Part shown: piece by piece, positions 1-64,000 of the stretch
How positions within the stretch are numbered: the stretch's first letter is position 1
How the letters are laid out: every line of letters begins with the position of its first letter
Source of the DNA: Anaerobaca lacustris
Lineage (GTDB): Bacteria > Planctomycetota > Phycisphaerae > Sedimentisphaerales > Anaerobacaceae
Reading direction: 5' to 3'
Assembly (NCBI RefSeq): GCF_030012215.1
Contig: NZ_JASCXX010000003.1
Coordinates: 1-64,000, forward strand
DNA: 64,000 nt
The notes under the pieces: generated by a model
Seen by the model: the letters and a program-made list of their open reading frames with translations, nothing else
Told to the model about the DNA's origin: nothing
The model's database searches: none
Made by a program: the position numbers and the translations under genes

Positions 1-78
1 ACCTATTTAGTAATGGGGGGGACAGCCACCCATTTCCGTGCGCTATGATAGGAAAAACCAGGGACAGTCACCTATTTC
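1..78. repeat. Short dispersed repeat, GGGACAGYCACCYATTTC type
   Basis: Two near-identical 18-base units lie at 19-36 and 61-78 (consensus GGGACAGYCACCYATTTC), and the window opens with ACCTATTT, which looks like the tail of a third unit cut by the window edge. The units are 42 bases apart in the same orientation. Such units resemble the short repeats left around REP-type transposases, but no transposase gene is visible here, so that link is an inference. Confidence 0.5.
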
Positions 79-297
79 TCTCCTTCTCACCTCTCGTTTT
101 CCCTGTTCTTCGGGTCCTCGCCCGCATTTCCCGTCGGGCATCAGGCCCGGGAATCGTGTCTCTGGCGCACATTCACAGTGCCGCAAGAGAAGTCTCTACT
201 GATCTGATTGTAGTCCGGCGGGGCGGGAAGGGCAAGAAGAAAGATGGCCGGGGCGGCTCTTCTTTTCGCGTGAAGCGAGGGGTCGGAGGCCGCAGTT

Positions 298-367
298 CGT
301 ATCTCGCGTCTCGTATCTCGCGTCTCGTATCTCGTGTCTCGTATCTCGTATTTGGTATCTCGTGTGT
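298..367. repeat. Tandem heptamer array (ten units of CGTATCT type)
   Basis: Ten 7-base units run head to tail without interruption: CGTATCT alternates with CGCGTCT or CGTGTCT, decaying at the right end to CGTATTT, GGTATCT and CGTGTGT. Three further units (CGTATCT twice, then CGTCCCT) are at 517-537. The regular period of 7 and the absence of unique spacers exclude a CRISPR. Function is unknown; slipped-strand expansion is the simplest origin. Confidence 0.85.
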
Positions 368-538
368 GGTGCCTCCGGCCTATGGCCTCCAGCCTGCATC
401 TCCTGGCGTTCTCCGCGCACACCCTCCCTGCACCCCGCCGTGTACGCGTATGAGAAGGCGAATCCCGGCGGGGGAATGTGGATGGGAAAATGAAAAAAAA
501 GCGGGAGGCCGTGGTTCGTATCTCGTATCTCGTCCCTG

Positions 539-583
539 CGGTCTACAGCCTCCGGCCTGCGGCCTATCGCCCGATTTCGTCGG
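539..583. repeat. Dispersed repeat, copy A (remnant of HNH gene 3' end)
   Basis: Bases 539-569 are identical to 1260-1290, and similarity continues for about 14 further bases with two or three mismatches. Copy B at 1260-1304 contains the stop codon and last codons of the HNH-AP2 gene (ending PDEIER). Read on the minus strand, copy A encodes PDEIGR followed by the same stop, so it looks like the left-over 3' end of another copy of that gene. A degenerate relative of the GC-rich core lies near 371-397. Confidence 0.65.
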
Positions 584-617
584 GTCGGGGGTGGTTTCGA
601 GGAGCCGGCCGTTGGGG

Positions 618-1073
618 TTATTGGGGGTTGTCCTTTTGCCGGCGGTGGGCTTCGAGCTGCTCTTTGGTGTAGACGTAGATGGTGATTTCTTTCCGGGAGG
701 TTTCCTCGCCTTCGAGAATGACGGTGACGGGGTGCCTGCCGACGTGGCGGGGTTTGGGTTGCCAGAAGATGTAATCGCAGCCGTCGTGTCTTCGCAGTTT
801 CAGGCCGGAAGGGAGGGGTTTCTTCAGGCGGACGCTGGACTTGGTCGGGTGGTCGATTTGGATCATGTAGATGTCGTCGGTCGCTTTACGGTTGGACCGG
901 TCGTTGATTTCCAGGAAGACTTTGCCCTCGTCATCGGGCTGGGCTCCCATCGCGACCAGGGCCAAGGCGCTGTCTTTGGCGCCGAGCAGGGAGGGCAGGG
1001 AGATGCTCAGCAGGACGACGATGATGGACATGACGACCAGCAGTTCCAGGAGGCTGAAGCCCGTTCGTTTCAT
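618..1073 (-). CDS. Type II secretion-type pseudopilin (prepilin N-terminal methylation domain)
   Basis: A 151-residue protein that begins MKRTGFSLLELLVV, the class III prepilin signal: short basic leader, cleavage after Gly5, Phe at mature position 1, Glu at +5, then a hydrophobic helix to about residue 30. After processing by prepilin peptidase it would be held in the inner membrane and assembled into a pseudopilus. The C-terminal 120 residues are a small beta-rich domain without a family I can name; a segment around residues 85-130 resembles an Ig-like fold. An AAGGGG ribosome binding site precedes the ATG. It stands alone, with no gsp genes nearby, as planctomycete pseudopilins often do. 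It could equally be a secreted-surface minor pilin of unknown role. Confidence 0.8.
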   Translation of the reverse strand: MKRTGFSLLELLVVMSIIVVLLSISLPSLLGAKDSALALVAMGAQPDDEGKVFLEINDRSNRKATDDIYMIQIDHPTKSSVRLKKPLPSGLKLRRHDGCDYIFWQPKPRHVGRHPVTVILEGEETSRKEITIYVYTKEQLEAHRRQKDNPQ

Positions 1074-1259
1074 GTGCTGTCCCCTTCAACGGTGATGGGC
1101 CTCTTGCGTCGTGCCGGCCTCCGGGAGCCGGAGAGGCTCTGTCGGAGAAGTCACACATCAGAGGTCCGCCGCGTCTATTCTATCCTCAGGGGCAGCGGAT
1201 GGCAAGGAAATCCCGGGAGAAAGGGCCGGCCGGAGGCGGCAGGTGGGGGCGGGCACCTA

Positions 1260-1304
1260 CGGTCTACAGCCTCCGGCCTGCGGCCTATCGCTCGATCTCG
1301 TCGG
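1260..1304. repeat. Dispersed repeat, copy B (overlaps HNH gene end)
   Basis: Second copy of the repeat at 539-583; 1260-1290 is a perfect 31-base match. It spans the stop codon (1285-1287) and the last codons of the HNH-AP2 gene plus a GC-rich tail downstream of it, so gene end and tail have been copied as one unit. Confidence 0.7.
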
Positions 1305-2010
1305 GGAAGTTGAGGTAGGCGAATTCGCCGGCGAGTTCGTAGGCCTTGCGGTCGCGGGCTTTGGCGGCCTCGACCTCGTCTTCGAAGAGGCCGACGTAGA
1401 TCGTCTCGCCGTTGTAGCCGACCAGGGCCATCCACTTGTCGCCCTGGGGGCTGACGCCGCGATATTGCGAGCGGCCCGCGTGCCAGTAGCGGTTCTGGAG
1501 GTTCTGCAGGCGGGTGCAGTTGCGCATGTTGGCTTCGCGGTTGTCCAGTCCGTTGCGGTTGATGTGATCGACGACCATGCCGGGCGGGGTCTTCATGATC
1601 TCGCGGTGCATGAAGATCTTGCGGCCCCCGCAGCCCCGGACGGCGTACTGAGCCTTGCCTTGGCCCGTGCTGTGGACGGACCACTTATGGCGGCTGAGCC
1701 AGTCGTAGTTCCTGGCGTCGACGAGGGCGTACAGGCCGCGGGTCAGCGGGATGTATCGCACGTCGTCGCCGGGCGGCTGCGGCGGCTCGGCGGCGGGGCG
1801 GGGTTTCGGGCGGAAGTTGCGGCAGGGCCCGCCGACCGGGATTTCGCGCCACTGGCCCGGCGTGTCCGGGTGATTGGCGCACATCCCGAGCACCGGGAGC
1901 CCCGAAACGATCGTCCGCAGCCACAGGCCGCCGTCCCACCGGCAGAACACGCAATCGTGGCAGGTCAGCGGCCGCCGGACCGCCACGGCCAACTCGGCTT
2001 TCGTCGTCAT
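1285..2010 (-). CDS. HNH endonuclease with AP2 DNA-binding domain
   Basis: A 241-residue protein. Residues 15-70 carry a Cys cluster (CHDCVFC, then two further Cys) that looks like a metal site. Residues 95-165 are an HNH_3-type nuclease core, with MHREIM and VVDHINRNGLDNR supplying the His and Asn residues. Residues 180-235 (YRGVS to YVGLFEDEVEAA) are an AP2/ERF-like DNA-binding fold. This HNH-AP2 order is typical of free-standing homing-type nucleases in phages and bacteria. The start at 2010 is chosen for GGAGGG seven bases upstream; in-frame ATGs at 2025 and 2034 lack a site. Copies of its 3' end at 539-583 and 2161-2200 suggest mobility. Its target is unknown. Confidence 0.8.
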   Translation of the reverse strand: MTTKAELAVAVRRPLTCHDCVFCRWDGGLWLRTIVSGLPVLGMCANHPDTPGQWREIPVGGPCRNFRPKPRPAAEPPQPPGDDVRYIPLTRGLYALVDARNYDWLSRHKWSVHSTGQGKAQYAVRGCGGRKIFMHREIMKTPPGMVVDHINRNGLDNREANMRNCTRLQNLQNRYWHAGRSQYRGVSPQGDKWMALVGYNGETIYVGLFEDEVEAAKARDRKAYELAGEFAYLNFPDEIER

Positions 2011-2160
2011 CGGTCTACCCTCCATATTCAGCATATACCCGTTAACGATTTGAAGTGTGTTGTATGAATATCATACGGACATGCCTGTTGTCGTCAAGGA
2101 AAAGTTTCGCCGACGAGGTGGTTTTTTTGCGGCGGCACGGGACAAGAGCCCATCCTGTGC

Positions 2161-2200
2161 AGACTGTCGGTCGATTTCGTCGGGGACGTTGAGAGCGCAC
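2161..2200 (-). pseudogene. Remnant of an HNH-AP2 gene 3' end
   Basis: Read on the minus strand this short stretch encodes ALNVPDEID, closely matching the final residues YLNFPDEIER of the HNH-AP2 gene at 1285-2010. No open frame extends upstream. It is best explained as the decayed end of another copy. The rest of the 2011-2257 gap shows no gene. Confidence 0.45.
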
Positions 2201-2257
2201 TTCGGCCGGTTCGCACCGGGAACGGCGAGAGGATCGTTCGCCGTCGCGATCCGGTTT

Positions 2258-4231
2258 TCAGACGGAGCCTAATCTCGCGAGGATCTTCCGGACGTCGTAG
2301 ACACAGCCGGCCCAGGAGCCGCCGCTGACGTTCTGGAGCGCGGCCCAGAGGCGGGTGTCGTCGGGAAGATGGTCGGCCGGTTTGAGGTCCGGATGCGGAG
2401 GCCGGGCTTGCAGCACGTCTGCGGCCTGCTGCGGTGTGTAGCGTTCGTTCCCCTCGCCGACAAACTCGATGCGGCCGGTCAGGTTCCTGCGGTCGATCGT
2501 CATCTCGATCACGTCTCCATCCCGCAGTTTCCCGATGGGCCCTCCCGCGAGCGCTTCGGGCCCGACGTGGCCGACGCAGGCGCCGGTGGAGACGCCGGAG
2601 AAACGGGCGTCCGTAATCACAGGGACGTGCTTGCCCCAGGGGATGTATTTCAATGCGGACGTGAGCTGATACGTTTCTTCCATTCCGGTGCCGATCGGGC
2701 CGCAGCCGATCAGGACGATGATGTCCCCCGGTTGAATCGGCCGATCGCTCTGGCCCTTGATCGCCTCGATGGCGTCCTTTTCCGAGACGAACACTCTCGC
2801 CCGGGACGTGTGCCTGTACACCTGATCTTCGTCGATCACGCTCGGATCGATCGCCGTGGCTTTGACTACGGCGCCCTGCGGTGCGATATTGCCGGAAGGA
2901 AAGACCATAGTGCTGGTCAATCCGGCCCGGCGGGCCGCATCGGCGTCCATGATGATCTCATCGAAAGCCAGGTTGTCCAGCTCCTTCAGGCGGGCCTTGA
3001 TCGCCTTGCGTCGCGCGCTCTGCTGCCACCAGTCGAGATTCTCGCCGAGGGTCCTTCCGGTGACCGTCATCACGTTCAGATCGAGCAGGCCCATCTGGCG
3101 CAGGTGCAGCATGACTTCCGGGACGCCGCCTGCGGCGAAGACCTGGACGGTGGGGAAATTCCGGGGGCCGTTGGGCAGCGCGTCGACCAGACGCGGGACC
3201 AGTTTGTTGATCCGGGTCCAGTCCTCCAGGGCCGGTGGTGTCAGGCCGGCGGCATGCGCGACAGCCGGGATGTGAAGCAGCATATTGGTGGAACCGCCGA
3301 ACGCGGCGAAGACCAGCATGGCGTTCTCCAGCGACGCCTGTGTCACGATGTCTCGCATGGGAATCTTCCGTGCGGCAAGATTCACCAAGGCCAGTGCGGA
3401 TCGACGCGCCATATCGACCCAGACGGCTTCCCCGGAGGGCGACAAGGCGCTGTGGGGAAGGGCCATGCCGAAGGCCTCGGCCACGACCTGGGAGGATGCG
3501 GCCGTGCCGAGGAAGTGACAGCCGCCGCCCGCAGAGCCGCAGCTCCCGCATCCCATCCGGGCGGCATAGTCCCGGTCGATCAACTGATGTGCGAACCGGG
3601 CTCCGAGCGACTGGATCTGGGCGGTGTCTTCGGCGTCTTTGGTTGGCAGCATGGCGCCGCCGGGCACGATGATCCCGGGCAGGTTCCCGCTGCCCGCCAG
3701 GGCCATCATCATCGCGGGAAGACCTTTGTCACAGGTGGCCACGCCCATCACCCCTTTGCGGCGCGGCAGGGAACGGATGAGCCGGCGCATCACCTGGGCG
3801 GCGTCGTTGCGATAGGGCAGGCTGTCGTACATGCCTTCGGTCCCCTGCGTGCGTCCGTCGCACGGATCGCTGCAGAAGCCGGCAAAGGGAAGCACGCCCT
3901 GTTGCTTCAGGGTCGTCGCGGCCTCTTTGACCAGCAGGCCGATCTCCCAATGCCCCGAGTGGTATCCCAGGGCGATGGGCCGTCCGTCGTCCGCGCGCAA
4001 TCCACCCAGGGTACTGAGGATCAGATACTGATCGAGATTCGTATCCTCGGGCCTCCATCCCATGCCTGCGTCCTGGGTCATGCCGAACAGGTCGCCGCTG
4101 GGTGCGTGTCGCAGGATCTCATCGGTCAGCGGAAGCTCCCCTTGCGGGCCTTGCCCATGCGTGCGCATCGAGGATATGGTTTCGTCGCCTCCGACAATCG
4201 CCTCGAAGGTTGGACCGTTGCCGTCAGCCAT
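2258..4231 (-). CDS. yjhG: D-xylonate dehydratase, YjhG/YagF type (IlvD/Edd family)
   Basis: A 657-residue member of the IlvD/Edd dehydratase family, the same length as E. coli YjhG/YagF and longer than IlvD. These Fe-S enzymes remove water from aldonates; here D-xylonate would become 2-keto-3-deoxy-D-xylonate in the cytoplasm. Cluster-ligand Cys motifs are visible: GFCSDPCDGRTQG near residue 120, ATCDKG near 165 and MGCGSCGSAGGGC near 230. The C-terminal swivelling domain holds ITDARFSGVSTGACVGHVGPEA-like sequence near 560. A ribosome binding site AGGAAG precedes the ATG. It is the last gene of a tight run with the aldehyde dehydrogenase (24-base gap), FAH protein and GntP permease, which together make a Weimberg module. 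L-arabonate as substrate cannot be excluded. Confidence 0.92.
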   Translation of the reverse strand: MADGNGPTFEAIVGGDETISSMRTHGQGPQGELPLTDEILRHAPSGDLFGMTQDAGMGWRPEDTNLDQYLILSTLGGLRADDGRPIALGYHSGHWEIGLLVKEAATTLKQQGVLPFAGFCSDPCDGRTQGTEGMYDSLPYRNDAAQVMRRLIRSLPRRKGVMGVATCDKGLPAMMMALAGSGNLPGIIVPGGAMLPTKDAEDTAQIQSLGARFAHQLIDRDYAARMGCGSCGSAGGGCHFLGTAASSQVVAEAFGMALPHSALSPSGEAVWVDMARRSALALVNLAARKIPMRDIVTQASLENAMLVFAAFGGSTNMLLHIPAVAHAAGLTPPALEDWTRINKLVPRLVDALPNGPRNFPTVQVFAAGGVPEVMLHLRQMGLLDLNVMTVTGRTLGENLDWWQQSARRKAIKARLKELDNLAFDEIIMDADAARRAGLTSTMVFPSGNIAPQGAVVKATAIDPSVIDEDQVYRHTSRARVFVSEKDAIEAIKGQSDRPIQPGDIIVLIGCGPIGTGMEETYQLTSALKYIPWGKHVPVITDARFSGVSTGACVGHVGPEALAGGPIGKLRDGDVIEMTIDRRNLTGRIEFVGEGNERYTPQQAADVLQARPPHPDLKPADHLPDDTRLWAALQNVSGGSWAGCVYDVRKILARLGSV

Positions 4232-4255
4232 TGGGCACTTCCTGATTGTGGAGGA

Positions 4256-5839
4256 TCAGAGGTTCTTTTGCGTCCATTTGCCATCGACCAGACGCCACAT
4301 GGAGCCGGTCGGATTCTTGTCCTGAAGCTCCACAGGCAGCCGAGGCGGACGGACGTTGTCATAACAGTAAAGGGCGGCGAAGCGGAGCATCGAGGCCGGC
4401 AATCCCACGGCGGTAAATCCTGGATGTCCCGTGGCCGGGTACGGGCCGCCGTGATTCATGGAGGGAACGACCGCCACGCCGGTCGGCGCCTTGTCGTTCA
4501 GCAGTCTGCCGACCTTGGGGCGAAGCTCGGGTTCGAGAATCGCATACTCACGATCGTCCTGCCCCTGGGTGTGCGAATAGACGCATCCGGTCAGGTTGCC
4601 TTCCAGCACGGAGGCCACCTCTTTCATCTGCCCGATATCGTCGGCCACCACAATCAGACTGGCCGTTCCGAACGCCTCGGTCTGAAGCGCCTCAGGATGG
4701 CCGATGAACGTCTTGCCGTCCACGCGCATCAGGGTGTTGGCGAACCGATAGCCGTCGTCTTCGACTATCTGCCCGCCCACGACCAATGCCGCCCCGGCGG
4801 CCTTGAGGATTTCGACGGCCTCCAGGATGCCATCCGGCGCCTTGGGCGAGAGCAGAACGCCCGGCCGATTGCCGGCGAAGGCCTCGGCCAGCGTTCCGAT
4901 GAATCGTTCGGTCCGCTCGCCTTTTTGCAGGACCATCAATCCCGGATTCGTACAGAACTGGCCGGCGCCCAAGGCGCAGGACCCGAACAGCTCGGCCGCG
5001 ATGTCATCCGAGCGTTCCTCCAAGGCCCCGGGCAGGATGAAGATCGGATTCACACTCGACATCTCGAGATAGACCGGTTTGCCGGCCTGGTCCGCGGCGG
5101 CTTTGAGTCGCAAGCCGGCGGACTTGCTGCCGGTGAAGGCCGAAGCGCCGATCTCCGGATGCGAAACCAGTTGCAGTCCGAGTTCGGCAGGCGTGCGGTA
5201 GATCATCTGCACCGTCGCGGGGGGGAGCCCTGTTTCAGTGACGGCTTCGAAGGCCAGGCGAGCGAAGGCCAGGGTCGTTCCGGGATGGCCGGTATTGGCC
5301 TTGGCGATCGCGGGGTTGCCGGCCGCGATGGCAGCGACGAAGTCACCGCCGGCGATCGAGTTGAATGCGAACGGGAAGTTGTTCGGCCCGAACACGGAAA
5401 CCGGACCATCGAGCGGGCCCATCATGCTGCGGATATTCGCCGAAGTGTCGATGGTGGCGTGGCACCAGCTCAACTCGCGCGCCGCCCGGGCGGCTTTGCG
5501 CATCTGGTCCGTGGTGCGAGGAAGCTCTCCGTTTCTGAGTCTCGGTTCCTTGGGCAGACCGGTTTCAAGGTTGGCGATCTCCACCAACTCGTCCGTATGG
5601 GCCTCGATCTTGTCCGCGAACAGGTCCAGGAACCGGGCGAACCTCTCCCGAGGGGCCTTTCTCAGTTCAATGGCAGCCTGCTTGCCGGCCGCGATCGCTT
5701 CGTGTACATCGTCCGGGCCGCAGACGGGATACACCTGGGGAAGGACCTGTTTGTTCGCGGGATTCACTGCACGGAAATGCCCGGCCGGGTCTTTGGGGTC
5801 CCGCCACCGGCCTGCAATGAGTACGTTCTGGTAATCCAT
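4256..5839 (-). CDS. 2-oxoglutarate semialdehyde dehydrogenase (2,5-dioxovalerate dehydrogenase)
   Basis: A 527-residue aldehyde dehydrogenase of the NADP-dependent KGSADH III group (EC 1.2.1.26 expected). It oxidises 2-oxoglutarate semialdehyde to 2-oxoglutarate, the last step of the Weimberg route. Visible features are the nucleotide-binding FGPNNFPFAFN segment near residue 150, TGSKSAG near 235, the general-base Glu in YLEMSSVNP near 265, and the catalytic Cys296 in GAGQFCTNPG. AGGAG lies six bases before the ATG. It sits 18 bases downstream of the FAH-family dehydratase and 24 bases upstream of the xylonate dehydratase, so the three are surely co-transcribed. The neighbours decide the substrate; on sequence alone other short acid semialdehydes remain possible. 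Confidence 0.9.
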   Translation of the reverse strand: MDYQNVLIAGRWRDPKDPAGHFRAVNPANKQVLPQVYPVCGPDDVHEAIAAGKQAAIELRKAPRERFARFLDLFADKIEAHTDELVEIANLETGLPKEPRLRNGELPRTTDQMRKAARAARELSWCHATIDTSANIRSMMGPLDGPVSVFGPNNFPFAFNSIAGGDFVAAIAAGNPAIAKANTGHPGTTLAFARLAFEAVTETGLPPATVQMIYRTPAELGLQLVSHPEIGASAFTGSKSAGLRLKAAADQAGKPVYLEMSSVNPIFILPGALEERSDDIAAELFGSCALGAGQFCTNPGLMVLQKGERTERFIGTLAEAFAGNRPGVLLSPKAPDGILEAVEILKAAGAALVVGGQIVEDDGYRFANTLMRVDGKTFIGHPEALQTEAFGTASLIVVADDIGQMKEVASVLEGNLTGCVYSHTQGQDDREYAILEPELRPKVGRLLNDKAPTGVAVVPSMNHGGPYPATGHPGFTAVGLPASMLRFAALYCYDNVRPPRLPVELQDKNPTGSMWRLVDGKWTQKNL

Positions 5840-5857
5840 GTTCTTCTCCTGAGCGTG

Positions 5858-6673
5858 CTATGATTCGACCCGGTTTTCGAGAACCAGGGTGTCGATGGTA
5901 ATGGTGACCTTGTCGCCGACGGACAGCGAAAACTCCTTCTCCGGAACGATCCCCGTGCCCGTCATGAGAAACGCGCCGAAGGGAAAGCTCATCTCCAGGG
6001 TCAGGTAAGAGGCCAGCTCTTCGAACGGCCGTTTGATCTGCGAGGTATTCGTATCGCCCTTGAAGATGACTTCGTCGTTTCGTTCGATCACCAGCTCGAT
6101 GGGGAGGTCCCGCATGCGATCCGCCTGCGTGAGGCAGATTCCCGGGCCGATGGCACAGGACCCGTCATACATTTTGGCCTGGGGCAGATAGAGCGGGTTC
6201 TCGCCTTCGATGTTTCGGGAGGAGACGTCGTTGCCCGCGCAAAACCCGAGGATTTCCGCGTGGCTGTTGACCAGCAGCGTCAACTCCGGCTCCGGCACGT
6301 TCCAGTGACTGTCCCTGCGGATGCGGATGGCCGCCTGGGTGCCTTTGACTCTCCAGCCGATGGCCTTGAAGAACAGTTCCGGTCGCTTCGCCTCGTAGAC
6401 CAGATCGTAGACGTTCTTGACGTCGGTTTCCGCCTCGCGCGCGTCCCGGCTGCGCGAATAGGTGACGCCGCAGGCCCAGACTTCCTGATCGTATTCGATC
6501 GGAGGCAGCACCTGCCCCGCAACCGGCTCGGTCGTCTGCAGGCCGGTCAGATCGGGATGAATCTCCGCCGAACGCATACCACAGAACCGTTTGAAGTCGA
6601 ACTCGGGCGACAGCAGCACTCCGTCCAGCGCCCAGCGTTCGGCATCTCCACATCGATGTTTGGTCAGGACCAT
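5858..6673 (-). CDS. FAH-family protein, likely 2-keto-3-deoxy-xylonate dehydratase
   Basis: A 271-residue protein of the fumarylacetoacetate hydrolase superfamily. Family features are [11 protein letters not shown] near residue 75, and the metal-ligand region PEPELTLL, followed by [31 protein letters not shown] and the C-terminal LMTGTGIVP. Family members in Weimberg operons (XylX type) dehydrate 2-keto-3-deoxy-D-xylonate or the L-arabinonate equivalent to 2-oxoglutarate semialdehyde. Its place between the permease and the semialdehyde dehydrogenase (18-base gap) fits exactly that step. The frame is open to 6718, but the ATG at 6673 has AAGGAG at a good distance and is chosen. Other beta-keto acid hydrolases share the fold, so the exact reaction is inferred from context. 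Confidence 0.87.
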
Positions 6674-6707
6674 GAATCCTACTCCTTGCGCGGTCATTCG
6701 TCGGTTT

Positions 6708-8045
6708 CTACAGCACAATCAAACCAATAATCCAGATGATTGTACAGGCAAGAACCCCCATGCACGTCGTGCCGGCGGTCATCAGTTTGTATCCGGTCTT
6801 GACATCCATGCCGCTCATCTGCGTGACCACCCAGAAAAAGCTGTCGTTGGCGTGCGAGGCGACCATGGAGCCGGCGCCGATGGCCAGCACGGCCAGCGCA
6901 CGGCCGAGCGGCGAATCCAGTCCCATCGAAGCGAGCATGGGGGCCACGATCGAGGCGGTCGTGATGATGGCCACGGTGGATGATCCCTGGGCCGCGCGAA
7001 TCGCGGCCGCCGCCATGAACGGCAGCCACAATCCCATCGACATCGACGACATGCTCTCGCCGATCGTATCGGCGATGCCCGAATTCTGCAGCACTCTGCC
7101 GAAGGCCCCTCCGGCGCCGGTGATCAGGATGATCATGGCGGCCGCCTGCATCCCTTCGCCGACCCAGCCGGAAGATGAAAGCATGTTTCTGTCGAGCGGT
7201 TTGGGAAGCGTCATGGCAATGCCGATGCCGATCAGCAGGGCGATCAAAGGAGTGCCAACGAAGCTGACGCCCCGATAGAGGCCGTTCTGCCCCAGCGGAT
7301 GGGTGGGATAATCCGCGATGGATTTCAAGACGATCAACACGATGGGGACGAGGATCGGAAGGAAGGCATGAAAGGCCGAGGGAGCCGTCTTCCGTCGGGC
7401 CGTGAATTCCTCTTCCGTCAGTTCCGGGTTGGGATCGATCTGAACGCGCCCCGCCACCTTCACCGCCCAGAACCAGCAGAAGAACAACGTCAAAATGCTC
7501 ACCGGAATCCCAATCAGAAGCACCCAGCCGAGGTCCGCTTCCAGAATGCCGGCCGCCGCGATGGGACCGGGGGTCGGCGGGACCAGGGTATGGGCCACCA
7601 TGAGCCCCAGGGCCAGTGCAATGGCCGTCGTCGCGAGAGACAGCCCCGCACGTTTGGTCAACGTCTTGTTCAAAGGGGCCAGAATCACAAAGCCGGAGTC
7701 CGCAAACACAGGAATCGAGACGATATAACCGATCAACGCCATGGCGGGTGTGACGTTCTTTCGGCCGATGACCTTCAGAATGCGTTCGGCCAGGGCATAG
7801 GCGCCTCCGGACTTGTCCAGAAATGCGCCGATGATGGCCCCTGCAACGATTACGATACCAATCCTCCCGATCGTCTCGCCAAAACCCCGTTCGATGGAAG
7901 AGACCACTTCGCGCAAAGGCATAGGGGAACAGATCCCGAAGAACAGAGCGGCCACGATCAGGGCCAGAAAGGCATGGAGATGGAACCGGGTCGTGGAAAT
8001 CACGATGAAGAGAATACTCAAGAGCAGCAGCACAACGATCAGCAT
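6708..8045 (-). CDS. GntP-family permease (aldonate:H+ symporter)
   Basis: A 445-residue polytopic membrane protein of the gluconate permease family, with about a dozen hydrophobic helices. Family-like stretches include [20 protein letters not shown] near residue 60, the proline-rich [14 protein letters not shown] near 135, and [11 protein letters not shown] near 405. GntP proteins import gluconate and similar sugar acids with protons. Here it precedes the Weimberg enzymes by 34 bases, so D-xylonate or another C5 aldonate is the likely cargo. The start at 8045 is preferred because GGAG precedes it and the protein then begins directly with the first membrane helix; the frame is open to 8159 but that extension is charged and has no site. 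Confidence 0.9.
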
Positions 8046-8169
8046 GATCGCACTCCGTTGATATAAGAGAACCCGCGTGCCAATCTTGGTCAACACGTGG
8101 ATCGGCGACGGCAACAGGGTGGGGTACTCCTTGGACCATCCCCGCTGTCTGAAACGCATTCGAGCCGAT

Positions 8170-8196
8170 GCAGCATGGGCTCCGAGCCCATCCTGC
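8170..8196. terminator. Hairpin between GH3 gene and permease gene
   Basis: ATGGGCT (8175-8181) pairs with AGCCCAT (8185-8191) over a 3-base loop, extended by GCAG/CTGC outside. No T-run follows on either strand, so it may be an attenuator, mRNA-stabilising or processing hairpin instead of a full terminator. It falls in the 155-base gap between the GH3 stop and the permease start, where stoichiometry of hydrolase and catabolic genes could be set. Confidence 0.45.
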
Positions 8197-8200
8197 GACT

Positions 8201-10432
8201 CTATCGTACGGCGAAGGTCGCCTGGACGGGTTTCGAGGCGCCGAGGTCCGTGCCGCGCTTGCCGGGCGAGCAGCCGCCGATGGTGACTCTGAACTGGCCC
8301 GGCTCAAGCCGGCTGTCGCCGTTCTCATCGACCAACGACATCATCTCCGGCGTGATCATAAACGCCACTTCTCTGCGCTGGGCCGGTTTGAGGTGGACGC
8401 GACGGAACCCCTTCAGGGCGGAGATCGGCGTCCGAACCGAAGCCTCGACGTCGGTCAGATAGAGCTGTACGACTTCGTCGCCGGCGACGTTGCCCACGTT
8501 CCTGACGGTGACGGTGGCACGCACCGTCTCACCCTGGCGCGGCTGCGTGTTGTCGAGCTTCAGGTCGCTGTATTCGAATCGCGAGTAGCTCAGGCCGAAC
8601 CCGAACGGATAGAGCGGCTCGGCGGTCATGTATCGATAGGTGCGTCCGACCATTGAGTAGTCGTCGTAGGGCGGCAACTGATCGGTCGATTTCGGGAAGG
8701 TCAAGGGCAGTCGGCCCGCCGGGGAGACATCGCCGAAAATCACATCCGCTACCGCTACACCGCCTTGCTCGCCTGGATACCAGACGTAGAGGATCGCGTC
8801 GGCCAGTTCGTGCACCTCGGGTATCGCCACGGGGCTGCCGCCGGTCAGGACGACGATGATGGGTTTGGTGTTGCCCTGACGCAGACGGCGCAGGAAGTTC
8901 ACCTGGTTGGGCGGCAGTCCGATGTCCTGGCGGTCACCCTTGTGGGGCGAGGCAATCGCGGCGCCTTCCTCGCCTTCGAGCTGGGGCGAGTAGCCCATGA
9001 CCACGATCATGGCGTCGGCCTCCTTGGCGTCGCCGCTCGTCCAGTCGATCGGGTTGACGTTCTCGCGGTCGAGCAGGAAGCCCTGGGTGTACCCGGCGAA
9101 GCTGCCGGGCTCGAGCTTGCCGGTGATGCCTTCGAGGATCGTCACCAGATTGTCGCTGACGCCGAAGTAATTGCCCAGCAGCACCTCGACGTTGGCGGCG
9201 CAGGGGCCGGTGACATACAGCCGTTTCGCGTCCTTTTGCAGGGGCAGGACGTCGTTGGCGTTCTTGAGCAGGACGATGGATTCGACGGCCGCCTTGCGCG
9301 CAAGCTGCTGATGTTCTTTCGAGCGGATGACATCCGTGGAGATCTTCGAGTACGGGTTCATCCCTGGCGGATCGAACATGCCGAGCTTGAACCGGGTCCG
9401 CAGCAGGATCGCGAGGACCTCATCGATGGCTTGTTCGGTCACGAGGCCTTGCCGCACGGCGTCGACGAGGTGAGGGAAGCTGTTGCCGCAGTCGAGGCTG
9501 ACGCCGCTGTTGACCGCCAGCGCCGCGGCCTGGGCGGGGGTTTCGACCACGTTGTGGCCTTGATAGAAATCCACGATCGCCCAGCAATCGGACAGGATGT
9601 GACCGGCGAAGCCCCACTGCTCGCGAAGGATCTTGTGCAGCAGGGTCTTGCTGCCGCAGCAGGGCTCTCCGTTGGTCCGGTTGTATGCGCACATCACCGC
9701 TTCGACGTCGGCATCGACCAGGGCTTTGAAGGCGGGCAGATACGTTTCGTACATGTCCTTGAGACTCACCTGCGCGTCGAACTCGTGCCGCAAGGCCTCG
9801 GGGCCGCTGTGAACGGCGTAGTGCTTGGCGCAGGCGGCCGTCTTGAGATACCGGGGATCGTCGCCCTGCAGGCCTCTGACGAAGGCGGTCCCTATGACCG
9901 AGGTGAGATAGGGGTCTTCGCCGTAGGTTTCCTGGCCTCGACCCCAACGCGGATCGCGGAAGATGTTGATGTTGGGCGTCCAGAAGGTCAGGCCGCCGTA
10001 GCGCAGGCGGCGGTCCTTATCGATGGCGGCCTGGTACATGGCGCGGGCCTCGTCCGAGATCGCGGAGGAGACTTCGAAGATCAGGTCCTCGTTGAAGGTC
10101 GCGGCCATGCCGATGGCCTGGGGAAACACCGTGGCCCTGCCGGCCCTGGCGACGCCGTGCAGGCACTCGTTCCACCAGTTGTAGGCGGGCACCCCCAGCC
10201 GGTCGATGCCCGGACTGTCGTGGGTCATCTGCGAGACCTTCTCGGGCAGGGTCATCCGGCCGATCAGGTCGGCCACCCGTTCGTCGATGGGCCGCTTCGG
10301 GTCCATGAACGGCCGCGTCTCGGCCGACGAAGTGACACGGCTCTGCTCAGGCACGGCAGCTCCCCGGCACGAGGTTGCGATCAGCAGGACGACCGGCAGC
10401 AAGATGACGAACAGGTGTGCGTTGTTCTTCAT
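8201..10432 (-). CDS. GH3 beta-xylosidase/beta-glucosidase, exported
   Basis: A 743-residue glycoside hydrolase family 3 enzyme. Residues 1-25 are a signal peptide ending LIATSC, so lipoprotein attachment is possible although the lipobox is imperfect. The (alpha/beta)8 domain spans about 40-370, with the nucleophile Asp282 in GHILSDCWAI; the alpha/beta sandwich follows at about 390-600 and the C-terminal fibronectin III-like domain at 640-740. Sequence such as YNWWNECLHGVARAG near 65-80 is characteristic of the GH3 xylan 1,4-beta-xylosidase branch, so release of xylose from xylo-oligosaccharides is the likely job. AAAGGA precedes the ATG. It lies between the esterases and the permease in the leftward arm of the locus. 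Confidence 0.92.
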   Translation of the reverse strand: MKNNAHLFVILLPVVLLIATSCRGAAVPEQSRVTSSAETRPFMDPKRPIDERVADLIGRMTLPEKVSQMTHDSPGIDRLGVPAYNWWNECLHGVARAGRATVFPQAIGMAATFNEDLIFEVSSAISDEARAMYQAAIDKDRRLRYGGLTFWTPNINIFRDPRWGRGQETYGEDPYLTSVIGTAFVRGLQGDDPRYLKTAACAKHYAVHSGPEALRHEFDAQVSLKDMYETYLPAFKALVDADVEAVMCAYNRTNGEPCCGSKTLLHKILREQWGFAGHILSDCWAIVDFYQGHNVVETPAQAAALAVNSGVSLDCGNSFPHLVDAVRQGLVTEQAIDEVLAILLRTRFKLGMFDPPGMNPYSKISTDVIRSKEHQQLARKAAVESIVLLKNANDVLPLQKDAKRLYVTGPCAANVEVLLGNYFGVSDNLVTILEGITGKLEPGSFAGYTQGFLLDRENVNPIDWTSGDAKEADAMIVVMGYSPQLEGEEGAAIASPHKGDRQDIGLPPNQVNFLRRLRQGNTKPIIVVLTGGSPVAIPEVHELADAILYVWYPGEQGGVAVADVIFGDVSPAGRLPLTFPKSTDQLPPYDDYSMVGRTYRYMTAEPLYPFGFGLSYSRFEYSDLKLDNTQPRQGETVRATVTVRNVGNVAGDEVVQLYLTDVEASVRTPISALKGFRRVHLKPAQRREVAFMITPEMMSLVDENGDSRLEPGQFRVTIGGCSPGKRGTDLGASKPVQATFAVR

Positions 10433-10560
10433 GGCTCAGTCCTTTCACTTGCAGATCAAAAGGCAAGAAGCAAACATCAGAATAGCGGAATCCGCCTGCG
10501 GCGGATGACTTCCATATTTTTGCATTTTGCTCTTTGATCTTTGCTTCGATCCGTTCGCTT

Positions 10561-14280
<3,720 letters not shown>

Positions 14281-14305
14281 CTACTCGTGTCCGGCTAATA
14301 CCATC

Positions 14306-14333
14306 TGTATAACACCGCTCGGAAAGACCGCAA
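14306..14333 (-). promoter_or_regulatory. Candidate sigma-70 promoter of the leftward arm
   Basis: On the minus strand TTGCGG (14333-14328) and TATACA (14311-14306) are separated by 16 bases, giving a start near 14299 and a leader of about 40 bases before the esterase ATG at 14259. The match is moderate, and the region is the only divergent gap between the two arms. Confidence 0.35.
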
Positions 14334-14456
14334 GTGAGATAGAAAAAGAGATTCGCGCGTGATTTTCTGTTTTCTCGCCATTTTTCATATCGCATTTCGC
14401 GGTTCGTCCCGGTGACAACGTAGAAAGAATGGTACCGAAAACCACATGGGTTGGCT

Positions 14457-14990
14457 ATGGGGCAGGATAAACGTACTCTGGACTTTCTGGGGCTCTTCGT
14501 GAGGCACCAACAGGAGATCTACGCCTACATCCTGACGCTGGTCCCTCACGTCAACGACGCGGACGACTTGTTCCAGGACGGGATGACCGTGATGTGGCGG
14601 AAGTTCGACCAGTTCACGCCGGGAACGAACTTCGCCGCGTGGGGCATCCAGATCATGCGCTATCAGATTCTCGAATACCGTCGAAACCTGGCCCGCAGCA
14701 AATGCGTCCTGATGGAGGATTCGTTGTTCGAGGCGTTGCTGGACCACATGCCCGCCATTCAGGATGAACTGGCCGCGCGGATCGAGGCGCTGCGCACGTG
14801 CCAGGGGCGTCTGGACGATCGGGCCAGGCGGATCCTCAAGATGCGCTACGAGCACAACAGCCCGGTCGAGGAGATCGCTTCGTATCTGAAGGTGTCTCGC
14901 CGTCACGTCTACCACCTTCTCGGCCGGATCAACGGCGTGCTGCTGCGATGCATGCGCAGGACGCTGGCGGAAGGGAGCCGGCCGGTATGA
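14457..14990 (+). CDS. ECF-type RNA polymerase sigma factor
   Basis: A 177-residue sigma-70 family protein of the planctomycete/verrucomicrobial ECF type. Region 2 covers about residues 10-80 (QEIYAYILTLVPHVNDADDLFQDG, then FAAWGIQIMRYQILEYRR) and region 4 about 105-165, with a helix-turn-helix at VEEIASYLKVSRRHVYHLL. Region 3 is missing, as in all ECF factors. An alternative TTG start at 14451 would add two residues. It overlaps the FecR-type gene by four bases (ATGA), so the two are translationally coupled. With its divergent position it is the natural activator of the xylan locus, which is inferred from context only. Confidence 0.9.
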   Translation: MGQDKRTLDFLGLFVRHQQEIYAYILTLVPHVNDADDLFQDGMTVMWRKFDQFTPGTNFAAWGIQIMRYQILEYRRNLARSKCVLMEDSLFEALLDHMPAIQDELAARIEALRTCQGRLDDRARRILKMRYEHNSPVEEIASYLKVSRRHVYHLLGRINGVLLRCMRRTLAEGSRPV

Positions 14991-16537
14991 GCACGCCTCC
15001 TTACCCGGATATGGATGAGCTGATCCAGCGTCTGCTGGACGATCAGATCGAGCCCGACGAGATGCAGCGTCTGGGGAAGGCGATCCGAGAGGACCCCCGG
15101 GTGCGGGACTATTACGTCGATAGCTTGTTGGTCTCTGCTGTGATCCGGCGTTCCAGCCATGTGACCGGGGAGCTTTCCAAGTCGGACCTGATCCGGGCGA
15201 TCTCAAGCGGCGCCAATCAGAGCGGTTCCAAGCGCGTTGTGCGATATCTCTCTTCGGTCGCGGCCGTCCTGATCTTCGGGGTGTTGATCCTTGCGTCTGT
15301 GACGTTGTTCCGGCAGAGAACGCAAGGTCCGGCGATCGGCAGACTGGCCGGCGTCTACGAGGCGCAGTGGCGAGGGGCCCGTCCGCGTCCGGGCGAACCG
15401 GTGCACGTCGGCGCCTACGATCTGCGCGAGGGTGTGGCGAAGATGGATCTGGACCAGGGAACGAGCCTCCTGCTCGAAGCGCCTTGCCAGGTCGAGCTGA
15501 AGAGCGTTGGGGAGGTGATCCTGACAAGCGGCAGGCTTGTCGCCGTGGTCCCTCCGCAGGCCGAGGGGTTTCGCGTGCGAACGCGCACGGCCCTCATCAC
15601 GGACCTGGGCACGGAGTTCGGGGTCGTCGCGCATCGCGACGGGAGCACCGAGGCCCATGTTCTGAAAGGCAGCGTGAGCGTCGCTCTCGATCCGAACCGA
15701 TCGGCTCGGTCGACGTCGCTCGTTGTCAATGACGGGCAGGCGGCGGCGGTTGATGCCGCCGGACGGACGATGCGAGGCGGGCTGGCGGCTCGGGAGGATT
15801 TCTTCGTTCTTCAACTGCCATCGTCCAGCCGGCCCTCCGGTCGCTCGGGGCGACTGAATCTTGCGGATATCGTGGGCGGCGGCAACGGTCGCGGCGCCGG
15901 CAGGTTGAATCGGGGCATCGACCTGGGGACCGGCCAGGCATACAAGGGCCCCGCAACCGCGATTCGGCGGAGCCAGCGAAGCGAGTTTCGCCCGACGCCG
16001 CAGTTGCGTGGCGTTGACGGCGTGTTCGTGCCGAACGGGGCCGCCGGCCCGGTCGTAATCAGCTCCACCGGATTGACGTTTGCCGAATGTCCCCGGACAA
16101 TGGGAAGCTACTATGGCGGTCCGGCGAACAGCGGCACGTTCTTTGACATCCCGAGTCGGCAGACCCACGCCGCCCGGCTCGACGGCGTCAGCTTTGGCAC
16201 GTCCGCCCATCCGGCCCTGACCCTCCATCCCAACGCCGGCATCACGTTCGATCTGGACCGGATTCGCCGGGACAATCCAAACGCCCGGATTGACCGGTTC
16301 ACCGCTGTGTGTGGCATTCCCAAGGACTTGCCTCAGGCGCCGTTCAGTCCCGCTGATGTCTGGGTCCTTCTGGATGGCGTCGTTCGTTTTCGCCTGCACT
16401 ATCCTGCCGAGCGGAGCGCCATCGAGACGGTGGATGTTCCGATCCCCGCCCAGACGCGATTCCTGACGCTGGTCGCTACATGCTCCGGGCGGGCCGACTA
16501 TTCCTGGGTCCTCGTCGGCAGTCCTTTTCTGGAGTAA
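14987..16537 (+). CDS. FecR-domain membrane protein with C-terminal NPCBM-like domain
   Basis: A 516-residue protein. Residues 1-75 are cytoplasmic and hydrophilic; one membrane helix follows at about 85-107 (VVRYLSSVAAVLIFGVLILASV); a FecR-type domain at 150-260 includes TALITDLGTEFGVVAHRDGSTEAHVLKGSV. Residues 370-516 resemble a NPCBM/NEW2 carbohydrate-binding module (ITFDLDRIRRDNPNARIDRFTAVCGI-like). The layout is that of a transmembrane regulator of the upstream sigma factor, with a sugar-binding sensor outside. AAGGGAG lies before the overlapping ATG. The N-terminus lacks a zinc-anti-sigma motif, so how it holds the sigma factor is unclear. Confidence 0.83.
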   Translation: MSTPPYPDMDELIQRLLDDQIEPDEMQRLGKAIREDPRVRDYYVDSLLVSAVIRRSSHVTGELSKSDLIRAISSGANQSGSKRVVRYLSSVAAVLIFGVLILASVTLFRQRTQGPAIGRLAGVYEAQWRGARPRPGEPVHVGAYDLREGVAKMDLDQGTSLLLEAPCQVELKSVGEVILTSGRLVAVVPPQAEGFRVRTRTALITDLGTEFGVVAHRDGSTEAHVLKGSVSVALDPNRSARSTSLVVNDGQAAAVDAAGRTMRGGLAAREDFFVLQLPSSSRPSGRSGRLNLADIVGGGNGRGAGRLNRGIDLGTGQAYKGPATAIRRSQRSEFRPTPQLRGVDGVFVPNGAAGPVVISSTGLTFAECPRTMGSYYGGPANSGTFFDIPSRQTHAARLDGVSFGTSAHPALTLHPNAGITFDLDRIRRDNPNARIDRFTAVCGIPKDLPQAPFSPADVWVLLDGVVRFRLHYPAERSAIETVDVPIPAQTRFLTLVATCSGRADYSWVLVGSPFLE

Positions 16538-16564
16538 GCGTTCGTTCACCTGAGGAGTGTCATT

Positions 16565-18598
16565 ATGGAAGAACATCTTCGTCCATTCCGTTCCCGCCCA
16601 GGGAGATTGACGAAGGCCGGTCTGCTTGTCGGGGCTCTGTTGCTGGCCGCGTCGGCCGCTTACGCCGATCCCATCAGGCTCACCGTTCAAGCCGGCGAGT
16701 CGGGAAAGGCGATCAGTCCTCATCTGATCGGAATCTTCTTCGAAGATCTGAACTACGCCGCCGACGGCGGGCTGTACGCGGAGTTGATCCAGAATCGCTC
16801 GTTCGAATACAGCCCGACGGAGCAGTCGTCGTGGCATCCGCTTTCGTTCTGGGAACTCCAGAAGCGCGGCGGTGGCGACGGTTCGGTTGGCGTGGCCAAT
16901 ATGCGGCCGATCCATGAGAACAATCCGCATTACGCGCTGCTGCAAGTCCGCACGCCCGGCGAAGGCGTGGGCATTGCGAACGGCGGATTCGGCGGCATCC
17001 CGCTCAAAGAGGGCGAAACCTACGAGGCGTCGTTCTGGGCCTATCAGGCGTTCATGGGAATCATGTGGGGACGGGGTGACAACAGCAAACCGATGCCCGT
17101 CAGCTTGCGTCTGGAAACCACCGATGGCGAAGTGCTGGCGGAAGCCGGAATGGAGATCCTGGGCCGCGACTGGAGGAAGGTCAGCGCGCGACTGACTCCA
17201 ACCCGCACGGTCAACGACGCGCGCCTTGTATTGCTGGCCCACGCGCAGGGCGCGCTCTGCATCGACATGGTCTCGCTGTTTCCGGAGAAGACGTTTCGCA
17301 ACCGGCCCAACGGGCTTCGCGCCGATCTGGCGCAGGCGTTGGCCGACCTGAATCCCAGGTTCGTCCGCTTCCCCGGCGGCTGTCTGGTTCACGCCGGCGG
17401 CATCCGGCGCTACTACAACTGGAAGGACACCATCGGTCCCGTGGAACAACGGCGGGCCCGCCCGAATCACGCCTGGGGCTATCACCAGACGATGGGGCTC
17501 GGCTATTTCGAGTATTTTCAGTTCTGCAAGGACATCGGCGCCAAGCCGCTTCCCATCGTGGCAGCCGGTGTGTCGTGCCAGCACGCGGGCCATTCGCCCG
17601 GCCGCGGACAGGAAGGTCTGCCCATGGAGGAAATGCCGGCGTACATCCAGGATGTCCTCGACCTGATCGAGTGGGCCAACGGGCCTGCGACGTCGAAGTG
17701 GGGCGCCCATCGCGCCGCTGCCGGCCACCCCGAGCCGTTCGCCTTGAAATATCTCGGCGTTGGCAACGAAGAGGCCGTTACGCCTATTTTCAAGGAACGG
17801 TTCAAGATGATCTATGATGCAATCAAACAGAAGCATCCTGAGATCGTCGTGATCGGCACCTCCGGTCCTTTTGCAGGCGGCGAGGATTTTGACAACGGCT
17901 GGGCCTTTGCCAAGAAACTCAATCTCGCGATGGTGGATGAGCACTATTACGTGTCGCCGCAGTGGTTCTGGGACAACCTGGATCGCTATGACCGGTACGA
18001 TCGCAACAGCGCCAAGGTGTACGCCGGCGAATACGCCGCCCACGATCGCGACCGGCGCCGCAACACGCTGCGCTCCGCGCTGGCCGAGGCCGCCGGCTTG
18101 ACGAGCTTCGAGCGCAACGGCGATCTCGTTCATTTCGCTTCCTACGCTCCGTTGCTCGCCCGGCGGGGTCACACGCAATGGCACCCCGACCTGATCTACT
18201 TCAACGGGACCGAGGTGTTTCTCACGGCGAACTACTATGTGCAACAGCTCTTCGGCCAGAACAGCGGCGACCGCTACCTCGAAACGACGTTCGAGGCAGA
18301 CAATGCGAAGAAGCTGGCCGCCTCCTCTGTGATCGACTCGGAGAGCGGTGATTTGATCGTCAAGATCGTCAACGGCGCCGAGGAACCGGTGGCAATCGAC
18401 ATTCGGCTGGCGGGATTCGCGTCCGATGTCGCGATGAAGGCCGTCAGGACGGTACTGACCGGCCCCGATGCCGACGCCGCGAACAAGGATGGAGAGCCGC
18501 CGGCTGTCAAGCCGGCCAGTTCAACCGAGACGATCAGGCCGCGTTTCGCTTATATTGCACCGGCTCATTCGTTGACCGTTTTTCGTATCCATCGATAG
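16565..18598 (+). CDS. GH51 alpha-L-arabinofuranosidase, secreted
   Basis: A 677-residue exported enzyme of family GH51 (clan A). A signal peptide spans 1-35, a CBM4/9-like beta-sandwich insertion about 90-240, then the catalytic (beta/alpha)8 barrel and a C-terminal beta domain. Typical motifs are LIGIFFEDLNYAADGGLYAELIQNRSFE near 55-80 and LRFPGGC-like FVRFPGGCL near 275. The acid/base is Glu402 (VGNEEAV) and the nucleophile Glu489 (YAGEYAAH). It would remove arabinofuranosyl side chains from arabinoxylan or arabinan. It starts 27 bases after the FecR gene with a GAGGAG site, so it is probably read through from the regulator pair. Confidence 0.93.
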   Translation: MEEHLRPFRSRPGRLTKAGLLVGALLLAASAAYADPIRLTVQAGESGKAISPHLIGIFFEDLNYAADGGLYAELIQNRSFEYSPTEQSSWHPLSFWELQKRGGGDGSVGVANMRPIHENNPHYALLQVRTPGEGVGIANGGFGGIPLKEGETYEASFWAYQAFMGIMWGRGDNSKPMPVSLRLETTDGEVLAEAGMEILGRDWRKVSARLTPTRTVNDARLVLLAHAQGALCIDMVSLFPEKTFRNRPNGLRADLAQALADLNPRFVRFPGGCLVHAGGIRRYYNWKDTIGPVEQRRARPNHAWGYHQTMGLGYFEYFQFCKDIGAKPLPIVAAGVSCQHAGHSPGRGQEGLPMEEMPAYIQDVLDLIEWANGPATSKWGAHRAAAGHPEPFALKYLGVGNEEAVTPIFKERFKMIYDAIKQKHPEIVVIGTSGPFAGGEDFDNGWAFAKKLNLAMVDEHYYVSPQWFWDNLDRYDRYDRNSAKVYAGEYAAHDRDRRRNTLRSALAEAAGLTSFERNGDLVHFASYAPLLARRGHTQWHPDLIYFNGTEVFLTANYYVQQLFGQNSGDRYLETTFEADNAKKLAASSVIDSESGDLIVKIVNGAEEPVAIDIRLAGFASDVAMKAVRTVLTGPDADAANKDGEPPAVKPASSTETIRPRFAYIAPAHSLTVFRIHR

Positions 18599-18616
18599 CC
18601 TCATGGAGATGACATC

Positions 18617-21160
18617 ATGAAGATGCATTCGTTGCACGTGCTCGTATTGACCTGTGTCACTGTTCTTCTCGCCGGGCAGGGGCGCGCCGAATCGGCGCGG
18701 AACCCCGTCCTCTGGGCCGATGTCCCGGACGTCGCGGCCATTCGCGTCGGCGACACCTATTACATGGCCAGCACGACCATGCACATGAGTCCCGGCTTGC
18801 CGATCATGAAGTCGAAGAACCTGGTCAACTGGGAGCTGGTCGGTTATGCCTACGACACACTGGCGGACAACGAGGCCCTCCGGCTGGAAAACGGCAGAAA
18901 CGCCTATGGCCGGGGCTCCTGGGCGCCATGCCTGCGATACCACAACGGGACTTTCTATGCGTCCACCTTTTCCGCCACGAGCGGCCGAACGCATATCTAC
19001 ACGACCGCAGACATCGAGAAGGGGCCGTGGAAGGAGACGGCGTTCGCGCCATCACTGCACGATCACTCTTTGTTCTTCGATGACGACGGCCGGGTCTATA
19101 TGCTCTATGGCGTCGGCAACCTTCGACTTACAGAGTTGGAACCGGATTTGTCGGGCATCAAGAAAGGCGGCTTCAACGAGGTCGTGATCCCCAACGCCAG
19201 TGCCGTGGCCGGTCCCAATATCAGCCTGCAGGCCGAGGGGTCGCAGATGCGCAAGATCGACGGCAGGTATTATGTGATGAACATCACCTGGCCGCGCGGC
19301 GGCGTGCGCACGCAGATCCTCCACCGGGCGGACAAGATCACCGGCCCCTATGAGAGCAAGTTGATCCTGCAAGACCAGGGTGTGGCCCAAGGCTGCCTGA
19401 TCGATACGCCCGACGGCAAGTGGTATGCGCTTCTGTTCCAGGACAACGGCGCGGTCGGTCGCAGTCCCTGGCTCGTACCGGTCAAGTGGGAAGACGGCTG
19501 GCCGGTGCTGGGTGCCGATGGGAAAGCGCCCACGACGCTCGATATCGACGTGGATCATCAGGGACTTGGGAACCTCGTGACCTCGGACGAGTTCAATCGA
19601 AAGTCCAGAGAGCCGCTACCGCTGGCGTGGCAATGGAACCACAACCCCGACAACCGCTACTGGTCGATCGGCGAGCGGAGCGGCTACCTGCGGCTGACCA
19701 CCGGACGGGTGGACAGCGATGTGCTCCAGGCCCGCAACATGCTGACCCAGCGAACCTTCGGCCCGGTCAGTTCCGCGACCACGAAAATCGAAGTGGGCAA
19801 TATGAAAGACGGTGACTGCGCCGGTCTGATTGCTCTGCAGAGACGATACGGCTTCGTCGGCGTCAAGAGGCAGGGCGACAGCAAGTCGATCGTCATGGTC
19901 AGCGCCCAATCCAATACGCCCGAGGAGGTCCAGAGCATTCCTCTTACCCAGCAGACCGTGCACCTCAGAATCGACTGCGACTTCCGAGACCGGACGGACA
20001 AGGCGTATTTCTACTACAGCCTGGACGGCGAGACGTGGACGGAGATCGGTTCGGTCCTGCAGATGGCCTACACGCTGCCTCACTTCATGGGCTACCGCTT
20101 CGGCTTGTTCAACTTCGCCAGCGAGACGGCAGGCGGATTCGTGGACTTCGACTACTATCGTATCGGCGACGAGCTTGTGTCGGCAGCGGTCAGTGCGGAC
20201 GCGCCCAGGCTGCCCTTTGCTGCGCCGCTCAAGTGGACGTCCACGGACGTGCTGATCCGCCCGATCTCCGACGAAACGCACACCATCGTGTCCGTCAAAG
20301 ACCCGACGGTCGTCCGTTACAACGACCTGTGGCACGTCTACGCGACCGTCTATTCGACGTCCGCCAGAACTTGGAACATGGTGTACCTGAACTTCGCGGA
20401 CTGGTCGGATGCGCCCAACGCCAAGTTGCACTTCCTCGATCGGAATCCCAATATGGGAGGGTACAAATGCGCACCGCACCTGTTCTATTTCACCCCGCAC
20501 GAGAAGTGGTATCTGGTCTATCAGACACAGCCGCCGGCGTATTCGACCACCGATGACATCTCCAAGCCCGAAACATGGACGGCGCCGCAGAGGTTTTTCG
20601 ACAGACAACCTGCGAGCATGCCGAGGCTTCCGATCGACTACCACGTGATCTGCGACGACACGCATGCCTATCTGTTCTTCACAGGCGACGACGGCAACTT
20701 CTATCGCAGTCGAACCAGGATCGAGGACTTCCCCAAGGGCATGAGCGACCCGGAGATCGCCATCCGAGACCACCGAAACAATCTTTTCGAGGGGAGCATC
20801 ACCTACAAGATCAAGGGCACCGACACGTATCTGACGATCATCGAGGCCCTGAACCCGGCACGGTACTATCGCGCCTGGACGTCCGACCGTCTCGACGGGC
20901 AGTGGACGCCTGTGTCCGACGCCGATTCGTGGCAGACGCCCTTCGCAGGGATCAACAACGTCACCTTCGAAGACGGCGTGGCGCCCTGGACGAGGGACAT
21001 CAGCCACGGAGAGCTGATTCGCGACGGATATGATGAAAAAATGATCCTCGATCCCGACAACCTTCAGTTTCTCTATCAGGGTCGCGATCCGGCGAGCGGC
21101 GGGCGATACGAATTGTTGCCCTATCAACTCGGATTGCTTAGACTGGATCGTACGCCGTGA
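18617..21160 (+). CDS. Secreted GH43-GH62 two-catalytic-domain enzyme
   Basis: An 847-residue chain with two hydrolases of clan F. After a signal peptide (1-25), a GH43 five-bladed propeller occupies about 30-320 (catalytic candidates Asp in WADVPDVAAI, Asp in DHSLFFDDDG, Glu in LQAEGSQM), followed by the beta-sandwich common behind GH43 xylosidases (about 330-525). From about 535 to the end is a GH62 arabinofuranosidase domain: general base Asp near 562 in VKDPTVVRYNDLWHVYATV, Asp in FTGDDGNFYRS, and catalytic Glu near 724 in FEGSITYKIKG. One protein would thus cut xylosyl or arabinosyl ends and arabinoxylan side chains. GGAG precedes the ATG; it is 18 bases from the GH51 stop. Confidence 0.88.
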   Translation: MKMHSLHVLVLTCVTVLLAGQGRAESARNPVLWADVPDVAAIRVGDTYYMASTTMHMSPGLPIMKSKNLVNWELVGYAYDTLADNEALRLENGRNAYGRGSWAPCLRYHNGTFYASTFSATSGRTHIYTTADIEKGPWKETAFAPSLHDHSLFFDDDGRVYMLYGVGNLRLTELEPDLSGIKKGGFNEVVIPNASAVAGPNISLQAEGSQMRKIDGRYYVMNITWPRGGVRTQILHRADKITGPYESKLILQDQGVAQGCLIDTPDGKWYALLFQDNGAVGRSPWLVPVKWEDGWPVLGADGKAPTTLDIDVDHQGLGNLVTSDEFNRKSREPLPLAWQWNHNPDNRYWSIGERSGYLRLTTGRVDSDVLQARNMLTQRTFGPVSSATTKIEVGNMKDGDCAGLIALQRRYGFVGVKRQGDSKSIVMVSAQSNTPEEVQSIPLTQQTVHLRIDCDFRDRTDKAYFYYSLDGETWTEIGSVLQMAYTLPHFMGYRFGLFNFASETAGGFVDFDYYRIGDELVSAAVSADAPRLPFAAPLKWTSTDVLIRPISDETHTIVSVKDPTVVRYNDLWHVYATVYSTSARTWNMVYLNFADWSDAPNAKLHFLDRNPNMGGYKCAPHLFYFTPHEKWYLVYQTQPPAYSTTDDISKPETWTAPQRFFDRQPASMPRLPIDYHVICDDTHAYLFFTGDDGNFYRSRTRIEDFPKGMSDPEIAIRDHRNNLFEGSITYKIKGTDTYLTIIEALNPARYYRAWTSDRLDGQWTPVSDADSWQTPFAGINNVTFEDGVAPWTRDISHGELIRDGYDEKMILDPDNLQFLYQGRDPASGGRYELLPYQLGLLRLDRTP

Positions 21161-21187
21161 GTTCATTGACCCACAGGGGGACTTCCA

Positions 21188-23557
21188 ATGCGTAACGCCG
21201 TTGTCTCGCGAACCATCATCGCGGTTCTCTGCCTGTTGCCAACGATGGCGTGTGCCGTCGAGTCGTTTCCGCTGAACCGGGTCCGATTGCTGGAAGGTCC
21301 GTTCCAGCACGCCCAGGATCTGAACCTGGCCCATCTCCTGCAGTATGACGTGGACCGCCTTCTCGCGCCGTTTCTCAAAGAGGCCCGGCGGGAGCCGAAG
21401 GGCGAGAGCTTTCCCAACTGGGCGGGGCTCGATGGGCACGTCGGCGGGCATTATCTGTCCGCGATGGCGATCTATGTCGCCGCCACGGGCGACGCGGAAG
21501 CCAAGCGCCGCATGGACTACATGCTCGACGAACTGGCGGCCTGTCAGGCCAAACACGGCAACGGCTACGTCGGCGGCGTCCAGGACGGGACGCGGATCTG
21601 GTCGGAGATCGCACGCGGCCGGATTCGGGCCAGCGGCTTCGGTCTCAACGGCGGATGGGTCCCCTGGTACAACCTGCACAAGACGTTTGCCGGGCTGTAT
21701 GACGCATGGCGTTATGGCGGCAGCGAGCAGGCGCGTCGGATGCTGATCGCGCTGTGCGACTGGTGTGGTGAGCTGGTCTCCGGCTTGAGCGACGAGCAGA
21801 TGCAGTCGATGCTGGCCTCCGAACACGGCGGGATGAATGAAGTGCTGGCCGACGTGTACAAGATCACGGGCGACACGAAATATCTGGAACTGGCCCGGCG
21901 GTTCTCGCACAGGGTGCTGCTGGACCCGATGTCCCGGCGGCAGGACACGCTGGACAACATGCATGCCAACACCCAGGTTCCCAAGGCGGTCGGGTTTCAG
22001 CGGATCGCCGAACACGGAGGCGACAAGTCGTTTGCCGATGCGGCCGAGTTCTTCTGGCAGACCGTCGTTGAGAATCGCACGTTGGCCTTTGGGGGCAACA
22101 GCCGCCGCGAGCATTTCCCCGGCGCGCAGGCGGCTATGGAGATGGTCGAAGAGCGCGAGGGCCCGGAGACCTGCAATACGTACAACATGCTCAAGCTGAC
22201 CGAGGGCCTGCACCGGATGAATCCGCAGGCCCGGTACGCCGACTACTATGAACGGGCGCTGTACAACCACATCTTGTCCACGCAGCACCCCGAGCACGGC
22301 GGATACGTCTATTTCACGCCCGCGCGTCCGCGTCATTATCGCGTGTATTCGGCGCCGAATGCGGCGATGTGGTGCTGCGTCGGTTCGGGGATGGAGAACC
22401 ACGGCAAGTACGGCGCGTTCATCTACAGCCATCAGGACGATTCACTGTATGTGAATCTGTTCATCGCCTCGGAACTGGACTGGCGCGAGAAGGGCGTTCG
22501 CGTGCGTCAGGAGACGTCCTTTCCGAACGAGTCCGGGACGGCGCTGACGGTGTTGACCGATGCGCCCGTTCGGTTTGCGTTGAAGATTCGGCATCCGGAA
22601 TGGGTCCCGGCCGGTCGGCTGACGTTGACTCTCGGCAGCCGGACCTGGACGGCGCAGTCGGAGCCGTCGTCGTATGTGGAGATCGACCGAGACTGGCGCA
22701 ACGGGGATCGGCTGGAGATTGCGCTGCCGATGCACACGACCACGGAGCCGATGCCCGGCCTGCCGGACTATATCGCGCTGCTGCATGGGCCGATCCTGCT
22801 GGCGGCCAGGACGGGCACCGAAGACCTGCAAGGCCTGATCGCCGGCGAGGGCCGGATGGACCACGTCGCGCACGGCACGCTGCTGGGCCTCGATGAGGCG
22901 CCGATGTTGGTGAGTGAAGTAGACGCCGTTTCCGACAAGATCAAGCCCGTCGAGGGGCCGAGCCTTCAGTTCAGGGCGTCCGACCTGATTCGCCCGGAAA
23001 CCTGTCGCGATCTCGTGCTGGAGCCGTTCTATCGAATCCATGACGCCCGGTACATGATGTATTGGCGACGGACGACGCCGGAGGCGTTTGCAGCGGTGCA
23101 GGCGGCGACCCGCGCGCGGGAGGCCGAGGCGATGCGTCTGGATCAGCGCACGCTCGACCGTGTCATTCCCGGCGAACAGCAGCCCGAAGTGGAACACAAC
23201 TTCCAATCCGAAGGCGCCGAAGCGGGCGTCTTTCGCGGAGCGTCCTGGAGGCACGCGCGGGCGCCGGGGTGGTTCCGTTACGAGCTGCGTGTTGCCGACG
23301 ATACGCCGCTGGAGCTGGGGGTTCGGTATTGGGGCAACGAACGCGGCGGGCGCACCCTTGATATCCTGATCGACGGAAAGAAACTGGCGACCGAAGACAC
23401 TTCGGGAAAATGGGATCGCGATGAATTCGTGGATGTGAGCTATCCCATCCCCTCGGAGTGGATCAGCGGCAGGCAGTTCATTACCGTGACCTTCAAGCCG
23501 CATCCGGGAAGCCATGCAGGCGGCATATTCGATCTGCGTATACTGGTGGCGCAGTAG
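21188..23557 (+). CDS. GH127 beta-L-arabinofuranosidase-type enzyme, secreted
   Basis: A 789-residue protein of family GH127 (formerly DUF1680). After a signal peptide (1-20) the N-terminal region has the family's FPLNRVRLLEGPFQHAQDLN and LDGHVGGHYLSAMA stretches; an (alpha/alpha)6 barrel runs to about residue 410 and contains GPETCNTYNMLKLTEGL, with the zinc/nucleophile Cys pair in MWCCVGSGMENH near 395. Two beta-sandwich domains follow, and the last 130 residues form an extra module seen in planctomycete and Bacteroides homologues. GH127 enzymes release beta-L-arabinofuranose; related activity on other arabinosides is possible. A GGGGG site precedes the ATG, 27 bases from the previous gene. 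Confidence 0.9.
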   Translation: MRNAVVSRTIIAVLCLLPTMACAVESFPLNRVRLLEGPFQHAQDLNLAHLLQYDVDRLLAPFLKEARREPKGESFPNWAGLDGHVGGHYLSAMAIYVAATGDAEAKRRMDYMLDELAACQAKHGNGYVGGVQDGTRIWSEIARGRIRASGFGLNGGWVPWYNLHKTFAGLYDAWRYGGSEQARRMLIALCDWCGELVSGLSDEQMQSMLASEHGGMNEVLADVYKITGDTKYLELARRFSHRVLLDPMSRRQDTLDNMHANTQVPKAVGFQRIAEHGGDKSFADAAEFFWQTVVENRTLAFGGNSRREHFPGAQAAMEMVEEREGPETCNTYNMLKLTEGLHRMNPQARYADYYERALYNHILSTQHPEHGGYVYFTPARPRHYRVYSAPNAAMWCCVGSGMENHGKYGAFIYSHQDDSLYVNLFIASELDWREKGVRVRQETSFPNESGTALTVLTDAPVRFALKIRHPEWVPAGRLTLTLGSRTWTAQSEPSSYVEIDRDWRNGDRLEIALPMHTTTEPMPGLPDYIALLHGPILLAARTGTEDLQGLIAGEGRMDHVAHGTLLGLDEAPMLVSEVDAVSDKIKPVEGPSLQFRASDLIRPETCRDLVLEPFYRIHDARYMMYWRRTTPEAFAAVQAATRAREAEAMRLDQRTLDRVIPGEQQPEVEHNFQSEGAEAGVFRGASWRHARAPGWFRYELRVADDTPLELGVRYWGNERGGRTLDILIDGKKLATEDTSGKWDRDEFVDVSYPIPSEWISGRQFITVTFKPHPGSHAGGIFDLRILVAQ

Positions 23558-23642
23558 CCGATGAGGACGATGTCTCCATCGGAATTGAAGAGATAGGACG
23601 GCTCTGTTGACATCATCGGAGTCGTTGTGAAAGGAGCACGTA

Positions 23643-25634
23643 ATGAGTAGGGCGAAGACGGTGACCGTTGCGAGTTTGGCGATGCTTTTGATCGGTGCGG
23701 CTCAGTGCACGGCCGGGCCGAATGTGCCCGCGCTGAAGGACGTCTTCAAGGACCGCTTCCTGATCGGCGGGGCCCCGAACCGAAACGTGGTGACAGGGCG
23801 GGACCCCAATGCCGCCGCCATCGCGGAGAAACACTTCAACACGATCACCCCGGAGAACGACCTGAAGTGGCAGCTCATCCATCCTCGGCCCGGGCAATAC
23901 AACTGGGGGCCGGCCGACAGCTTCGTCGCCTTTGGCGAGAAGAACGAGATGTTCCTCGTCGGCCACACGCTCGTCTGGCACAGCCAGACGCCGCGCTGGG
24001 TGTTTCAGGACGAGGCGGGCGACCCCCTGACACGCGATGCCCTCCTGGCTCGTATGAAAGACCACATTCTGAGCGTCGTCGGACGCTACAAGGGCCGGAT
24101 CAGGGGTTGGGACGTGGTGAACGAGGCCCTCGATGGGAACGGCACGCTGCGAGACAGTCCGTGGCTGCGAATCATCGGTGAAGGCTCCGAGGACAAGAGA
24201 TACGACTTCATCGAGCATGCCTTCCGCTGGGCTCACGAGGCCGATCCCGACGCCGAGCTGTACTACAACGACTACGGCCTCGAAACGTCCAAGGCCAAGT
24301 GCGACGGCGCGGTGGCAATTGTGAAGCATCTGCAGTCCAAGGGCATCCGCATCGACGGCGTCGGCATCCAGTTGCACGGCGGACTGACGTACCCCAGTGT
24401 CGAAGGTCTCGAATACGCCATCACGTCCCTGGCCGCGACGGGCGTCAAGGTCATGATCACGGAATTGGACATCCGGACACAAGCCCGCGGCTATCGCGGC
24501 GCTGATATCGGTCGGGTCCGCCGGCAGAGCACGGACGATTCAACCGCTTTGTCCACTGAGACGCAGAAGAAGCTCGCCGACAAGTACGCCGAGATCTTCT
24601 CCGTGCTGCTCAGGCACGAGAAGGACATCACCCGCGTCACGTTCTGGGGCATCTATGACAGGACGTCCTGGATCGGCGGTTCGCCGCTGCTGTTCGATCG
24701 GGACTACCAACCGAAAGAGGCGTTCTTCGCGGTGGTGAAGACCGCTCTGGCTGCGCCGGCATCGGTTGCCGCATCGAACAAGACGTACACCAATCCCATT
24801 ATCGACGAGATCGGGCCGGCCGACCCGACCGTGATCCTCTTCGAGGGCACGTACTATCTCTATCCGACCGGCGACAACGTCAGCTATCACGTCTACACCT
24901 CCACCGATCTGGTCCATTGGACGAAAGGGCCGCGGGTCTTCGAGCCGGGCGAGAGGAACGTCTGGGCGCCCGATGTGTTCCGCGATCCGAAGGACGGCAA
25001 GTTCTATCTCTATTACACCGTCAGCGAGCGGATCGGGGTGGCCGTCGCCGACCGGCCCGATGGCACGTTCGTCGACCGTGCGACGCTGTTCGACCGCGCG
25101 ATTGACGCCCACATGTTCTGCGACGACGACGGCAGGTACTACCTCTATTACGTGCAGTTCCCCGGCTTCCGGATCCACGTCCAGCCGATGAAGAACCCCT
25201 TGGAGAAGCTGGGCGAGCCTGTCGAGCTGCTCAGCCCCACCGAACCATGGGAGAAGATTCGCGGCGACGTGACGGAGGGCCCCTGGATGCTCAAGCACCG
25301 GGGGACGTACTACCTGCTGTATTCGGGGACCGGGGCCAACTCGCTGGACTACGCCATCGGCTACGCCACCGCCGACAAGCCGACCGGCCCCCTCACCAAG
25401 TACGCCGGCAACCCCATCGTCAAGCGGACCGACCAGGCGTTTGGGCCGGGGCACGGCTGCGTCGTCACGGACCATGCGGGCAACCTGTGGTCGATCTATC
25501 ACCAGCAGAAGGACGATTCCGAGCCGTGGAATCGGTTCGTCTGTATCGACCCGCTGTGGTTCGACGACGATGGCGTCCTGCATGGCAAGGCCACGCGCGG
25601 CACGCCCCAACCGGCCCCAATCATCCACAAGTAG
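23643..25634 (+). CDS. Secreted GH10 xylanase-GH43 fusion
   Basis: A 663-residue bifunctional enzyme. The signal peptide ends near residue 24; the GH10 endo-1,4-beta-xylanase barrel spans about 30-370, with acid/base Glu161 in WDVVNEALDG and nucleophile Glu274 in MITELDIR, plus the family's HTLVWHSQTP motif. A short Ala-rich linker (about 372-385) leads to a GH43 propeller (385-650) whose catalytic Asp lies in GPADPTVILFEG near 394, with Asp in DAHMFCDDDGRYYLYY and Glu in GDVTEGPWMLK. The pair would cut the xylan backbone and trim xylose or arabinose at once. GAAAGGAG precedes the ATG. It is the last clear CAZyme of the rightward arm. Confidence 0.93.
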   Translation: MSRAKTVTVASLAMLLIGAAQCTAGPNVPALKDVFKDRFLIGGAPNRNVVTGRDPNAAAIAEKHFNTITPENDLKWQLIHPRPGQYNWGPADSFVAFGEKNEMFLVGHTLVWHSQTPRWVFQDEAGDPLTRDALLARMKDHILSVVGRYKGRIRGWDVVNEALDGNGTLRDSPWLRIIGEGSEDKRYDFIEHAFRWAHEADPDAELYYNDYGLETSKAKCDGAVAIVKHLQSKGIRIDGVGIQLHGGLTYPSVEGLEYAITSLAATGVKVMITELDIRTQARGYRGADIGRVRRQSTDDSTALSTETQKKLADKYAEIFSVLLRHEKDITRVTFWGIYDRTSWIGGSPLLFDRDYQPKEAFFAVVKTALAAPASVAASNKTYTNPIIDEIGPADPTVILFEGTYYLYPTGDNVSYHVYTSTDLVHWTKGPRVFEPGERNVWAPDVFRDPKDGKFYLYYTVSERIGVAVADRPDGTFVDRATLFDRAIDAHMFCDDDGRYYLYYVQFPGFRIHVQPMKNPLEKLGEPVELLSPTEPWEKIRGDVTEGPWMLKHRGTYYLLYSGTGANSLDYAIGYATADKPTGPLTKYAGNPIVKRTDQAFGPGHGCVVTDHAGNLWSIYHQQKDDSEPWNRFVCIDPLWFDDDGVLHGKATRGTPQPAPIIHK

Positions 25635-25757
25635 GACGACGGACGCGGCGTTGCCGTCTCGACCGGCGCGGAGTTCTCGCCCGGCTGCTGCCAAATCGGC
25701 AAAACAATCCGTGGGCAATTCCGGTATAGATATCGGTACGCTATGAAAGGAGCCGAT

Positions 25758-27251
25758 ATGAGCCGGAAAAAGTGCCTTGCAGCCCCCGGGTTTCTGGGGT
25801 CGATGATGATTGTAAGTGCCTTTTGTATAGTGGCTTGGGGCCGGCAGGGCGGGTCGGCGGCCGTTCCGGACAGGCCGATCGACGATTTCTCGACAGAAGA
25901 CCAGGTCAGTTCGCTCGGGACCAGGTGGGCCCTGCGCACGGACCGGATCTCAGGCGCCTCGGCCGGGAAGATGCAATTCGCGCCGTCCGATGGGCAGACG
26001 GTGCTGCACCTGACCGGCTCGGTCGCGTCGGCCGACAGGGGTGGGTTCATTGCCGCCCAGCTCGGTCTCGATCCGCGAGGCAGGAACTTCAGCGCCCACG
26101 GTTTTGCGGGTCTGAGACTGCGAGTCAAAGGCAACGGACAATCGTATTCGATTCGCCTGCGGACCAAAGACACGCGGTTCGCCACGCAGTATTATGAAGC
26201 CGTGTTCCAGACGAGCGGCCAGTGGCAGGAGGTGAAGCTGCCTTTCGCGCAGTTCGTCCCGGCGTCGGTGGCCGCGCCGCTGGACCCGACCGCCTTGCGG
26301 ACCGTGGCGGTGGTGGCGGCGGGGAAGGACTTCGACGCCAATATTCAGATTGCCAATCTGTCCTTTTATCGAGAGCAGACCATGTACAACCCATTGACGC
26401 CCGAGGAGGAGCGCGTGATTCTCTACAAGGGGACCGAGCGTCCCTTCAGCGGCAAGTACAACGACTTCTTCGAGACCGGCGTCTACACGTGCCGGCGGTG
26501 TGGGGCCGAGTTGTTCGAGTCGTCGTCGAAGTTCCGCTCGCACTGCGGGTGGCCCAGCTTCGACGACCAGATCGCCGGCGCGGTCAAGTGGCAGCCCGAC
26601 GCCGATGGGATGCGGACCGAGATCGTCTGCAACCACTGCGGCGGGCACCTGGGCCACGTGTTCCTCGGCGAGCAACTGACGGAGAAGAACACGCGCTACT
26701 GCGTCAACTCGATCTCGATGGACTTCCTCTCGCCCGACGAGCGAAACGCCCGGGCCCAAGCCGCGCCCAGGACGGAGCGGGCCATCTTCGCCTCCGGCTG
26801 CTTCTGGGGGACGGAATATCACATGCAGCGCGCGCCCGGGGTGATCGCCACGACCGTCGGTTATACCGGTGGCCACGTGGACAACCCGACGTACAAACAG
26901 GTCTGCACCGACCGCACCGGACACGCCGAGGCGGTCGAGGTCGTCTACGACCCGACGAAGATCAGCTACGAGAAGCTGGCAAAGCTCTTCTTCGAGACGC
27001 ACGATTTCACGCAGTTGAACCGCCAGGGTCCGGACATCGGACGGCAGTACCGCTCGGGCATCTTTTATCTTAGCGACGAGCAGAAGCAGACCGCCGAGAC
27101 GCTGGTGCAGGTGCTGCGGCAGAAGGGCTATGACGTCAAGACCGAGATCACACCCGCCGGGACGTTCTGGCCGGCGGAGGACGATCACCAGGACTACTAC
27201 AACAAGACCCAGAAGACGCCGTACTGCCACATCTACCGCCGCATCTTCTGA
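25758..27251 (+). CDS. Exported CIA30-like/MsrB/MsrA fusion protein
   Basis: A 497-residue protein with three parts. Residues 1-37 are a signal sequence; about 40-200 form a CIA30-like (galactose-binding-like) beta-sandwich; about 205-330 are MsrB, with two zinc-site CxxC pairs (CRRC, CNHC) and catalytic Cys315 in RYCVNS; about 340-497 are MsrA, with catalytic Cys348 in GCFWG. MsrA and MsrB reduce the S and R epimers of methionine sulfoxide. The start at 25758 has AAAGGAG five bases away; the ATG at 25743 has none and overlaps that site. Export implies repair outside the cytoplasm, needing a reductant not encoded here. It follows the xylanase gene by 123 bases. Confidence 0.87.
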   Translation: MSRKKCLAAPGFLGSMMIVSAFCIVAWGRQGGSAAVPDRPIDDFSTEDQVSSLGTRWALRTDRISGASAGKMQFAPSDGQTVLHLTGSVASADRGGFIAAQLGLDPRGRNFSAHGFAGLRLRVKGNGQSYSIRLRTKDTRFATQYYEAVFQTSGQWQEVKLPFAQFVPASVAAPLDPTALRTVAVVAAGKDFDANIQIANLSFYREQTMYNPLTPEEERVILYKGTERPFSGKYNDFFETGVYTCRRCGAELFESSSKFRSHCGWPSFDDQIAGAVKWQPDADGMRTEIVCNHCGGHLGHVFLGEQLTEKNTRYCVNSISMDFLSPDERNARAQAAPRTERAIFASGCFWGTEYHMQRAPGVIATTVGYTGGHVDNPTYKQVCTDRTGHAEAVEVVYDPTKISYEKLAKLFFETHDFTQLNRQGPDIGRQYRSGIFYLSDEQKQTAETLVQVLRQKGYDVKTEITPAGTFWPAEDDHQDYYNKTQKTPYCHIYRRIF

Positions 27252-27274
27252 TCGCTCGCTGTGTCGAGGGACGC

Positions 27275-27390
27275 GTGGCAGCCTCAAGTCCGCAGGACTT
27301 GAGGATGGCTTGTGGCAAGGGCGACTCTATGAAGTCGGCGCGGTGGACGAGATCGCCATCCCCAAGCTCTTCGAGCTTGAGGATGCCACC
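27275..27390. repeat. Hairpin-armed palindromic repeat, copy 1
   Basis: The outer arms GTGGCA and TGCCAC are complementary. Each arm carries its own hairpin: CCTCAAGTCC-GCA-GGACTTGAGG on the left (perfect 10-bp stem) and CCCCAAGCTC-TTC-GAGCTTGAGG on the right (one mismatch), followed or preceded by ATGGC/GCCAT. Related copies are at 45197-45278 and 46850-46969. This copy lies between the convergent msr and ceramidase-like genes. Confidence 0.8.
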
Positions 27391-27419
27391 CATTCGTCGT
27401 CCACTGCGTGGCGCGGCCA

Positions 27420-28706
27420 TTACAGGTCGTAAAGCATGCGGAGGGCTTCGCGGACGACGACGTCGGCGGCTTGCGGGGCGAAGCGGCTGCTGCGCACCTC
27501 GTAGCCGCCTTCGACGTGGAGTTCGGCCGGGGCGAGGTAGCCGGCGGCGCCGTTGCAGTGCGTGATGATAAACGTGTGCTTGCAGGGTGAGCCCGCCTTG
27601 ATCGCCATGCCGATTTCGGTGAGCACTTCGCCGCCCAGCCCCACGAAGGCGACGTCCCCCAGCCGTGCGACGGTGACGACGAACGGAGCGGAAGCTTTGC
27701 TCTCGGATGAGGCCGTCTCCGAGGCCTTGGCAGGCAGATCGACCACCGCCAGGGCGGTGGCGATCCGCGATGGCGTGGCGGTTGTGCCGATGGCGCGATA
27801 GACGTGGACGACCTCCGTTCCGAGGAAGGTCCCGAGCAGCACGGGCTCCGGCACCCAGCCGGGCTCGGTGTTGAATTCCGGCAGGACGCGAAACCATGGA
27901 TCGATGTCGCCCGAGGCCCCGGCGAAGGCCGGCGCGATGACGCCGGTGCCGAGGATTCGCTCGACGAACTGCTCGGCCAGGCCCACCACGTCGCCGCTGA
28001 TCGCGTAGTTGCCGGGTCCGAGGCAGGTCGCATGGGTCGCATAGTCGAACGCCACCGCCAGCGGCGTCCCATCAGGTCCGTTGACCTTCATCACGAGCAC
28101 TTCCTTGTCGGTCGGGCCGTTGGGGTGGCGGCCCAGAACGATGGAGCTTTCTCCGGCCTTGTTGATCCGCAGTTCGCGCCGATTCGACCCCACCGGGCAC
28201 GAGCCGACCCCGACGCCGATCTGCGCCGACTGCATTCGACCGAGCGCCTGCCCGACCGCTTCGATCAGATCGCCGCGAAGTTTCTCGGTGTACTCGACGT
28301 TGTTCGGATGGCCCTTCTCTCGGTCGATGATCGGCGTCGGCGCGCTGTGGGTGTGGATCGCAGAGAGGAACAACTCGGACGGCTTGAGGCTGTACTCCGC
28401 CAGGAGGGCATCACGAAAGTACTCCGCCGTGCCTCCATAGAACCCGATGATGTCCATCGAGACGAGCACGAGGCGCTTGCCGTCGGCCTCGAAGACCAGC
28501 ACGCGGGCCGAGAGCGGGTCGTGCACGCTGGTGGACAGGTCCTTGCGGCTGGCGTAGCCCGCCATCTGCACGGGCTTTTCCGGGGTGATATCCACCCGGG
28601 CGGTTCCCGCCCTCAGCACAGCGACCTCATCGGCGCACCAGGCCACAGAGCCGAGTGACAAACAGACGAGCAGTGTGACGAACAGGATTCGGCAGTGCAT
28701 TCTCAT
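27420..28706 (-). CDS. Secreted neutral/alkaline ceramidase-like hydrolase
   Basis: A 428-residue exported protein of the neutral/alkaline non-lysosomal ceramidase N-terminal domain family. A signal peptide covers residues 1-24. Family motifs are ARVDITPEKPVQMAGYASR near 35, LVLVSMDIIGF near 75, the metal-site SAIHTHSAP near 110, and NYAISGDVVGLAE near 245. Family members in planctomycetes are common and mostly of unknown substrate, so ceramide hydrolysis is not assured. The start at 28706 has GGAGG seven bases upstream; the longer open frame to 29063 overlaps the next gene and is rejected. It lies 17 bases downstream of the DapA-like gene and probably shares its transcript. Confidence 0.83.
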   Translation of the reverse strand: MRMHCRILFVTLLVCLSLGSVAWCADEVAVLRAGTARVDITPEKPVQMAGYASRKDLSTSVHDPLSARVLVFEADGKRLVLVSMDIIGFYGGTAEYFRDALLAEYSLKPSELFLSAIHTHSAPTPIIDREKGHPNNVEYTEKLRGDLIEAVGQALGRMQSAQIGVGVGSCPVGSNRRELRINKAGESSIVLGRHPNGPTDKEVLVMKVNGPDGTPLAVAFDYATHATCLGPGNYAISGDVVGLAEQFVERILGTGVIAPAFAGASGDIDPWFRVLPEFNTEPGWVPEPVLLGTFLGTEVVHVYRAIGTTATPSRIATALAVVDLPAKASETASSESKASAPFVVTVARLGDVAFVGLGGEVLTEIGMAIKAGSPCKHTFIITHCNGAAGYLAPAELHVEGGYEVRSSRFAPQAADVVVREALRMLYDL

Positions 28707-28723
28707 TTCGCGACCTCCGTGGT

Positions 28724-29776
28724 TCACGCCAACCATTGGTCGGCGTTGGCCCGTACGAATTCGTTGTCGGTCAGGTGCGGGTATCGGCGGACGATCTCGT
28801 CGATGCGCTCGGCCTGGCCGGGCGAGAGCGTCTCCGAAGCGTCCAGCGAGGCGGTGTTGACCAGCAGTCCCTGGCGCATCAGGACGTATGAGATGCCCGG
28901 AATGCAGCCGACGAAACCGTTGTCGGCGTCGAAGATCGCCTTGTTGGCCAGGGTCAACTGACTCGCCAGCGTGAGCAGTTCCGACTCGATGGGCCCGTTC
29001 GTCTCGCGGATCTGTTTGATCGTCTCCAGATGCTCGACGGCCCGGCGCGTCCAGCAGGCCCACTGGCCGAGCAGCCCGCCTGCGATCTGGAGCGGCGCCT
29101 CGCGCCGGCCGTCATGGAACATGTGCGGCGTCAGCAGATCGACGAAGATGTTGTCGTCGTTGCCGGTGTAGAGGGCGACGTCGTCGGCCCGGCCGGACAG
29201 CGCGACCGCTTCGAGGACGTCGAGCGTCTGGTAGCGATGAAACGGCGCGATCTTGATACCCACGACGTTCGGCAGCTCCACGAAGCGGCGCCAGAATTCC
29301 TGGGGAAGGACCATCCCGCTGATCGTCGACTGGAGATAGAAGCCCATGACGGGAATCACCTCCGAGACGCAGCGAGCATGGTCGATCAGCTCGTCGATGG
29401 GCTTGCCCTTGAGCGCGGTCAGGGAGAGCAGGCCGATGTGATAGCCGAGCTCGACGGCCGTCTGCGCTTCGCGAAGCGCCTGCTCGGTCTTGCCCAGGAT
29501 GCCCGCGATCAGGATTGGTTCGCTCCCCGTCGCTTCGCCGGCGGTCTGGGCCGCCAGTTCGAGGACGGGGCGATAGAGCCCGACCTTCGGTTCGTGGATG
29601 GCAAACTGCGTGGTGTGAACGCCCACGGCCAGGCCGCCCGCTCCGGCGGCGAGATAGTACCGCGTCAAGGCCCGCTGCCGGCGCGCATCCAGTTTGTTGT
29701 GTCCATCCAGGGCCAACGGGTGGGCCGGGATGACGCAGCCGGAACGAAGTTTCTGCAAGACGGTCGATTCGATCAT
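28724..29776 (-). CDS. Dihydrodipicolinate synthase-like TIM-barrel protein
   Basis: A 350-residue protein of the DapA-like lyase/aldolase superfamily. The barrel pattern is visible (AAGAGGLAVGVHTTQFA near 50, IAGILGKTEQALREAQTAVELGY near 95), and VVGIKIAP near 175 supplies the Schiff-base Lys expected in the family. The GxxGE motif of true DapA is absent, so lysine synthesis is unlikely. Homologues paired with an NAD-dependent epimerase occur in planctomycetes without a known function. The ATG at 29776 is preferred to an upstream TTG. It is 12 bases from the epimerase-like gene, so substrates are probably shared. Confidence 0.78.
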   Translation of the reverse strand: MIESTVLQKLRSGCVIPAHPLALDGHNKLDARRQRALTRYYLAAGAGGLAVGVHTTQFAIHEPKVGLYRPVLELAAQTAGEATGSEPILIAGILGKTEQALREAQTAVELGYHIGLLSLTALKGKPIDELIDHARCVSEVIPVMGFYLQSTISGMVLPQEFWRRFVELPNVVGIKIAPFHRYQTLDVLEAVALSGRADDVALYTGNDDNIFVDLLTPHMFHDGRREAPLQIAGGLLGQWACWTRRAVEHLETIKQIRETNGPIESELLTLASQLTLANKAIFDADNGFVGCIPGISYVLMRQGLLVNTASLDASETLSPGQAERIDEIVRRYPHLTDNEFVRANADQWLA

Positions 29777-29788
29777 GGGCAAGGACTT

Positions 29789-30796
29789 TCAGAATTTCCC
29801 ATCGCGAACATCGTATTTCGTCGGCTTGTTCAGGACCGTCTTGCCGGCGACCACCCAATCGACGATGTGCGCGATCATTTCATCAAGCGGCGTTGCCGGG
29901 GGACCGAAACGCTCCACGCACGAAGACGAATCGCTCAGCAGCGCCGTGGCCGCCTCCTGCGACGCGAACCGCGGCTCCTTGCCCAAGCGACGGCCGATTC
30001 GCATGGCCAGATCGCGAACGCGAATCACCTCCGGCCCCGCGACGTTGAGGATCGCCGGCGGGCATGTCGCGATGCTCAGCGATTGGGCGATGCAATTGTT
30101 GGCGTCACCCTGCCAGATCACGTTGACGAATCCCATCGTCACGTCGATGGGCTCATCGTGAAGGATCTTGCTCGTCAAATCGACGAGGATCCCATAGCGG
30201 GGCTCGTTGGCGTAGTTCAGCCGGATCAGCGTAGCCGCCGTGCCGTGGACTTGCGAGAAGTATTCGAACATCCGCTCGCGGCCGAGACACGATTGAGCGT
30301 ATTCGCCCACCGGGCAGGGGGCATCCTCCGCGCGCGAGCCGCTGCCGTCAACGGGCGTGAACGGATAGACGTTGCCCGTCGATAGGGCGACGATCCGCGA
30401 CCGGCCGTATCGCCGGGCTACCAGGGCCGGGACGTGCACGTTCATCGCCCACGTCAGGGGTTGGTTGCCGGTGACGCCGAACTTCATCCCTGCCAAAAAG
30501 AACACGTTCGGCACATTGGGCAGGTCGTCATAGGCCGATTCGTCGAGCAGGTCGGCCTCGATCGTCTCGATTCCGCGCTCCTCGATGCGGGCCTTGACCT
30601 GGCGGTCGCTATAGCGGGAGACCGCAAAGACCTTCCGGCCGGAGGTCGCCCTGCGGAGCATCATCGCCAGCGTCGGGCCCATCTTTCCTCCGGCGCCGAG
30701 AACGAGGAAATCCCCCTTCGTCCGGGCGAGGACTTCGCGTGTGCCCTCGGACGGCTCGCTGAGCATCTCCTCCAACGTTCGCTCGTCTACAATCAT
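29789..30796 (-). CDS. NAD-dependent epimerase/dehydratase-like protein
   Basis: A 335-residue extended short-chain dehydrogenase. The Rossmann glycine motif appears as VLGAGGKMG near residue 33. The usual active-site YxxxK is not obvious: the expected zone reads VGEYAQSCLGRERMFEY, with Tyr but no Lys four residues on. It may therefore act as a reductase with altered chemistry or have lost activity. It begins the leftward run with the DapA-like and ceramidase-like genes. Substrate is unknown; a sugar or sugar acid would fit the neighbourhood. Confidence 0.78.
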   Translation of the reverse strand: MIVDERTLEEMLSEPSEGTREVLARTKGDFLVLGAGGKMGPTLAMMLRRATSGRKVFAVSRYSDRQVKARIEERGIETIEADLLDESAYDDLPNVPNVFFLAGMKFGVTGNQPLTWAMNVHVPALVARRYGRSRIVALSTGNVYPFTPVDGSGSRAEDAPCPVGEYAQSCLGRERMFEYFSQVHGTAATLIRLNYANEPRYGILVDLTSKILHDEPIDVTMGFVNVIWQGDANNCIAQSLSIATCPPAILNVAGPEVIRVRDLAMRIGRRLGKEPRFASQEAATALLSDSSSCVERFGPPATPLDEMIAHIVDWVVAGKTVLNKPTKYDVRDGKF

Positions 30797-30975
30797 CGCG
30801 CTGCTCCCGAACGGCGGTTTGTCATGCAGATACGTATGCCTCCTTTACTCCCGATGGCCCATGAAGTCAAGGGGTCGTTGACAGGTATGGCCGGGCGCTT
30901 GATAATCGGCGGGCAGAGGGCCCGTCTCGCGGGACCCTCCTCAGAGGTCCGCCGGCAACGGCAAGGAGATCGACG

Positions 30976-32289
30976 ATGGCTCGCACACCAATCGCATCCG
31001 TACTGTTCCTCGCGTTCATCCTGTGCATCCCAGCCTCGGCGAACGCGACGATTGATTTCTCACCCAGGTCGGAGGAGCAGCAGCTTCCGACGGCCATGCA
31101 CTCGGCGATGGACCGGTTGCCTCGCATCACCGTCGGCCAGAAAGACGGCGTTCTCATCGGCGGCGATAACCGGGTCCTTCAGGCGGCCGTCGATTACGTC
31201 GCCGCTCTGGGCGGCGGGCTCGTCGAGGTCGGCGCGGGCGAATACCTCATGCACGATTCGCTGCACCTGCGGCCCAACGTTACGGTTCGCGGCGTGAAGG
31301 GGCAGACCGTTCTGCGAAAAGCCCCGGGCGTCGTTTCGGCTCTCGTTCTGGACGGCGACTTCGGAGAGCAGCAGATTACCGTCGCGGACCCGAACGGTTT
31401 TGCGGTCGGTTACGGCGTGGCCGTCTGGGACGATCGCGCCGGCGGCTTCCACACCACAGTGGCCCGCATTACGGGACAGAGGGGCCATACGTTCTCGATC
31501 GACAAGCCGCTGATGGCCGACTGCATGGTGGGCCGCAACGCCAAGGCGGCGACGGTCTTTCCCGTCGTCAGCGCCTACCACGCCCAAGGCGCCCGCATCG
31601 AGGACGTGACGATCGACGGCAACAAGGCGGACAACGTCTCTCTGAATGGCTGCCGGGGCGCGGGGATCTTCCTCTACGGTTCGCACGGCATGGTCATACA
31701 GGGCTGCACGATCCGCGGGTACCACGGCGATGGGATCAGCTTCCAGCAATCCAACGACGTCACCGTCAGTGACTGTCTCAGCGAGGACAACGCCGATCTG
31801 GGGCTCCACCCCGGCAGCGGCTCGCAGCGGCCCATCGTACGCCGCTGTGTCGCGCGGCGAAACGGGACGGATGGGCTGTTCCTGTGCTGGCGGGTTCGGC
31901 ACGGCCTGTTCGAGGACAACGTCCTCGAAGGCAACGGGCGGTTCGGCATCTCCATCGGGCACAAGGACTCCGACAATCTGCTGCGGCGCAACGTCGTCCG
32001 CTCCAACAAAGAGCACGGCGTCTTCTTCCGCGTCGAGTCGCTGGGCATGGCGCCGCATCGAAACCACCTCGAAGAGAACGTTATCGAGAACAACGGCGGC
32101 GCCGAGATTCGCATCCGCGGCGAGGTCAACGATCTCGTGTTCCGCAACAACGTGATCCGCGACGATCGCCCGCAGGAGCGAAACGTCGGAATCCAGATCG
32201 ACGAGACCGTCGGGCCGATCGTTCTGGAAGGCAATACGATCGAAACGCCGATTGCCATCGACGACCGGCGACCCGCCCGACAGAACTGA
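30976..32289 (+). CDS. Secreted right-handed parallel beta-helix protein
   Basis: A 437-residue exported protein with signal peptide to about residue 24. Residues 60-420 repeat the coil pattern of a right-handed beta helix (for example GMVIQGCTIRGYHGDGIS, NDVTVSDCLSEDNADLGLH, NLLRRNVVRSNKEHGVF). The fold is shared by pectate lyases, polysaccharide epimerases and phage tailspikes; the general layout with DGNxADN near 210 recalls the PbH1/NosD type. No family-specific catalytic residues could be assigned. AAGGAG precedes the ATG. It stands alone between the leftward run and the hydrolase gene. Confidence 0.8.
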   Translation: MARTPIASVLFLAFILCIPASANATIDFSPRSEEQQLPTAMHSAMDRLPRITVGQKDGVLIGGDNRVLQAAVDYVAALGGGLVEVGAGEYLMHDSLHLRPNVTVRGVKGQTVLRKAPGVVSALVLDGDFGEQQITVADPNGFAVGYGVAVWDDRAGGFHTTVARITGQRGHTFSIDKPLMADCMVGRNAKAATVFPVVSAYHAQGARIEDVTIDGNKADNVSLNGCRGAGIFLYGSHGMVIQGCTIRGYHGDGISFQQSNDVTVSDCLSEDNADLGLHPGSGSQRPIVRRCVARRNGTDGLFLCWRVRHGLFEDNVLEGNGRFGISIGHKDSDNLLRRNVVRSNKEHGVFFRVESLGMAPHRNHLEENVIENNGGAEIRIRGEVNDLVFRNNVIRDDRPQERNVGIQIDETVGPIVLEGNTIETPIAIDDRRPARQN

Positions 32290-32348
32290 TCGCCGCATAG
32301 GTCCTGCGTCCTCGCGCAGCTTGCCCTGAGCGAAGTCGAACGGGACAA

Positions 32349-32368
32349 GACGAGCGGGGACGCTCGTC
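32349..32368. terminator. Perfect hairpin after beta-helix gene
   Basis: GACGAGCG pairs with CGCTCGTC over a GGGA loop. No T-run follows. It lies 60 bases after the beta-helix stop and 30 bases before the next start, so it may end or stabilise the upstream transcript. The sequence before it resembles common planctomycete intergenic filler. Confidence 0.45.
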
Positions 32369-32397
32369 CTACAGCTACCTCAATATGGAGTGATATC

Positions 32398-33438
32398 ATG
32401 AGACACATTCGTTCGTACATCGTTGCTTCGGCCGTGGTCCTTCTCCTGGCGTCGACGGCTCCATCACAGGATGCGCAGGAGAAGGCCTCTGCCAAGAAGC
32501 GTGGGCATGTGCGGATCGCCACGCTCGGGTCCCGGCCGCCGTCGGTCGATGCGAACACCGAGCCACAGAGGATCGTCGAGCGGATGATCGCCCATTGGAG
32601 GGGCCGCTTCGCACAGGTGCTGCCGGATGAGCCCGACCTGATTGTCGTGCCTGAGGTGTGCGACCGGCCGGGGGGGCTCTCCCTGGAGAAGCGGCTGGCC
32701 TATTACCGCGTGCGGAAGAACCAGGTTCGCGACTCCTTCGCCCAGGTCGCCAGGGAGAACCGCTGCTACATCGTCTACTCGGCCGCGAGGGAGATGGACG
32801 ACGGCACGTGGCGTAACTCCAGCGTCCTGATCGACCGGGACGGCCGGATCGTGGGGACCTACAACAAGAACCACGTTGTGATCGAGGAGACCACGGAGGG
32901 CGGCATCCTCTGTGGCCGCGAGGCGCCGGTGTTCGAGTGCGACTTCGGGCGGGTGGCGTTTGCGATCTGTTTCGACCTGAATTTCGATGAGCTGCGTCTG
33001 AAATACGCCAAGGCCAAGCCCGACCTGATCGTGTTCAGCTCCATGTACCACGGCGGCCTGATGCAGGCGTACTGGGCCTATTCCTGCCGGGCCCACTTCG
33101 TCGGCGCCGTCGCCGGGCTGCCCTGCGAGATTCGCGATCCCCAGGGCGACGTGATCGCGTCGAGCACGAACTACTTCGACTTCGTCGTGGCCGACGTGAA
33201 CCTCGACTGCCGCCTGGCGCACCTGGACTACAACTGGTCGAAGCTGCGGGCGCTGAAGGCCAAGTACGGCCCGAAGGTCACGATCAAGGACCCCGGCTTT
33301 CTCGGATCGGTCCTGATCACCAGCGAGCACGAGACCATCACGGCCGATCAGATGATCGCCGAGTTCGAGATCGAACTACTCGACGACTACATGGCCCGCG
33401 CGCTGGCCCACCGCCATACGCCGGGCAACATCGAGTAG
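32398..33438 (+). CDS. Exported carbon-nitrogen hydrolase (nitrilase superfamily)
   Basis: A 346-residue protein with a signal peptide to about residue 24. The nitrilase fold's catalytic triad is visible: Glu86 in VPEVCDRP, Lys157 in TYNKNHVV, Cys191 in FAICFDLNF. Members hydrolyse amides or nitriles or act as acyltransferases. Export is unusual for the superfamily outside Lnt-type enzymes, and no membrane helices as in Lnt are present. GGAG lies before the ATG. It ends 7 bases from the convergent PEP-synthase-like gene. Substrate is unknown. Confidence 0.85.
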   Translation: MRHIRSYIVASAVVLLLASTAPSQDAQEKASAKKRGHVRIATLGSRPPSVDANTEPQRIVERMIAHWRGRFAQVLPDEPDLIVVPEVCDRPGGLSLEKRLAYYRVRKNQVRDSFAQVARENRCYIVYSAAREMDDGTWRNSSVLIDRDGRIVGTYNKNHVVIEETTEGGILCGREAPVFECDFGRVAFAICFDLNFDELRLKYAKAKPDLIVFSSMYHGGLMQAYWAYSCRAHFVGAVAGLPCEIRDPQGDVIASSTNYFDFVVADVNLDCRLAHLDYNWSKLRALKAKYGPKVTIKDPGFLGSVLITSEHETITADQMIAEFEIELLDDYMARALAHRHTPGNIE

Positions 33439-33445
33439 AAGCTAC

Positions 33446-36400
33446 CTATCTTTGCGGTTCGTCGCTCTCCTCTGGACGCAGCGGATCGCTCAGGTTGTAT
33501 GTCACGATGGCCGAGCCGCTGAAGCCCGTGGTGGCCAGAATCCAATCGACGCCGGCCGCCTGCAACTCGTCGAGCGTCTCCTGCGACAGGCCCGGCTCCA
33601 AGCTTGGATCGAACAGGAACCACTCGAAGAAGTTGTGGTGCCCCGGCACATACGTCTGCGCGTAATGGCCCGTCAGCGTAAACGGCTCGCTCGTCAGGCC
33701 CGAGATGGTGGTCTCGACCCATCGGACCAGCGGCGCCGTGTACCCGGCCGTCGGTCCGGTCGGATACGGCGGCCAGTAGAACGTGGTCTCGACCGTTACG
33801 CCGCCGTCCTCGATCCGGCGCGTCTGCAGAATGTCGTCGGGATCGTTCACCGGCGGCATGCGGAGGGCAACCCTGTCGCTCCGTGTGCCGGTGATCTCGC
33901 CGGTCCAATGCCAGTCGAGCACGGGCTCGTCGTATTTCACATCCAGGTTATAGGAGAGGTCCGAGAGGAACAGGACCGGACAGTTCTCCGGCACCAGGCC
34001 GTAGATGTTGAACGACGTGGTCAGCGTGTAGTGCCGGGGGTTGTCCAGATGGTCGAGGCGCCACGAATCGGTCGTCTCGAATCCCGCCGTAACGTAGCCC
34101 CCGAGGTCGTCCGACGAGATCGGCGTGTCGGGGTCGCGTCCCAGCGGTTCCTGCGCGACAAACGCGTGCTGCGCCTCGGGCCAGGAGGCGGGCGAGCCCG
34201 ACATCGTCACGAAGGCGCCTCGCTCGTGGTACTCGACCGTCGCATCCTCGAACAGGCAGGTGCCCAGGTTTTCGGTCGTCAGCCAGCGGCTGGGGGCCTG
34301 GAGCTGCCAGTCGGATTTGAGGCGGTGGGCGCCGAAGATCGGGGCGTGCTCGCCCTGAAACACCGAAAGGCGGATCGAGCCACCGGCCAGGAACCGGCGT
34401 TCGGCAGCACCGCTCGATGGGTTGGGGACCTCACGGATCTGCTTGACCACCAGTTCACCGGTCGGCGCGATCTTCTTATACTCGAAGTCGAGTTGATGCG
34501 GGGTCCGGCCCGTGTCTTCCTCGAACTGCGCCGCCGCTCGGTCGAGCAGCCGGGCGAGGGCCTTGTAGTCGTCCTCCCAGTTCAGCACGGTCTGCCCGAG
34601 CGGCACAAGATTGGAATATCGTTGGACCCGCAGATAAACGAAATCCGAATCGCGCCCCGTCGAGGCGGAGACCTCCTCCGGAATCAGCCCGGGCTCGGGA
34701 TTGGCCACCGACACCGCGCCGGCTTGCGTAACGAACTGAATGGTCGAGCCATAGGTCCCGAACTCGAGCACCGCCACACCGTTGGCCAGTTCGATTTCGT
34801 CGGGAAACGAGTGGTGGACCAGGATCGCCATGCCCACCTCGTCTTCGGACAGGCCGTGACGCAGACGTTCCAGATAGGCGTTTTTGTTGTAGAAGCTGGC
34901 GAAGACCCGGCGGATCGCGCGGAAGACGCCGCGCTCTTTCGACTCGGTCGGATCGCAATGGCACGGCCCATCGTCGTCGCCGTCCAGGTCATCGGCCAGG
35001 CAGCCGCTGAAGCTGTCGTAGAGCCCGGCCCCGCTGAAGTGCTCGCTGTCCTCGACGTTCGTGGAGCTGCGGAAGCGGATTTTCTGATAGAGATCGAAGC
35101 CATACGCCGGATCGGTCAGCGCCTCGACCACGGCCTCCTCCAGGGCCGGCGAGAACGCCGTTGCCCGGTCGTCCTTGAAGAGGCCCTGAATTCTTTCGAG
35201 CTCGAATTCCACCGCCGCGACCGATGCCGGTGGGAAGCTGAAGTCCGATAGTCGCATGTCGATCTCCTCGCGCAGCGTCCGGCCGCCGGCAAGCGTCTGG
35301 TCGAGGAACGCGTTCCACAGGTCGAAGGAGAAGGCCATCGCGACACGGGAGTTACCGGGAATCGCCCGGCGAAGGATCGAGTAGTTGGCCGCCTTGCCGC
35401 CGAAGTAGCGGATGTCGGCGGGACCGAGCGAATCGACCGGCGCGCTGTATCGGCCCAGCGCTTCGACGGGCTGGATCGCCAGCGCAGGGGGCTGCTTGAG
35501 CGAGAGAAACTCGGCCGCCTGCTCGTCGGTCATCGTGTCCTCGGCGTCGACCAGATTCACGAGAAGCCTGCCGTAGCGGTCGTAGGCCCGCAGTACGACC
35601 CGCCGGCCCACCAGATCGAGAGCCTGTTGCCGGTCGGCCTGTTCGGCCAGGTGCACAAAGGGAATGCCATAGGTGTTGGCCAGGATCGCCACGTGGCTGT
35701 TGGGCGTCGAGGCCGTCAGAGTGATGACACCCGCCAGGACGGGGATCTCGGCGGGCACGGCGTCGGTCAGCAGGACGTCGTCGGCGCGCAGTTCGCCCCG
35801 GCTGTATGCCGAGTCGATCTCGTTGGGCGCGACGTACTTCAGGCGGCCCAACGTCCAGCCTTGCGAGTAGATCGCGTTGCCGCGAATCCAACGCGACGGC
35901 GAGCTGACGGGCATGCCCCGCTCGGCGAACCATTCTGCGTTGGCCTGGGCCACCTGCGATTGCTCATACGAGGGGAAGTAGAACGCCTGGACGTTTGGAT
36001 CGCTGCTGACGGCGGCGACCACCTTTACGAACAGTTCCGCGATCTCCTCGCGAGTGAAGGGGTCGTGCCGGACGAACTGTATGCCGTATTCCTGGATCGG
36101 AGCGCTGACGCCGAAGCCGCTCGGCGGCGTGATCACCGCACCGAGAATCATCTGCTGGTCGTTGGCGTGCAGCGTGATGCGGTCGAACTCCTGTGGGCTG
36201 ATCCCGATGAACGGGCCGAGACACTCGGAGGCGAAGTCATAATGGAACGGGAAATGCCCGCTGTCCTGGAAGTACACGACGTTCGGGTCGTACGGCTCGG
36301 TCAGCAGCGTGAACTTGACCCAGCCCAGGTTGGACATGCCCAGGTACTGGCGATGCTCGAACGGGTCGTCCGGGAAGACGATCTGCGTCTTGCCGTGCTC

Positions 36401-36547
36401 GCACACCGCCAGCGGCTCGCTCCAGGCCAAGCCCGACAGCACGCACCCCACCAGGGCCAGAACCAGACCGCCGCCAAGCCACGTCGTCAAATGCCCTCTC
36501 GCCCTTTGATCCGTTGCACCCTTCTCTATCATTGAAAACCCACCCAT
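33446..36547 (-). CDS. Exported PEP-synthase/pyruvate phosphate dikinase-like protein
   Basis: A 1033-residue protein with an N-terminal signal or anchor (WLGGGLVLALVGCVLSGLAW near residue 25-45). About 270-320 resembles the PEP-utilising mobile domain, but the phosphorylatable His region reads TASTPNSHVAILAN instead of the canonical GGxTSHAA. About 370-720 is a PPDK/PpsA ATP-grasp-like domain (GGKAANYSILRRAIP, then KIRFRSSTNVEDSEHFSGAGLYDSF). The C-terminal 300 residues are beta-rich and of no family I recognise. The usual enzyme is cytosolic, so function outside is unclear. The ATG at 36547 is chosen for GGAGGA four bases upstream; 36532 is an alternative. Confidence 0.75.
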   Translation of the reverse strand: MGGFSMIEKGATDQRARGHLTTWLGGGLVLALVGCVLSGLAWSEPLAVCEHGKTQIVFPDDPFEHRQYLGMSNLGWVKFTLLTEPYDPNVVYFQDSGHFPFHYDFASECLGPFIGISPQEFDRITLHANDQQMILGAVITPPSGFGVSAPIQEYGIQFVRHDPFTREEIAELFVKVVAAVSSDPNVQAFYFPSYEQSQVAQANAEWFAERGMPVSSPSRWIRGNAIYSQGWTLGRLKYVAPNEIDSAYSRGELRADDVLLTDAVPAEIPVLAGVITLTASTPNSHVAILANTYGIPFVHLAEQADRQQALDLVGRRVVLRAYDRYGRLLVNLVDAEDTMTDEQAAEFLSLKQPPALAIQPVEALGRYSAPVDSLGPADIRYFGGKAANYSILRRAIPGNSRVAMAFSFDLWNAFLDQTLAGGRTLREEIDMRLSDFSFPPASVAAVEFELERIQGLFKDDRATAFSPALEEAVVEALTDPAYGFDLYQKIRFRSSTNVEDSEHFSGAGLYDSFSGCLADDLDGDDDGPCHCDPTESKERGVFRAIRRVFASFYNKNAYLERLRHGLSEDEVGMAILVHHSFPDEIELANGVAVLEFGTYGSTIQFVTQAGAVSVANPEPGLIPEEVSASTGRDSDFVYLRVQRYSNLVPLGQTVLNWEDDYKALARLLDRAAAQFEEDTGRTPHQLDFEYKKIAPTGELVVKQIREVPNPSSGAAERRFLAGGSIRLSVFQGEHAPIFGAHRLKSDWQLQAPSRWLTTENLGTCLFEDATVEYHERGAFVTMSGSPASWPEAQHAFVAQEPLGRDPDTPISSDDLGGYVTAGFETTDSWRLDHLDNPRHYTLTTSFNIYGLVPENCPVLFLSDLSYNLDVKYDEPVLDWHWTGEITGTRSDRVALRMPPVNDPDDILQTRRIEDGGVTVETTFYWPPYPTGPTAGYTAPLVRWVETTISGLTSEPFTLTGHYAQTYVPGHHNFFEWFLFDPSLEPGLSQETLDELQAAGVDWILATTGFSGSAIVTYNLSDPLRPEESDEPQR

Positions 36548-36627
36548 CAGTTCCTCCATCGCCAAGAATCCTTGAGGAGATACAGACCACCCCAACAGGG
36601 GCCATTATACCATATTCTTCCGGGATT

Positions 36628-38052
36628 CTACGTCGCAGTTCGGATCAGTTCGACGATGAGGATGTCGTCTTCGGGCGGGCCGCTGCGGAAGCGTTGCACC
36701 TCACGGAGCACATCCTCCGAGATGGAATCGCACTCCGTCCGGTTCGCCTTGTCCAGCAAGAGCCGTTGGAATCCCTCGATGTCAAGCATCTCACTACGGC
36801 CGTTGTGGGTCTCGGTCGCACCATCGGTGTACATGACGACGCGGCCGCCCTCCGCGAACGGCAGGGCTTCCGTGTGGCATTCATACCGGGGGTCGTCGAG
36901 CACGCCCAGCATGACGGCGTTGGAATCGAGGGCAACGCATCCGCCCTGGCCATCCAGCACGAAGGGCGGCGGGTGTCCGGCGTTGGCCCATTCCAGTTGG
37001 CCCGATTGAGGATCGTGACGGACCGCCACGGCGGTGGCGTACATGCCGTGTCGGGCAATCGAGACGCAGAAGTAGCGGTTCAGCGCCGTCAGCACCTCGC
37101 CGGGCGGCCGGTCGGCCCGCTCGCCGAAAAGGCGGTCCAGCTCGCCGCCGATCCGGTTGACCGTCAGGGCCGCCGTGATGCCGTGGCCCGTGACGTCGAT
37201 CACGACCACGCTGAGCCGGTCGGCCTCGTCCCGGCGCGCGTAGACGAAATCGCCGCCGAGTTGTTGCATCGGCTCGTAGCAGTACCGGAATCGGAAGGGG
37301 CCTTCGGTGATCTCGCCGGGAAACAGCATCTCGTGGATGGATCGCGCCTGCTGCAACTCCTGCTGGAGCTGTCCGTAGCGGCCCAGCACATGCTCGAGCG
37401 TGAATCGGCTGCGAAACCGGCTGTACCGGAACCAGCAGTACAACAGGCCGGGAATGCCGGCTGTGGGAAGGATGAATGCCTCGATGAGGCGGTATCCGAG
37501 CGCGCCCTGGATGAAGAGGATATTGGACAGCATCGCCAAGCCGCACAAAGCCGCCAGTACGCGGGCCGCCTCGCGTACGGTCCAGGGGATGAACAGCGCT
37601 CCGACGAGGTGAATCACCAGAACGCGTCCGACGAGCGAGGGTTGGCTGTGTACCTGCTCGGGCGGCAGGTCGGTCACGAGGGTTCGGATGGGAAAGGCGA
37701 CGAACAGCGGACGGACCAGAAAGGCCAGGACGCCGCTGGCCAGGATCAGCCAGAAGCTGTATCGAATCACAGCGGCGCGATCGAGCCGGCGGCTCCTGGC
37801 ACGCCGATAGCCGAAGAAGAACACGAGGACGGTGACCGCGCCGGGCAACAGGTGGTAGTCGGCGACGAGATGGTCGAACACGGAGCCGGCTTTCCATAGC
37901 AGCATGACCAGTTGCACCGCCACCTCGACGCCGGCGGCCGCCATCGAGACAATGCAGAAGATCAGCAGGCGACGATGCATCCATCGACTGCGTCTCTCTT
38001 CCGACGCCAGTGAGATTTCTTCGTCAATCGGCAACGCCATAGAACCATCCAT
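36628..38052 (-). CDS. Membrane SpoIIE-type serine/threonine phosphatase
   Basis: About 474 residues. Five or six hydrophobic helices occupy roughly residues 30-210, followed by a short coiled linker (YGQLQQELQQARSIHEMLFP) and a PP2C/SpoIIE catalytic domain from about 240 to the end. Metal-binding signatures are QQLGGDFVYARRDEADRLSVVVIDVTGHG (cut into GGDF and DVTGHG motifs), WANAGHPPP, MYTDGATE and PPEDDILIVEL. Such proteins act on anti-anti-sigma factors; no partner anti-sigma gene lies nearby. The start is uncertain: ATGs at 38052 and 38040 both lack a strong site. It is transcribed ahead of the PEP-synthase-like gene. Confidence 0.83.
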   Translation of the reverse strand: MDGSMALPIDEEISLASEERRSRWMHRRLLIFCIVSMAAAGVEVAVQLVMLLWKAGSVFDHLVADYHLLPGAVTVLVFFFGYRRARSRRLDRAAVIRYSFWLILASGVLAFLVRPLFVAFPIRTLVTDLPPEQVHSQPSLVGRVLVIHLVGALFIPWTVREAARVLAALCGLAMLSNILFIQGALGYRLIEAFILPTAGIPGLLYCWFRYSRFRSRFTLEHVLGRYGQLQQELQQARSIHEMLFPGEITEGPFRFRYCYEPMQQLGGDFVYARRDEADRLSVVVIDVTGHGITAALTVNRIGGELDRLFGERADRPPGEVLTALNRYFCVSIARHGMYATAVAVRHDPQSGQLEWANAGHPPPFVLDGQGGCVALDSNAVMLGVLDDPRYECHTEALPFAEGGRVVMYTDGATETHNGRSEMLDIEGFQRLLLDKANRTECDSISEDVLREVQRFRSGPPEDDILIVELIRTAT

Positions 38053-38271
38053 CCCATCAGGCCAGCCCCCATAGAATACCGTCCCGACGCCGGGATTTCG
38101 AGCCCTACAGGGCAACGGCGGGGTTTCGTGACCGCGATTCTGCCTGGGTTCAAGAAGAACGTCGTTCGGAACCCTCGTCTTTTCACTTGTCTGCGACTTG
38201 CTCGTCCAGGATAGTATAAGAATGCGAATTGTCACCGATGAAGCTGGTGCGGAGAATCGGAAAGGAGCCCT

Positions 38272-38532
38272 ATGCCGACAATCCTCGAAATCCTTGGCTG
38301 GCGTCTATTCTTCTATGCGAACGAAGGAAACGAGCCCATCCACGTGCATGCCAGAAAGGCCGAGACCGAATGCAAATACTGGATTGATACCGACAATTAC
38401 GATATCATTGAGGCATACGCGTTCAATCTCGGCCCGAAGGAAAGACGTCAGATTCGACAGATCGTCTTTGGACATTTCGACTACATTGTCGAGCAGTGGG
38501 CGGAGTTTCAAAGGAGACGTTTCAATGGATAA
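38272..38532 (+). CDS. DUF4160 family small protein
   Basis: An 86-residue protein with the DUF4160 signature: MPTILEILGWRLFFYANEGNEPIHVHARKA-type start (FFYANEGNEP, HVHA), then an acidic-aromatic C-terminus ending in the pattern seen before DUF2442 genes. AAAGGAG precedes the ATG. It overlaps the DUF2442 gene by eight bases. DUF4160-DUF2442 pairs are widespread small two-gene units often listed among putative toxin-antitoxin modules; no activity is established from sequence. Confidence 0.85.
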   Translation: MPTILEILGWRLFFYANEGNEPIHVHARKAETECKYWIDTDNYDIIEAYAFNLGPKERRQIRQIVFGHFDYIVEQWAEFQRRRFNG

Positions 38533-38797
38533 ACTCCATGACATCGAAGCAGTGTCGTTTGAAGGCGACTGTATGCGTCTGGTGGTTGACGGCACGGAAC
38601 ACGTCTTTGCTCTGCAAGGGATATCAATCCGCTTGCTGCATGCCTCGCCCGAACAGCGTACCAACTACGAGGTATCTCCCTCCGGCTATGGCATTCACTG
38701 GCCTGCCATCGACGAGGATCTTTCCATCGACGCCCTGTTGGGAGTACATCATGATTTGCCGCGACGTGCCTCCAGAGCCACCGACCCGGCGCGCTAA
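38525..38797 (+). CDS. DUF2442 family small protein
   Basis: A 90-residue protein beginning MDKLHDIEAVSF; residues 1-80 match the DUF2442 pattern (LVVDGTEHVF, then YEVSPSGYGIHWPAIDEDLSIDALL). AAGGAG sits inside the end of the DUF4160 gene, at a good distance from the ATG, so the two genes are coupled. Some DUF2442 domains fold as small DNA-binding proteins, which would suit an autoregulatory partner; that is inference. Confidence 0.85.
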   Translation: MDKLHDIEAVSFEGDCMRLVVDGTEHVFALQGISIRLLHASPEQRTNYEVSPSGYGIHWPAIDEDLSIDALLGVHHDLPRRASRATDPAR

Positions 38798-38948
38798 GGG
38801 TCACTCTTCCAACCGTGGCCCTGTGTACGGTTCTTGGGCGGCGTCTGTGTTCTTTCCAGAAGGGGTGAGGGAATCCAGAGGAGATCAGTGACGTGAGGTT
38901 GCAGATCGTGCAGACAATGACTGGGATGGACGAAAAGGGGGTGGCACT

Positions 38949-39944
38949 ATGGCAGAGCATGTCTTGAGCAGGCGAGGGTTTCTCCGGAGCACGGCGGTCG
39001 GCATCTGTGCCGGCAGTCTTGTCTCACAGGCGCTGGCGGCCTCCGGCGGCGGGGGCGTTCCCACGCGACCGTTCGGGAACACCGGGGTGAACGTCTCGAT
39101 CCTCGGGCTGGGCGGCCACCACGCCGGGCGAGGGCGTGATGCGGACGCATCCGTTCGTCTGATTCGCAAGGCCATCGACATGGGCGTGACCTTCCTGGAT
39201 AACGCCTGGGAGTATCACGACGGCCGGGCGGAGGAATACATGGGCAGAGCCCTTCAGGACGGCTACCGGGCCAGGGCGTTCCTGATGACCAAGCACCATG
39301 GCCGCGACAAGCAGACCGCGATGCAGCATCTCGAAGACAGCCTCAAGCGGCTGCGCACCGATGTGATCGACCTGTGGCAGTTCCACGAGATCGTCTACGA
39401 CAAGGACCCGGAGATGGTCTTTGCGCCGGGCGGTGGCATCGAGGCAGCCGACCTGGCGAAGAAGCAGGGCAAGGTCCGCTTCATCGGTTTCACCGGCCAT
39501 CGTGACCCGATGCTGCACCTGAAGATGCTGGCTTACGGCTACCCCTGGGACGCCGTGCAGATGCCGATGAACGTGTTCGATCCGCACTACAAGAGCTTCC
39601 AGCAGCACGTCCTGCCGGTGCTCGTGCGGCGCGGGATCGGCGTGATCGCGATGAAGACGATGGCCAGCGGCCACGTGCTGCGGGCCAACGTCACCACGCC
39701 CGCCGAGGCGCTGGATTACATCTGGAGTCAGCCCGTCTCGACCATCGTCTCAGGAATGGAGTCCGAAGCGTTGATCGAGGCCAACGTCGCTTCGGCGCGA
39801 GCGTTTAAGCCCATGAGCGCTGTGGCCCAGGCCGAACTGCTGGAAAAGACGAAGCAAGCGGCCCTGACCGGCGCGTTCGAGCCGTTCAAGACGGCCCCCA
39901 ATTTCGACGGCGCCGTCGGCCGCCGACTCCACGGGCTGTTGTAG
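38949..39944 (+). CDS. Tat-exported aldo/keto reductase
   Basis: A 331-residue protein with a twin-arginine signal (SRRGFLR at residues 7-13, Ala-rich hydrophobic run to about 30). The rest is an aldo/keto reductase barrel: VSILGLGGHHAGRG near 50, FLDNAWEYHDGRAEEYMGRAL near 80 (the Tyr of the AKR tetrad), TKHHGRD (Lys-like and His positions) near 115, VDLWQFHEI near 140. Proteins of this type in planctomycetes are often exported with bound cofactor, which explains the Tat route. A second Tat AKR is at 44238. The substrate is unknown. Confidence 0.88.
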   Translation: MAEHVLSRRGFLRSTAVGICAGSLVSQALAASGGGGVPTRPFGNTGVNVSILGLGGHHAGRGRDADASVRLIRKAIDMGVTFLDNAWEYHDGRAEEYMGRALQDGYRARAFLMTKHHGRDKQTAMQHLEDSLKRLRTDVIDLWQFHEIVYDKDPEMVFAPGGGIEAADLAKKQGKVRFIGFTGHRDPMLHLKMLAYGYPWDAVQMPMNVFDPHYKSFQQHVLPVLVRRGIGVIAMKTMASGHVLRANVTTPAEALDYIWSQPVSTIVSGMESEALIEANVASARAFKPMSAVAQAELLEKTKQAALTGAFEPFKTAPNFDGAVGRRLHGLL

Positions 39945-39967
39945 CTGTTGCAATCAAAAGAGCTGCG

Positions 39968-41866
39968 TCACTGGGTGGTGACGGCTCCCCAGGTGGCGGC
40001 CAGCAGGGCGAAGTCGCGGGCGTCGACGATGCCGTCGCCGTTCAGGTCGGCCTCCAGGCCGTTCGGGACGCTGGACTGGAGCCAGCTTTCGCACAGACGA
40101 GCCAGATCGTCTGCGTTCACGTTGCCGTCACTGTCGATGTCGCCTGCGATGGCGTCGCTGCGCAGCAGCACAAGCTCGATGCCTTCGCCGGCGCCGAGGT
40201 TTCTCGAATACTGCTTGTCGATCGCGTTGTTCCAGTGTTCGTGCACGCCCAGGCTCTCCAGGCGGATCGCATCGTCCTGATGGTCCGGATCGTAGAAGGT
40301 CCCCGAAGGTGGGTCACTGGCCAGGGCGGCTTCGTGCAAGTAATCTTCGGCGCCGCCGCCCATGTCGTACTGGGCGGCGGGGGCACGGCCATAGCGGACC
40401 ACATCGGGCCATTCGGCGTTGACGAAATCGTACCCGACCGAATCGATGGCCACCGGGTCCTGCGAAGCGAGGATGCTGGAAGGCCAGTCTCCGTTGAAAG
40501 GCGGCATGTTCCACTTGTACGGACGGGCCTCCCAGTAATAGCCTCCGTAGAGCCCGTCGATCAGATAGAGGAGGGTCTTGCCGCCCAGTTCGGAATGCCC
40601 CATCAGATCCACCAGGGATCGGTATCGGGCGATTCCCGGGCTCCACGGCGGATTCTGTCCAGCGTTGGGCAGGCTATAGTGCATGTTGTAGTAGTTGAGG
40701 TAGCTTCCATTGCCGGGCCGGCCGGGCCACGGGGGCCGAAGATACTGGCTGGGCAGTCGAATGAGCGAGCCATAATGATTCTTCGCGCAGAGGGTCACGC
40801 CGGAGGAATGGCCTTTGAGAATGGCGAAGTTGATCAGATAGTCCGCCTGGGCGAAGGAGATAGGCAGGTAGTCCTGCACGGCCCGCCGCGCCTCGGGGGT
40901 GCTCCAGTAGAGGGGCACGTCGGAGAACTCCGCGCGCGTCCGGCCCGAACCGCCGTAGTTGTCGAGATAACGCACGGTCGGGAATTCCGGATACAACATA
41001 TCCCGGTAGTAGTTTGGGAACAGCCCGGTTGGATCGCCGACCGTGATGTCCTCGGGGGCGACGCCGACGGTGTTCACCAGTTGACGCAGCAGGGCGAGCG
41101 TGATCTGCGGCGAATTGTCGATCCGGTTCATTATGCCGGGCTTCTTGTTGTAGGTGACCGGGTCAACCTGCTCACCGCCGGCGTTGCACGTGGTGAGGTT
41201 GATCTTGATGGCGATCTTCTCTCCGGCCTGATACCCCACGTCGCCGTGCCCGCGTTCGCTGTTGAAGTGCCGGAAGATCGCGTCCCATGCGGCGGCATCG
41301 CTGTTCCTGCCGGCCACGCCGCGCACGGCCTGCGAGACCATTTTCTCTACGACGGTCAGGTTGGTGCAGTGGCTCTGCCACCAGTGTTCGGGCGACGTGT
41401 AACCGTCCCAGTTGGTGGCGTCGGGATCGTGGACCCAGACGACGCGTCCGGGATGTATGCCTTTCGCTTGGCCGAGAGGTTCGTGCGGCCCCCAGGGCTG
41501 ACCCGCTCGGGCCAGACGCTCGGGCAGGTGGGCCAGCGAGACGATGCCCATCACCGCTGCGACGGCCAGGCACACGGATGCCCACACCAGACGCGACTGC
41601 CTCAGTGATTGTCTGGCCTTTCGGAACACCGTCACGGAGCCGGCGAGTCCCAGCAGCCAGACGACGAAACCCGACGCCAGCGGCATGGCCGTCCGCTGGC
41701 ATGGATAGGCGGCGCGGGACGGTTTGGGCGCGACGCGGATCAGAAACCAGATCAGGGCGGCCAGTCCCGTGGCCGGAGCGATCCATCGGACCCAGTGGCC
41801 GCTTCGCCTCGGTCGCAGAGGTCTGTCGGTTCGGGGGCAACACGATCGCGCGTCTCTGTCTGCCAT
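39968..41866 (-). CDS. DUF362 protein with C-terminal dockerin repeats
   Basis: A 632-residue protein. Residues 20-130 hold two or three hydrophobic helices, so the protein is membrane-anchored with its bulk outside. About 135-550 is a DUF362 domain (KIAIKINLTTCNAGG, ILKGHSSGVTLCAKNHYGSL, SQDPVAIDSVGYDF). The final 60 residues contain two dockerin type I calcium loops (GDIDSDGNVNADDLARL and ADLNGDGIVDARDFALLA). No cohesin gene is in the window. The start at 41866 follows AAGGAGG ten bases upstream; the frame is open to 41950. DUF362 proteins often carry Fe-S clusters in other contexts, but CxxCxxC motifs are not evident here. Confidence 0.82.
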   Translation of the reverse strand: MADRDARSCCPRTDRPLRPRRSGHWVRWIAPATGLAALIWFLIRVAPKPSRAAYPCQRTAMPLASGFVVWLLGLAGSVTVFRKARQSLRQSRLVWASVCLAVAAVMGIVSLAHLPERLARAGQPWGPHEPLGQAKGIHPGRVVWVHDPDATNWDGYTSPEHWWQSHCTNLTVVEKMVSQAVRGVAGRNSDAAAWDAIFRHFNSERGHGDVGYQAGEKIAIKINLTTCNAGGEQVDPVTYNKKPGIMNRIDNSPQITLALLRQLVNTVGVAPEDITVGDPTGLFPNYYRDMLYPEFPTVRYLDNYGGSGRTRAEFSDVPLYWSTPEARRAVQDYLPISFAQADYLINFAILKGHSSGVTLCAKNHYGSLIRLPSQYLRPPWPGRPGNGSYLNYYNMHYSLPNAGQNPPWSPGIARYRSLVDLMGHSELGGKTLLYLIDGLYGGYYWEARPYKWNMPPFNGDWPSSILASQDPVAIDSVGYDFVNAEWPDVVRYGRAPAAQYDMGGGAEDYLHEAALASDPPSGTFYDPDHQDDAIRLESLGVHEHWNNAIDKQYSRNLGAGEGIELVLLRSDAIAGDIDSDGNVNADDLARLCESWLQSSVPNGLEADLNGDGIVDARDFALLAATWGAVTTQ

Positions 41867-42040
41867 GGTGCCACGGCCTCCTTTCGGATGCTCGGCGATA
41901 CAGCCAATGCATCGGGTTCCATCATACAATATTGTCGCTGGCGAAGCCACCGCCGATCCGCTATGATTCTCAGAGGCATATGGATGGCTGGGCTTTGCCC
42001 AGGGAACTGACGGCAGGACTCATTTGGAGAGGCGACAAGC

Positions 42041-44131
42041 GTGAACGGGAAGACGGCTTTCATCGGACTATCCATCTCCTTCATCGTCCTGGGCACCGCA
42101 TCGGGAGCGATCACGCTGGAATCGCTTCTGGAAGAGATGGTCGATCGCGACACGATTGCCCGGCTGCCCAGCCCGGCGTATACCTGCAAGCAGGCCAGCA
42201 GCTACGACCGCCACTCGACCGAGCCCGGCTCGCCGACGTGGTGGGCCAATATGGACCGCAGCTACTTCGTCCGCGTCGAGCAGAACGACGGCCGCACCGA
42301 GCACGTGCTGATGGACGCCGAGGGGCCCGGCGCCGTGGTGCGGTTCTGGGCGACCTGGCACGGGCCGGGCGGCGGCGAGTTCAGCAACGGCACGATGCGC
42401 GTCTACCTCGACGGCAACCCCGAGCCGGCCGTCGCCGGGCCGATCGCCGACTTGATCAGCGGCGGCCTGCTGGTTGCCGAGCCGCTGTCGCGAGGCGTCT
42501 CGCCGCAGACCCCGTATCGCAATCGCGGACACAACCTGTACTTGCCGATTCCCTACGCCGAACGCTGCAAGATCACCTACGAAACCGATGTGCTCATCGA
42601 CGAGGGCGCGCACAAGGGCGAGGCGCTCTACTACCAGATCAACTACCGAACCTACGAACAGGGGACGAAGGTCGAGTCGTTTTCGTCCGACATTCTGCGC
42701 CGGGCCCGTGGGGCCATCGGCCGCACGCAGGCGATGCTGAGCCAGCCCCGGCCGTTCGGCCTCGACGACCTGGACGAGGGCACACTCGAAGGTCGCCTCT
42801 CGCCCGGCAGGGAGCGCTCGATCACGATCAAGGGCGCCAAGGCCATTCGCGGCCTTCAGTTCCAGTTGAAGGCCGACGATTTGTCCCAGGCGCTGCGTTC
42901 GACGATCGTCGAGATCACCTTCGACGGGACGCGGACCGTCTGGTGTCCGATCGGCGATTTCTTCGGGACCGGCTACCACATTCGACCCCACTCCACATGG
43001 TACACCGATGTATCCGCCAACCGGATCCTGTCGTGCCGGTGGGTGATGCCGTTCCAGAAGCAGGCGAAGATCACGATCCGCAACCTCGGCTCGCAGCGCG
43101 TCGAGCTGACGTACGGACGCGTCCAGAGCGGGCCGTGGGATTGGGACGAGCGTTCGTGCTATTTCCACGCCGCCTGGAAACAGTGGTCGGGCATCGAGAC
43201 GCAATCCAATGAGAAGACCCGCGACCACGGCGCGTTCGATCTGAACTGGATCACCGTCCAGGGGCAGGGCACCTACGTCGGCGACGTCCTGACGCTGTTC
43301 AACACCGCCAACGCCTGGTGGGGCGAGGGCGACGAGAAGATCTACGTCGACGGCGAGTCGTTCCCGTCGCATATCGGCACGGGCACGGAGGACTACTATG
43401 GCTACGCCTGGTGCCGGCCCGAATTCTTCGAGTCGGCGTTTCACGCCCAGCCCAGCGGCGACGGCAACATTGTGGCCGGTTTCTCGGTCAACTGCCGCTA
43501 CCGCGCCCTGGATGCCATTCCGTTCCGTGAATCCATCCAGTTCGATATGGAACTTTGGCACTGGGCCCGGACGAAGATGGACTACGCCCCGGCTACGTTC
43601 TGGTACGCCCGGCCCGGTGCGACGTGGGACGTCGAGCCGAACGTCGACGAGGCCCGCCGGTCGATCGCGCTGATCGTCGAGGACATCATCAAGCCCCGAC
43701 GTGTCGAGGGCGCAATCGAAGGCGAGACGCTGAAGGTCGCCGACCGCACCGGCGGCGTCACCGAGGTCCAGGACATCGCGCAGCACAACTGGAGCGGCAA
43801 CCGCCAGCTCTGGTGGCGACACGCCGGGGAGAACGACCGGCTCGTGGTGGAATTCCCCATCGACGAGGCGGGGGATTACAACATGACGCTCGGCCTGACG
43901 AAGGCGATCGACTACGGGATCGTCCGCATCGCCATCAACGGCGAGACGAAGCTCGATTCCTTCGACGGCTTCAACCGCTCGGTGATCGCCGTGGACGTGA
44001 AGCTGCCGACTTGCCGGCTCCAGAAGGGTACCAACCGGCTCGAAGTGACGATCCTGGGCTCCAACCCGGAGGCGGTGAAGAGTTACATGTTCGGCTTGGA
44101 CTATATCCTTGCCACGAAACGCTCTAAATGA
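42041..44131 (+). CDS. GH172 (DUF2961) glycoside hydrolase, secreted
   Basis: A 696-residue exported protein of the DUF2961 family, now GH172. A GTG start at 42041 follows GGAGAGG. After the signal peptide (1-23) two jelly-roll domains run to about residue 370: WWANMDRSYFVRVEQ near 65, EGPGAVVRFWATW near 95, FPSHIGTGTEDYYGYAWC near 445. A C-terminal beta-sandwich (about 545-695) is probably a binding module. Characterised GH172 members act on fructofuranosyl or D-arabinofuranosyl bonds, so a furanoside is likely. It lies just upstream of a Tat AKR gene (106-base gap). Confidence 0.88.
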   Translation: MNGKTAFIGLSISFIVLGTASGAITLESLLEEMVDRDTIARLPSPAYTCKQASSYDRHSTEPGSPTWWANMDRSYFVRVEQNDGRTEHVLMDAEGPGAVVRFWATWHGPGGGEFSNGTMRVYLDGNPEPAVAGPIADLISGGLLVAEPLSRGVSPQTPYRNRGHNLYLPIPYAERCKITYETDVLIDEGAHKGEALYYQINYRTYEQGTKVESFSSDILRRARGAIGRTQAMLSQPRPFGLDDLDEGTLEGRLSPGRERSITIKGAKAIRGLQFQLKADDLSQALRSTIVEITFDGTRTVWCPIGDFFGTGYHIRPHSTWYTDVSANRILSCRWVMPFQKQAKITIRNLGSQRVELTYGRVQSGPWDWDERSCYFHAAWKQWSGIETQSNEKTRDHGAFDLNWITVQGQGTYVGDVLTLFNTANAWWGEGDEKIYVDGESFPSHIGTGTEDYYGYAWCRPEFFESAFHAQPSGDGNIVAGFSVNCRYRALDAIPFRESIQFDMELWHWARTKMDYAPATFWYARPGATWDVEPNVDEARRSIALIVEDIIKPRRVEGAIEGETLKVADRTGGVTEVQDIAQHNWSGNRQLWWRHAGENDRLVVEFPIDEAGDYNMTLGLTKAIDYGIVRIAINGETKLDSFDGFNRSVIAVDVKLPTCRLQKGTNRLEVTILGSNPEAVKSYMFGLDYILATKRSK

Positions 44132-44237
44132 CGCCCGAGGCGCGACCCCAATCGCCCTGCCGAGCGTATAACGACGACCGGACCTTCTATTTCGCTCAGG
44201 GCCGGTTCAAGGCGAACCGCGTGAAAGGAACAAGACG

Positions 44238-45182
44238 ATGAAGCAGCAACCGTCACATACAGCAGATATCAATCGAGATTGCAGCCGCAGGCGATTCCTC
44301 GGTGCGGCGTTGGCCGGGGCCGGGACGCTGGCGGCCGGATCGCAGTGGCTCTCGTCGGCCCCGGCGATGGCGGCCGGCGGCAAAGGCGCCGCCTGCGACG
44401 TCGTGACGCTGGGCAAGACAGGCATCAAAGCATCTCGCCTGGCCCAGGGGACCGGCTGGAACGGCAGCGGCCGCTCCTCGGCGCACACCCGGCTGGGCGA
44501 GAAGGAGTTCGACCGGCTGGTCCGGCACGGCCTCGAACGCGGGATCACCCTGATGGATATGGCCGACCTCTATGGCTCCCACGCCTACGTTCGCCACGCC
44601 CTGGCCGGCGCTTCACGCGACAACATCGTCTATCTGAGCAAGATCTGGCCCCGGACCGAGTACTGGAACTCCGCCTCCGGCGGCGCCAAGGCCGAGGTGG
44701 ATCGCTTCCGCAGGGAGCTCAATACCGACGTTGTCGACATCTGCCTGATCCATTGCATGACCAACGCGGACTGGCCCCAGCAGCATGAGCGCATCCGGGA
44801 TGAACTCGACGAACTCAAGAGCAAGGGGGCGGTCCGGGCGGTGGGCGTCTCGTGCCACGACTTCGGCGCCCTGAAAGTCGCGGCGGCCCATCCGTGGGTG
44901 GACGTGATTTTGGCGCGGATCAACAACGTCGGCCGCGAGGCCGCGATGGATGCGTCGGTCGAAGAGGTCGTGCCCGTCCTCAAGCAGGCCCGCGCCAACG
45001 GCAAGGTGATCCTCGGTATGAAGATCTTCGGCGCCGGCAAACTCACCAGCCCCGCGCAGAAGGACGCGTCCTTGAAGTTCGTCTTCGAGAACAACCTGGT
45101 TGACGCCGTCACGATCGGTATGCTGAGCACCGAAGAGGTCGACGACACCATCACGAGGATGAGCAGGGCCCTCATCGCCTGA
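44238..45182 (+). CDS. Tat-exported aldo/keto reductase
   Basis: A 314-residue protein with a Tat signal (SRRRFLG at 16-22, hydrophobic stretch to about 46). The AKR barrel has LMDMADLYGSHAYVRHAL near 95 (Asp and Tyr of the tetrad), YLSKIWPRTE near 125 (Lys) and DICLIHCMTN near 160 (His). GAAAGGAAC precedes the ATG. It is a distant paralogue of the AKR at 38949. Its position behind GH172 suggests a shared sugar-derived substrate, which is inference. Confidence 0.87.
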   Translation: MKQQPSHTADINRDCSRRRFLGAALAGAGTLAAGSQWLSSAPAMAAGGKGAACDVVTLGKTGIKASRLAQGTGWNGSGRSSAHTRLGEKEFDRLVRHGLERGITLMDMADLYGSHAYVRHALAGASRDNIVYLSKIWPRTEYWNSASGGAKAEVDRFRRELNTDVVDICLIHCMTNADWPQQHERIRDELDELKSKGAVRAVGVSCHDFGALKVAAAHPWVDVILARINNVGREAAMDASVEEVVPVLKQARANGKVILGMKIFGAGKLTSPAQKDASLKFVFENNLVDAVTIGMLSTEEVDDTITRMSRALIA

Positions 45183-45196
45183 TCGCTGGATACTTC

Positions 45197-45278
45197 GGGT
45201 GGCAGCCTCAAGCGCAACTTGGGGATGGCGAGATCCATGGAGCCATCCCCAACTCCTGCGGAGTTGAGGCTGCCACCC
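45197..45278. repeat. Hairpin-armed palindromic repeat, copy 2
   Basis: Outer arms GGGTGGCAGCCTCAA and TTGAGGCTGCCACCC are perfectly complementary over 15 bases. Inner hairpins are CCTCAAG/CTTGGGG (left) and CCCCAACTCC-TGC-GGAGTTGAGG (right, 10 bp), with GGGGATGGC paired to GCCATCCCC inside. It lies exactly between the convergent AKR and proB genes and could end both transcripts, though no T-run is present. Confidence 0.85.
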
Positions 45279-45299
45279 CTTCATCCCAATCATCAATTA

Positions 45300-46400
45300 T
45301 CAACAATCGATGAAGACGATGTCCTCGGGGATGGCGACGACGTCGCGGTGGCCGGGGCCGAGCAGGGCCTTGATCTCCGTGCTGTGCTTGCCCGCCAGCG
45401 TTTTGAGCTGGGCGGCGGACAGGCTCGTGACGGCCTTGGCGGCGCCGTTGAGCAGGACGACGTCGCCGGCCTGGAAATCGCCCTCGACCGAGACGACGCC
45501 CGATGGCAGCAGGCTCTTGTGATTGCGCAGGGCCCGCATCGCTCCGTCGTCGATATGCACCGTTCCGGCGGCTCGGCTGTTGAGGATCCACCGCGCGCGG
45601 TTGCCCAGCTTGCGTTTGGGTAGAAAGACCGTGCCGATCTCTTCGCCCGCCATGATCCGCGTGACCACGTTCCGGGCCCGGCCGTTGGCCAGGACCATGC
45701 GGCAGCCCGCCTGCGAGGCGATCCGCGCCGCTTCGATCTTGGTCTTCATCCCGCCGGTGGCGTGCCGGCTGACGGCCCCACCGGCGTTGCGGACGATTTC
45801 GTCGGTGATCTCGACGACCGCCGGGATCGGCTTGGCGTCCGCGTGGCGGTGCGGGTCCTTGTCGTAGAGCGCGTCGATATCGGTCAGCATGATCAGCAGG
45901 TCCGCGTCGATCTTGCTGGCCACCAGGGCGCTGAGCCGGTCATTGTCGCCGAACGCCGTGCCGATCTCCGCGGTGCTGACGCTGTCGTTCTCGTTGAGGA
46001 TCGGGACGATGCCCAGGCCCAGCAGCGTCTCGATCGCGTTGCGCAGGTTCAGGTACGTCTTGCGCTGGCTGAGCACCTCGGCCGTCAGCAGCACCTGGGC
46101 CACCGTGATGTCGTGACGGAGGAAGGCCTTGCGGTACTCCTGCATCAGCAACGGTTGGCCGATGGCGGCGCAGGCCTGGCGCATCTTCATGTCCTTGGGC
46201 TTGGCGGCCAGATGCAGTTGTCCGGCCCCCATGCCGATAGCGCCGGAGGTGATGACGACCACCTGTCGGCCCGTCTCCAGCAGCGAGGCCACCTGCGAGG
46301 CCATCCGACGGAAGTAGGCGGCGTCGATGCCGGCGTCCTTGGTCAGCGTGTGCGTGCCGATCTTGATGACCACCCGTTTTGTCTTGCTGAAATCTCTCAT
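45300..46400 (-). CDS. proB: Glutamate 5-kinase
   Basis: A 366-residue enzyme that phosphorylates L-glutamate to gamma-glutamyl phosphate, the first step of proline synthesis. The amino-acid kinase domain (about 8-255) shows VVIKIGTHTL, ITSGAIGMGAG, LNENDSVS, FGDNDRLSALVA and GGMKTKIEAARIA; a PUA domain fills 275-366 (GTVHIDDGAMRAL onward). Length and order match E. coli ProB. GGGAG lies four bases before the ATG. proA is not adjacent. A small unrecognised gene precedes it by 37 bases and is likely co-transcribed. Confidence 0.97.
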   Translation of the reverse strand: MRDFSKTKRVVIKIGTHTLTKDAGIDAAYFRRMASQVASLLETGRQVVVITSGAIGMGAGQLHLAAKPKDMKMRQACAAIGQPLLMQEYRKAFLRHDITVAQVLLTAEVLSQRKTYLNLRNAIETLLGLGIVPILNENDSVSTAEIGTAFGDNDRLSALVASKIDADLLIMLTDIDALYDKDPHRHADAKPIPAVVEITDEIVRNAGGAVSRHATGGMKTKIEAARIASQAGCRMVLANGRARNVVTRIMAGEEIGTVFLPKRKLGNRARWILNSRAAGTVHIDDGAMRALRNHKSLLPSGVVSVEGDFQAGDVVLLNGAAKAVTSLSAAQLKTLAGKHSTEIKALLGPGHRDVVAIPEDIVFIDC

Positions 46401-46437
46401 ATATCTCCCGACAGGTATGCCACCCGCCGTGCAACCG

Positions 46438-46668
46438 CTACAGGGCGTCGAACAGCGGCAGTTCCTCGTCGGCCGTCGAGGCGACCGGCTCGGGGGCGTC
46501 CCACGCCTCAAGGCCGTCCGGCTCGTGGGCCGTCCGCAACAGACGACGCATCTCACGCAGCATCTTGGCGGTGTTCCACTGCCCGTAGCGGCAGGTCCAG
46601 TCCTTTCGCAGACGTACCAATGTCTGGTGCAGTATATGCTTTCGCTCTTCAGGCGACAGTCGCTTCAT
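46438..46668 (-). CDS. Small conserved-looking protein upstream of proB
   Basis: A 76-residue acidic-tailed protein starting MKRLSPEERKHILHQTL, with CGGAG seven bases upstream. It is helical and contains DWTCRYGQWNTAKMLREMRRLLR in its middle (one Cys, no metal site). The frame is open to 46743, but that ATG has no site. I do not recognise a family. The 37-base gap and same strand suggest it is made with ProB. Confidence 0.55.
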   Translation of the reverse strand: MKRLSPEERKHILHQTLVRLRKDWTCRYGQWNTAKMLREMRRLLRTAHEPDGLEAWDAPEPVASTADEELPLFDAL

Positions 46669-46849
46669 CGAAGCACTCCGGACATACGGGGCAGCCAGCC
46701 GGATCGACTTGTCGCCTGCCGAGGCCAAGTCGTGAACCGGCAAAACCTCATTCTATGGACCGATGGCCGCAGTTTCAATCCCGCTCTGGCGATCCTCGTG
46801 GCACAATTGGCGCGCGAAGCGATATGCGCGTAAAGGTTTTCTGGCATGG

Positions 46850-46969
46850 GGGGGGTGGCAGCCTCAAACGCGCCAGCGTTTGGGGATGGCGAATTGAGCT
46901 GTCGCATCGGTTGAGGGCGGCAGCCAGTGCCTGCCATCCCCAAGCCTTGTGGCCTTGAGGCCGCCCCCC
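46850..46969. repeat. Hairpin-armed palindromic repeat, copy 3
   Basis: Outer arms GGGGGGTGGC and GCCGCCCCCC pair. The left hairpin is CCTCAAACGC-GCCA-GCGTTTGGGG and the right one CCCCAAGCC-TTGT-GGCCTTGAGG, with GGGGATGGC and GCCATCCCC inside. The hairpin cores differ in sequence from copies 1 and 2 while keeping pairing. It fills the gap between divergent genes (46669-47098); the rest of that gap shows no gene. Confidence 0.8.
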
Positions 46970-47098
46970 TTCGCTGAACGACCTTGCCCTGACACGAAGC
47001 CATGGTGCGTTGGTTCTGCCTTGGCATTTGCATCGGAGCCTGCTATCCTGGTCGTGGATGATGAGATCCGGCGGACGACATTGCCTGGGCGGTTTGCG

Positions 47099-47950
47099 AT
47101 GCGACTGACATGTGTCTATTGCGGTGCGGAAATCTCAACCGATGACGGCCAGATCGGCAGGCCCATTGCGTGTCCCGAATGCAGCCATCAGGTTCGCGTG
47201 CCCCGTCCCGGGCGACCGGATGCTTCGCTGCAGGCCGATCGACCCAATCCGGCCGCGAGCGAAGACGCCGCATGGGAGCACGTCAGCAATGAGGAGATCC
47301 GAGACACGGTGCTGTACAAGGCCCTGCCCGAAACCCAGAGGCTTCGGGTCGATCTGAAGCGCGCGTTTGCGTTTGTCCTACCTCGATACGACGACCTGAC
47401 GCTGTTTGCCTTCGGTATCGCCTTCGTCCTGCTGGTCCTTCTCGACCCCGGCCTGCGCGGTACGCTGGCCACGATCGGCGGACATCAGCGTACCGAGAGC
47501 GAGACCATCATGCTGGGGTTCGCCGGGCTCGGCCTGACACTCTCGCTGGCCGGCCTCGTCTGGCGGCGAGAGAAGTCCGAGTTCGAGAAGGTGTTCATGT
47601 TGTTCTTCGCCGCTCTCATTACGGTCGGCGCCGGGCTGTCCACGTGGCGTACGCCGGGTTCCGGGGCCCTCGGCTGGCTGGCCGTCTTTCCCATCTGGAA
47701 CCAGTTCAACGGGCTGCTCCTGCTGTCGCTGGCTTGGATGGGCATCCTCGATACGGACTGCATCACGGACCGGCGTGCGACTTTTCGGCAGATCGCCGTC
47801 GCCTTCGTCACGATCGCGGTCCTGCTGGTCATGTGCCGCCATCTGTTCCGGCTGCACTGGGCCGTCACCTACTCGATCTCCGTCAATTACACGCTGAATT
47901 TCCTCAGCCGCGTCCAGAAGCTCTTCGCCTCGCCCCTGGCGTCGGCATAG
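47099..47950 (+). CDS. Zinc-ribbon membrane protein of unknown function
   Basis: A 283-residue protein. Residues 1-40 are a zinc ribbon (CVYCGAEI, then CPECSHQV). After a polar linker to about 95, six hydrophobic helices follow (about 97-120, 140-160, 168-190, 200-222, 236-255, 258-278). The fold of N-terminal ribbon plus polytopic membrane region is frequent in planctomycetes without a known role. The ATG at 47099 starts directly at the ribbon; the site before it (GGGCGG) is weak. Confidence 0.7.
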   Translation: MRLTCVYCGAEISTDDGQIGRPIACPECSHQVRVPRPGRPDASLQADRPNPAASEDAAWEHVSNEEIRDTVLYKALPETQRLRVDLKRAFAFVLPRYDDLTLFAFGIAFVLLVLLDPGLRGTLATIGGHQRTESETIMLGFAGLGLTLSLAGLVWRREKSEFEKVFMLFFAALITVGAGLSTWRTPGSGALGWLAVFPIWNQFNGLLLLSLAWMGILDTDCITDRRATFRQIAVAFVTIAVLLVMCRHLFRLHWAVTYSISVNYTLNFLSRVQKLFASPLASA

Positions 47951-48233
47951 TATCGCCGTTTCCCGCGACCCCGGACCAGGGAAGCGAACCCCGCCACAGG
48001 TCCGCAGGAGGCGGGCAGGTGGCGAATACCTGCACAAGCGACCACTCTGACAGGAAAATCGGGAGATTCTTGGAATCCCTGCGGCACTGACGGCGTCTTA
48101 TCCGTTTAACGCCGGCCGGGAGGGTCTTGCCGCCCCCCGGATGGGTGTGTGGGCCCGATGCCCACCCTGCCATTTTGGCTCGCGGAGATATCGAACGAAG
48201 GCAACGGCAACCTTTCTTTTGGAGGCACACCGC

Positions 48234-49238
48234 ATGAGAGATCAGAGACTGTTCAAGGCCGTCGTGTTTCTTGCCATTGTGGCCCTGTCGGTTCCGGCCC
48301 TGGCCCAGCCGGCCGGCCGAGGCCGAGGAGGGCTGTTCGGCGACTGGATCGTCAAGAGCGAGTTCGGCGGGCGGACAATGGAGTCGATCTTGACGTTTGC
48401 CCGCGACCAGGACGGCAACCAGACCGGCCAGTGGATCGGTTTCGGGGGCGTTACCGACCTGAAGAACGTTCAGATCGAGGACGGCCAGGTCCGCTTCACC
48501 CGCGAGATGCGCGGCCGTGAAGGCCAGACCATGTCCTCAACCTTCACCGGACGGATCGAAGACGGCCGCCTCGTCGGCACGATGTCGAGCGAGCGGGGTG
48601 AGAACGCCATCGAGGGCCGTCGGGCCCCGCGCACGCCGCGAGTGGCCGGGACCTGGGAAATGACCCTCAAGAGGGAAGACCGCGAGTTCCCCGTCACGCT
48701 TGAAATCAAGGCCGACAACGAAGGTCAGTTGGCCGCGACGTGGAAGAGCGAGCGAGGCGAGATGAAGGTCAGCCGGATCGAACTCGAACGCAACGCTCTG
48801 ACCATGGCGCTCAAGAGCGACGATCCGGATCGGCCGTGGGAAGCGACCTTTGAGGGGCAGCTCCAGCAGGACGGCCTGGCTGGCACGATCCGGTCCGAGC
48901 GAGGCGAGATGGCCGCCCAGGGCACGCGCCGCGGCGCCGCCCTGATCGGCACGTGGAACCTCGATGCGACGTCCGATCGCGGCACCCGCAAGCAGCGGCT
49001 CGTCGTCTATCCCGACATGACCGCCCTCTACAACGCCACGCCCGTCAAGAACGTCACGCTCGACGGCGACAACGTGCGCTTCAAGATCGCCATATCGTTC
49101 GGCGACCGCGATTTCGAGATGGACTTCGCGGGCAAGATTCAGGATGGCAAGCTCACCGGCGAAATGACCACCGGCATGGGCAGCCAGAAGATCGCCGGGA
49201 CGAAGGTCGTCCGCGCCTTCCGCGGGCGTAACCCATAA
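48234..49238 (+). CDS. Secreted protein with three internal repeats
   Basis: A 334-residue exported protein with signal peptide to residue 23. About 30-120, 125-220 and 225-330 are three related beta-rich units: each begins G(D/T)W, has a central VRF or LTMALK strand, and ends G(R/K/Q)(I/L)(E/Q)DG(R/K)L(V/T)GxMxSERGE or similar. This looks like a triplicated lipocalin-like or calycin-like barrel strand set. No catalytic residues could be assigned. GGAGG precedes the ATG, and a strong terminator follows, so it is a single-gene unit. Confidence 0.7.
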   Translation: MRDQRLFKAVVFLAIVALSVPALAQPAGRGRGGLFGDWIVKSEFGGRTMESILTFARDQDGNQTGQWIGFGGVTDLKNVQIEDGQVRFTREMRGREGQTMSSTFTGRIEDGRLVGTMSSERGENAIEGRRAPRTPRVAGTWEMTLKREDREFPVTLEIKADNEGQLAATWKSERGEMKVSRIELERNALTMALKSDDPDRPWEATFEGQLQQDGLAGTIRSERGEMAAQGTRRGAALIGTWNLDATSDRGTRKQRLVVYPDMTALYNATPVKNVTLDGDNVRFKIAISFGDRDFEMDFAGKIQDGKLTGEMTTGMGSQKIAGTKVVRAFRGRNP

Positions 49239-49254
49239 GAGTACCTTGCCTGTC

Positions 49255-49294
49255 GAGCCTGCCGGGGGAACGTGCTCCGGCAGGCTCTTGTTTC
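49255..49294 (+). terminator. Rho-independent terminator
   Basis: GAGCCTGCCGG (49255-49265) pairs perfectly with CCGGCAGGCTC (49277-49287), followed by TTGTTTCG. It lies 16 bases after the stop of the repeat protein and before the convergent glycosyltransferase, so it may serve the plus strand. Confidence 0.8.
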
Positions 49295-49310
49295 GTTCGC
49301 GGGTGCGATC

Positions 49311-50045
49311 TCACACCGCCACCGGCATGGCCTGGACGGACACGCCGTCCCGCCACTGGGCCGGACACGGCTGGATGCGGTGTGAGAAGTTCTCGTAGAG
49401 ATAGCAGCGGGCGTTCATCTCGATGCAGCGCGGATCGACCCGGTTGAACCAGGCGAAGCGACGCTCGCGATCGGCCCGGCCGTGGATCAGATAGTGGAAA
49501 TGCAGAAGCCGCCAGCGGTCGATGGGGACGAACCGCGCCTGGAGGGCCGGGCTGAACTCGTGGTGGATCGTGCCGCTGTTGGGGCCGGGCAGGGGAAAGG
49601 CGTACCGCAGTTGCGGCTCGTTGCGAAACAGGCGAGGAATCCACGTCGTCTCGAACAGATACGTGCTGACGTAGCGCAGTGGATCGGTCGAGCAGATCCA
49701 CCACCGACGGATGGCGTACCCCAACTCGCCCGAGCGCACCAGCAGCGGGCGAATCGCCTCGGCGAACTCCTCGCAAACGACCTCATCCTGGTCCAGTTCG
49801 AGAATCCACGTCCCCGAGGCATGATCGAAGCCGAAATTCTTCTGGGCCGCAAAGTTGCCGTCGAACGGACGGCGCAGATAGAGGCACTTCGGATGTGAAC
49901 GCACGAACGCCTCGGTGTCGTCGGTGCTGCCGCCGTCGACGACGACGATCTCGTCGGCGAAGCGTTCCACGCTGGCGATCGCCCTGCTCAGATACGCCGC
50001 GTTGTTCTGTGTCACGATACAGGTGCTGATCAACGGTCGATTCAT
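49311..50045 (-). CDS. Family 2 glycosyltransferase
   Basis: A 244-residue GT2 enzyme of GT-A fold: ISTCIVTQNNAAYLSRAIASV at the start, VVVDGGSTDDTE near 40 and the metal-binding LELDQDEV near 85. It would transfer a sugar from a nucleotide donor to a glycan or lipid acceptor on the cytoplasmic side; it has no membrane helix. It resembles the lipopolysaccharide core WaaE/KdtX type in size. The start MNRPLIST at 50045 is chosen (GGAAG upstream); the frame stays open to 50456 without a better site. Confidence 0.85.
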   Translation of the reverse strand: MNRPLISTCIVTQNNAAYLSRAIASVERFADEIVVVDGGSTDDTEAFVRSHPKCLYLRRPFDGNFAAQKNFGFDHASGTWILELDQDEVVCEEFAEAIRPLLVRSGELGYAIRRWWICSTDPLRYVSTYLFETTWIPRLFRNEPQLRYAFPLPGPNSGTIHHEFSPALQARFVPIDRWRLLHFHYLIHGRADRERRFAWFNRVDPRCIEMNARCYLYENFSHRIQPCPAQWRDGVSVQAMPVAV

Positions 50046-50455
50046 CACTTCCATCCTCGGACGTTCTGCTCGGGCATCCTCCATGACACCAACGCCCGCA
50101 GGCAACTCAAAGCATTCTTCATTGCGTCCGAAAACATGGTATCTCTTCGCCGAAACCGCCGCACCGATTCCACGCGGCAGACCGGCCTTCACCTCTGGGA
50201 GTATCCTCCTCCAGCCGAGGCGCCGTCCCGCAACACAAGACGGCCCTCGCAACGGGTCCGTCCGCCGAACGGCTCTGCTGCCATATCGGCCGAAAACACG
50301 CGTCGGTTGAACCGAAACGTCGAATTCCCGGCCGCGCTCTGCGTCGGGTGATCGGCCTGTTGCGGGTGGCGGGGGCTTGTGGTAGGCTGGCAGTCGGATG
50401 GAGGATTGGGCAGGGTGTCTTTCGGAACACTGGGGGCGTGAAGGGACGGACGACA
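50046..50455. other. Divergent intergenic region, no gene seen
   Basis: This 410-base gap separates the leftward glycosyltransferase from the rightward isomerase-like gene. Frames crossing it lack starts with sites and recognisable domains. Promoters for both genes must lie here, but no good consensus was seen. Confidence 0.5.
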
Positions 50456-51325
50456 ATGAAGATCGGATTTCATACGGATGCGTTCAACACCGCGTACTTC
50501 AGCTTCGAAAAGTGTCTGGGCTGGGCGCAGGCGAACGAGGTGCACTACATCGAGTGCGGGCTGATCGACGGGGTCAGTTGGATTCACGGCCTGGGTTATC
50601 AGCCGCACGTGGCGCTCTACGAAGACCCGATCCTGCTGCAAAAGAAGATGGACTCCTACGGCGTGCGGTTCTCACAGGTTGACGCCGCCTATCCGCTTTC
50701 CGGCAAGGACGGCCCCCTGCGCGGCGTCCCCTATGTGATGAAGTCCATCCAGTGGGCCCACTTGATCGATTGCCCCTGCGTGGACACCACCGACGGGATG
50801 CAGCCGCCGGAGGGCCTGACCGACGCCGAGGCGATGGACGCGATGAAACGCAGCTACGAGCAGATCGTCGAGGTCGCCGAGGCGCATAAGATCGTCGTGA
50901 ATATCGAGCCGCACGGCTACTTCACCACCAAGCCCGACATGATGGCCCGCATGCTCGATTTCTGCGACAGCCCGTATCTCGGCCTCAACATGGACACGGG
51001 CAATACGTTCATCGCCGGCCAGGACCCCGTCGCCTTCCTGGAGCGGTTTATCGGCCGCGTCCGCCACGTCCACATCAAGGACGTCTCCGAGTCCCTGGCC
51101 GCCGCCGTGCGCGGCAACCAGACGGGCATCGCCGTCAGCCAGTGCGCCATCGGCGACGGCGTCAACGCCGACAACATCCGCCGGTGCCTGGCCCTCCTCC
51201 GCGACCACGGCTACAACGGCGTCCTCAGCATGGAATGCGAAGGCCACGCCGGCCCCATGATCGAAAAATCCCTCCAATGGATGCGCCAAACCCTCGCCGA
51301 GCTGAGCATCCCCATTGAGCAATAG
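50456..51325 (+). CDS. Sugar phosphate isomerase/epimerase (AP endonuclease 2 family TIM barrel)
   Basis: A 289-residue xylose-isomerase-like TIM barrel. Metal-ligand positions are recognisable: IECGLIDG near 30, Glu in VNIEPHGYF near 160, NMDTGNTF near 185, HVHIKDVSE near 210 and MECEGH near 260. The protein has no signal and would act in the cytoplasm as an isomerase or epimerase of a keto sugar or inositol-type substrate. AAGGGA lies upstream of the ATG. Substrate cannot be told from sequence. Confidence 0.85.
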   Translation: MKIGFHTDAFNTAYFSFEKCLGWAQANEVHYIECGLIDGVSWIHGLGYQPHVALYEDPILLQKKMDSYGVRFSQVDAAYPLSGKDGPLRGVPYVMKSIQWAHLIDCPCVDTTDGMQPPEGLTDAEAMDAMKRSYEQIVEVAEAHKIVVNIEPHGYFTTKPDMMARMLDFCDSPYLGLNMDTGNTFIAGQDPVAFLERFIGRVRHVHIKDVSESLAAAVRGNQTGIAVSQCAIGDGVNADNIRRCLALLRDHGYNGVLSMECEGHAGPMIEKSLQWMRQTLAELSIPIEQ

Positions 51326-51509
51326 GGGGTTCCGTGCTGAACCTCGCGCTTCGCAATGCTTGCCACAAGGGCTGCATCCCTCGTGCGTCCGGCCAGATCG
51401 TTGACGAACGGATGTCTGACCAGTATCTTTGGGATGAAGACGAAAGAACCCTCGGATGGCCAAACGCGACGCAGGCTATGCGATGTTTCGGGCGAAACCA
51501 GGTGGGCTG

Positions 51510-51827
51510 ATGACGTTGGAAGAGAAGACGGCTCTGGACGAGTTGAAGCGGGTTCTGCAGGAGCGGTGCGGTGCGACGTCCGTGGTCGTGTACGGCTCCA
51601 AGGCCCGAGGAGACGATTCCCCAGACTCGGATATCGACGTCATGGTCGTGCTGGAAGACTACACGCCTCAGATCGAATCGGCCGTGGACGAAGCAGTGTA
51701 TGAGATCAACCTGGCCCACGACTGCTTGATTTCGGTGGTGATCTTCGGTCGGCAGGAACTGGAAGAAGGCCCGCTCGGAGAATCGCCGCTCTACAAGCGA
51801 ATCTTGGCGGAGGGGGTGCCGGTGTGA
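51510..51827 (+). CDS. MNT-type nucleotidyltransferase (minimal)
   Basis: A 105-residue minimal nucleotidyltransferase. The full motif GSKARGDDSPDSDIDVMVV is present (GSxARG, then DxD), so the fold can bind ATP and metal. In MNT/HEPN pairs it acts as antitoxin, in some cases by adding AMP to the HEPN partner. The start at 51510 is the first ATG close to the domain; the longer frame from 51456 adds an unrelated tail. Its stop overlaps the HEPN gene by four bases. Confidence 0.85.
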   Translation: MTLEEKTALDELKRVLQERCGATSVVVYGSKARGDDSPDSDIDVMVVLEDYTPQIESAVDEAVYEINLAHDCLISVVIFGRQELEEGPLGESPLYKRILAEGVPV

Positions 51828-52234
51828 CGGGCTGGGAAAAGCAGAAGGAGCTGGCGCGATATCGGATGCAACAGGCCGAAGAGAGCCTGGATGAGGCCCG
51901 TTTTCTCCTGGCCGGTGGCAAGAGTCCCCGCTCGGTCATCAACCGAGCGTATTACGCTATGTTCTACGCTGTTTTGGCTTTGCTCGTCTACGAGGAATTC
52001 TCATCGTCGAAGCACAGCGGTGTCCTGAGTTACTTCAACCGCCGTTTCGTCAAGGGCGGAGTCTTTGACAAATCTCTCGGCCTTTGGTTAGGCAAGGCCT
52101 TCGAGTTGCGCCAGCGCGCGGATTACCGCGAACAAGTGGAGACGGCCCAGGAGCAAATGACATCGATTCTGGAGCAGGCAGATCGGTTTGTACGAGCGGT
52201 GACAGCTCACCTCGTGACGGCCGGTAAGATATGA
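51824..52234 (+). CDS. HEPN domain protein (partner of MNT)
   Basis: A 136-residue helical protein with the HEPN signature INRAYYAMFYAVLALL near residue 45 and an amphipathic helix pair at the ends. A GTG start overlaps the MNT stop (GTGA). HEPN toxins of this class are RNases needing an RxxxxH motif; I see the Arg of RAYYAM but no clear His partner, so nuclease activity is uncertain. It lies just upstream of the IS110 element. Confidence 0.82.
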   Translation: MTGWEKQKELARYRMQQAEESLDEARFLLAGGKSPRSVINRAYYAMFYAVLALLVYEEFSSSKHSGVLSYFNRRFVKGGVFDKSLGLWLGKAFELRQRADYREQVETAQEQMTSILEQADRFVRAVTAHLVTAGKI

Positions 52235-52438
52235 CCGCCTCGGATTCCGCCCTATGGCATACCTGCGATCAAGGCGGGTAGGTGAGGTGCCCCCCCGGAA
52301 TTCTCCCCCATGCCTATCTCGGGTCTGAATTGCGTATGGTGAGACTATGAAGCAAGGCTCCTGCCGAGGTCCTTCCGGTACGTGAAGGATCGGGGATAAT
52401 GGTCGGGGTGTGATACACCTCGATTAAGGAGAATTGCT
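52235..52438 (+). ncRNA. Candidate IS110 left end with bridge RNA region
   Basis: This 204-base non-coding stretch precedes an IS110-family gene. It contains two good hairpins: TCCTTC/GAAGGA with an 8-base loop near 52369-52388, and a 9-bp stem TCGGGGTGT/ACACCTCGA (52403-52411, 52415-52423; one G-U) over loop GAT. In IS110-group elements the region 5' of the recombinase gene encodes a structured bridge RNA that pairs with target and donor. The exact element boundary and loops cannot be set from one copy. Confidence 0.35.
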
Positions 52439-53446
52439 ATGTGGCACGTTGGATTGGATGTTCACTATCGCACCAGCACCTACTGTATTCTGGACGAGGA
52501 TGGGCATGAAGTGGCCTGTGAGACGATCCGGGGACATTGGCCGAAGCTGCTGGAGCGTCTGGCGCAGATCGCCGGGCCGTGGTCGATCTGCTTCGAGGCG
52601 ACCTGCGGATACGGCTATCTGTATCGCGAGTTGTCCAAGATGGGGGCCCGCGTGATCGTGGCGCATCCGGGTCAACTGCGGCTGATCTTCCGGGCCAAGC
52701 GGAAGAACGACCGGATTGACGCCCGCAAACTGGCCAAGCTGCTGTATCTGGACGAGGTGCCCGCCGCGTATGTGCCCAATCAGGCGGTCCAGAACTGGCG
52801 GGAGTTGATCGAGTATCGCCGTCGTATGGTAGATCGCCAGACCACCTGCAAGAACGCGCTTCGCAGTCTGCTTCGCTCGCAGGGGATCCTCGCCTCCAAG
52901 GGGCTGTGGGCAAAGACGGGTCTGGCTTGGCTGAACTCCCTGGAGATGCCGACGCCGGCGGCCAGTCTCAAACGGGACCTGTTGCTGGACGAATTGGGGC
53001 AGGCCAAACATCGGGTCAAGAGGGTCACGAAGGAACTGGATCGGATCGGGGAGCGTCACCCTGGCACGCTGCTGGTTCGGACGATTCCCGGCGTGGGGAT
53101 TCGCACGGCCGAGGCGGTGGTGGCCTATATCGACAACGCCCGGCGGTTCGTTCACAGTTCCCAGGTGGGCGCTTACTTTGGGCTGATTCCCTGCCAGGAC
53201 GCCAGTGCCGGGGCCAACCGTCTCGGCCACATCACCAAGCAGGGACCGGGCACGGCCCGCAAGTACCTGGTGGAGGCGGCCTGGCAAGGGGTGTATCGCT
53301 CGCCAACGATCCGGGCCTACTTCGAGCGTCTGCTGCACGGCCGCAAGGAACGACGCAAGATCGCTCTGGTGGCGACGGCACACTACCTCGTGCGGTGCAT
53401 GCACGCCATGCTCCTCAGCGGCCAGCCCTGGCGAGAGGCCGCGTGA
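52439..53446 (+). CDS. IS110-family transposase
   Basis: A 335-residue transposase. The N-terminal RuvC-like DEDD domain shows Asp7 in VGLDVH, Glu53 in CFEATCG and Asp residues in KNDRIDARKLAK near 90. The C-terminal Transposase_20 domain runs from RTIPGVGIRTAEAVVAYI near 215 to 300 and includes FGLIPCQDASAGANRLGHITKQG, with the catalytic Ser near 256. AAGGAG lies eight bases before the ATG. The gene is full length and looks intact. IS110 elements move as circles and leave no target duplication. Confidence 0.95.
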   Translation: MWHVGLDVHYRTSTYCILDEDGHEVACETIRGHWPKLLERLAQIAGPWSICFEATCGYGYLYRELSKMGARVIVAHPGQLRLIFRAKRKNDRIDARKLAKLLYLDEVPAAYVPNQAVQNWRELIEYRRRMVDRQTTCKNALRSLLRSQGILASKGLWAKTGLAWLNSLEMPTPAASLKRDLLLDELGQAKHRVKRVTKELDRIGERHPGTLLVRTIPGVGIRTAEAVVAYIDNARRFVHSSQVGAYFGLIPCQDASAGANRLGHITKQGPGTARKYLVEAAWQGVYRSPTIRAYFERLLHGRKERRKIALVATAHYLVRCMHAMLLSGQPWREAA

Positions 53447-53813
53447 GCAACGGATAACGGGCCTGGTTGCGACCGAGGCGTTCCGCCGAAATCGTGGCCG
53501 GGTGGAAGGAATCCAAAAGAACGCGGTTCAGAGAAGGAAAGGAACAGGGGACATCGGCAGGCAAGAAACGTGGTTGACGATTCGTGGGACGATCCGGTCG
53601 GACTCCGTTCGTGGGGACTGAGGCATCGAGACCTCGTTATGGTGACTGGAGCCGACTCGTACGTAGACTCGTGGCGCTCCAAAAAGGTGACGCCGAATAG
53701 ATGTGTGGAATTCCCGCGAAACAATCCCACGACCGTCTTGACAACGTCTTGCTCATAGATGTCCCCACGAATACCCTGCGAATATTCCTTGGTGGTTGTG
53801 TCCAGATTCTAGT
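53447..53813. other. Right flank of IS110, no gene seen
   Basis: The 367 bases after the transposase hold no frame with a start, ribosome site or domain. The right end of the IS110 element must lie here, but without inverted repeats or a second copy it cannot be placed. Confidence 0.45.
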
Positions 53814-54032
53814 CTAGTCCTTGTCTGGCCACGTTCCACAGCCATCACCAATGAAGCGAGTTCCACAAATACTACAGATGTAAAGGTATTCGTCATCCCG
53901 GCTCCCATGATATCCAACACTTTTGGAAAGACCGGATCTTCGGAGATCAGAGTGTCTTTTGTTCGTCTTGCCGCTCAGAAGTTCCTGGCATTTCGGGCAT
54001 GGATTTGCAGTCATCTTCGGATCACCACTCAT
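53814..54032 (-). CDS. Small zinc-ribbon protein
   Basis: A 72-residue protein with two Cys pairs: CPKC near residue 12 and CSIC near 54, separated by a polar stretch and an aromatic YLYICSICGTRF. It would bind one zinc ion. The frame has ATGs at 54032 and 54014; neither has a strong site, so the start is uncertain. Base composition is AT-richer than the surroundings, fitting accessory DNA between the IS110 and the toxin pair. Function unknown. Confidence 0.45.
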   Translation of the reverse strand: MSGDPKMTANPCPKCQELLSGKTNKRHSDLRRSGLSKSVGYHGSRDDEYLYICSICGTRFIGDGCGTWPDKD

Positions 54033-54351
54033 AGCAGGTAACAATGATCATACAGTCTGCATGGCAGCGGAAACGTAGGCTGTCTCCTTCCGTATAGGAC
54101 GGTCCCGACTCTTCTCGCGATTTTCCCATCCAGCGGACGTCGCACACCATGACCTCTCTTGTTCAGGATGTCGGTCTCTTGCACTCCCAACATCCGGTTC
54201 TCCTTCGCCTGCCACCTTGGTGATAACGCGCTACGGCGGGCAGGGCAAGAAGAAAAAGCAGGCGATTTCCCACGTTTTCTGCGTGTCCCGGTTCTTGCTC
54301 TGTGAGCAGCGCGAGATTGACGCCGGGGCGGTGTTTGGGTATACTACGATT
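54033..54351. other. Intergenic, no gene seen
   Basis: The 319 bases between the zinc-ribbon gene and the antitoxin show no supported frame. TATACTACGATTATG just before the antitoxin ATG may include its promoter -10 element, which would give a very short leader. Confidence 0.4.
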
Positions 54352-54585
54352 ATGAAAGCAGAACTCGACAAGATCATGTCCGAAGCGATGGATTTGCCGA
54401 CTCCTTTGCGTGCGTTCCTGGCGGCCAGGCTCATCGAGAGCCTCGATGCCGATGGTGCTCCTGAGCTGTCCGATGCGTGGCGGCAAGAGGTCCGCAGGAG
54501 GTGTCGGGAGATCGATGAGGGCACAGTCCGTCTGGTGGACGCGGAGGAGGCCTTCGCAAGGGCCGATGCGAGACTCAAACAATGA
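54352..54585 (+). CDS. Antitoxin, addiction module component family
   Basis: A 77-residue acidic protein starting MKAELDKIMSEAMDLPTPLRAFLAARLIESLD, the pattern of the putative addiction-module component family (a RelB-like antitoxin). Its C-terminus is predicted flexible and would wrap the toxin. The ATG at 54352 is close behind a TATACT box. It overlaps the toxin gene by four bases (ATGA). Autoregulation by the antitoxin is the norm in such pairs. Confidence 0.87.
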   Translation: MKAELDKIMSEAMDLPTPLRAFLAARLIESLDADGAPELSDAWRQEVRRRCREIDEGTVRLVDAEEAFARADARLKQ

Positions 54586-54869
54586 AGGTCCAGCTTCATC
54601 CTGAGGCCGAAAGCGAGATGATTGAAGCCGCGGCCTACTATGAGAACCAGCAGATGGACCTGGGCAAGAGGTTTCTGGCGTCCGTTCGGGATGCCATCAA
54701 CAGTATCACGATCAATCCGCGTCTGTACCCTGTGGTGGATCTTGATGTGAGGCGATGTTTGACCAAGGTGTTCCCGTTCGGTGTTCTGTTCCGGGTCTTG
54801 CCTGACCAGATTGTGATTGTCGCCGTCATGCATCTGGCTCGCCATCCCGACTACTGGAAAGATCGGTAG
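54582..54869 (+). CDS. RelE/ParE-family toxin
   Basis: A 95-residue protein of the RelE/ParE superfamily: VQLHPEAESEMIEAAAYYE at the start, two helices, and a beta sheet with RRCLTKVFPFGVLFRV and IVIVAVMHLARHPDYW at the end, the typical HxxRxPxYW tail. Members either cleave mRNA on the ribosome (RelE) or poison gyrase (ParE); sequence alone does not decide. The length is normal and the gene looks intact. Confidence 0.9.
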   Translation: MKVQLHPEAESEMIEAAAYYENQQMDLGKRFLASVRDAINSITINPRLYPVVDLDVRRCLTKVFPFGVLFRVLPDQIVIVAVMHLARHPDYWKDR

Positions 54870-54969
54870 CGAGGGTTGAGGGTTGGGTGGGGGGCGGGTA
54901 TACTGGGGGGCGACGGGTTGTTGGTATCGCGACCGGATCGATGGACTCTGTTATTGCAGGTGAGGACTT

Positions 54970-55944
54970 ATGGCGACTGAAGCGATGCACGAAGCGGATC
55001 AGGGATTGAATCGTCGCAATTTTCTGGGTCTCGGGGCCGGGGCGGTAGCCGCGTCTCTGGCGGGGGCGGGTGCGGCCGGAGCGGCCGACGCCGGCTCTTC
55101 GCCGGTCGTGCGGCCGCCGGAAGGCAAGCGGATTCTGCTGTCCTGCAAACTGGGTATGCTGCCGAAGGAGATCGACGGCAAGAAGCTGTCGATCGTGGAC
55201 CGGCTGCAATTGGCCGCCGAGGCGGGGTTCGATGGGGTGGACTTCGACCAGGCGGGCGAGTTCACAGTCGAGCAGGCGCGGGACGCCGTGCGCGAGTCTG
55301 GCGTGTTCGTCCACAACGCCATCAACCACGCCCACTGGTCCCAGCGCCTCACCAGCGCCAAAGAAGAAGAGCGCGCCCAGGGCCGCAAGAACATCGAGCA
55401 CTGCCTCCGCGTCTCGCATGCGGCCGGCGGCAGCGGCGTGCTGATTGTCGTGGGCCGCGGGGGCGACGGGCCGGCCGACATGGTCGAGCAACGTGCCCAC
55501 GAAGAGATGAAGAAGCTGATCCCGCTGGCCGCCTCGCTGGGGCAGATGATCCTGGTGGAGAATGTCTGGAATCAGATGATGTACGAGCACGATGCCCCGC
55601 CGGAGCAGGGGGCCGAGCGGTTCGTCCGGTTCGTGGACGGCTTCAACAGCCCGTGGGTCGGGATGTACTACGACGTCGGCAACCACTGGAAGTACGGCCG
55701 GCCCGACGAATGGATTCGCACGTTCGGCTATCGCTGCGTCAAACTCGACGTCAAAGGCTTCAGCCGGGCCCAGAACAAGTTCGTCGATATCACCAGCGAA
55801 GACGACGACCTGCCGTGGGACCAGGTCCGCAAGGCGCTCGACGACATCAACTTCGCCGGCTGGACCACCGCCGAAGTCGGCGGCGGCGACCTCAAACGAC
55901 TCACCCTCGTCCGTCAGCAGATGGAAAAAGCCTTCGGCCTATAG
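54970..55944 (+). CDS. Tat-exported xylose-isomerase-like TIM barrel protein
   Basis: A 324-residue protein with a Tat signal: NRRNFLGLG at residues 14-22 and an Ala/Gly-rich hydrophobic run to about 40. The rest is a TIM barrel of the AP endonuclease 2/hydroxypyruvate isomerase superfamily, with VENVWNQMMY near 200 (ligand Glu), MYYDVGNHW near 235 and KLDVKGFS near 260; Glu in TTAEVGGGD near 305. Planctomycetes carry many such exported barrels with no assigned substrate. GAGG precedes the ATG. Confidence 0.87.
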   Translation: MATEAMHEADQGLNRRNFLGLGAGAVAASLAGAGAAGAADAGSSPVVRPPEGKRILLSCKLGMLPKEIDGKKLSIVDRLQLAAEAGFDGVDFDQAGEFTVEQARDAVRESGVFVHNAINHAHWSQRLTSAKEEERAQGRKNIEHCLRVSHAAGGSGVLIVVGRGGDGPADMVEQRAHEEMKKLIPLAASLGQMILVENVWNQMMYEHDAPPEQGAERFVRFVDGFNSPWVGMYYDVGNHWKYGRPDEWIRTFGYRCVKLDVKGFSRAQNKFVDITSEDDDLPWDQVRKALDDINFAGWTTAEVGGGDLKRLTLVRQQMEKAFGL

Positions 55945-55966
55945 CCGCGAATCGGCGTGCCGTGCG

Positions 55967-56932
<966 letters not shown>

Positions 56933-57032
56933 CGTCCGCACTCCCACCGCCCGCCGACAGGGTCCAATTCCCGAAGCCCTGCAAACACCAAGACCCAGGA
57001 AGCGGGTTCTGACGCGAATCGCTCACGTGCCG

Positions 57033-58712
57033 TCAGTTCTCGGCGCCTTCGGGCGGAGCGGCGCCGAGGCCGATATCGTCAATGTAGATGACGCTGTTTC
57101 CGCCGGGGCGCAGGTTGCTGTGGTTGCCGACGCCCAGGATCAAACGCACAACGTGGCTCAGGTCCACGGCGGCGAATTCATCGAGGTCGATCGACCACTG
57201 CTGCCAGTCGTTGCTCCGCAGCGCATCGGGGTCGGGGTGATAGACCACCGCAGTGCCGCCGGCGCCGTCCTCGACGACCACGTACAGCCAATCGGTCTCG
57301 ACGTGGTGGTCCTGGTCTGTGCTGCCATGGAAGTAGAGTGTCAAAGCCTCGGCGCCGTCGATACGCCAATTCTGCAACGGCCCTTCCAGGTCGCGGTACG
57401 TCTCGGCGTAGTAGGGCCAGTTTGCGTTGGTGTAGAAGAACGGCATCGCCTGCGCACCGCTGTGGACGATCTCGGTCTCGGCAAAGGGGGTATACCAGTG
57501 TCCGACGCGGGCGTTGCCGCCGTACTGCACGTCGTCGATCCACGTCTGGAAGATGGCCTCACCGAGATCCTCCTCGTCCGTGTATTGTTCGAAACTGTCC
57601 AGGACGAGGACGTAGGAGGCAGGCGTGCCCGGCGGGGGTTGCTTGGTGAAGAATCGCACCTCGCTGAGCCCGACTGGCTCAATATCCAGGATTCCTTCCC
57701 GGCCAACGATGGTGACGTTGGCTTCCCACGTGTTGTGTATGGTGAGTCGGACATACCGAGCGGCAATGCCGTTCAGCGAGATGACGGAGCTCACGGGGCA
57801 GTTGGGTTGCCCTGTGGCCCGGCCAAGCCGGACGCCGCCAAAGGTCACCCAGTCGATCCCATCCTCGGAGTATTCGATTGTGACGTCTTTGGCCTGGAAG
57901 CCCATCGTGTTGCAGTTCCAGACCCACATCTGCTCCAACTCGTACAGACCGCCGAGTTCAAACTGGATATACACAGGACCGCCGTTCGGATCGACGATCC
58001 ACATATCGACCCACCACGTCGAGTGCCCGCCGTTGGCGTTCATGCCGGAGTCGTCGACCGTATTCTCGGGTCCGTTTCCCTCTCTTGAGGCTACATTGCT
58101 CGTGGCCGTAACGTTGTAGATCCGATGGATGGTCTCGGTAAACGTCCGGAACTGAACCTCGCTGAGCCCTGCGGCGGGAAAGGTTCCATAGGTGCTCAGG
58201 ATGGTAAGGCGGACGTACCGGGCCAGGATGCCCCCCAGCGAGACGATGGTATTGGCGGCGTAGTCGTCGGTGCCGGTACCCATGGCACACTCGATATTGC
58301 CGAAAACCGTCCAGTCGATCCCGTCCTCGGAGTACTCGACTGTGACATCCTTGACGCCATGTTCGAGCCACCAGTCCGAGTTGTAGTTCCAGATCCACAT
58401 CTCCTCGAGCGGGTATACGTCCTCGAACTCAAACTGGACGTAGATAGGCCCATCGGCTTCCATGGCATGCCACATGTCGCCGGGCCAGTTCGAGTGCTCG
58501 TTGTTCGCATTCAGTCCGGAGCGATTGACGATATACTCGGGCCCGACCTCATCGTTCGTCGAAATCCCATTGCTCGTGGCAGCGACGTTCCAGATTGGAG
58601 AAAGGACCAGTTCCGGCTCCTGGGCGCGGGCCAGCGGATTGTGGATTGGAGCGAGAATCAGGGCGAGCAGCGTGCAGAACAGCCTGACAGCCATCGACTG
58701 AGACCTGTCCAT
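57033..58712 (-). CDS. Secreted protein with two discoidin (F5/8C) domains
   Basis: A 559-residue exported protein with signal peptide to about residue 30. Residues 40-190 and 195-355 are two tandem discoidin-like domains of similar sequence (each with VxIQFEL/FEF, L(E/E)QMW(V/I)WN, KDVT(I/V)EYSEDGIDW). From about 370 to 550 is a beta-sandwich like those of carbohydrate-binding proteins (FHGSTDQDHHVETDWLYVVVEDG, VIYIDDIGLG). It probably binds glycans at the surface. It is transcribed ahead of the pseudopilin gene, 100 bases away. Confidence 0.85.
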   Translation of the reverse strand: MDRSQSMAVRLFCTLLALILAPIHNPLARAQEPELVLSPIWNVAATSNGISTNDEVGPEYIVNRSGLNANNEHSNWPGDMWHAMEADGPIYVQFEFEDVYPLEEMWIWNYNSDWWLEHGVKDVTVEYSEDGIDWTVFGNIECAMGTGTDDYAANTIVSLGGILARYVRLTILSTYGTFPAAGLSEVQFRTFTETIHRIYNVTATSNVASREGNGPENTVDDSGMNANGGHSTWWVDMWIVDPNGGPVYIQFELGGLYELEQMWVWNCNTMGFQAKDVTIEYSEDGIDWVTFGGVRLGRATGQPNCPVSSVISLNGIAARYVRLTIHNTWEANVTIVGREGILDIEPVGLSEVRFFTKQPPPGTPASYVLVLDSFEQYTDEEDLGEAIFQTWIDDVQYGGNARVGHWYTPFAETEIVHSGAQAMPFFYTNANWPYYAETYRDLEGPLQNWRIDGAEALTLYFHGSTDQDHHVETDWLYVVVEDGAGGTAVVYHPDPDALRSNDWQQWSIDLDEFAAVDLSHVVRLILGVGNHSNLRPGGNSVIYIDDIGLGAAPPEGAEN

Positions 58713-58859
58713 ATAGCAGTCCTCTCATGCGTCTTCCCGGAGCATGGCCTTCCCGTGAATATAGAAGGAGCTACGCCCGGGCATTGACAAAGATCTCGCG
58801 TGCTATGCTTTCGTAGTCGCTTACAATTATAATATCCCCGTCTGCCTCGCCAGGTCAAG

Positions 58860-58867
58860 CATTCTTC
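58860..58867. repeat. Left 8-bp target-site duplication
   Basis: CATTCTTC directly precedes the left inverted repeat and recurs directly after the right one at 61517-61524. An 8-base duplication is the length made by IS1-type transposases. Confidence 0.95.
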
Positions 58868-58884
58868 GGTAGTGGGTCAGTTTG
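58868..58884 (+). repeat. Left terminal inverted repeat
   Basis: GGTAGTGGGTCAGTTTG, perfect complement of 61500-61516. The first passenger ORF starts two bases inside it. Confidence 0.95.
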
Positions 58885-58886
58885 AA

Positions 58887-59027
58887 ATGGAGAATTTTTA
58901 CGGCCAGATCGAAGAACCCGTGCGGGCGCTGGTGAAGCTGTTGCGAGACAATGGATTCAACGCCACATGTTCATGCGGACATCTGCCGGTCCCTTATGTC
59001 CAGATGGACTGGATAATGGACTTTTGA
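58887..59027 (+). CDS. 46-residue ORF at the left end of the transposon
   Basis: A 46-residue frame beginning MENFYGQIEEPVRALVKLL, with Cys residues in TCSCGHLP. It starts two bases inside the left inverted repeat, so it has no upstream ribosome site within the element. The sequence has the look of a folded-protein N-terminus cut short at WIMDF, so it is probably a truncated captured gene. I do not recognise a family. It is listed because the composition is coding-like and the frame ends cleanly. The stretch 59028-59146 shows no further gene. Confidence 0.4.
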   Translation: MENFYGQIEEPVRALVKLLRDNGFNATCSCGHLPVPYVQMDWIMDF

Positions 59028-59146
59028 AATGCCATGTATAGATCCCTTCCCTGTCTCTGTCAGTTTCATCGGCAGCTAAGGGGCGACAACTTCACCATTT
59101 CTCCAAGTATTTGTGCGTATTTGTGACTTTTCGTGTCGCAGGCTCT

Positions 59147-59176
59147 TTGACAAGTGAATGCGGAATCGACTATAGT
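59147..59176 (+). promoter_or_regulatory. Sigma-70 promoter P1 in transposon
   Basis: TTGACA (59147-59152) and TATAGT (59171-59176) with an 18-base spacer; start expected near 59183, about 70 bases before the first cargo gene. It is the strongest host-like promoter in the window. Confidence 0.65.
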
Positions 59177-59195
59177 CTTGGCCGTTCGTATATGC

Positions 59196-59207
59196 TTGAG
59201 CGGTCAA
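59196..59207 (+). promoter_or_regulatory. Operator-like motif TTGAGCGGTCAA, copy 1
   Basis: TTGAGCGGTCAA with symmetric TTGA/TCAA ends (13 bases identical including the preceding C) lies between P1 and P2 and recurs at 60628-60639 inside the transposase promoter. Two copies at two promoters of one element suggest a shared regulator. Confidence 0.45.
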
Positions 59208-59216
59208 AGATTAAAG

Positions 59217-59244
59217 TTGACAGAACATTTAACCGATGTATAGT
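59217..59244 (+). promoter_or_regulatory. Sigma-70 promoter P2 in transposon
   Basis: TTGACA (59217-59222), 16-base spacer, TATAGT (59239-59244). The expected start is at or next to the ATG at 59251, so this promoter would give a leaderless or nearly leaderless mRNA for the first cargo gene. Confidence 0.6.
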
Positions 59245-59250
59245 GGAGCT

Positions 59251-59517
59251 ATGGCAAATAAGCGTAAGAAACGTGCGGATGTGAACGAGCTTGCCAAGTC
59301 CATTGTAGATCAAATCACGGACGAACAATTGCAGGAAAAGGCTCGCGAGGAAGGCAAGAATCCCGCCGCCGTCATGCTCGGGAGGCTCGGAGGCCTCAAA
59401 GGTGGTAAGGCACGGGCTCAGAAGCTGTCCGCTGAACGTCGAAGCGAGATAGCCAAAAAGGCTGCCGAGAGTAGGTGGGAAAGACATGGCGAGGAAGAAA
59501 GCAGTAAAGAAGGTTAG
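59251..59517 (+). CDS. Small basic Gly/Lys-rich protein (transposon cargo)
   Basis: An 88-residue highly charged protein. Its middle, MLGRLGGLKGGKARAQKL followed by SAERRSEIAKKAAESRWE, is a pattern seen in small proteins of many bacteria and phage-like regions, often next to unrelated genes; the N-terminal half is a polar helix. Net charge is positive and nucleic-acid binding is plausible but not shown. The ATG at 59251 has GGAG close by and lies at the expected start of promoter P2. It overlaps the protease gene by 32 bases in another frame. Confidence 0.7.
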   Translation: MANKRKKRADVNELAKSIVDQITDEQLQEKAREEGKNPAAVMLGRLGGLKGGKARAQKLSAERRSEIAKKAAESRWERHGEEESSKEG

Positions 59518-60424
59518 CGGAAAGGCTCCTTCTCCAAAGAAGCGGAAGGCAGAGTTTTACTCAAGCAGTCCCTACGCCGGAGTGGCATTCTGCCAATGTA
59601 TCCAAGAACTTGAAGAGGCAACCAAATTGCCTGTTGTCCTGCTATGTCACGGTGGAGACGCTAAGGACCCGTACGCTTATTTCAATGACCTCACATATGA
59701 AGTGTTCGCCAGGAATATAAGGCGCCTTGAAAGAGGCAAACCGGTTCAGGTGGTGATTGATTCTCCGGGTGGCGATGCACGTTGTGCATATAAATTGGCA
59801 TCTCTACTTCGGAAGCATTGTGGGCATTTCTTTGCCGTGGTTCCGCATTACGCCAAGAGCGCTGCCACCCTATTCGCCCTCGGCGCAGACACGATTGTGA
59901 TGAGTCGGTTTGCTGAATTGGGACCTCTTGACGTTCAAATAGAATATACGGACAAAGAGGAGCGATTTTCTGGTTTAGAAGTAGTACAGGCGGTTGAACG
60001 ACTCAATGGCGAAGCCATGCGGGCCTTGGATCAACAAATGGTGTTTTGGTTGATGCGCTCTCGCAAGAAACTCGATACACTACTTCCGGTAGTGACGCAC
60101 TTTGTATCAGAAATGATGCGGCCATTGTTTGAGAGAATCGACACGGTGAACTATACCGCTATGGCTCGGGCTCTCAAGGTGGCACAAGATTACGCAGAAC
60201 GACTTCTTGAGGCCACAGGATTAGGAACTAAACAGGCTAAAGAGATCGCGGAAAGGCTGACCACGGCGTATTCGGAGCATGGTTATGTCCTTGATTGCGA
60301 GGAATTGAACCGAATTGGAATGGGCAACGTACAGGAGGCAACCGGAGAAGCAGGAAGCATTCTTGAGCGGCTGGCTTTCTTGGAACGAGGCTCTACCATG
60401 TTGGGTCCTCTAAAGGAGGTATAG
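59486..60424 (+). CDS. SDH-type Clp-fold serine protease (transposon cargo)
   Basis: A 312-residue protein of the serine dehydrogenase proteinase (SDH_sah, ClpP/crotonase fold) family. The oxyanion strand is VVIDSPGGDARCAYKLA near 90, the likely nucleophile is Ser125 in YAKSAATLFALGAD, and SRFAELGPLDVQIEY near 145 matches the family's acidic position. A basic Lys-rich tail of 20 residues opens the protein; there is no signal or membrane helix, so it is probably cytosolic. Family members with known biochemistry are archaeal. Its start overlaps the small basic gene, so expression is coupled. Role in the transposon is unknown. Confidence 0.82.
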   Translation: MARKKAVKKVSGKAPSPKKRKAEFYSSSPYAGVAFCQCIQELEEATKLPVVLLCHGGDAKDPYAYFNDLTYEVFARNIRRLERGKPVQVVIDSPGGDARCAYKLASLLRKHCGHFFAVVPHYAKSAATLFALGADTIVMSRFAELGPLDVQIEYTDKEERFSGLEVVQAVERLNGEAMRALDQQMVFWLMRSRKKLDTLLPVVTHFVSEMMRPLFERIDTVNYTAMARALKVAQDYAERLLEATGLGTKQAKEIAERLTTAYSEHGYVLDCEELNRIGMGNVQEATGEAGSILERLAFLERGSTMLGPLKEV

Positions 60425-60426
60425 GT

Positions 60427-60594
60427 ATGGGCAAACCAGTTAAGCATATTGAGTGCGTGAGAGCACCGATGATAGAACAGGCAATCAACGCCACAAATTG
60501 GGACAAGACCTCTACATGGGAGACATTAGCATCAAAGGCGGCCGGAGAATCCTGCCCGCAAAAGAAACCCCAGAAGGACCCCAAGAAAAAATAA
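60427..60594 (+). CDS. 55-residue protein (transposon cargo)
   Basis: A 55-residue ORF, too short for usual gene calls, starting MGKPVKHIECVRAPMIEQ. A perfect AAAGGAGGT lies six bases before the ATG, at the very end of the protease gene, which makes translation very likely. The C-terminus is a Lys/Pro-rich tail (QKKPQKDPKKK). I do not recognise a family. The 2-base gap to the protease stop implies a protease partner or regulator. Confidence 0.65.
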   Translation: MGKPVKHIECVRAPMIEQAINATNWDKTSTWETLASKAAGESCPQKKPQKDPKKK

Positions 60595-60617
60595 TGAGGT
60601 GATACCCAATTCTTGAC

Positions 60618-60646
60618 TTGACTTTTCTTGAGCGGTCAAGCATAAT
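60618..60646 (+). promoter_or_regulatory. Transposase promoter with embedded operator-like motif
   Basis: TTGACT (60618-60623) and CATAAT (60641-60646) are separated by exactly 17 bases. The spacer contains TTGAGCGGTCAA (60628-60639), copy 2 of the motif at 59196. A protein bound there would block polymerase. The expected start falls next to the ATG at 60654, again giving a leaderless or nearly leaderless mRNA. Confidence 0.6.
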
Positions 60647-60653
60647 GGTCAGT

Positions 60654-61496
60654 ATGAATAAGCTGACCAGAGAAAAACGTGTGCGTGTCATAGCGGCCCT
60701 GGTAGAGGGAAATTCTATCCGCGCCACAGTCCGCATGACGGGAGTAGCCAAGAACACGGTCTCCAAACTCCTGTGCGACATCGGCCAAGCCTGCGAACGC
60801 TATCATGACAGAGTCATGGCAGACTTGCCCTGCAAACGGCTTCAAGTTGACGAGATTTGGAGCTTCTGCTACGCCAAGCAAAAGAACGTCCCCGAGCCTC
60901 TAAAGGGTACGTTCGGCTATGGCGACGTCTGGACATGGGTAGCCATTGACGCAGATACTAAGCTCGTTCCGCAGTGGCTCGTTGGTCTACGAACAGCAGA
61001 ATGGGCCGATGCCTTCATAGGGGACTTGGCTTATCGCCTCAAGAACCGTGTGCAGCTTACCAGCGACGGCCTCAAGGTCTATTTGAATGCAGTAGAGGAA
61101 GTGTTCGGGGGTGAGGTTGACTACGCCACATTGGTCAAGATCTATGGCAGCGAGAAAAGTCCGGAAGAACCGATAACGACTCACAAGTACAGTCCAGGTC
61201 AAGTGACTGGATGCCAGTTGACAGTCATTCAGGGCAAGCCCGACCCGCGTCACATCTCCACGTCTTATGTGGAGCGGCAAAATCTGACTATGAGAATGTC
61301 CATGCGACGGTTCACCCGACTAACAAACGGATTCAGCAAGAAGGTAGAGAATCTAAGCTATGCCGTTGCGCTGCACTTCGTTCACTATAACTTTTGCCGG
61401 ATTCATCAATCACTGCGAATGACGCCTGCGATGAAGGCAAAAGTAACCGATCACCTTTGGGACCTGGACGAATTGGTTGATCTTATCGACCAATGA
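60654..61496 (+). CDS. IS1-like DDE transposase
   Basis: A 280-residue transposase. Residues 1-45 form a helix-turn-helix (RVIAALVEGNSIRATVRMTGVAKNTVSKLL), followed by the catalytic core with a candidate DDE triad Asp66 (VDEIWSF), Asp138 (TSDGLK) and Glu207 (SYVERQN). The C-terminus contains HFVHYNFCRIHQSLRMTPAM, common to IS1 and IS3-like enzymes. The start at 60654 agrees with the promoter; ATG 60645 would add three residues. The stop lies three bases before the right inverted repeat. No programmed frameshift is needed, unlike E. coli IS1. Confidence 0.88.
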   Translation: MNKLTREKRVRVIAALVEGNSIRATVRMTGVAKNTVSKLLCDIGQACERYHDRVMADLPCKRLQVDEIWSFCYAKQKNVPEPLKGTFGYGDVWTWVAIDADTKLVPQWLVGLRTAEWADAFIGDLAYRLKNRVQLTSDGLKVYLNAVEEVFGGEVDYATLVKIYGSEKSPEEPITTHKYSPGQVTGCQLTVIQGKPDPRHISTSYVERQNLTMRMSMRRFTRLTNGFSKKVENLSYAVALHFVHYNFCRIHQSLRMTPAMKAKVTDHLWDLDELVDLIDQ

Positions 61497-61499
61497 GGC

Positions 61500-61516
61500 C
61501 AAACTGACCCACTACC
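61500..61516 (-). repeat. Right terminal inverted repeat
   Basis: CAAACTGACCCACTACC, perfect complement of 58868-58884, three bases after the transposase stop. Confidence 0.95.
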
Positions 61517-61524
61517 CATTCTTC
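61517..61524. repeat. Right 8-bp target-site duplication
   Basis: CATTCTTC, identical to 58860-58867. Removing the element and one copy restores a continuous intergenic sequence. Confidence 0.95.
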
Positions 61525-61616
61525 TCGAGGTAATTCCTTGTTTCTGAGGTAGGGGCAAAAGCCTCCTCTTGCCCGAGAACAGGACTGGTTCCGGAGGCGA
61601 ATACGGCTTGGTACGC

Positions 61617-61651
61617 GCAAAAAGGAAGGGGAGCTCCGGATGGGGCTCCCC
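61617..61651 (-). terminator. Rho-independent terminator of fucI
   Basis: On the minus strand GGGGAGC pairs with GCTCCCC (61645-61651 and 61628-61634) over a 10-base loop, followed by TTCCTTTTT. It lies 35 bases after the fucI stop. The transposon sits beyond it, so insertion did not disturb fucI expression. Confidence 0.8.
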
Positions 61652-61685
61652 ATTGGTGTTTCGGCGTTTGTAGTGTTTGCGGGGT

Positions 61686-63413
61686 TTAGCGTTTGGCGGT
61701 GAGGGTTTTGTAGGCGTTTTCGCCGCCGTTGATCAGGTGGGTCAACGGGCTGGGGCGATCGACGCCTTCGATGAAGCTGGGTCGGGCCGCCCAGGGGGTG
61801 ACGCTGAGCACGCCGGTCAGGTCCATCCAGTGTTGCAGGCGGGCCACCGGCAGGTTCCAGGTCATGTGGAAGTGGTTGGCGGGCGGATACTGCTTGTACT
61901 CGACCATGCTGGCGTACTTGGGCACGACGAACGTGTGCGGCCAGGTCGGCGTGGTCAGGTCGCACATGGCCTTGCCCAGGGTCTCGGGCACCTCGGTGGT
62001 GTGCGCTTCGTCCCAGATCAGGCTGAACAGGCCGGTGACGCTGCTGTAGGCCATGCGGGCGGCGATCCCGTCGATGCCCGCCGGCGTCATGAAGGTCACG
62101 GAGTTGCCGCCGCCGGGGAAGTAGAACTCGTCGGCCATCGGCATCGAGACACGGTCCATGATCTGCTTGACGGTGGCGCCGGGTGCGGCGGCCCAGTCGA
62201 ACGAGGCGCTGCCCGAGTTGTCGCCGTCGACGAGGCCCTTGGTGTACCAGTCGGCCTGCTTGTCGAGCTTCTTGAGGCCGAGCTTGCCGGCCAGTTCCTG
62301 GATCTCCCATGCCTCCCAGACCTTGCGGAAGTCCATGAACAACGGGGGATTGCCGCCGCTCAGATAGGTCATCACGAGCATCGTCAGCAGGCCCTGGACG
62401 TCGGCCTCGGTGGCGTAGGGGACCGGCGCCTTGGTGCCGGTGTGGTCGAACGTGCTGTTGAAGAACGACTCCATCACGTCGGCCACGGGCAACGGCAGGC
62501 CGCGTCGGTCGCTGCCCCATTCGAGCTGGCTCATGAACCCGCCGCCGACGGCGTTCAGGTCGTTCATCAGGTCGCGGACGATCAGGTACATCGCCAGGGA
62601 CATGTTGAACCGCTCACTGGCCTCGTCGTTCGGCAGTTCGAGCCGCTTGCCGACGTACCGATCGATCCAGCCGCGCAGGTCCTTCAGCTCCTTCTCCTTG
62701 TAGGCCTTCTTGTTGAGCATGTCGGCCAGGAGCTTCATGTCCAGCCGGGTGATTTCCAGGCCGAAGGTGTTCCGCGTAGGCAGGACGTGGGCCAGCGCTG
62801 TTTCCATGCCCATCGAGTCGTGTCCGAAGATCACGACCCGGCGGCCTCGCAACGCCACTTTCGCCACGGCGGCATAGCACCAGTCGATCAGGTTCCTCGC
62901 GGTCTGCTCGGTCATCTGCGGGGTCAGCCCCGTGTCGGGCCAGGTGCCCACGTTCAGCGCGGCCATGCGGCCGTACTGGCTGAGCGCACCGTTGAGGGCG
63001 TGGGCGTAGACGACGCCGGGCCGGGGACCGCTGTTGCCGCAGGTGATGTTGAACGGCGTCTCGGCAGGGAACTGCTGGAGCAACGAGATCGTCGTCAACT
63101 GGGGGAACGCCCAGGTGTCGGGCACGCAGATGATGATATCGACACCGGCCTTGCGGAACTGCTCGGCGACCATGTCCGCCTGCGCCTCGCCGTCGACCAG
63201 GACCGTCGAGTACGCGACGGGCACGGGCGTCTTGTCGGGCAGCAGGACGCTGCCGCTGACGATGTCGGCGGCCATCTTGACGATGTTCTGGCCTCGCGTC
63301 CGGCTGTCTTCGTCGATGCGCGGGTCGCTCGTGGCAAACACGCCGATCACCGGGACCTTCGGCGTGGCCTTCTTCATGTTGGGCAATTGACTGGCTTCGG
63401 TCCTCTTCGCCAT
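61686..63413 (-). CDS. fucI: L-fucose isomerase
   Basis: A 575-residue enzyme of the L-fucose isomerase family (FucI), slightly shorter than the E. coli enzyme. It interconverts L-fucose and L-fuculose, and family members also act on D-arabinose, with a Mn2+ ion. Family features include VIGVFATSDPRIDEDSRTRGQNIV near the start, VLVDGEAQADMVAEQF near 75, NITCGNSGPRPGVVYAHAL near 130, and NHFHMTWNLPVARLQHWMDL at the end with the metal His. AAAGGAG is five bases before the ATG. No fuculokinase or aldolase is nearby. It probably follows the E2 gene on the same strand (83-base gap). Confidence 0.93.
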   Translation of the reverse strand: MAKRTEASQLPNMKKATPKVPVIGVFATSDPRIDEDSRTRGQNIVKMAADIVSGSVLLPDKTPVPVAYSTVLVDGEAQADMVAEQFRKAGVDIIICVPDTWAFPQLTTISLLQQFPAETPFNITCGNSGPRPGVVYAHALNGALSQYGRMAALNVGTWPDTGLTPQMTEQTARNLIDWCYAAVAKVALRGRRVVIFGHDSMGMETALAHVLPTRNTFGLEITRLDMKLLADMLNKKAYKEKELKDLRGWIDRYVGKRLELPNDEASERFNMSLAMYLIVRDLMNDLNAVGGGFMSQLEWGSDRRGLPLPVADVMESFFNSTFDHTGTKAPVPYATEADVQGLLTMLVMTYLSGGNPPLFMDFRKVWEAWEIQELAGKLGLKKLDKQADWYTKGLVDGDNSGSASFDWAAAPGATVKQIMDRVSMPMADEFYFPGGGNSVTFMTPAGIDGIAARMAYSSVTGLFSLIWDEAHTTEVPETLGKAMCDLTTPTWPHTFVVPKYASMVEYKQYPPANHFHMTWNLPVARLQHWMDLTGVLSVTPWAARPSFIEGVDRPSPLTHLINGGENAYKTLTAKR

Positions 63414-63496
63414 GTGGGCGCTCCTTTCAATCCATGACCGGCTATTGACGACGTATGATCTGAGACTGGCGAGGCGAATACAATCGGTCGTCAATC

Positions 63497-64000
63497 CTAC
63501 ACAGTAAGTCCCGATGGCTCCTCCAGCAGATTCCGCACGAAATCGAGGAACTGGGCGGCATACGCGCCGTTGGCGACCTTGTGGTCCACCGACAGCGTCA
63601 TGTTCATCAGCTTTCGCACGAGGATGTTGCCGTTGTCGGGCACGCAGGTGTCCGTGATCTTGCCGATGCCCAGGATGGTGCACTGGCCGGGCACGACGAT
63701 CGGGATGAACGACTCGATCCCGAAGGCGCCGAGGTTACTCACGGTGGTGCATCCGCCTTCGAGATCCGACAGGTCCAGCTTGTCGGCGCGGGTCCGCTCG
63801 ATCAGCGCCTGGCTGTCGCGGGCGATCTGCTTGAGCCCCTTGTTGTTGACGTCCTTGACCAGCGGGGCGACCAGACCGTCGGGCACGGAAATCGCCAGGC
63901 CGATGTGAATGGCATCGGCCAGCTTGATGGCGCTTCCGGCGAGTTGGCCCGTCATGATCGGGAATCTCTCGAGGCCGGTGGCGACCGCCTTTATGATGAA
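63497..64000 (-). CDS. 2-oxoacid dehydrogenase E2 acyltransferase (partial, 5' end outside window)
   Basis: The C-terminal 167 residues of a dihydrolipoamide acyltransferase (E2) catalytic domain; the frame stays open at the window edge, so the lipoyl and peripheral-subunit-binding domains lie outside. Typical segments are HIGLAISVPDGLVAPLVKDVNNKGL, GGCTTVSNLGAFGIESFIPIVVPGQCTILGIGK and the C-terminal active-site region SVDHKVANGAYAAQFL. The standard HRxxDG motif is changed: the His is present, but Asp is replaced by Asn (HKVANG). Whether this weakens transfer is open. Complex type (pyruvate, 2-oxoglutarate or branched chain) cannot be told. Confidence 0.88.
   Translation of the reverse strand, partial: FIIKAVATGLERFPIMTGQLAGSAIKLADAIHIGLAISVPDGLVAPLVKDVNNKGLKQIARDSQALIERTRADKLDLSDLEGGCTTVSNLGAFGIESFIPIVVPGQCTILGIGKITDTCVPDNGNILVRKLMNMTLSVDHKVANGAYAAQFLDFVRNLLEEPSGLTV

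What the first reader, a model, noticed from the sequence alone, without database searches (positions are those of the whole stretch)
58860..61524. Complete IS1-like transposon carrying a protease and three small proteins
Seen directly: perfect 17-bp inverted repeats, perfect 8-bp target duplication, DDE transposase ending three bases from the right repeat, and about 1.7 kb of passenger genes on the same strand with lower GC than the flanks. IS1-family elements are normally under 1.7 kb and carry only transposase. A protease-bearing IS1 relative could be an unnoticed class of passenger-carrying element.
Basis: partly seen in the sequence, partly recalled or inferred. Interest (0 to 1): 0.85.

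Follow-up and report, generated by a model that had tools for sequence, protein, structure and literature searches.

The report
Cargo-swapping IS1-like transposon with protease
This is a complete small jumping gene of bacteria that carries a protease, and it belongs to a widespread family of such elements that mostly keep the same two core genes but swap the cargo between them, including toxin systems, DNA-modifying enzymes and proteases.

Summary
A 2,649-bp element (58868-61516) has perfect 17-bp ends, an 8-bp target duplication (CATTCTTC), a DDE transposase three bases from the right end and low GC. It is single-copy here, and a same-genus genome shows the empty site.

Extra genes are the rule in a clade of distant IS1 relatives: I delimited 50 elements (this one included) with both ends and a target duplication, 1.9-4.8 kb, none transposase-only, in 11 named phyla. 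The usual plan is left end, kgg (small basic protein), variable cargo, tnp, right end. A KGG profile hits inside elements at 45 of 49 loci and nowhere in 545 kb of flanks. The protease (ClpP/SppA fold, SDH type) is one of many cargoes; others include HigB/XRE-ImmA, P63C proteins and methyltransferases. On the transposase tree, cargo type changes about as often as in shuffles, so cargo seems to be exchanged. kgg and tnp share a palindrome; tnp often has a leaderless-looking promoter.

Best reading: a unit transposon with an exchangeable slot for addiction- or defence-type modules, filled here by a protease. The protease's role is a guess. "Transporter IS" elements are known; I found no description of this family in the papers held.

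The parts
58860..58867 (.). left copy of 8-bp target duplication CATTCTTC
   Evidence: empty site in G393
58868..58884 (+). left terminal inverted repeat GGTAGTGGGTCAGTTTG
   Evidence: 17 of 17 with the right end; similar ends in the relatives
58887..59027 (+). 46-codon ORF; not supported as a gene
   Evidence: no Pfam or NCBIfam match; tblastn finds only itself in the 20 regions
59192..59211 (+). palindromic operator-like copy upstream of kgg (ATGCTTGAnCGnTCAAGCAT, 2 mismatches)
   Evidence: (pair I2); family-wide test
59217..59244 (+). sigma70-like promoter of kgg: TTGACA-N16-TATAGT, start codon 6 nt after the -10 box
   Evidence: read by eye; not tested statistically
59251..59517 (+). kgg: 88-aa basic protein (GGLKGGKARAxKL...EIAxKAAxxRW), recurrent core gene of the family
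   Evidence: AlphaFold three helices. In plasmid CP050295.1 the gene in this position is annotated 'histone H1' (not aligned by me)
59486..60424 (+). cargo: 312-aa SDH-type ClpP/SppA-fold serine protease; starts 32 nt inside kgg
   Evidence: PF01972 E 3.4e-21; fold match SppA, 1510-N, ClpP; Ser125 conserved; overlap
60427..60594 (+). 55-aa ORF with a lysine-rich tail between protease and tnp; short ORFs in the same place in L062, L124, L072 and L175, none in L098 and L105, no sequence similarity shown
60618..60646 (+). tnp promoter TTGACT-N17-CATAAT; ATG 7 nt after the -10 box (leaderless-looking)
   Evidence: reading; family-wide
60624..60643 (+). palindromic operator-like site in the tnp promoter spacer (2 mismatches to the motif)
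60654..61496 (+). tnp: 280-aa single-ORF DDE transposase, distant IS1 relative
   Evidence: D65, D137, E206, counted without Met1, invariant in 12 of 12; assignment as DDE triad recalled
61500..61516 (-). right terminal inverted repeat
61517..61524 (.). right copy of target duplication

Best explanation
It is a unit transposon of an IS1-related family whose usual plan is: left repeat, kgg, exchangeable cargo slot, tnp, right repeat. Supported by comparison: the ends, the 8-bp duplication, the empty site, kgg as a recurrent core gene, a palindrome shared by the kgg and tnp control regions, and the lack of fit between cargo and the transposase tree. Inferred: the transposase acts at the ends by DDE chemistry; the palindrome represses both core genes, most likely through KGG, the only other recurrent protein, so that a burst of tnp follows entry into a new cell; the tnp mRNA is leaderless, which would help expression in very different hosts; cargo is replaced by recombination between elements that share the tnp module and often kgg. 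The slot is filled by modules that favour keeping the element: HigB/XRE-ImmA, SocA-type antitoxin, PIN, DNA methyltransferases, P63C proteins, and here a ClpP/SppA-fold protease read with kgg. My committed guess for the protease is a maintenance or regulatory module (turnover of KGG or of a host or phage protein), not a digestive enzyme. Confidence in anatomy and family about 0.9, in cargo exchange about 0.8, in the maintenance role of the protease about 0.35.
For: Ends and target duplication in 50 of 101 transposase matches examined, 49 with an exact 8-bp duplication, 1862-4779 bp, median 2,780. Plan. kgg: profile hits inside elements at 45 of 49 loci, 0 in 544,644 bp of flanks; 56 of 60 loci with at least 2.5 kb upstream of tnp, either strand. 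Palindrome with at most 4 of 18 mismatches: 23 of 50 tnp regions, 23 of 40 kgg regions, 4 sites in the remaining 132,670 bp, 1.0 expected in all in shuffles. tnp promoter with -10 box 3-12 nt from the ATG: 27 of 47, 3.8 expected; gap 6 or 7 nt in 22 of the 27. Cargo against tree: 33 changes over five labels in 65 transposases, shuffled mean 35.0, as low in 45 of 200. Cargo identities. HExxH in 14 of 14 XRE-ImmA cargoes. SDH: PF01972 above its cut-off, ClpP/SppA fold, serine motif in all six SDH elements of the delimited set. A same-family sister element has the order kgg-SDH-small ORF-tnp (G410, L175 4123-6835, TSD GACAACTA).
Against: A separate plus-strand kgg was labelled in 40 of the 50 elements; in the rest the profile hit is weak, on the other strand, fused to P63C, or absent. 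The KGG profile was built from the same elements, so only the flank control is independent. The palindrome was read off these tnp regions first, so its tnp count is partly circular, and in several elements it overlaps the first codons of kgg (MPKRS), where coding could conserve it; at tnp it is below threshold in 27 of 50. 25 of the 50 elements carry cargo left in 'other', and 15 of 30 cargo proteins scanned had no Pfam match at E 0.01 and 4 only weak ones below cut-off, so 'maintenance cargo' rests on about half. KGG as repressor is a guess by elimination; its model (pTM 0.39) matched no solved fold. Tree: quick method, 34 of 62 inner branches under 80, well-supported branches force only 2 SDH changes; 13 of the 65 rows were added because their cargo was recognisable although their ends were not located. 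Most loci are metagenome bins. The window is single-copy, so present activity is not shown. No function was tested.
Confidence: 0.75

Rival explanations
1. A transporter IS in the published sense: an IS1-related element that caught neutral passenger genes by chance, with no functional link between cargo and transposition.
For: The concept is in print (passages of PMC3129680 and PMC9330008). Cargo is diverse and decoupled from the transposase; 15 of 30 cargo proteins scanned have no Pfam match at E 0.01.
Against: One gene, kgg, recurs and shares a palindrome with tnp; the identified cargo is skewed to toxin-antitoxin, methyltransferase, P63C and protease genes, though no host background was computed; the SDH label needs 7 changes over 8 rows on the tree, at least 2 on well-supported branches, which suggests repeated recruitment.
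Confidence: 0.3
2. The protease is a regulator of transposition itself: it degrades KGG or the transposase, in the way ImmA-type proteases cut repressors of mobile elements.
For: SDH starts inside kgg in the window, L062, L098 and L124, and 6 nt after it in L105 (94 nt after it in L072). The other large cargo class also encodes a protease motif, HExxH in 14 of 14. The ImmA analogy is recalled, no call.
Against: 44 of the 50 delimited elements lack SDH, and most of them keep kgg and tnp. At five same-family loci a long SDH frame is kept while tnp is truncated or gone, so its retention does not depend on transposition.
Confidence: 0.25
3. The protease is a host-beneficial or anti-phage gene that the element carries along.
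For: Long open SDH frames at five same-family loci with broken or missing transposase; sister elements carry methyltransferase and PIN genes.
Against: PADLOC finds no defence match for the four window proteins tested; five element SDHs are only 20-32% identical to the window's, and of 42 SDH loci held only 6 have kgg within about 1.5 kb, most being other chromosomal SDH genes.
Confidence: 0.2
4. Misreading: chance repeats around ordinary chromosomal genes.
For: Single copy in this genome.
Against: Empty site, a sister element with its own ends and target duplication in the same family, 49 other delimited elements.
Confidence: 0.01

Closest known systems
Transporter IS (tIS): IS copies with passenger genes (passages of PMC3129680 and PMC9330008 read; the primary IS1595 paper was not looked up and not read)
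   Same: IS-type ends and a single transposase with passenger genes unrelated to transposition
   Different: Here extra genes are present in all 50 delimited elements, one accessory gene (kgg) recurs, two control regions share a palindrome, and the cargo differs between close transposases
IS1 family, including longer single-ORF members (recalled as the ISMhu11 group; that name is in none of the held papers)
   Same: DDE transposase of distant IS1 type, ends starting GG, 8-bp duplications
   Different: Below the curated IS1 cut-offs, single ORF beginning at the HTH, 1.9-4.8 kb with cargo
Tn3-family transposons with toxin-antitoxin modules (PMC7157771; abstract and sections 8 and 16 read)
   Same: Several unrelated TA types acquired and exchanged at one position next to the transposition genes; proposed role in stabilising the transposon
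   Different: Tn3 elements have resolvase and res; no resolvase was seen among the window proteins or the 30 cargo proteins scanned; the recurrent neighbour here is kgg, and the slot also takes proteases, methyltransferases and P63C proteins
SDH-type ClpP-like serine proteinases (PF01972, NF047768)
   Same: Domain, serine motif, fold
   Different: Scores far below the NCBIfam equivalog cut-off (86.3 of 250); lies inside a transposon, overlapping kgg

Membership tests
IS1 family | transposase matches curated IS1 models | tested here: inconclusive
   NCBIfam 48.3 bits (cut-off 100), Pfam 23.6 (cut-off 24.1); still the best matches
IS1 family | 8- or 9-bp target duplication (range recalled) | tested here: met
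   8 bp here; 49 exact in the 50 delimited elements, which were selected for it
IS1 family | terminal repeats beginning GG (recalled) | tested here: met
   GGTAGTGGGTCAGTTTG; my search required GG, so the family-wide figure is not independent
IS1 family | two overlapping ORFs joined by frameshift, under about 1.2 kb (recalled) | tested here: not met
   single 280-aa ORF, element 2,649 bp
Transporter IS | IS ends and transposase plus passenger genes unrelated to transposition | tested here: met
   that the genes are unrelated to transposition is inferred
Transporter IS | transposase-only relatives exist with the same ends | tested here: inconclusive
   none in 50; one 1,350-bp candidate without target duplication, L103
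Tn3-type TA transposon | resolvase gene and res site | tested here: not met
   no resolvase match among the five window proteins; a res site was not searched for
SDH-type ClpP-like protease | PF01972 domain above gathering score | tested here: met
   76 bits, cut-off 31.3
SDH-type ClpP-like protease | equivalog NF047768 cut-off | tested here: not met
   86.3 bits, cut-off 250
SDH-type ClpP-like protease | catalytic serine in the SxA/SxG motif | tested here: met
   S125 invariant in alignments A2 and A4; role as nucleophile recalled
SDH-type ClpP-like protease | proteolytic activity | not testable with these tools
   needs purified protein

The most novel reading that the evidence does not exclude
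A so far undescribed, multi-phylum family of very small unit transposons in which an IS1-type transposase and a dedicated KGG regulator, tied by a shared palindromic operator and expressed from leaderless mRNA, form a fixed chassis with one plug-in slot; unrelated addiction, defence and protease modules are swapped through that slot by recombination between elements, and proteases (SDH and ImmA types) were recruited repeatedly because they couple element loss or transposition to cell fate.
Probability: 0.4. Interest if true: 0.8.

Novelty: new variant of a known kind. Interest (0 to 1): 0.6.

Why it matters
Passenger-carrying IS elements are known, but mostly as single cases. Here a whole clade, delimited in 11 named phyla, looks built to carry cargo, with a recurrent accessory gene whose counterpart on one plasmid is annotated 'histone H1'. 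That makes the family easy to recognise (ends like GGTAGTGnnnCAnTTTGA, kgg, tnp), lets potentially hundreds of short cargo modules be delimited exactly (490 relatives in one capped scan), and offers a way to find new toxin-antitoxin, defence or protease systems by what sits in the slot. It also gives a comparison with Tn3-borne toxin-antitoxin modules for the open question of whether such genes stabilise the transposon itself.

Tried and rejected
Defence-system membership: PADLOC gave nothing for four window proteins. Solved relatives by sequence: only three chance-level hits for SDH, none for KGG; the KGG model had one match at E 9.9. The idea that the terminal repeat is mimicked before the tnp start codon (GGTCAGT-ATGAA) fits the window and several relatives but not others (read by eye, not counted), so I dropped it. 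SDH as a single inherited cargo: not favoured, 7 changes over 8 rows, at least 2 on well-supported branches. Transposase-only ends in nine distant relatives (L018, L020, L021, L022, L023, L024, L025, L027, L030): no ends with target duplication in the stretches held; L018 has 16 of 18 end matches at about 2.07 kb without duplication. The phage collection has one distant relative. Nine paper searches showed no title or abstract describing this family; I read listings only for these apart from passages of two papers and parts of a third; most subscription journals are not held.

Rows dropped before counts: all pairs with under 13 of 18 end matches or more than one target-duplication mismatch, 51 of 101 matches; three of these (L070, L103, L143) stayed in the tables and were left out of counts of 50. 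Three of the 50 had no ATG by my rule and were left out of the 47. L138 was called SDH on a minus-strand match of E 1e-32 only. L120 and L125 are near-copies and both stayed in the tree. The label 'HigBA' means the XRE-ImmA C8 protein; HigB itself was labelled in 7 of those 10 delimited elements. Cargo names rest on Pfam scans of 30 representative proteins.
Full report
What is there. The window holds a complete element of 2,649 bp at 58868-61516 with perfect 17-bp terminal repeats and an 8-bp duplication CATTCTTC on either side. Gene order on the + strand is kgg (59251-59517), an SDH-type protease (59486-60424, starting 32 nt inside kgg), a 55-aa ORF (60427-60594) and the transposase (60654-61496), whose stop lies three bases from the right repeat. 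The 46-codon ORF next to the left end has no relative in the regions searched. GC is 0.504 inside and 0.616 in the flanks; across the 50 delimited elements 45 have lower GC than their flanks. The genome has one copy. In a same-genus genome (G393) the joined flanks align with no gap at the junction (989 columns, 76% identity, about 109 bp of it to the right, target octamer diverged), which is the expected empty site.

What family it belongs to. The transposase is a distant IS1 relative, below the curated cut-offs of both libraries but with IS1 as best match. From 101 transposase matches in these 80 loci, 20 same-phylum regions and the window, 50 elements could be delimited with at least 13 of 18 end matches and an 8-bp duplication with at most one mismatch, 49 of them exact; lengths run from 1,862 to 4,779 bp, median 2,780. 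Of the other 51 matches some are cut by contig ends and others have no recognisable partner end. None of the 50 is transposase-only: the shortest distance from left end to tnp is 0.98 kb (L109). A 1,350-bp structure with perfect 18-bp ends, one 73-codon ORF besides tnp and no duplication (L103) comes closest. Some are isolates or plasmids (Mesorhizobium, Mycobacterium interjectum, Methylosinus), most are metagenome bins. In the plasmid collection 17 of 72,556 records have a match, 7 over at least 80% of the protein.

The fixed chassis. The usual order is left end, kgg, cargo, tnp, right end. A separate plus-strand kgg was labelled in 40 of 50 elements. A KGG profile, built from these elements, hits inside elements at 45 of 49 loci and nowhere in 544,644 bp of flanks of the same loci. 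Of 60 loci with at least 2.5 kb upstream of tnp, 56 have a hit on either strand, some weak, on the minus strand or fused. On a Mesorhizobium plasmid the gene in this position is annotated 'histone H1' (not aligned by me). AlphaFold gives three helices (mean pLDDT 79.6, pTM 0.39) and no solved structure matches. P63C-type cargo proteins carry a KGG-like stretch of their own (seen in L160 and L147).

Control regions. A palindrome ATGCTTGAnCGnTCAAGCAT lies in the tnp promoter and at or just before the start of kgg. With at most 4 of 18 mismatches it is in 23 of 50 tnp regions (90 bp) and 23 of 40 kgg regions (170 bp), 19 elements having both, and in 4 places in the remaining 132,670 bp; shuffles give 1.0 in total. 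The motif was read off the tnp regions first, so that count is partly circular; the kgg count and the rest of the sequence are the fairer contrast, though some kgg sites overlap its first codons. In the window the copies start at 59192 and 60624. A sigma70-like promoter whose -10 box ends 3-12 nt before the tnp ATG is found in 27 of 47 elements (3.8 expected), with a gap of 6 or 7 nt in 22 of these 27; 9 of 47 have a Shine-Dalgarno-like string (no control made). This points to leaderless mRNA in part of the family. The regulator is unknown; KGG is my guess because it is the only other recurrent protein.

The slot. In the 50 delimited elements the cargo is SDH protease in 6, the XRE-ImmA type that goes with HigB in 10 (HigB itself labelled in 7), a second XRE-ImmA type in 4, P63C in 5, and other in 25. 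Of 30 representative cargo proteins scanned with Pfam, 11 match above a curated cut-off (HigB toxin, XRE plus M78 peptidase, SDH, P63C, N4/N6 methyltransferase fused to HNH, N6 methyltransferase, PIN, SocA-type antitoxin, HTH), 4 only weakly and 15 not at all at E 0.01. All 14 XRE-ImmA proteins keep HExxH. On a quick tree of 65 transposases five cargo labels need 33 changes, shuffled mean 35.0, as low in 45 of 200 shuffles; SDH needs 7 changes over 8 rows, of which well-supported branches force 2. So cargo fits the transposase tree no better than chance, which I read as exchange. In the 40 best-matching element pairs, DNA similarity between elements with different cargo is mostly confined to the tnp module, starting near its promoter. 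In 13 of 19 elements whose next gene after kgg is convergent, the two stop codons overlap by 4 nt, across three unrelated cargo types.

The protease. PF01972 is matched above its cut-off. The model (mean pLDDT 66) matches SppA, the stomatin-specific protease 1510-N and ClpP. The serine of the SxA/SxG motif is kept in the aligned element SDHs. Five element SDHs are only 20-32% identical to the window's, and of 42 SDH loci held from the phylum and family searches only 6 have kgg near, so SDH genes are common and were probably caught several times. The closest full sister is in the same family (G410, L175 4123-6835, 2,713 bp, kgg-SDH-small ORF-tnp, TSD GACAACTA). Five further same-family loci keep a kgg match (shortened in L174) and an open SDH frame (304, 247, 304, 324 and 306 codons in L174, L176, L178, L220, L221) while tnp is truncated in three and not found in two; left-type ends with 1 to 4 mismatches remain in four of the five, and no matching right end was found. 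This hints that SDH is useful to the host or hard to lose, and argues against a role in transposition only.

How it most likely works. Supported: an insertion with duplication, a recurrent two-gene core with a shared palindrome, and a variable slot. Inferred: DDE transposition, repression through the palindrome, leaderless expression, and a maintenance or regulatory role of the slot genes. The nearest published idea is that toxin-antitoxin pairs of Tn3 transposons stabilise the transposon (PMC7157771, abstract and sections 8 and 16 read). The protease would be another answer to the same need. This last step is a guess at about 0.35.

Novelty. IS elements with passenger genes ('transporter IS') are known (PMC3129680, PMC9330008, passages read). 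A longer single-ORF IS1 subgroup is recalled, but no held paper names it. I found no description of the kgg gene, the shared palindrome or the cargo exchange in the search listings; ISfinder and subscription papers were out of reach. I rate it a new variant of a known kind.

Noticed in passing
L063 (minus strand, elements of 4,275 and 2,037 bp) and L175 4123-6861: Two elements stand in tandem with the same 8-bp target copy (CCATTACA three times in L063); in L175 the right end and GACAACTA are followed at once by another left-type end (GGTAGTGTCCTAATTTGA). Insertion beside an existing element may be favoured.
   Followed up: partly
L174, L176, L178, L220, L221: Same-family loci with truncated or missing transposase keep a kgg match and an open protease frame.
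   Followed up: partly
L160:6807-7958:-, L147:6797-7936:+: P63C-domain cargo proteins carry a KGG-like segment near their N-terminus, as if kgg had been fused to cargo.
   Followed up: no
kgg/cargo junction in 13 of 19 delimited elements with a convergent next gene: The convergent cargo gene ends exactly at the kgg stop, sharing 4 nt (YTAR, CTAG in 7 of 13), in three unrelated cargo types; may mark the exchange point.
   Followed up: partly
ON529850.1 174791-175663: Brevundimonas phage vB_BpoS-Gurke has a distant relative of the transposase with no annotated feature there (33% identity over the full query).
   Followed up: no
target duplications of 51 elements: First base is C or G in 44 of 51 and position 6 is G in 25 of 51; a weak target preference, not tested against background.
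   Followed up: no
L168 729-3475: In the genome with the empty site, about 2.7 kb of other DNA lies between the two homologous flanks, starting about 109 bp right of the junction.
   Followed up: no
G450 (genome of L111): One Bryobacterales genome holds six transposases of this kind at E below 1e-30, 35-64% identical to the window's, so several lineages coexist in one host.
   Followed up: no
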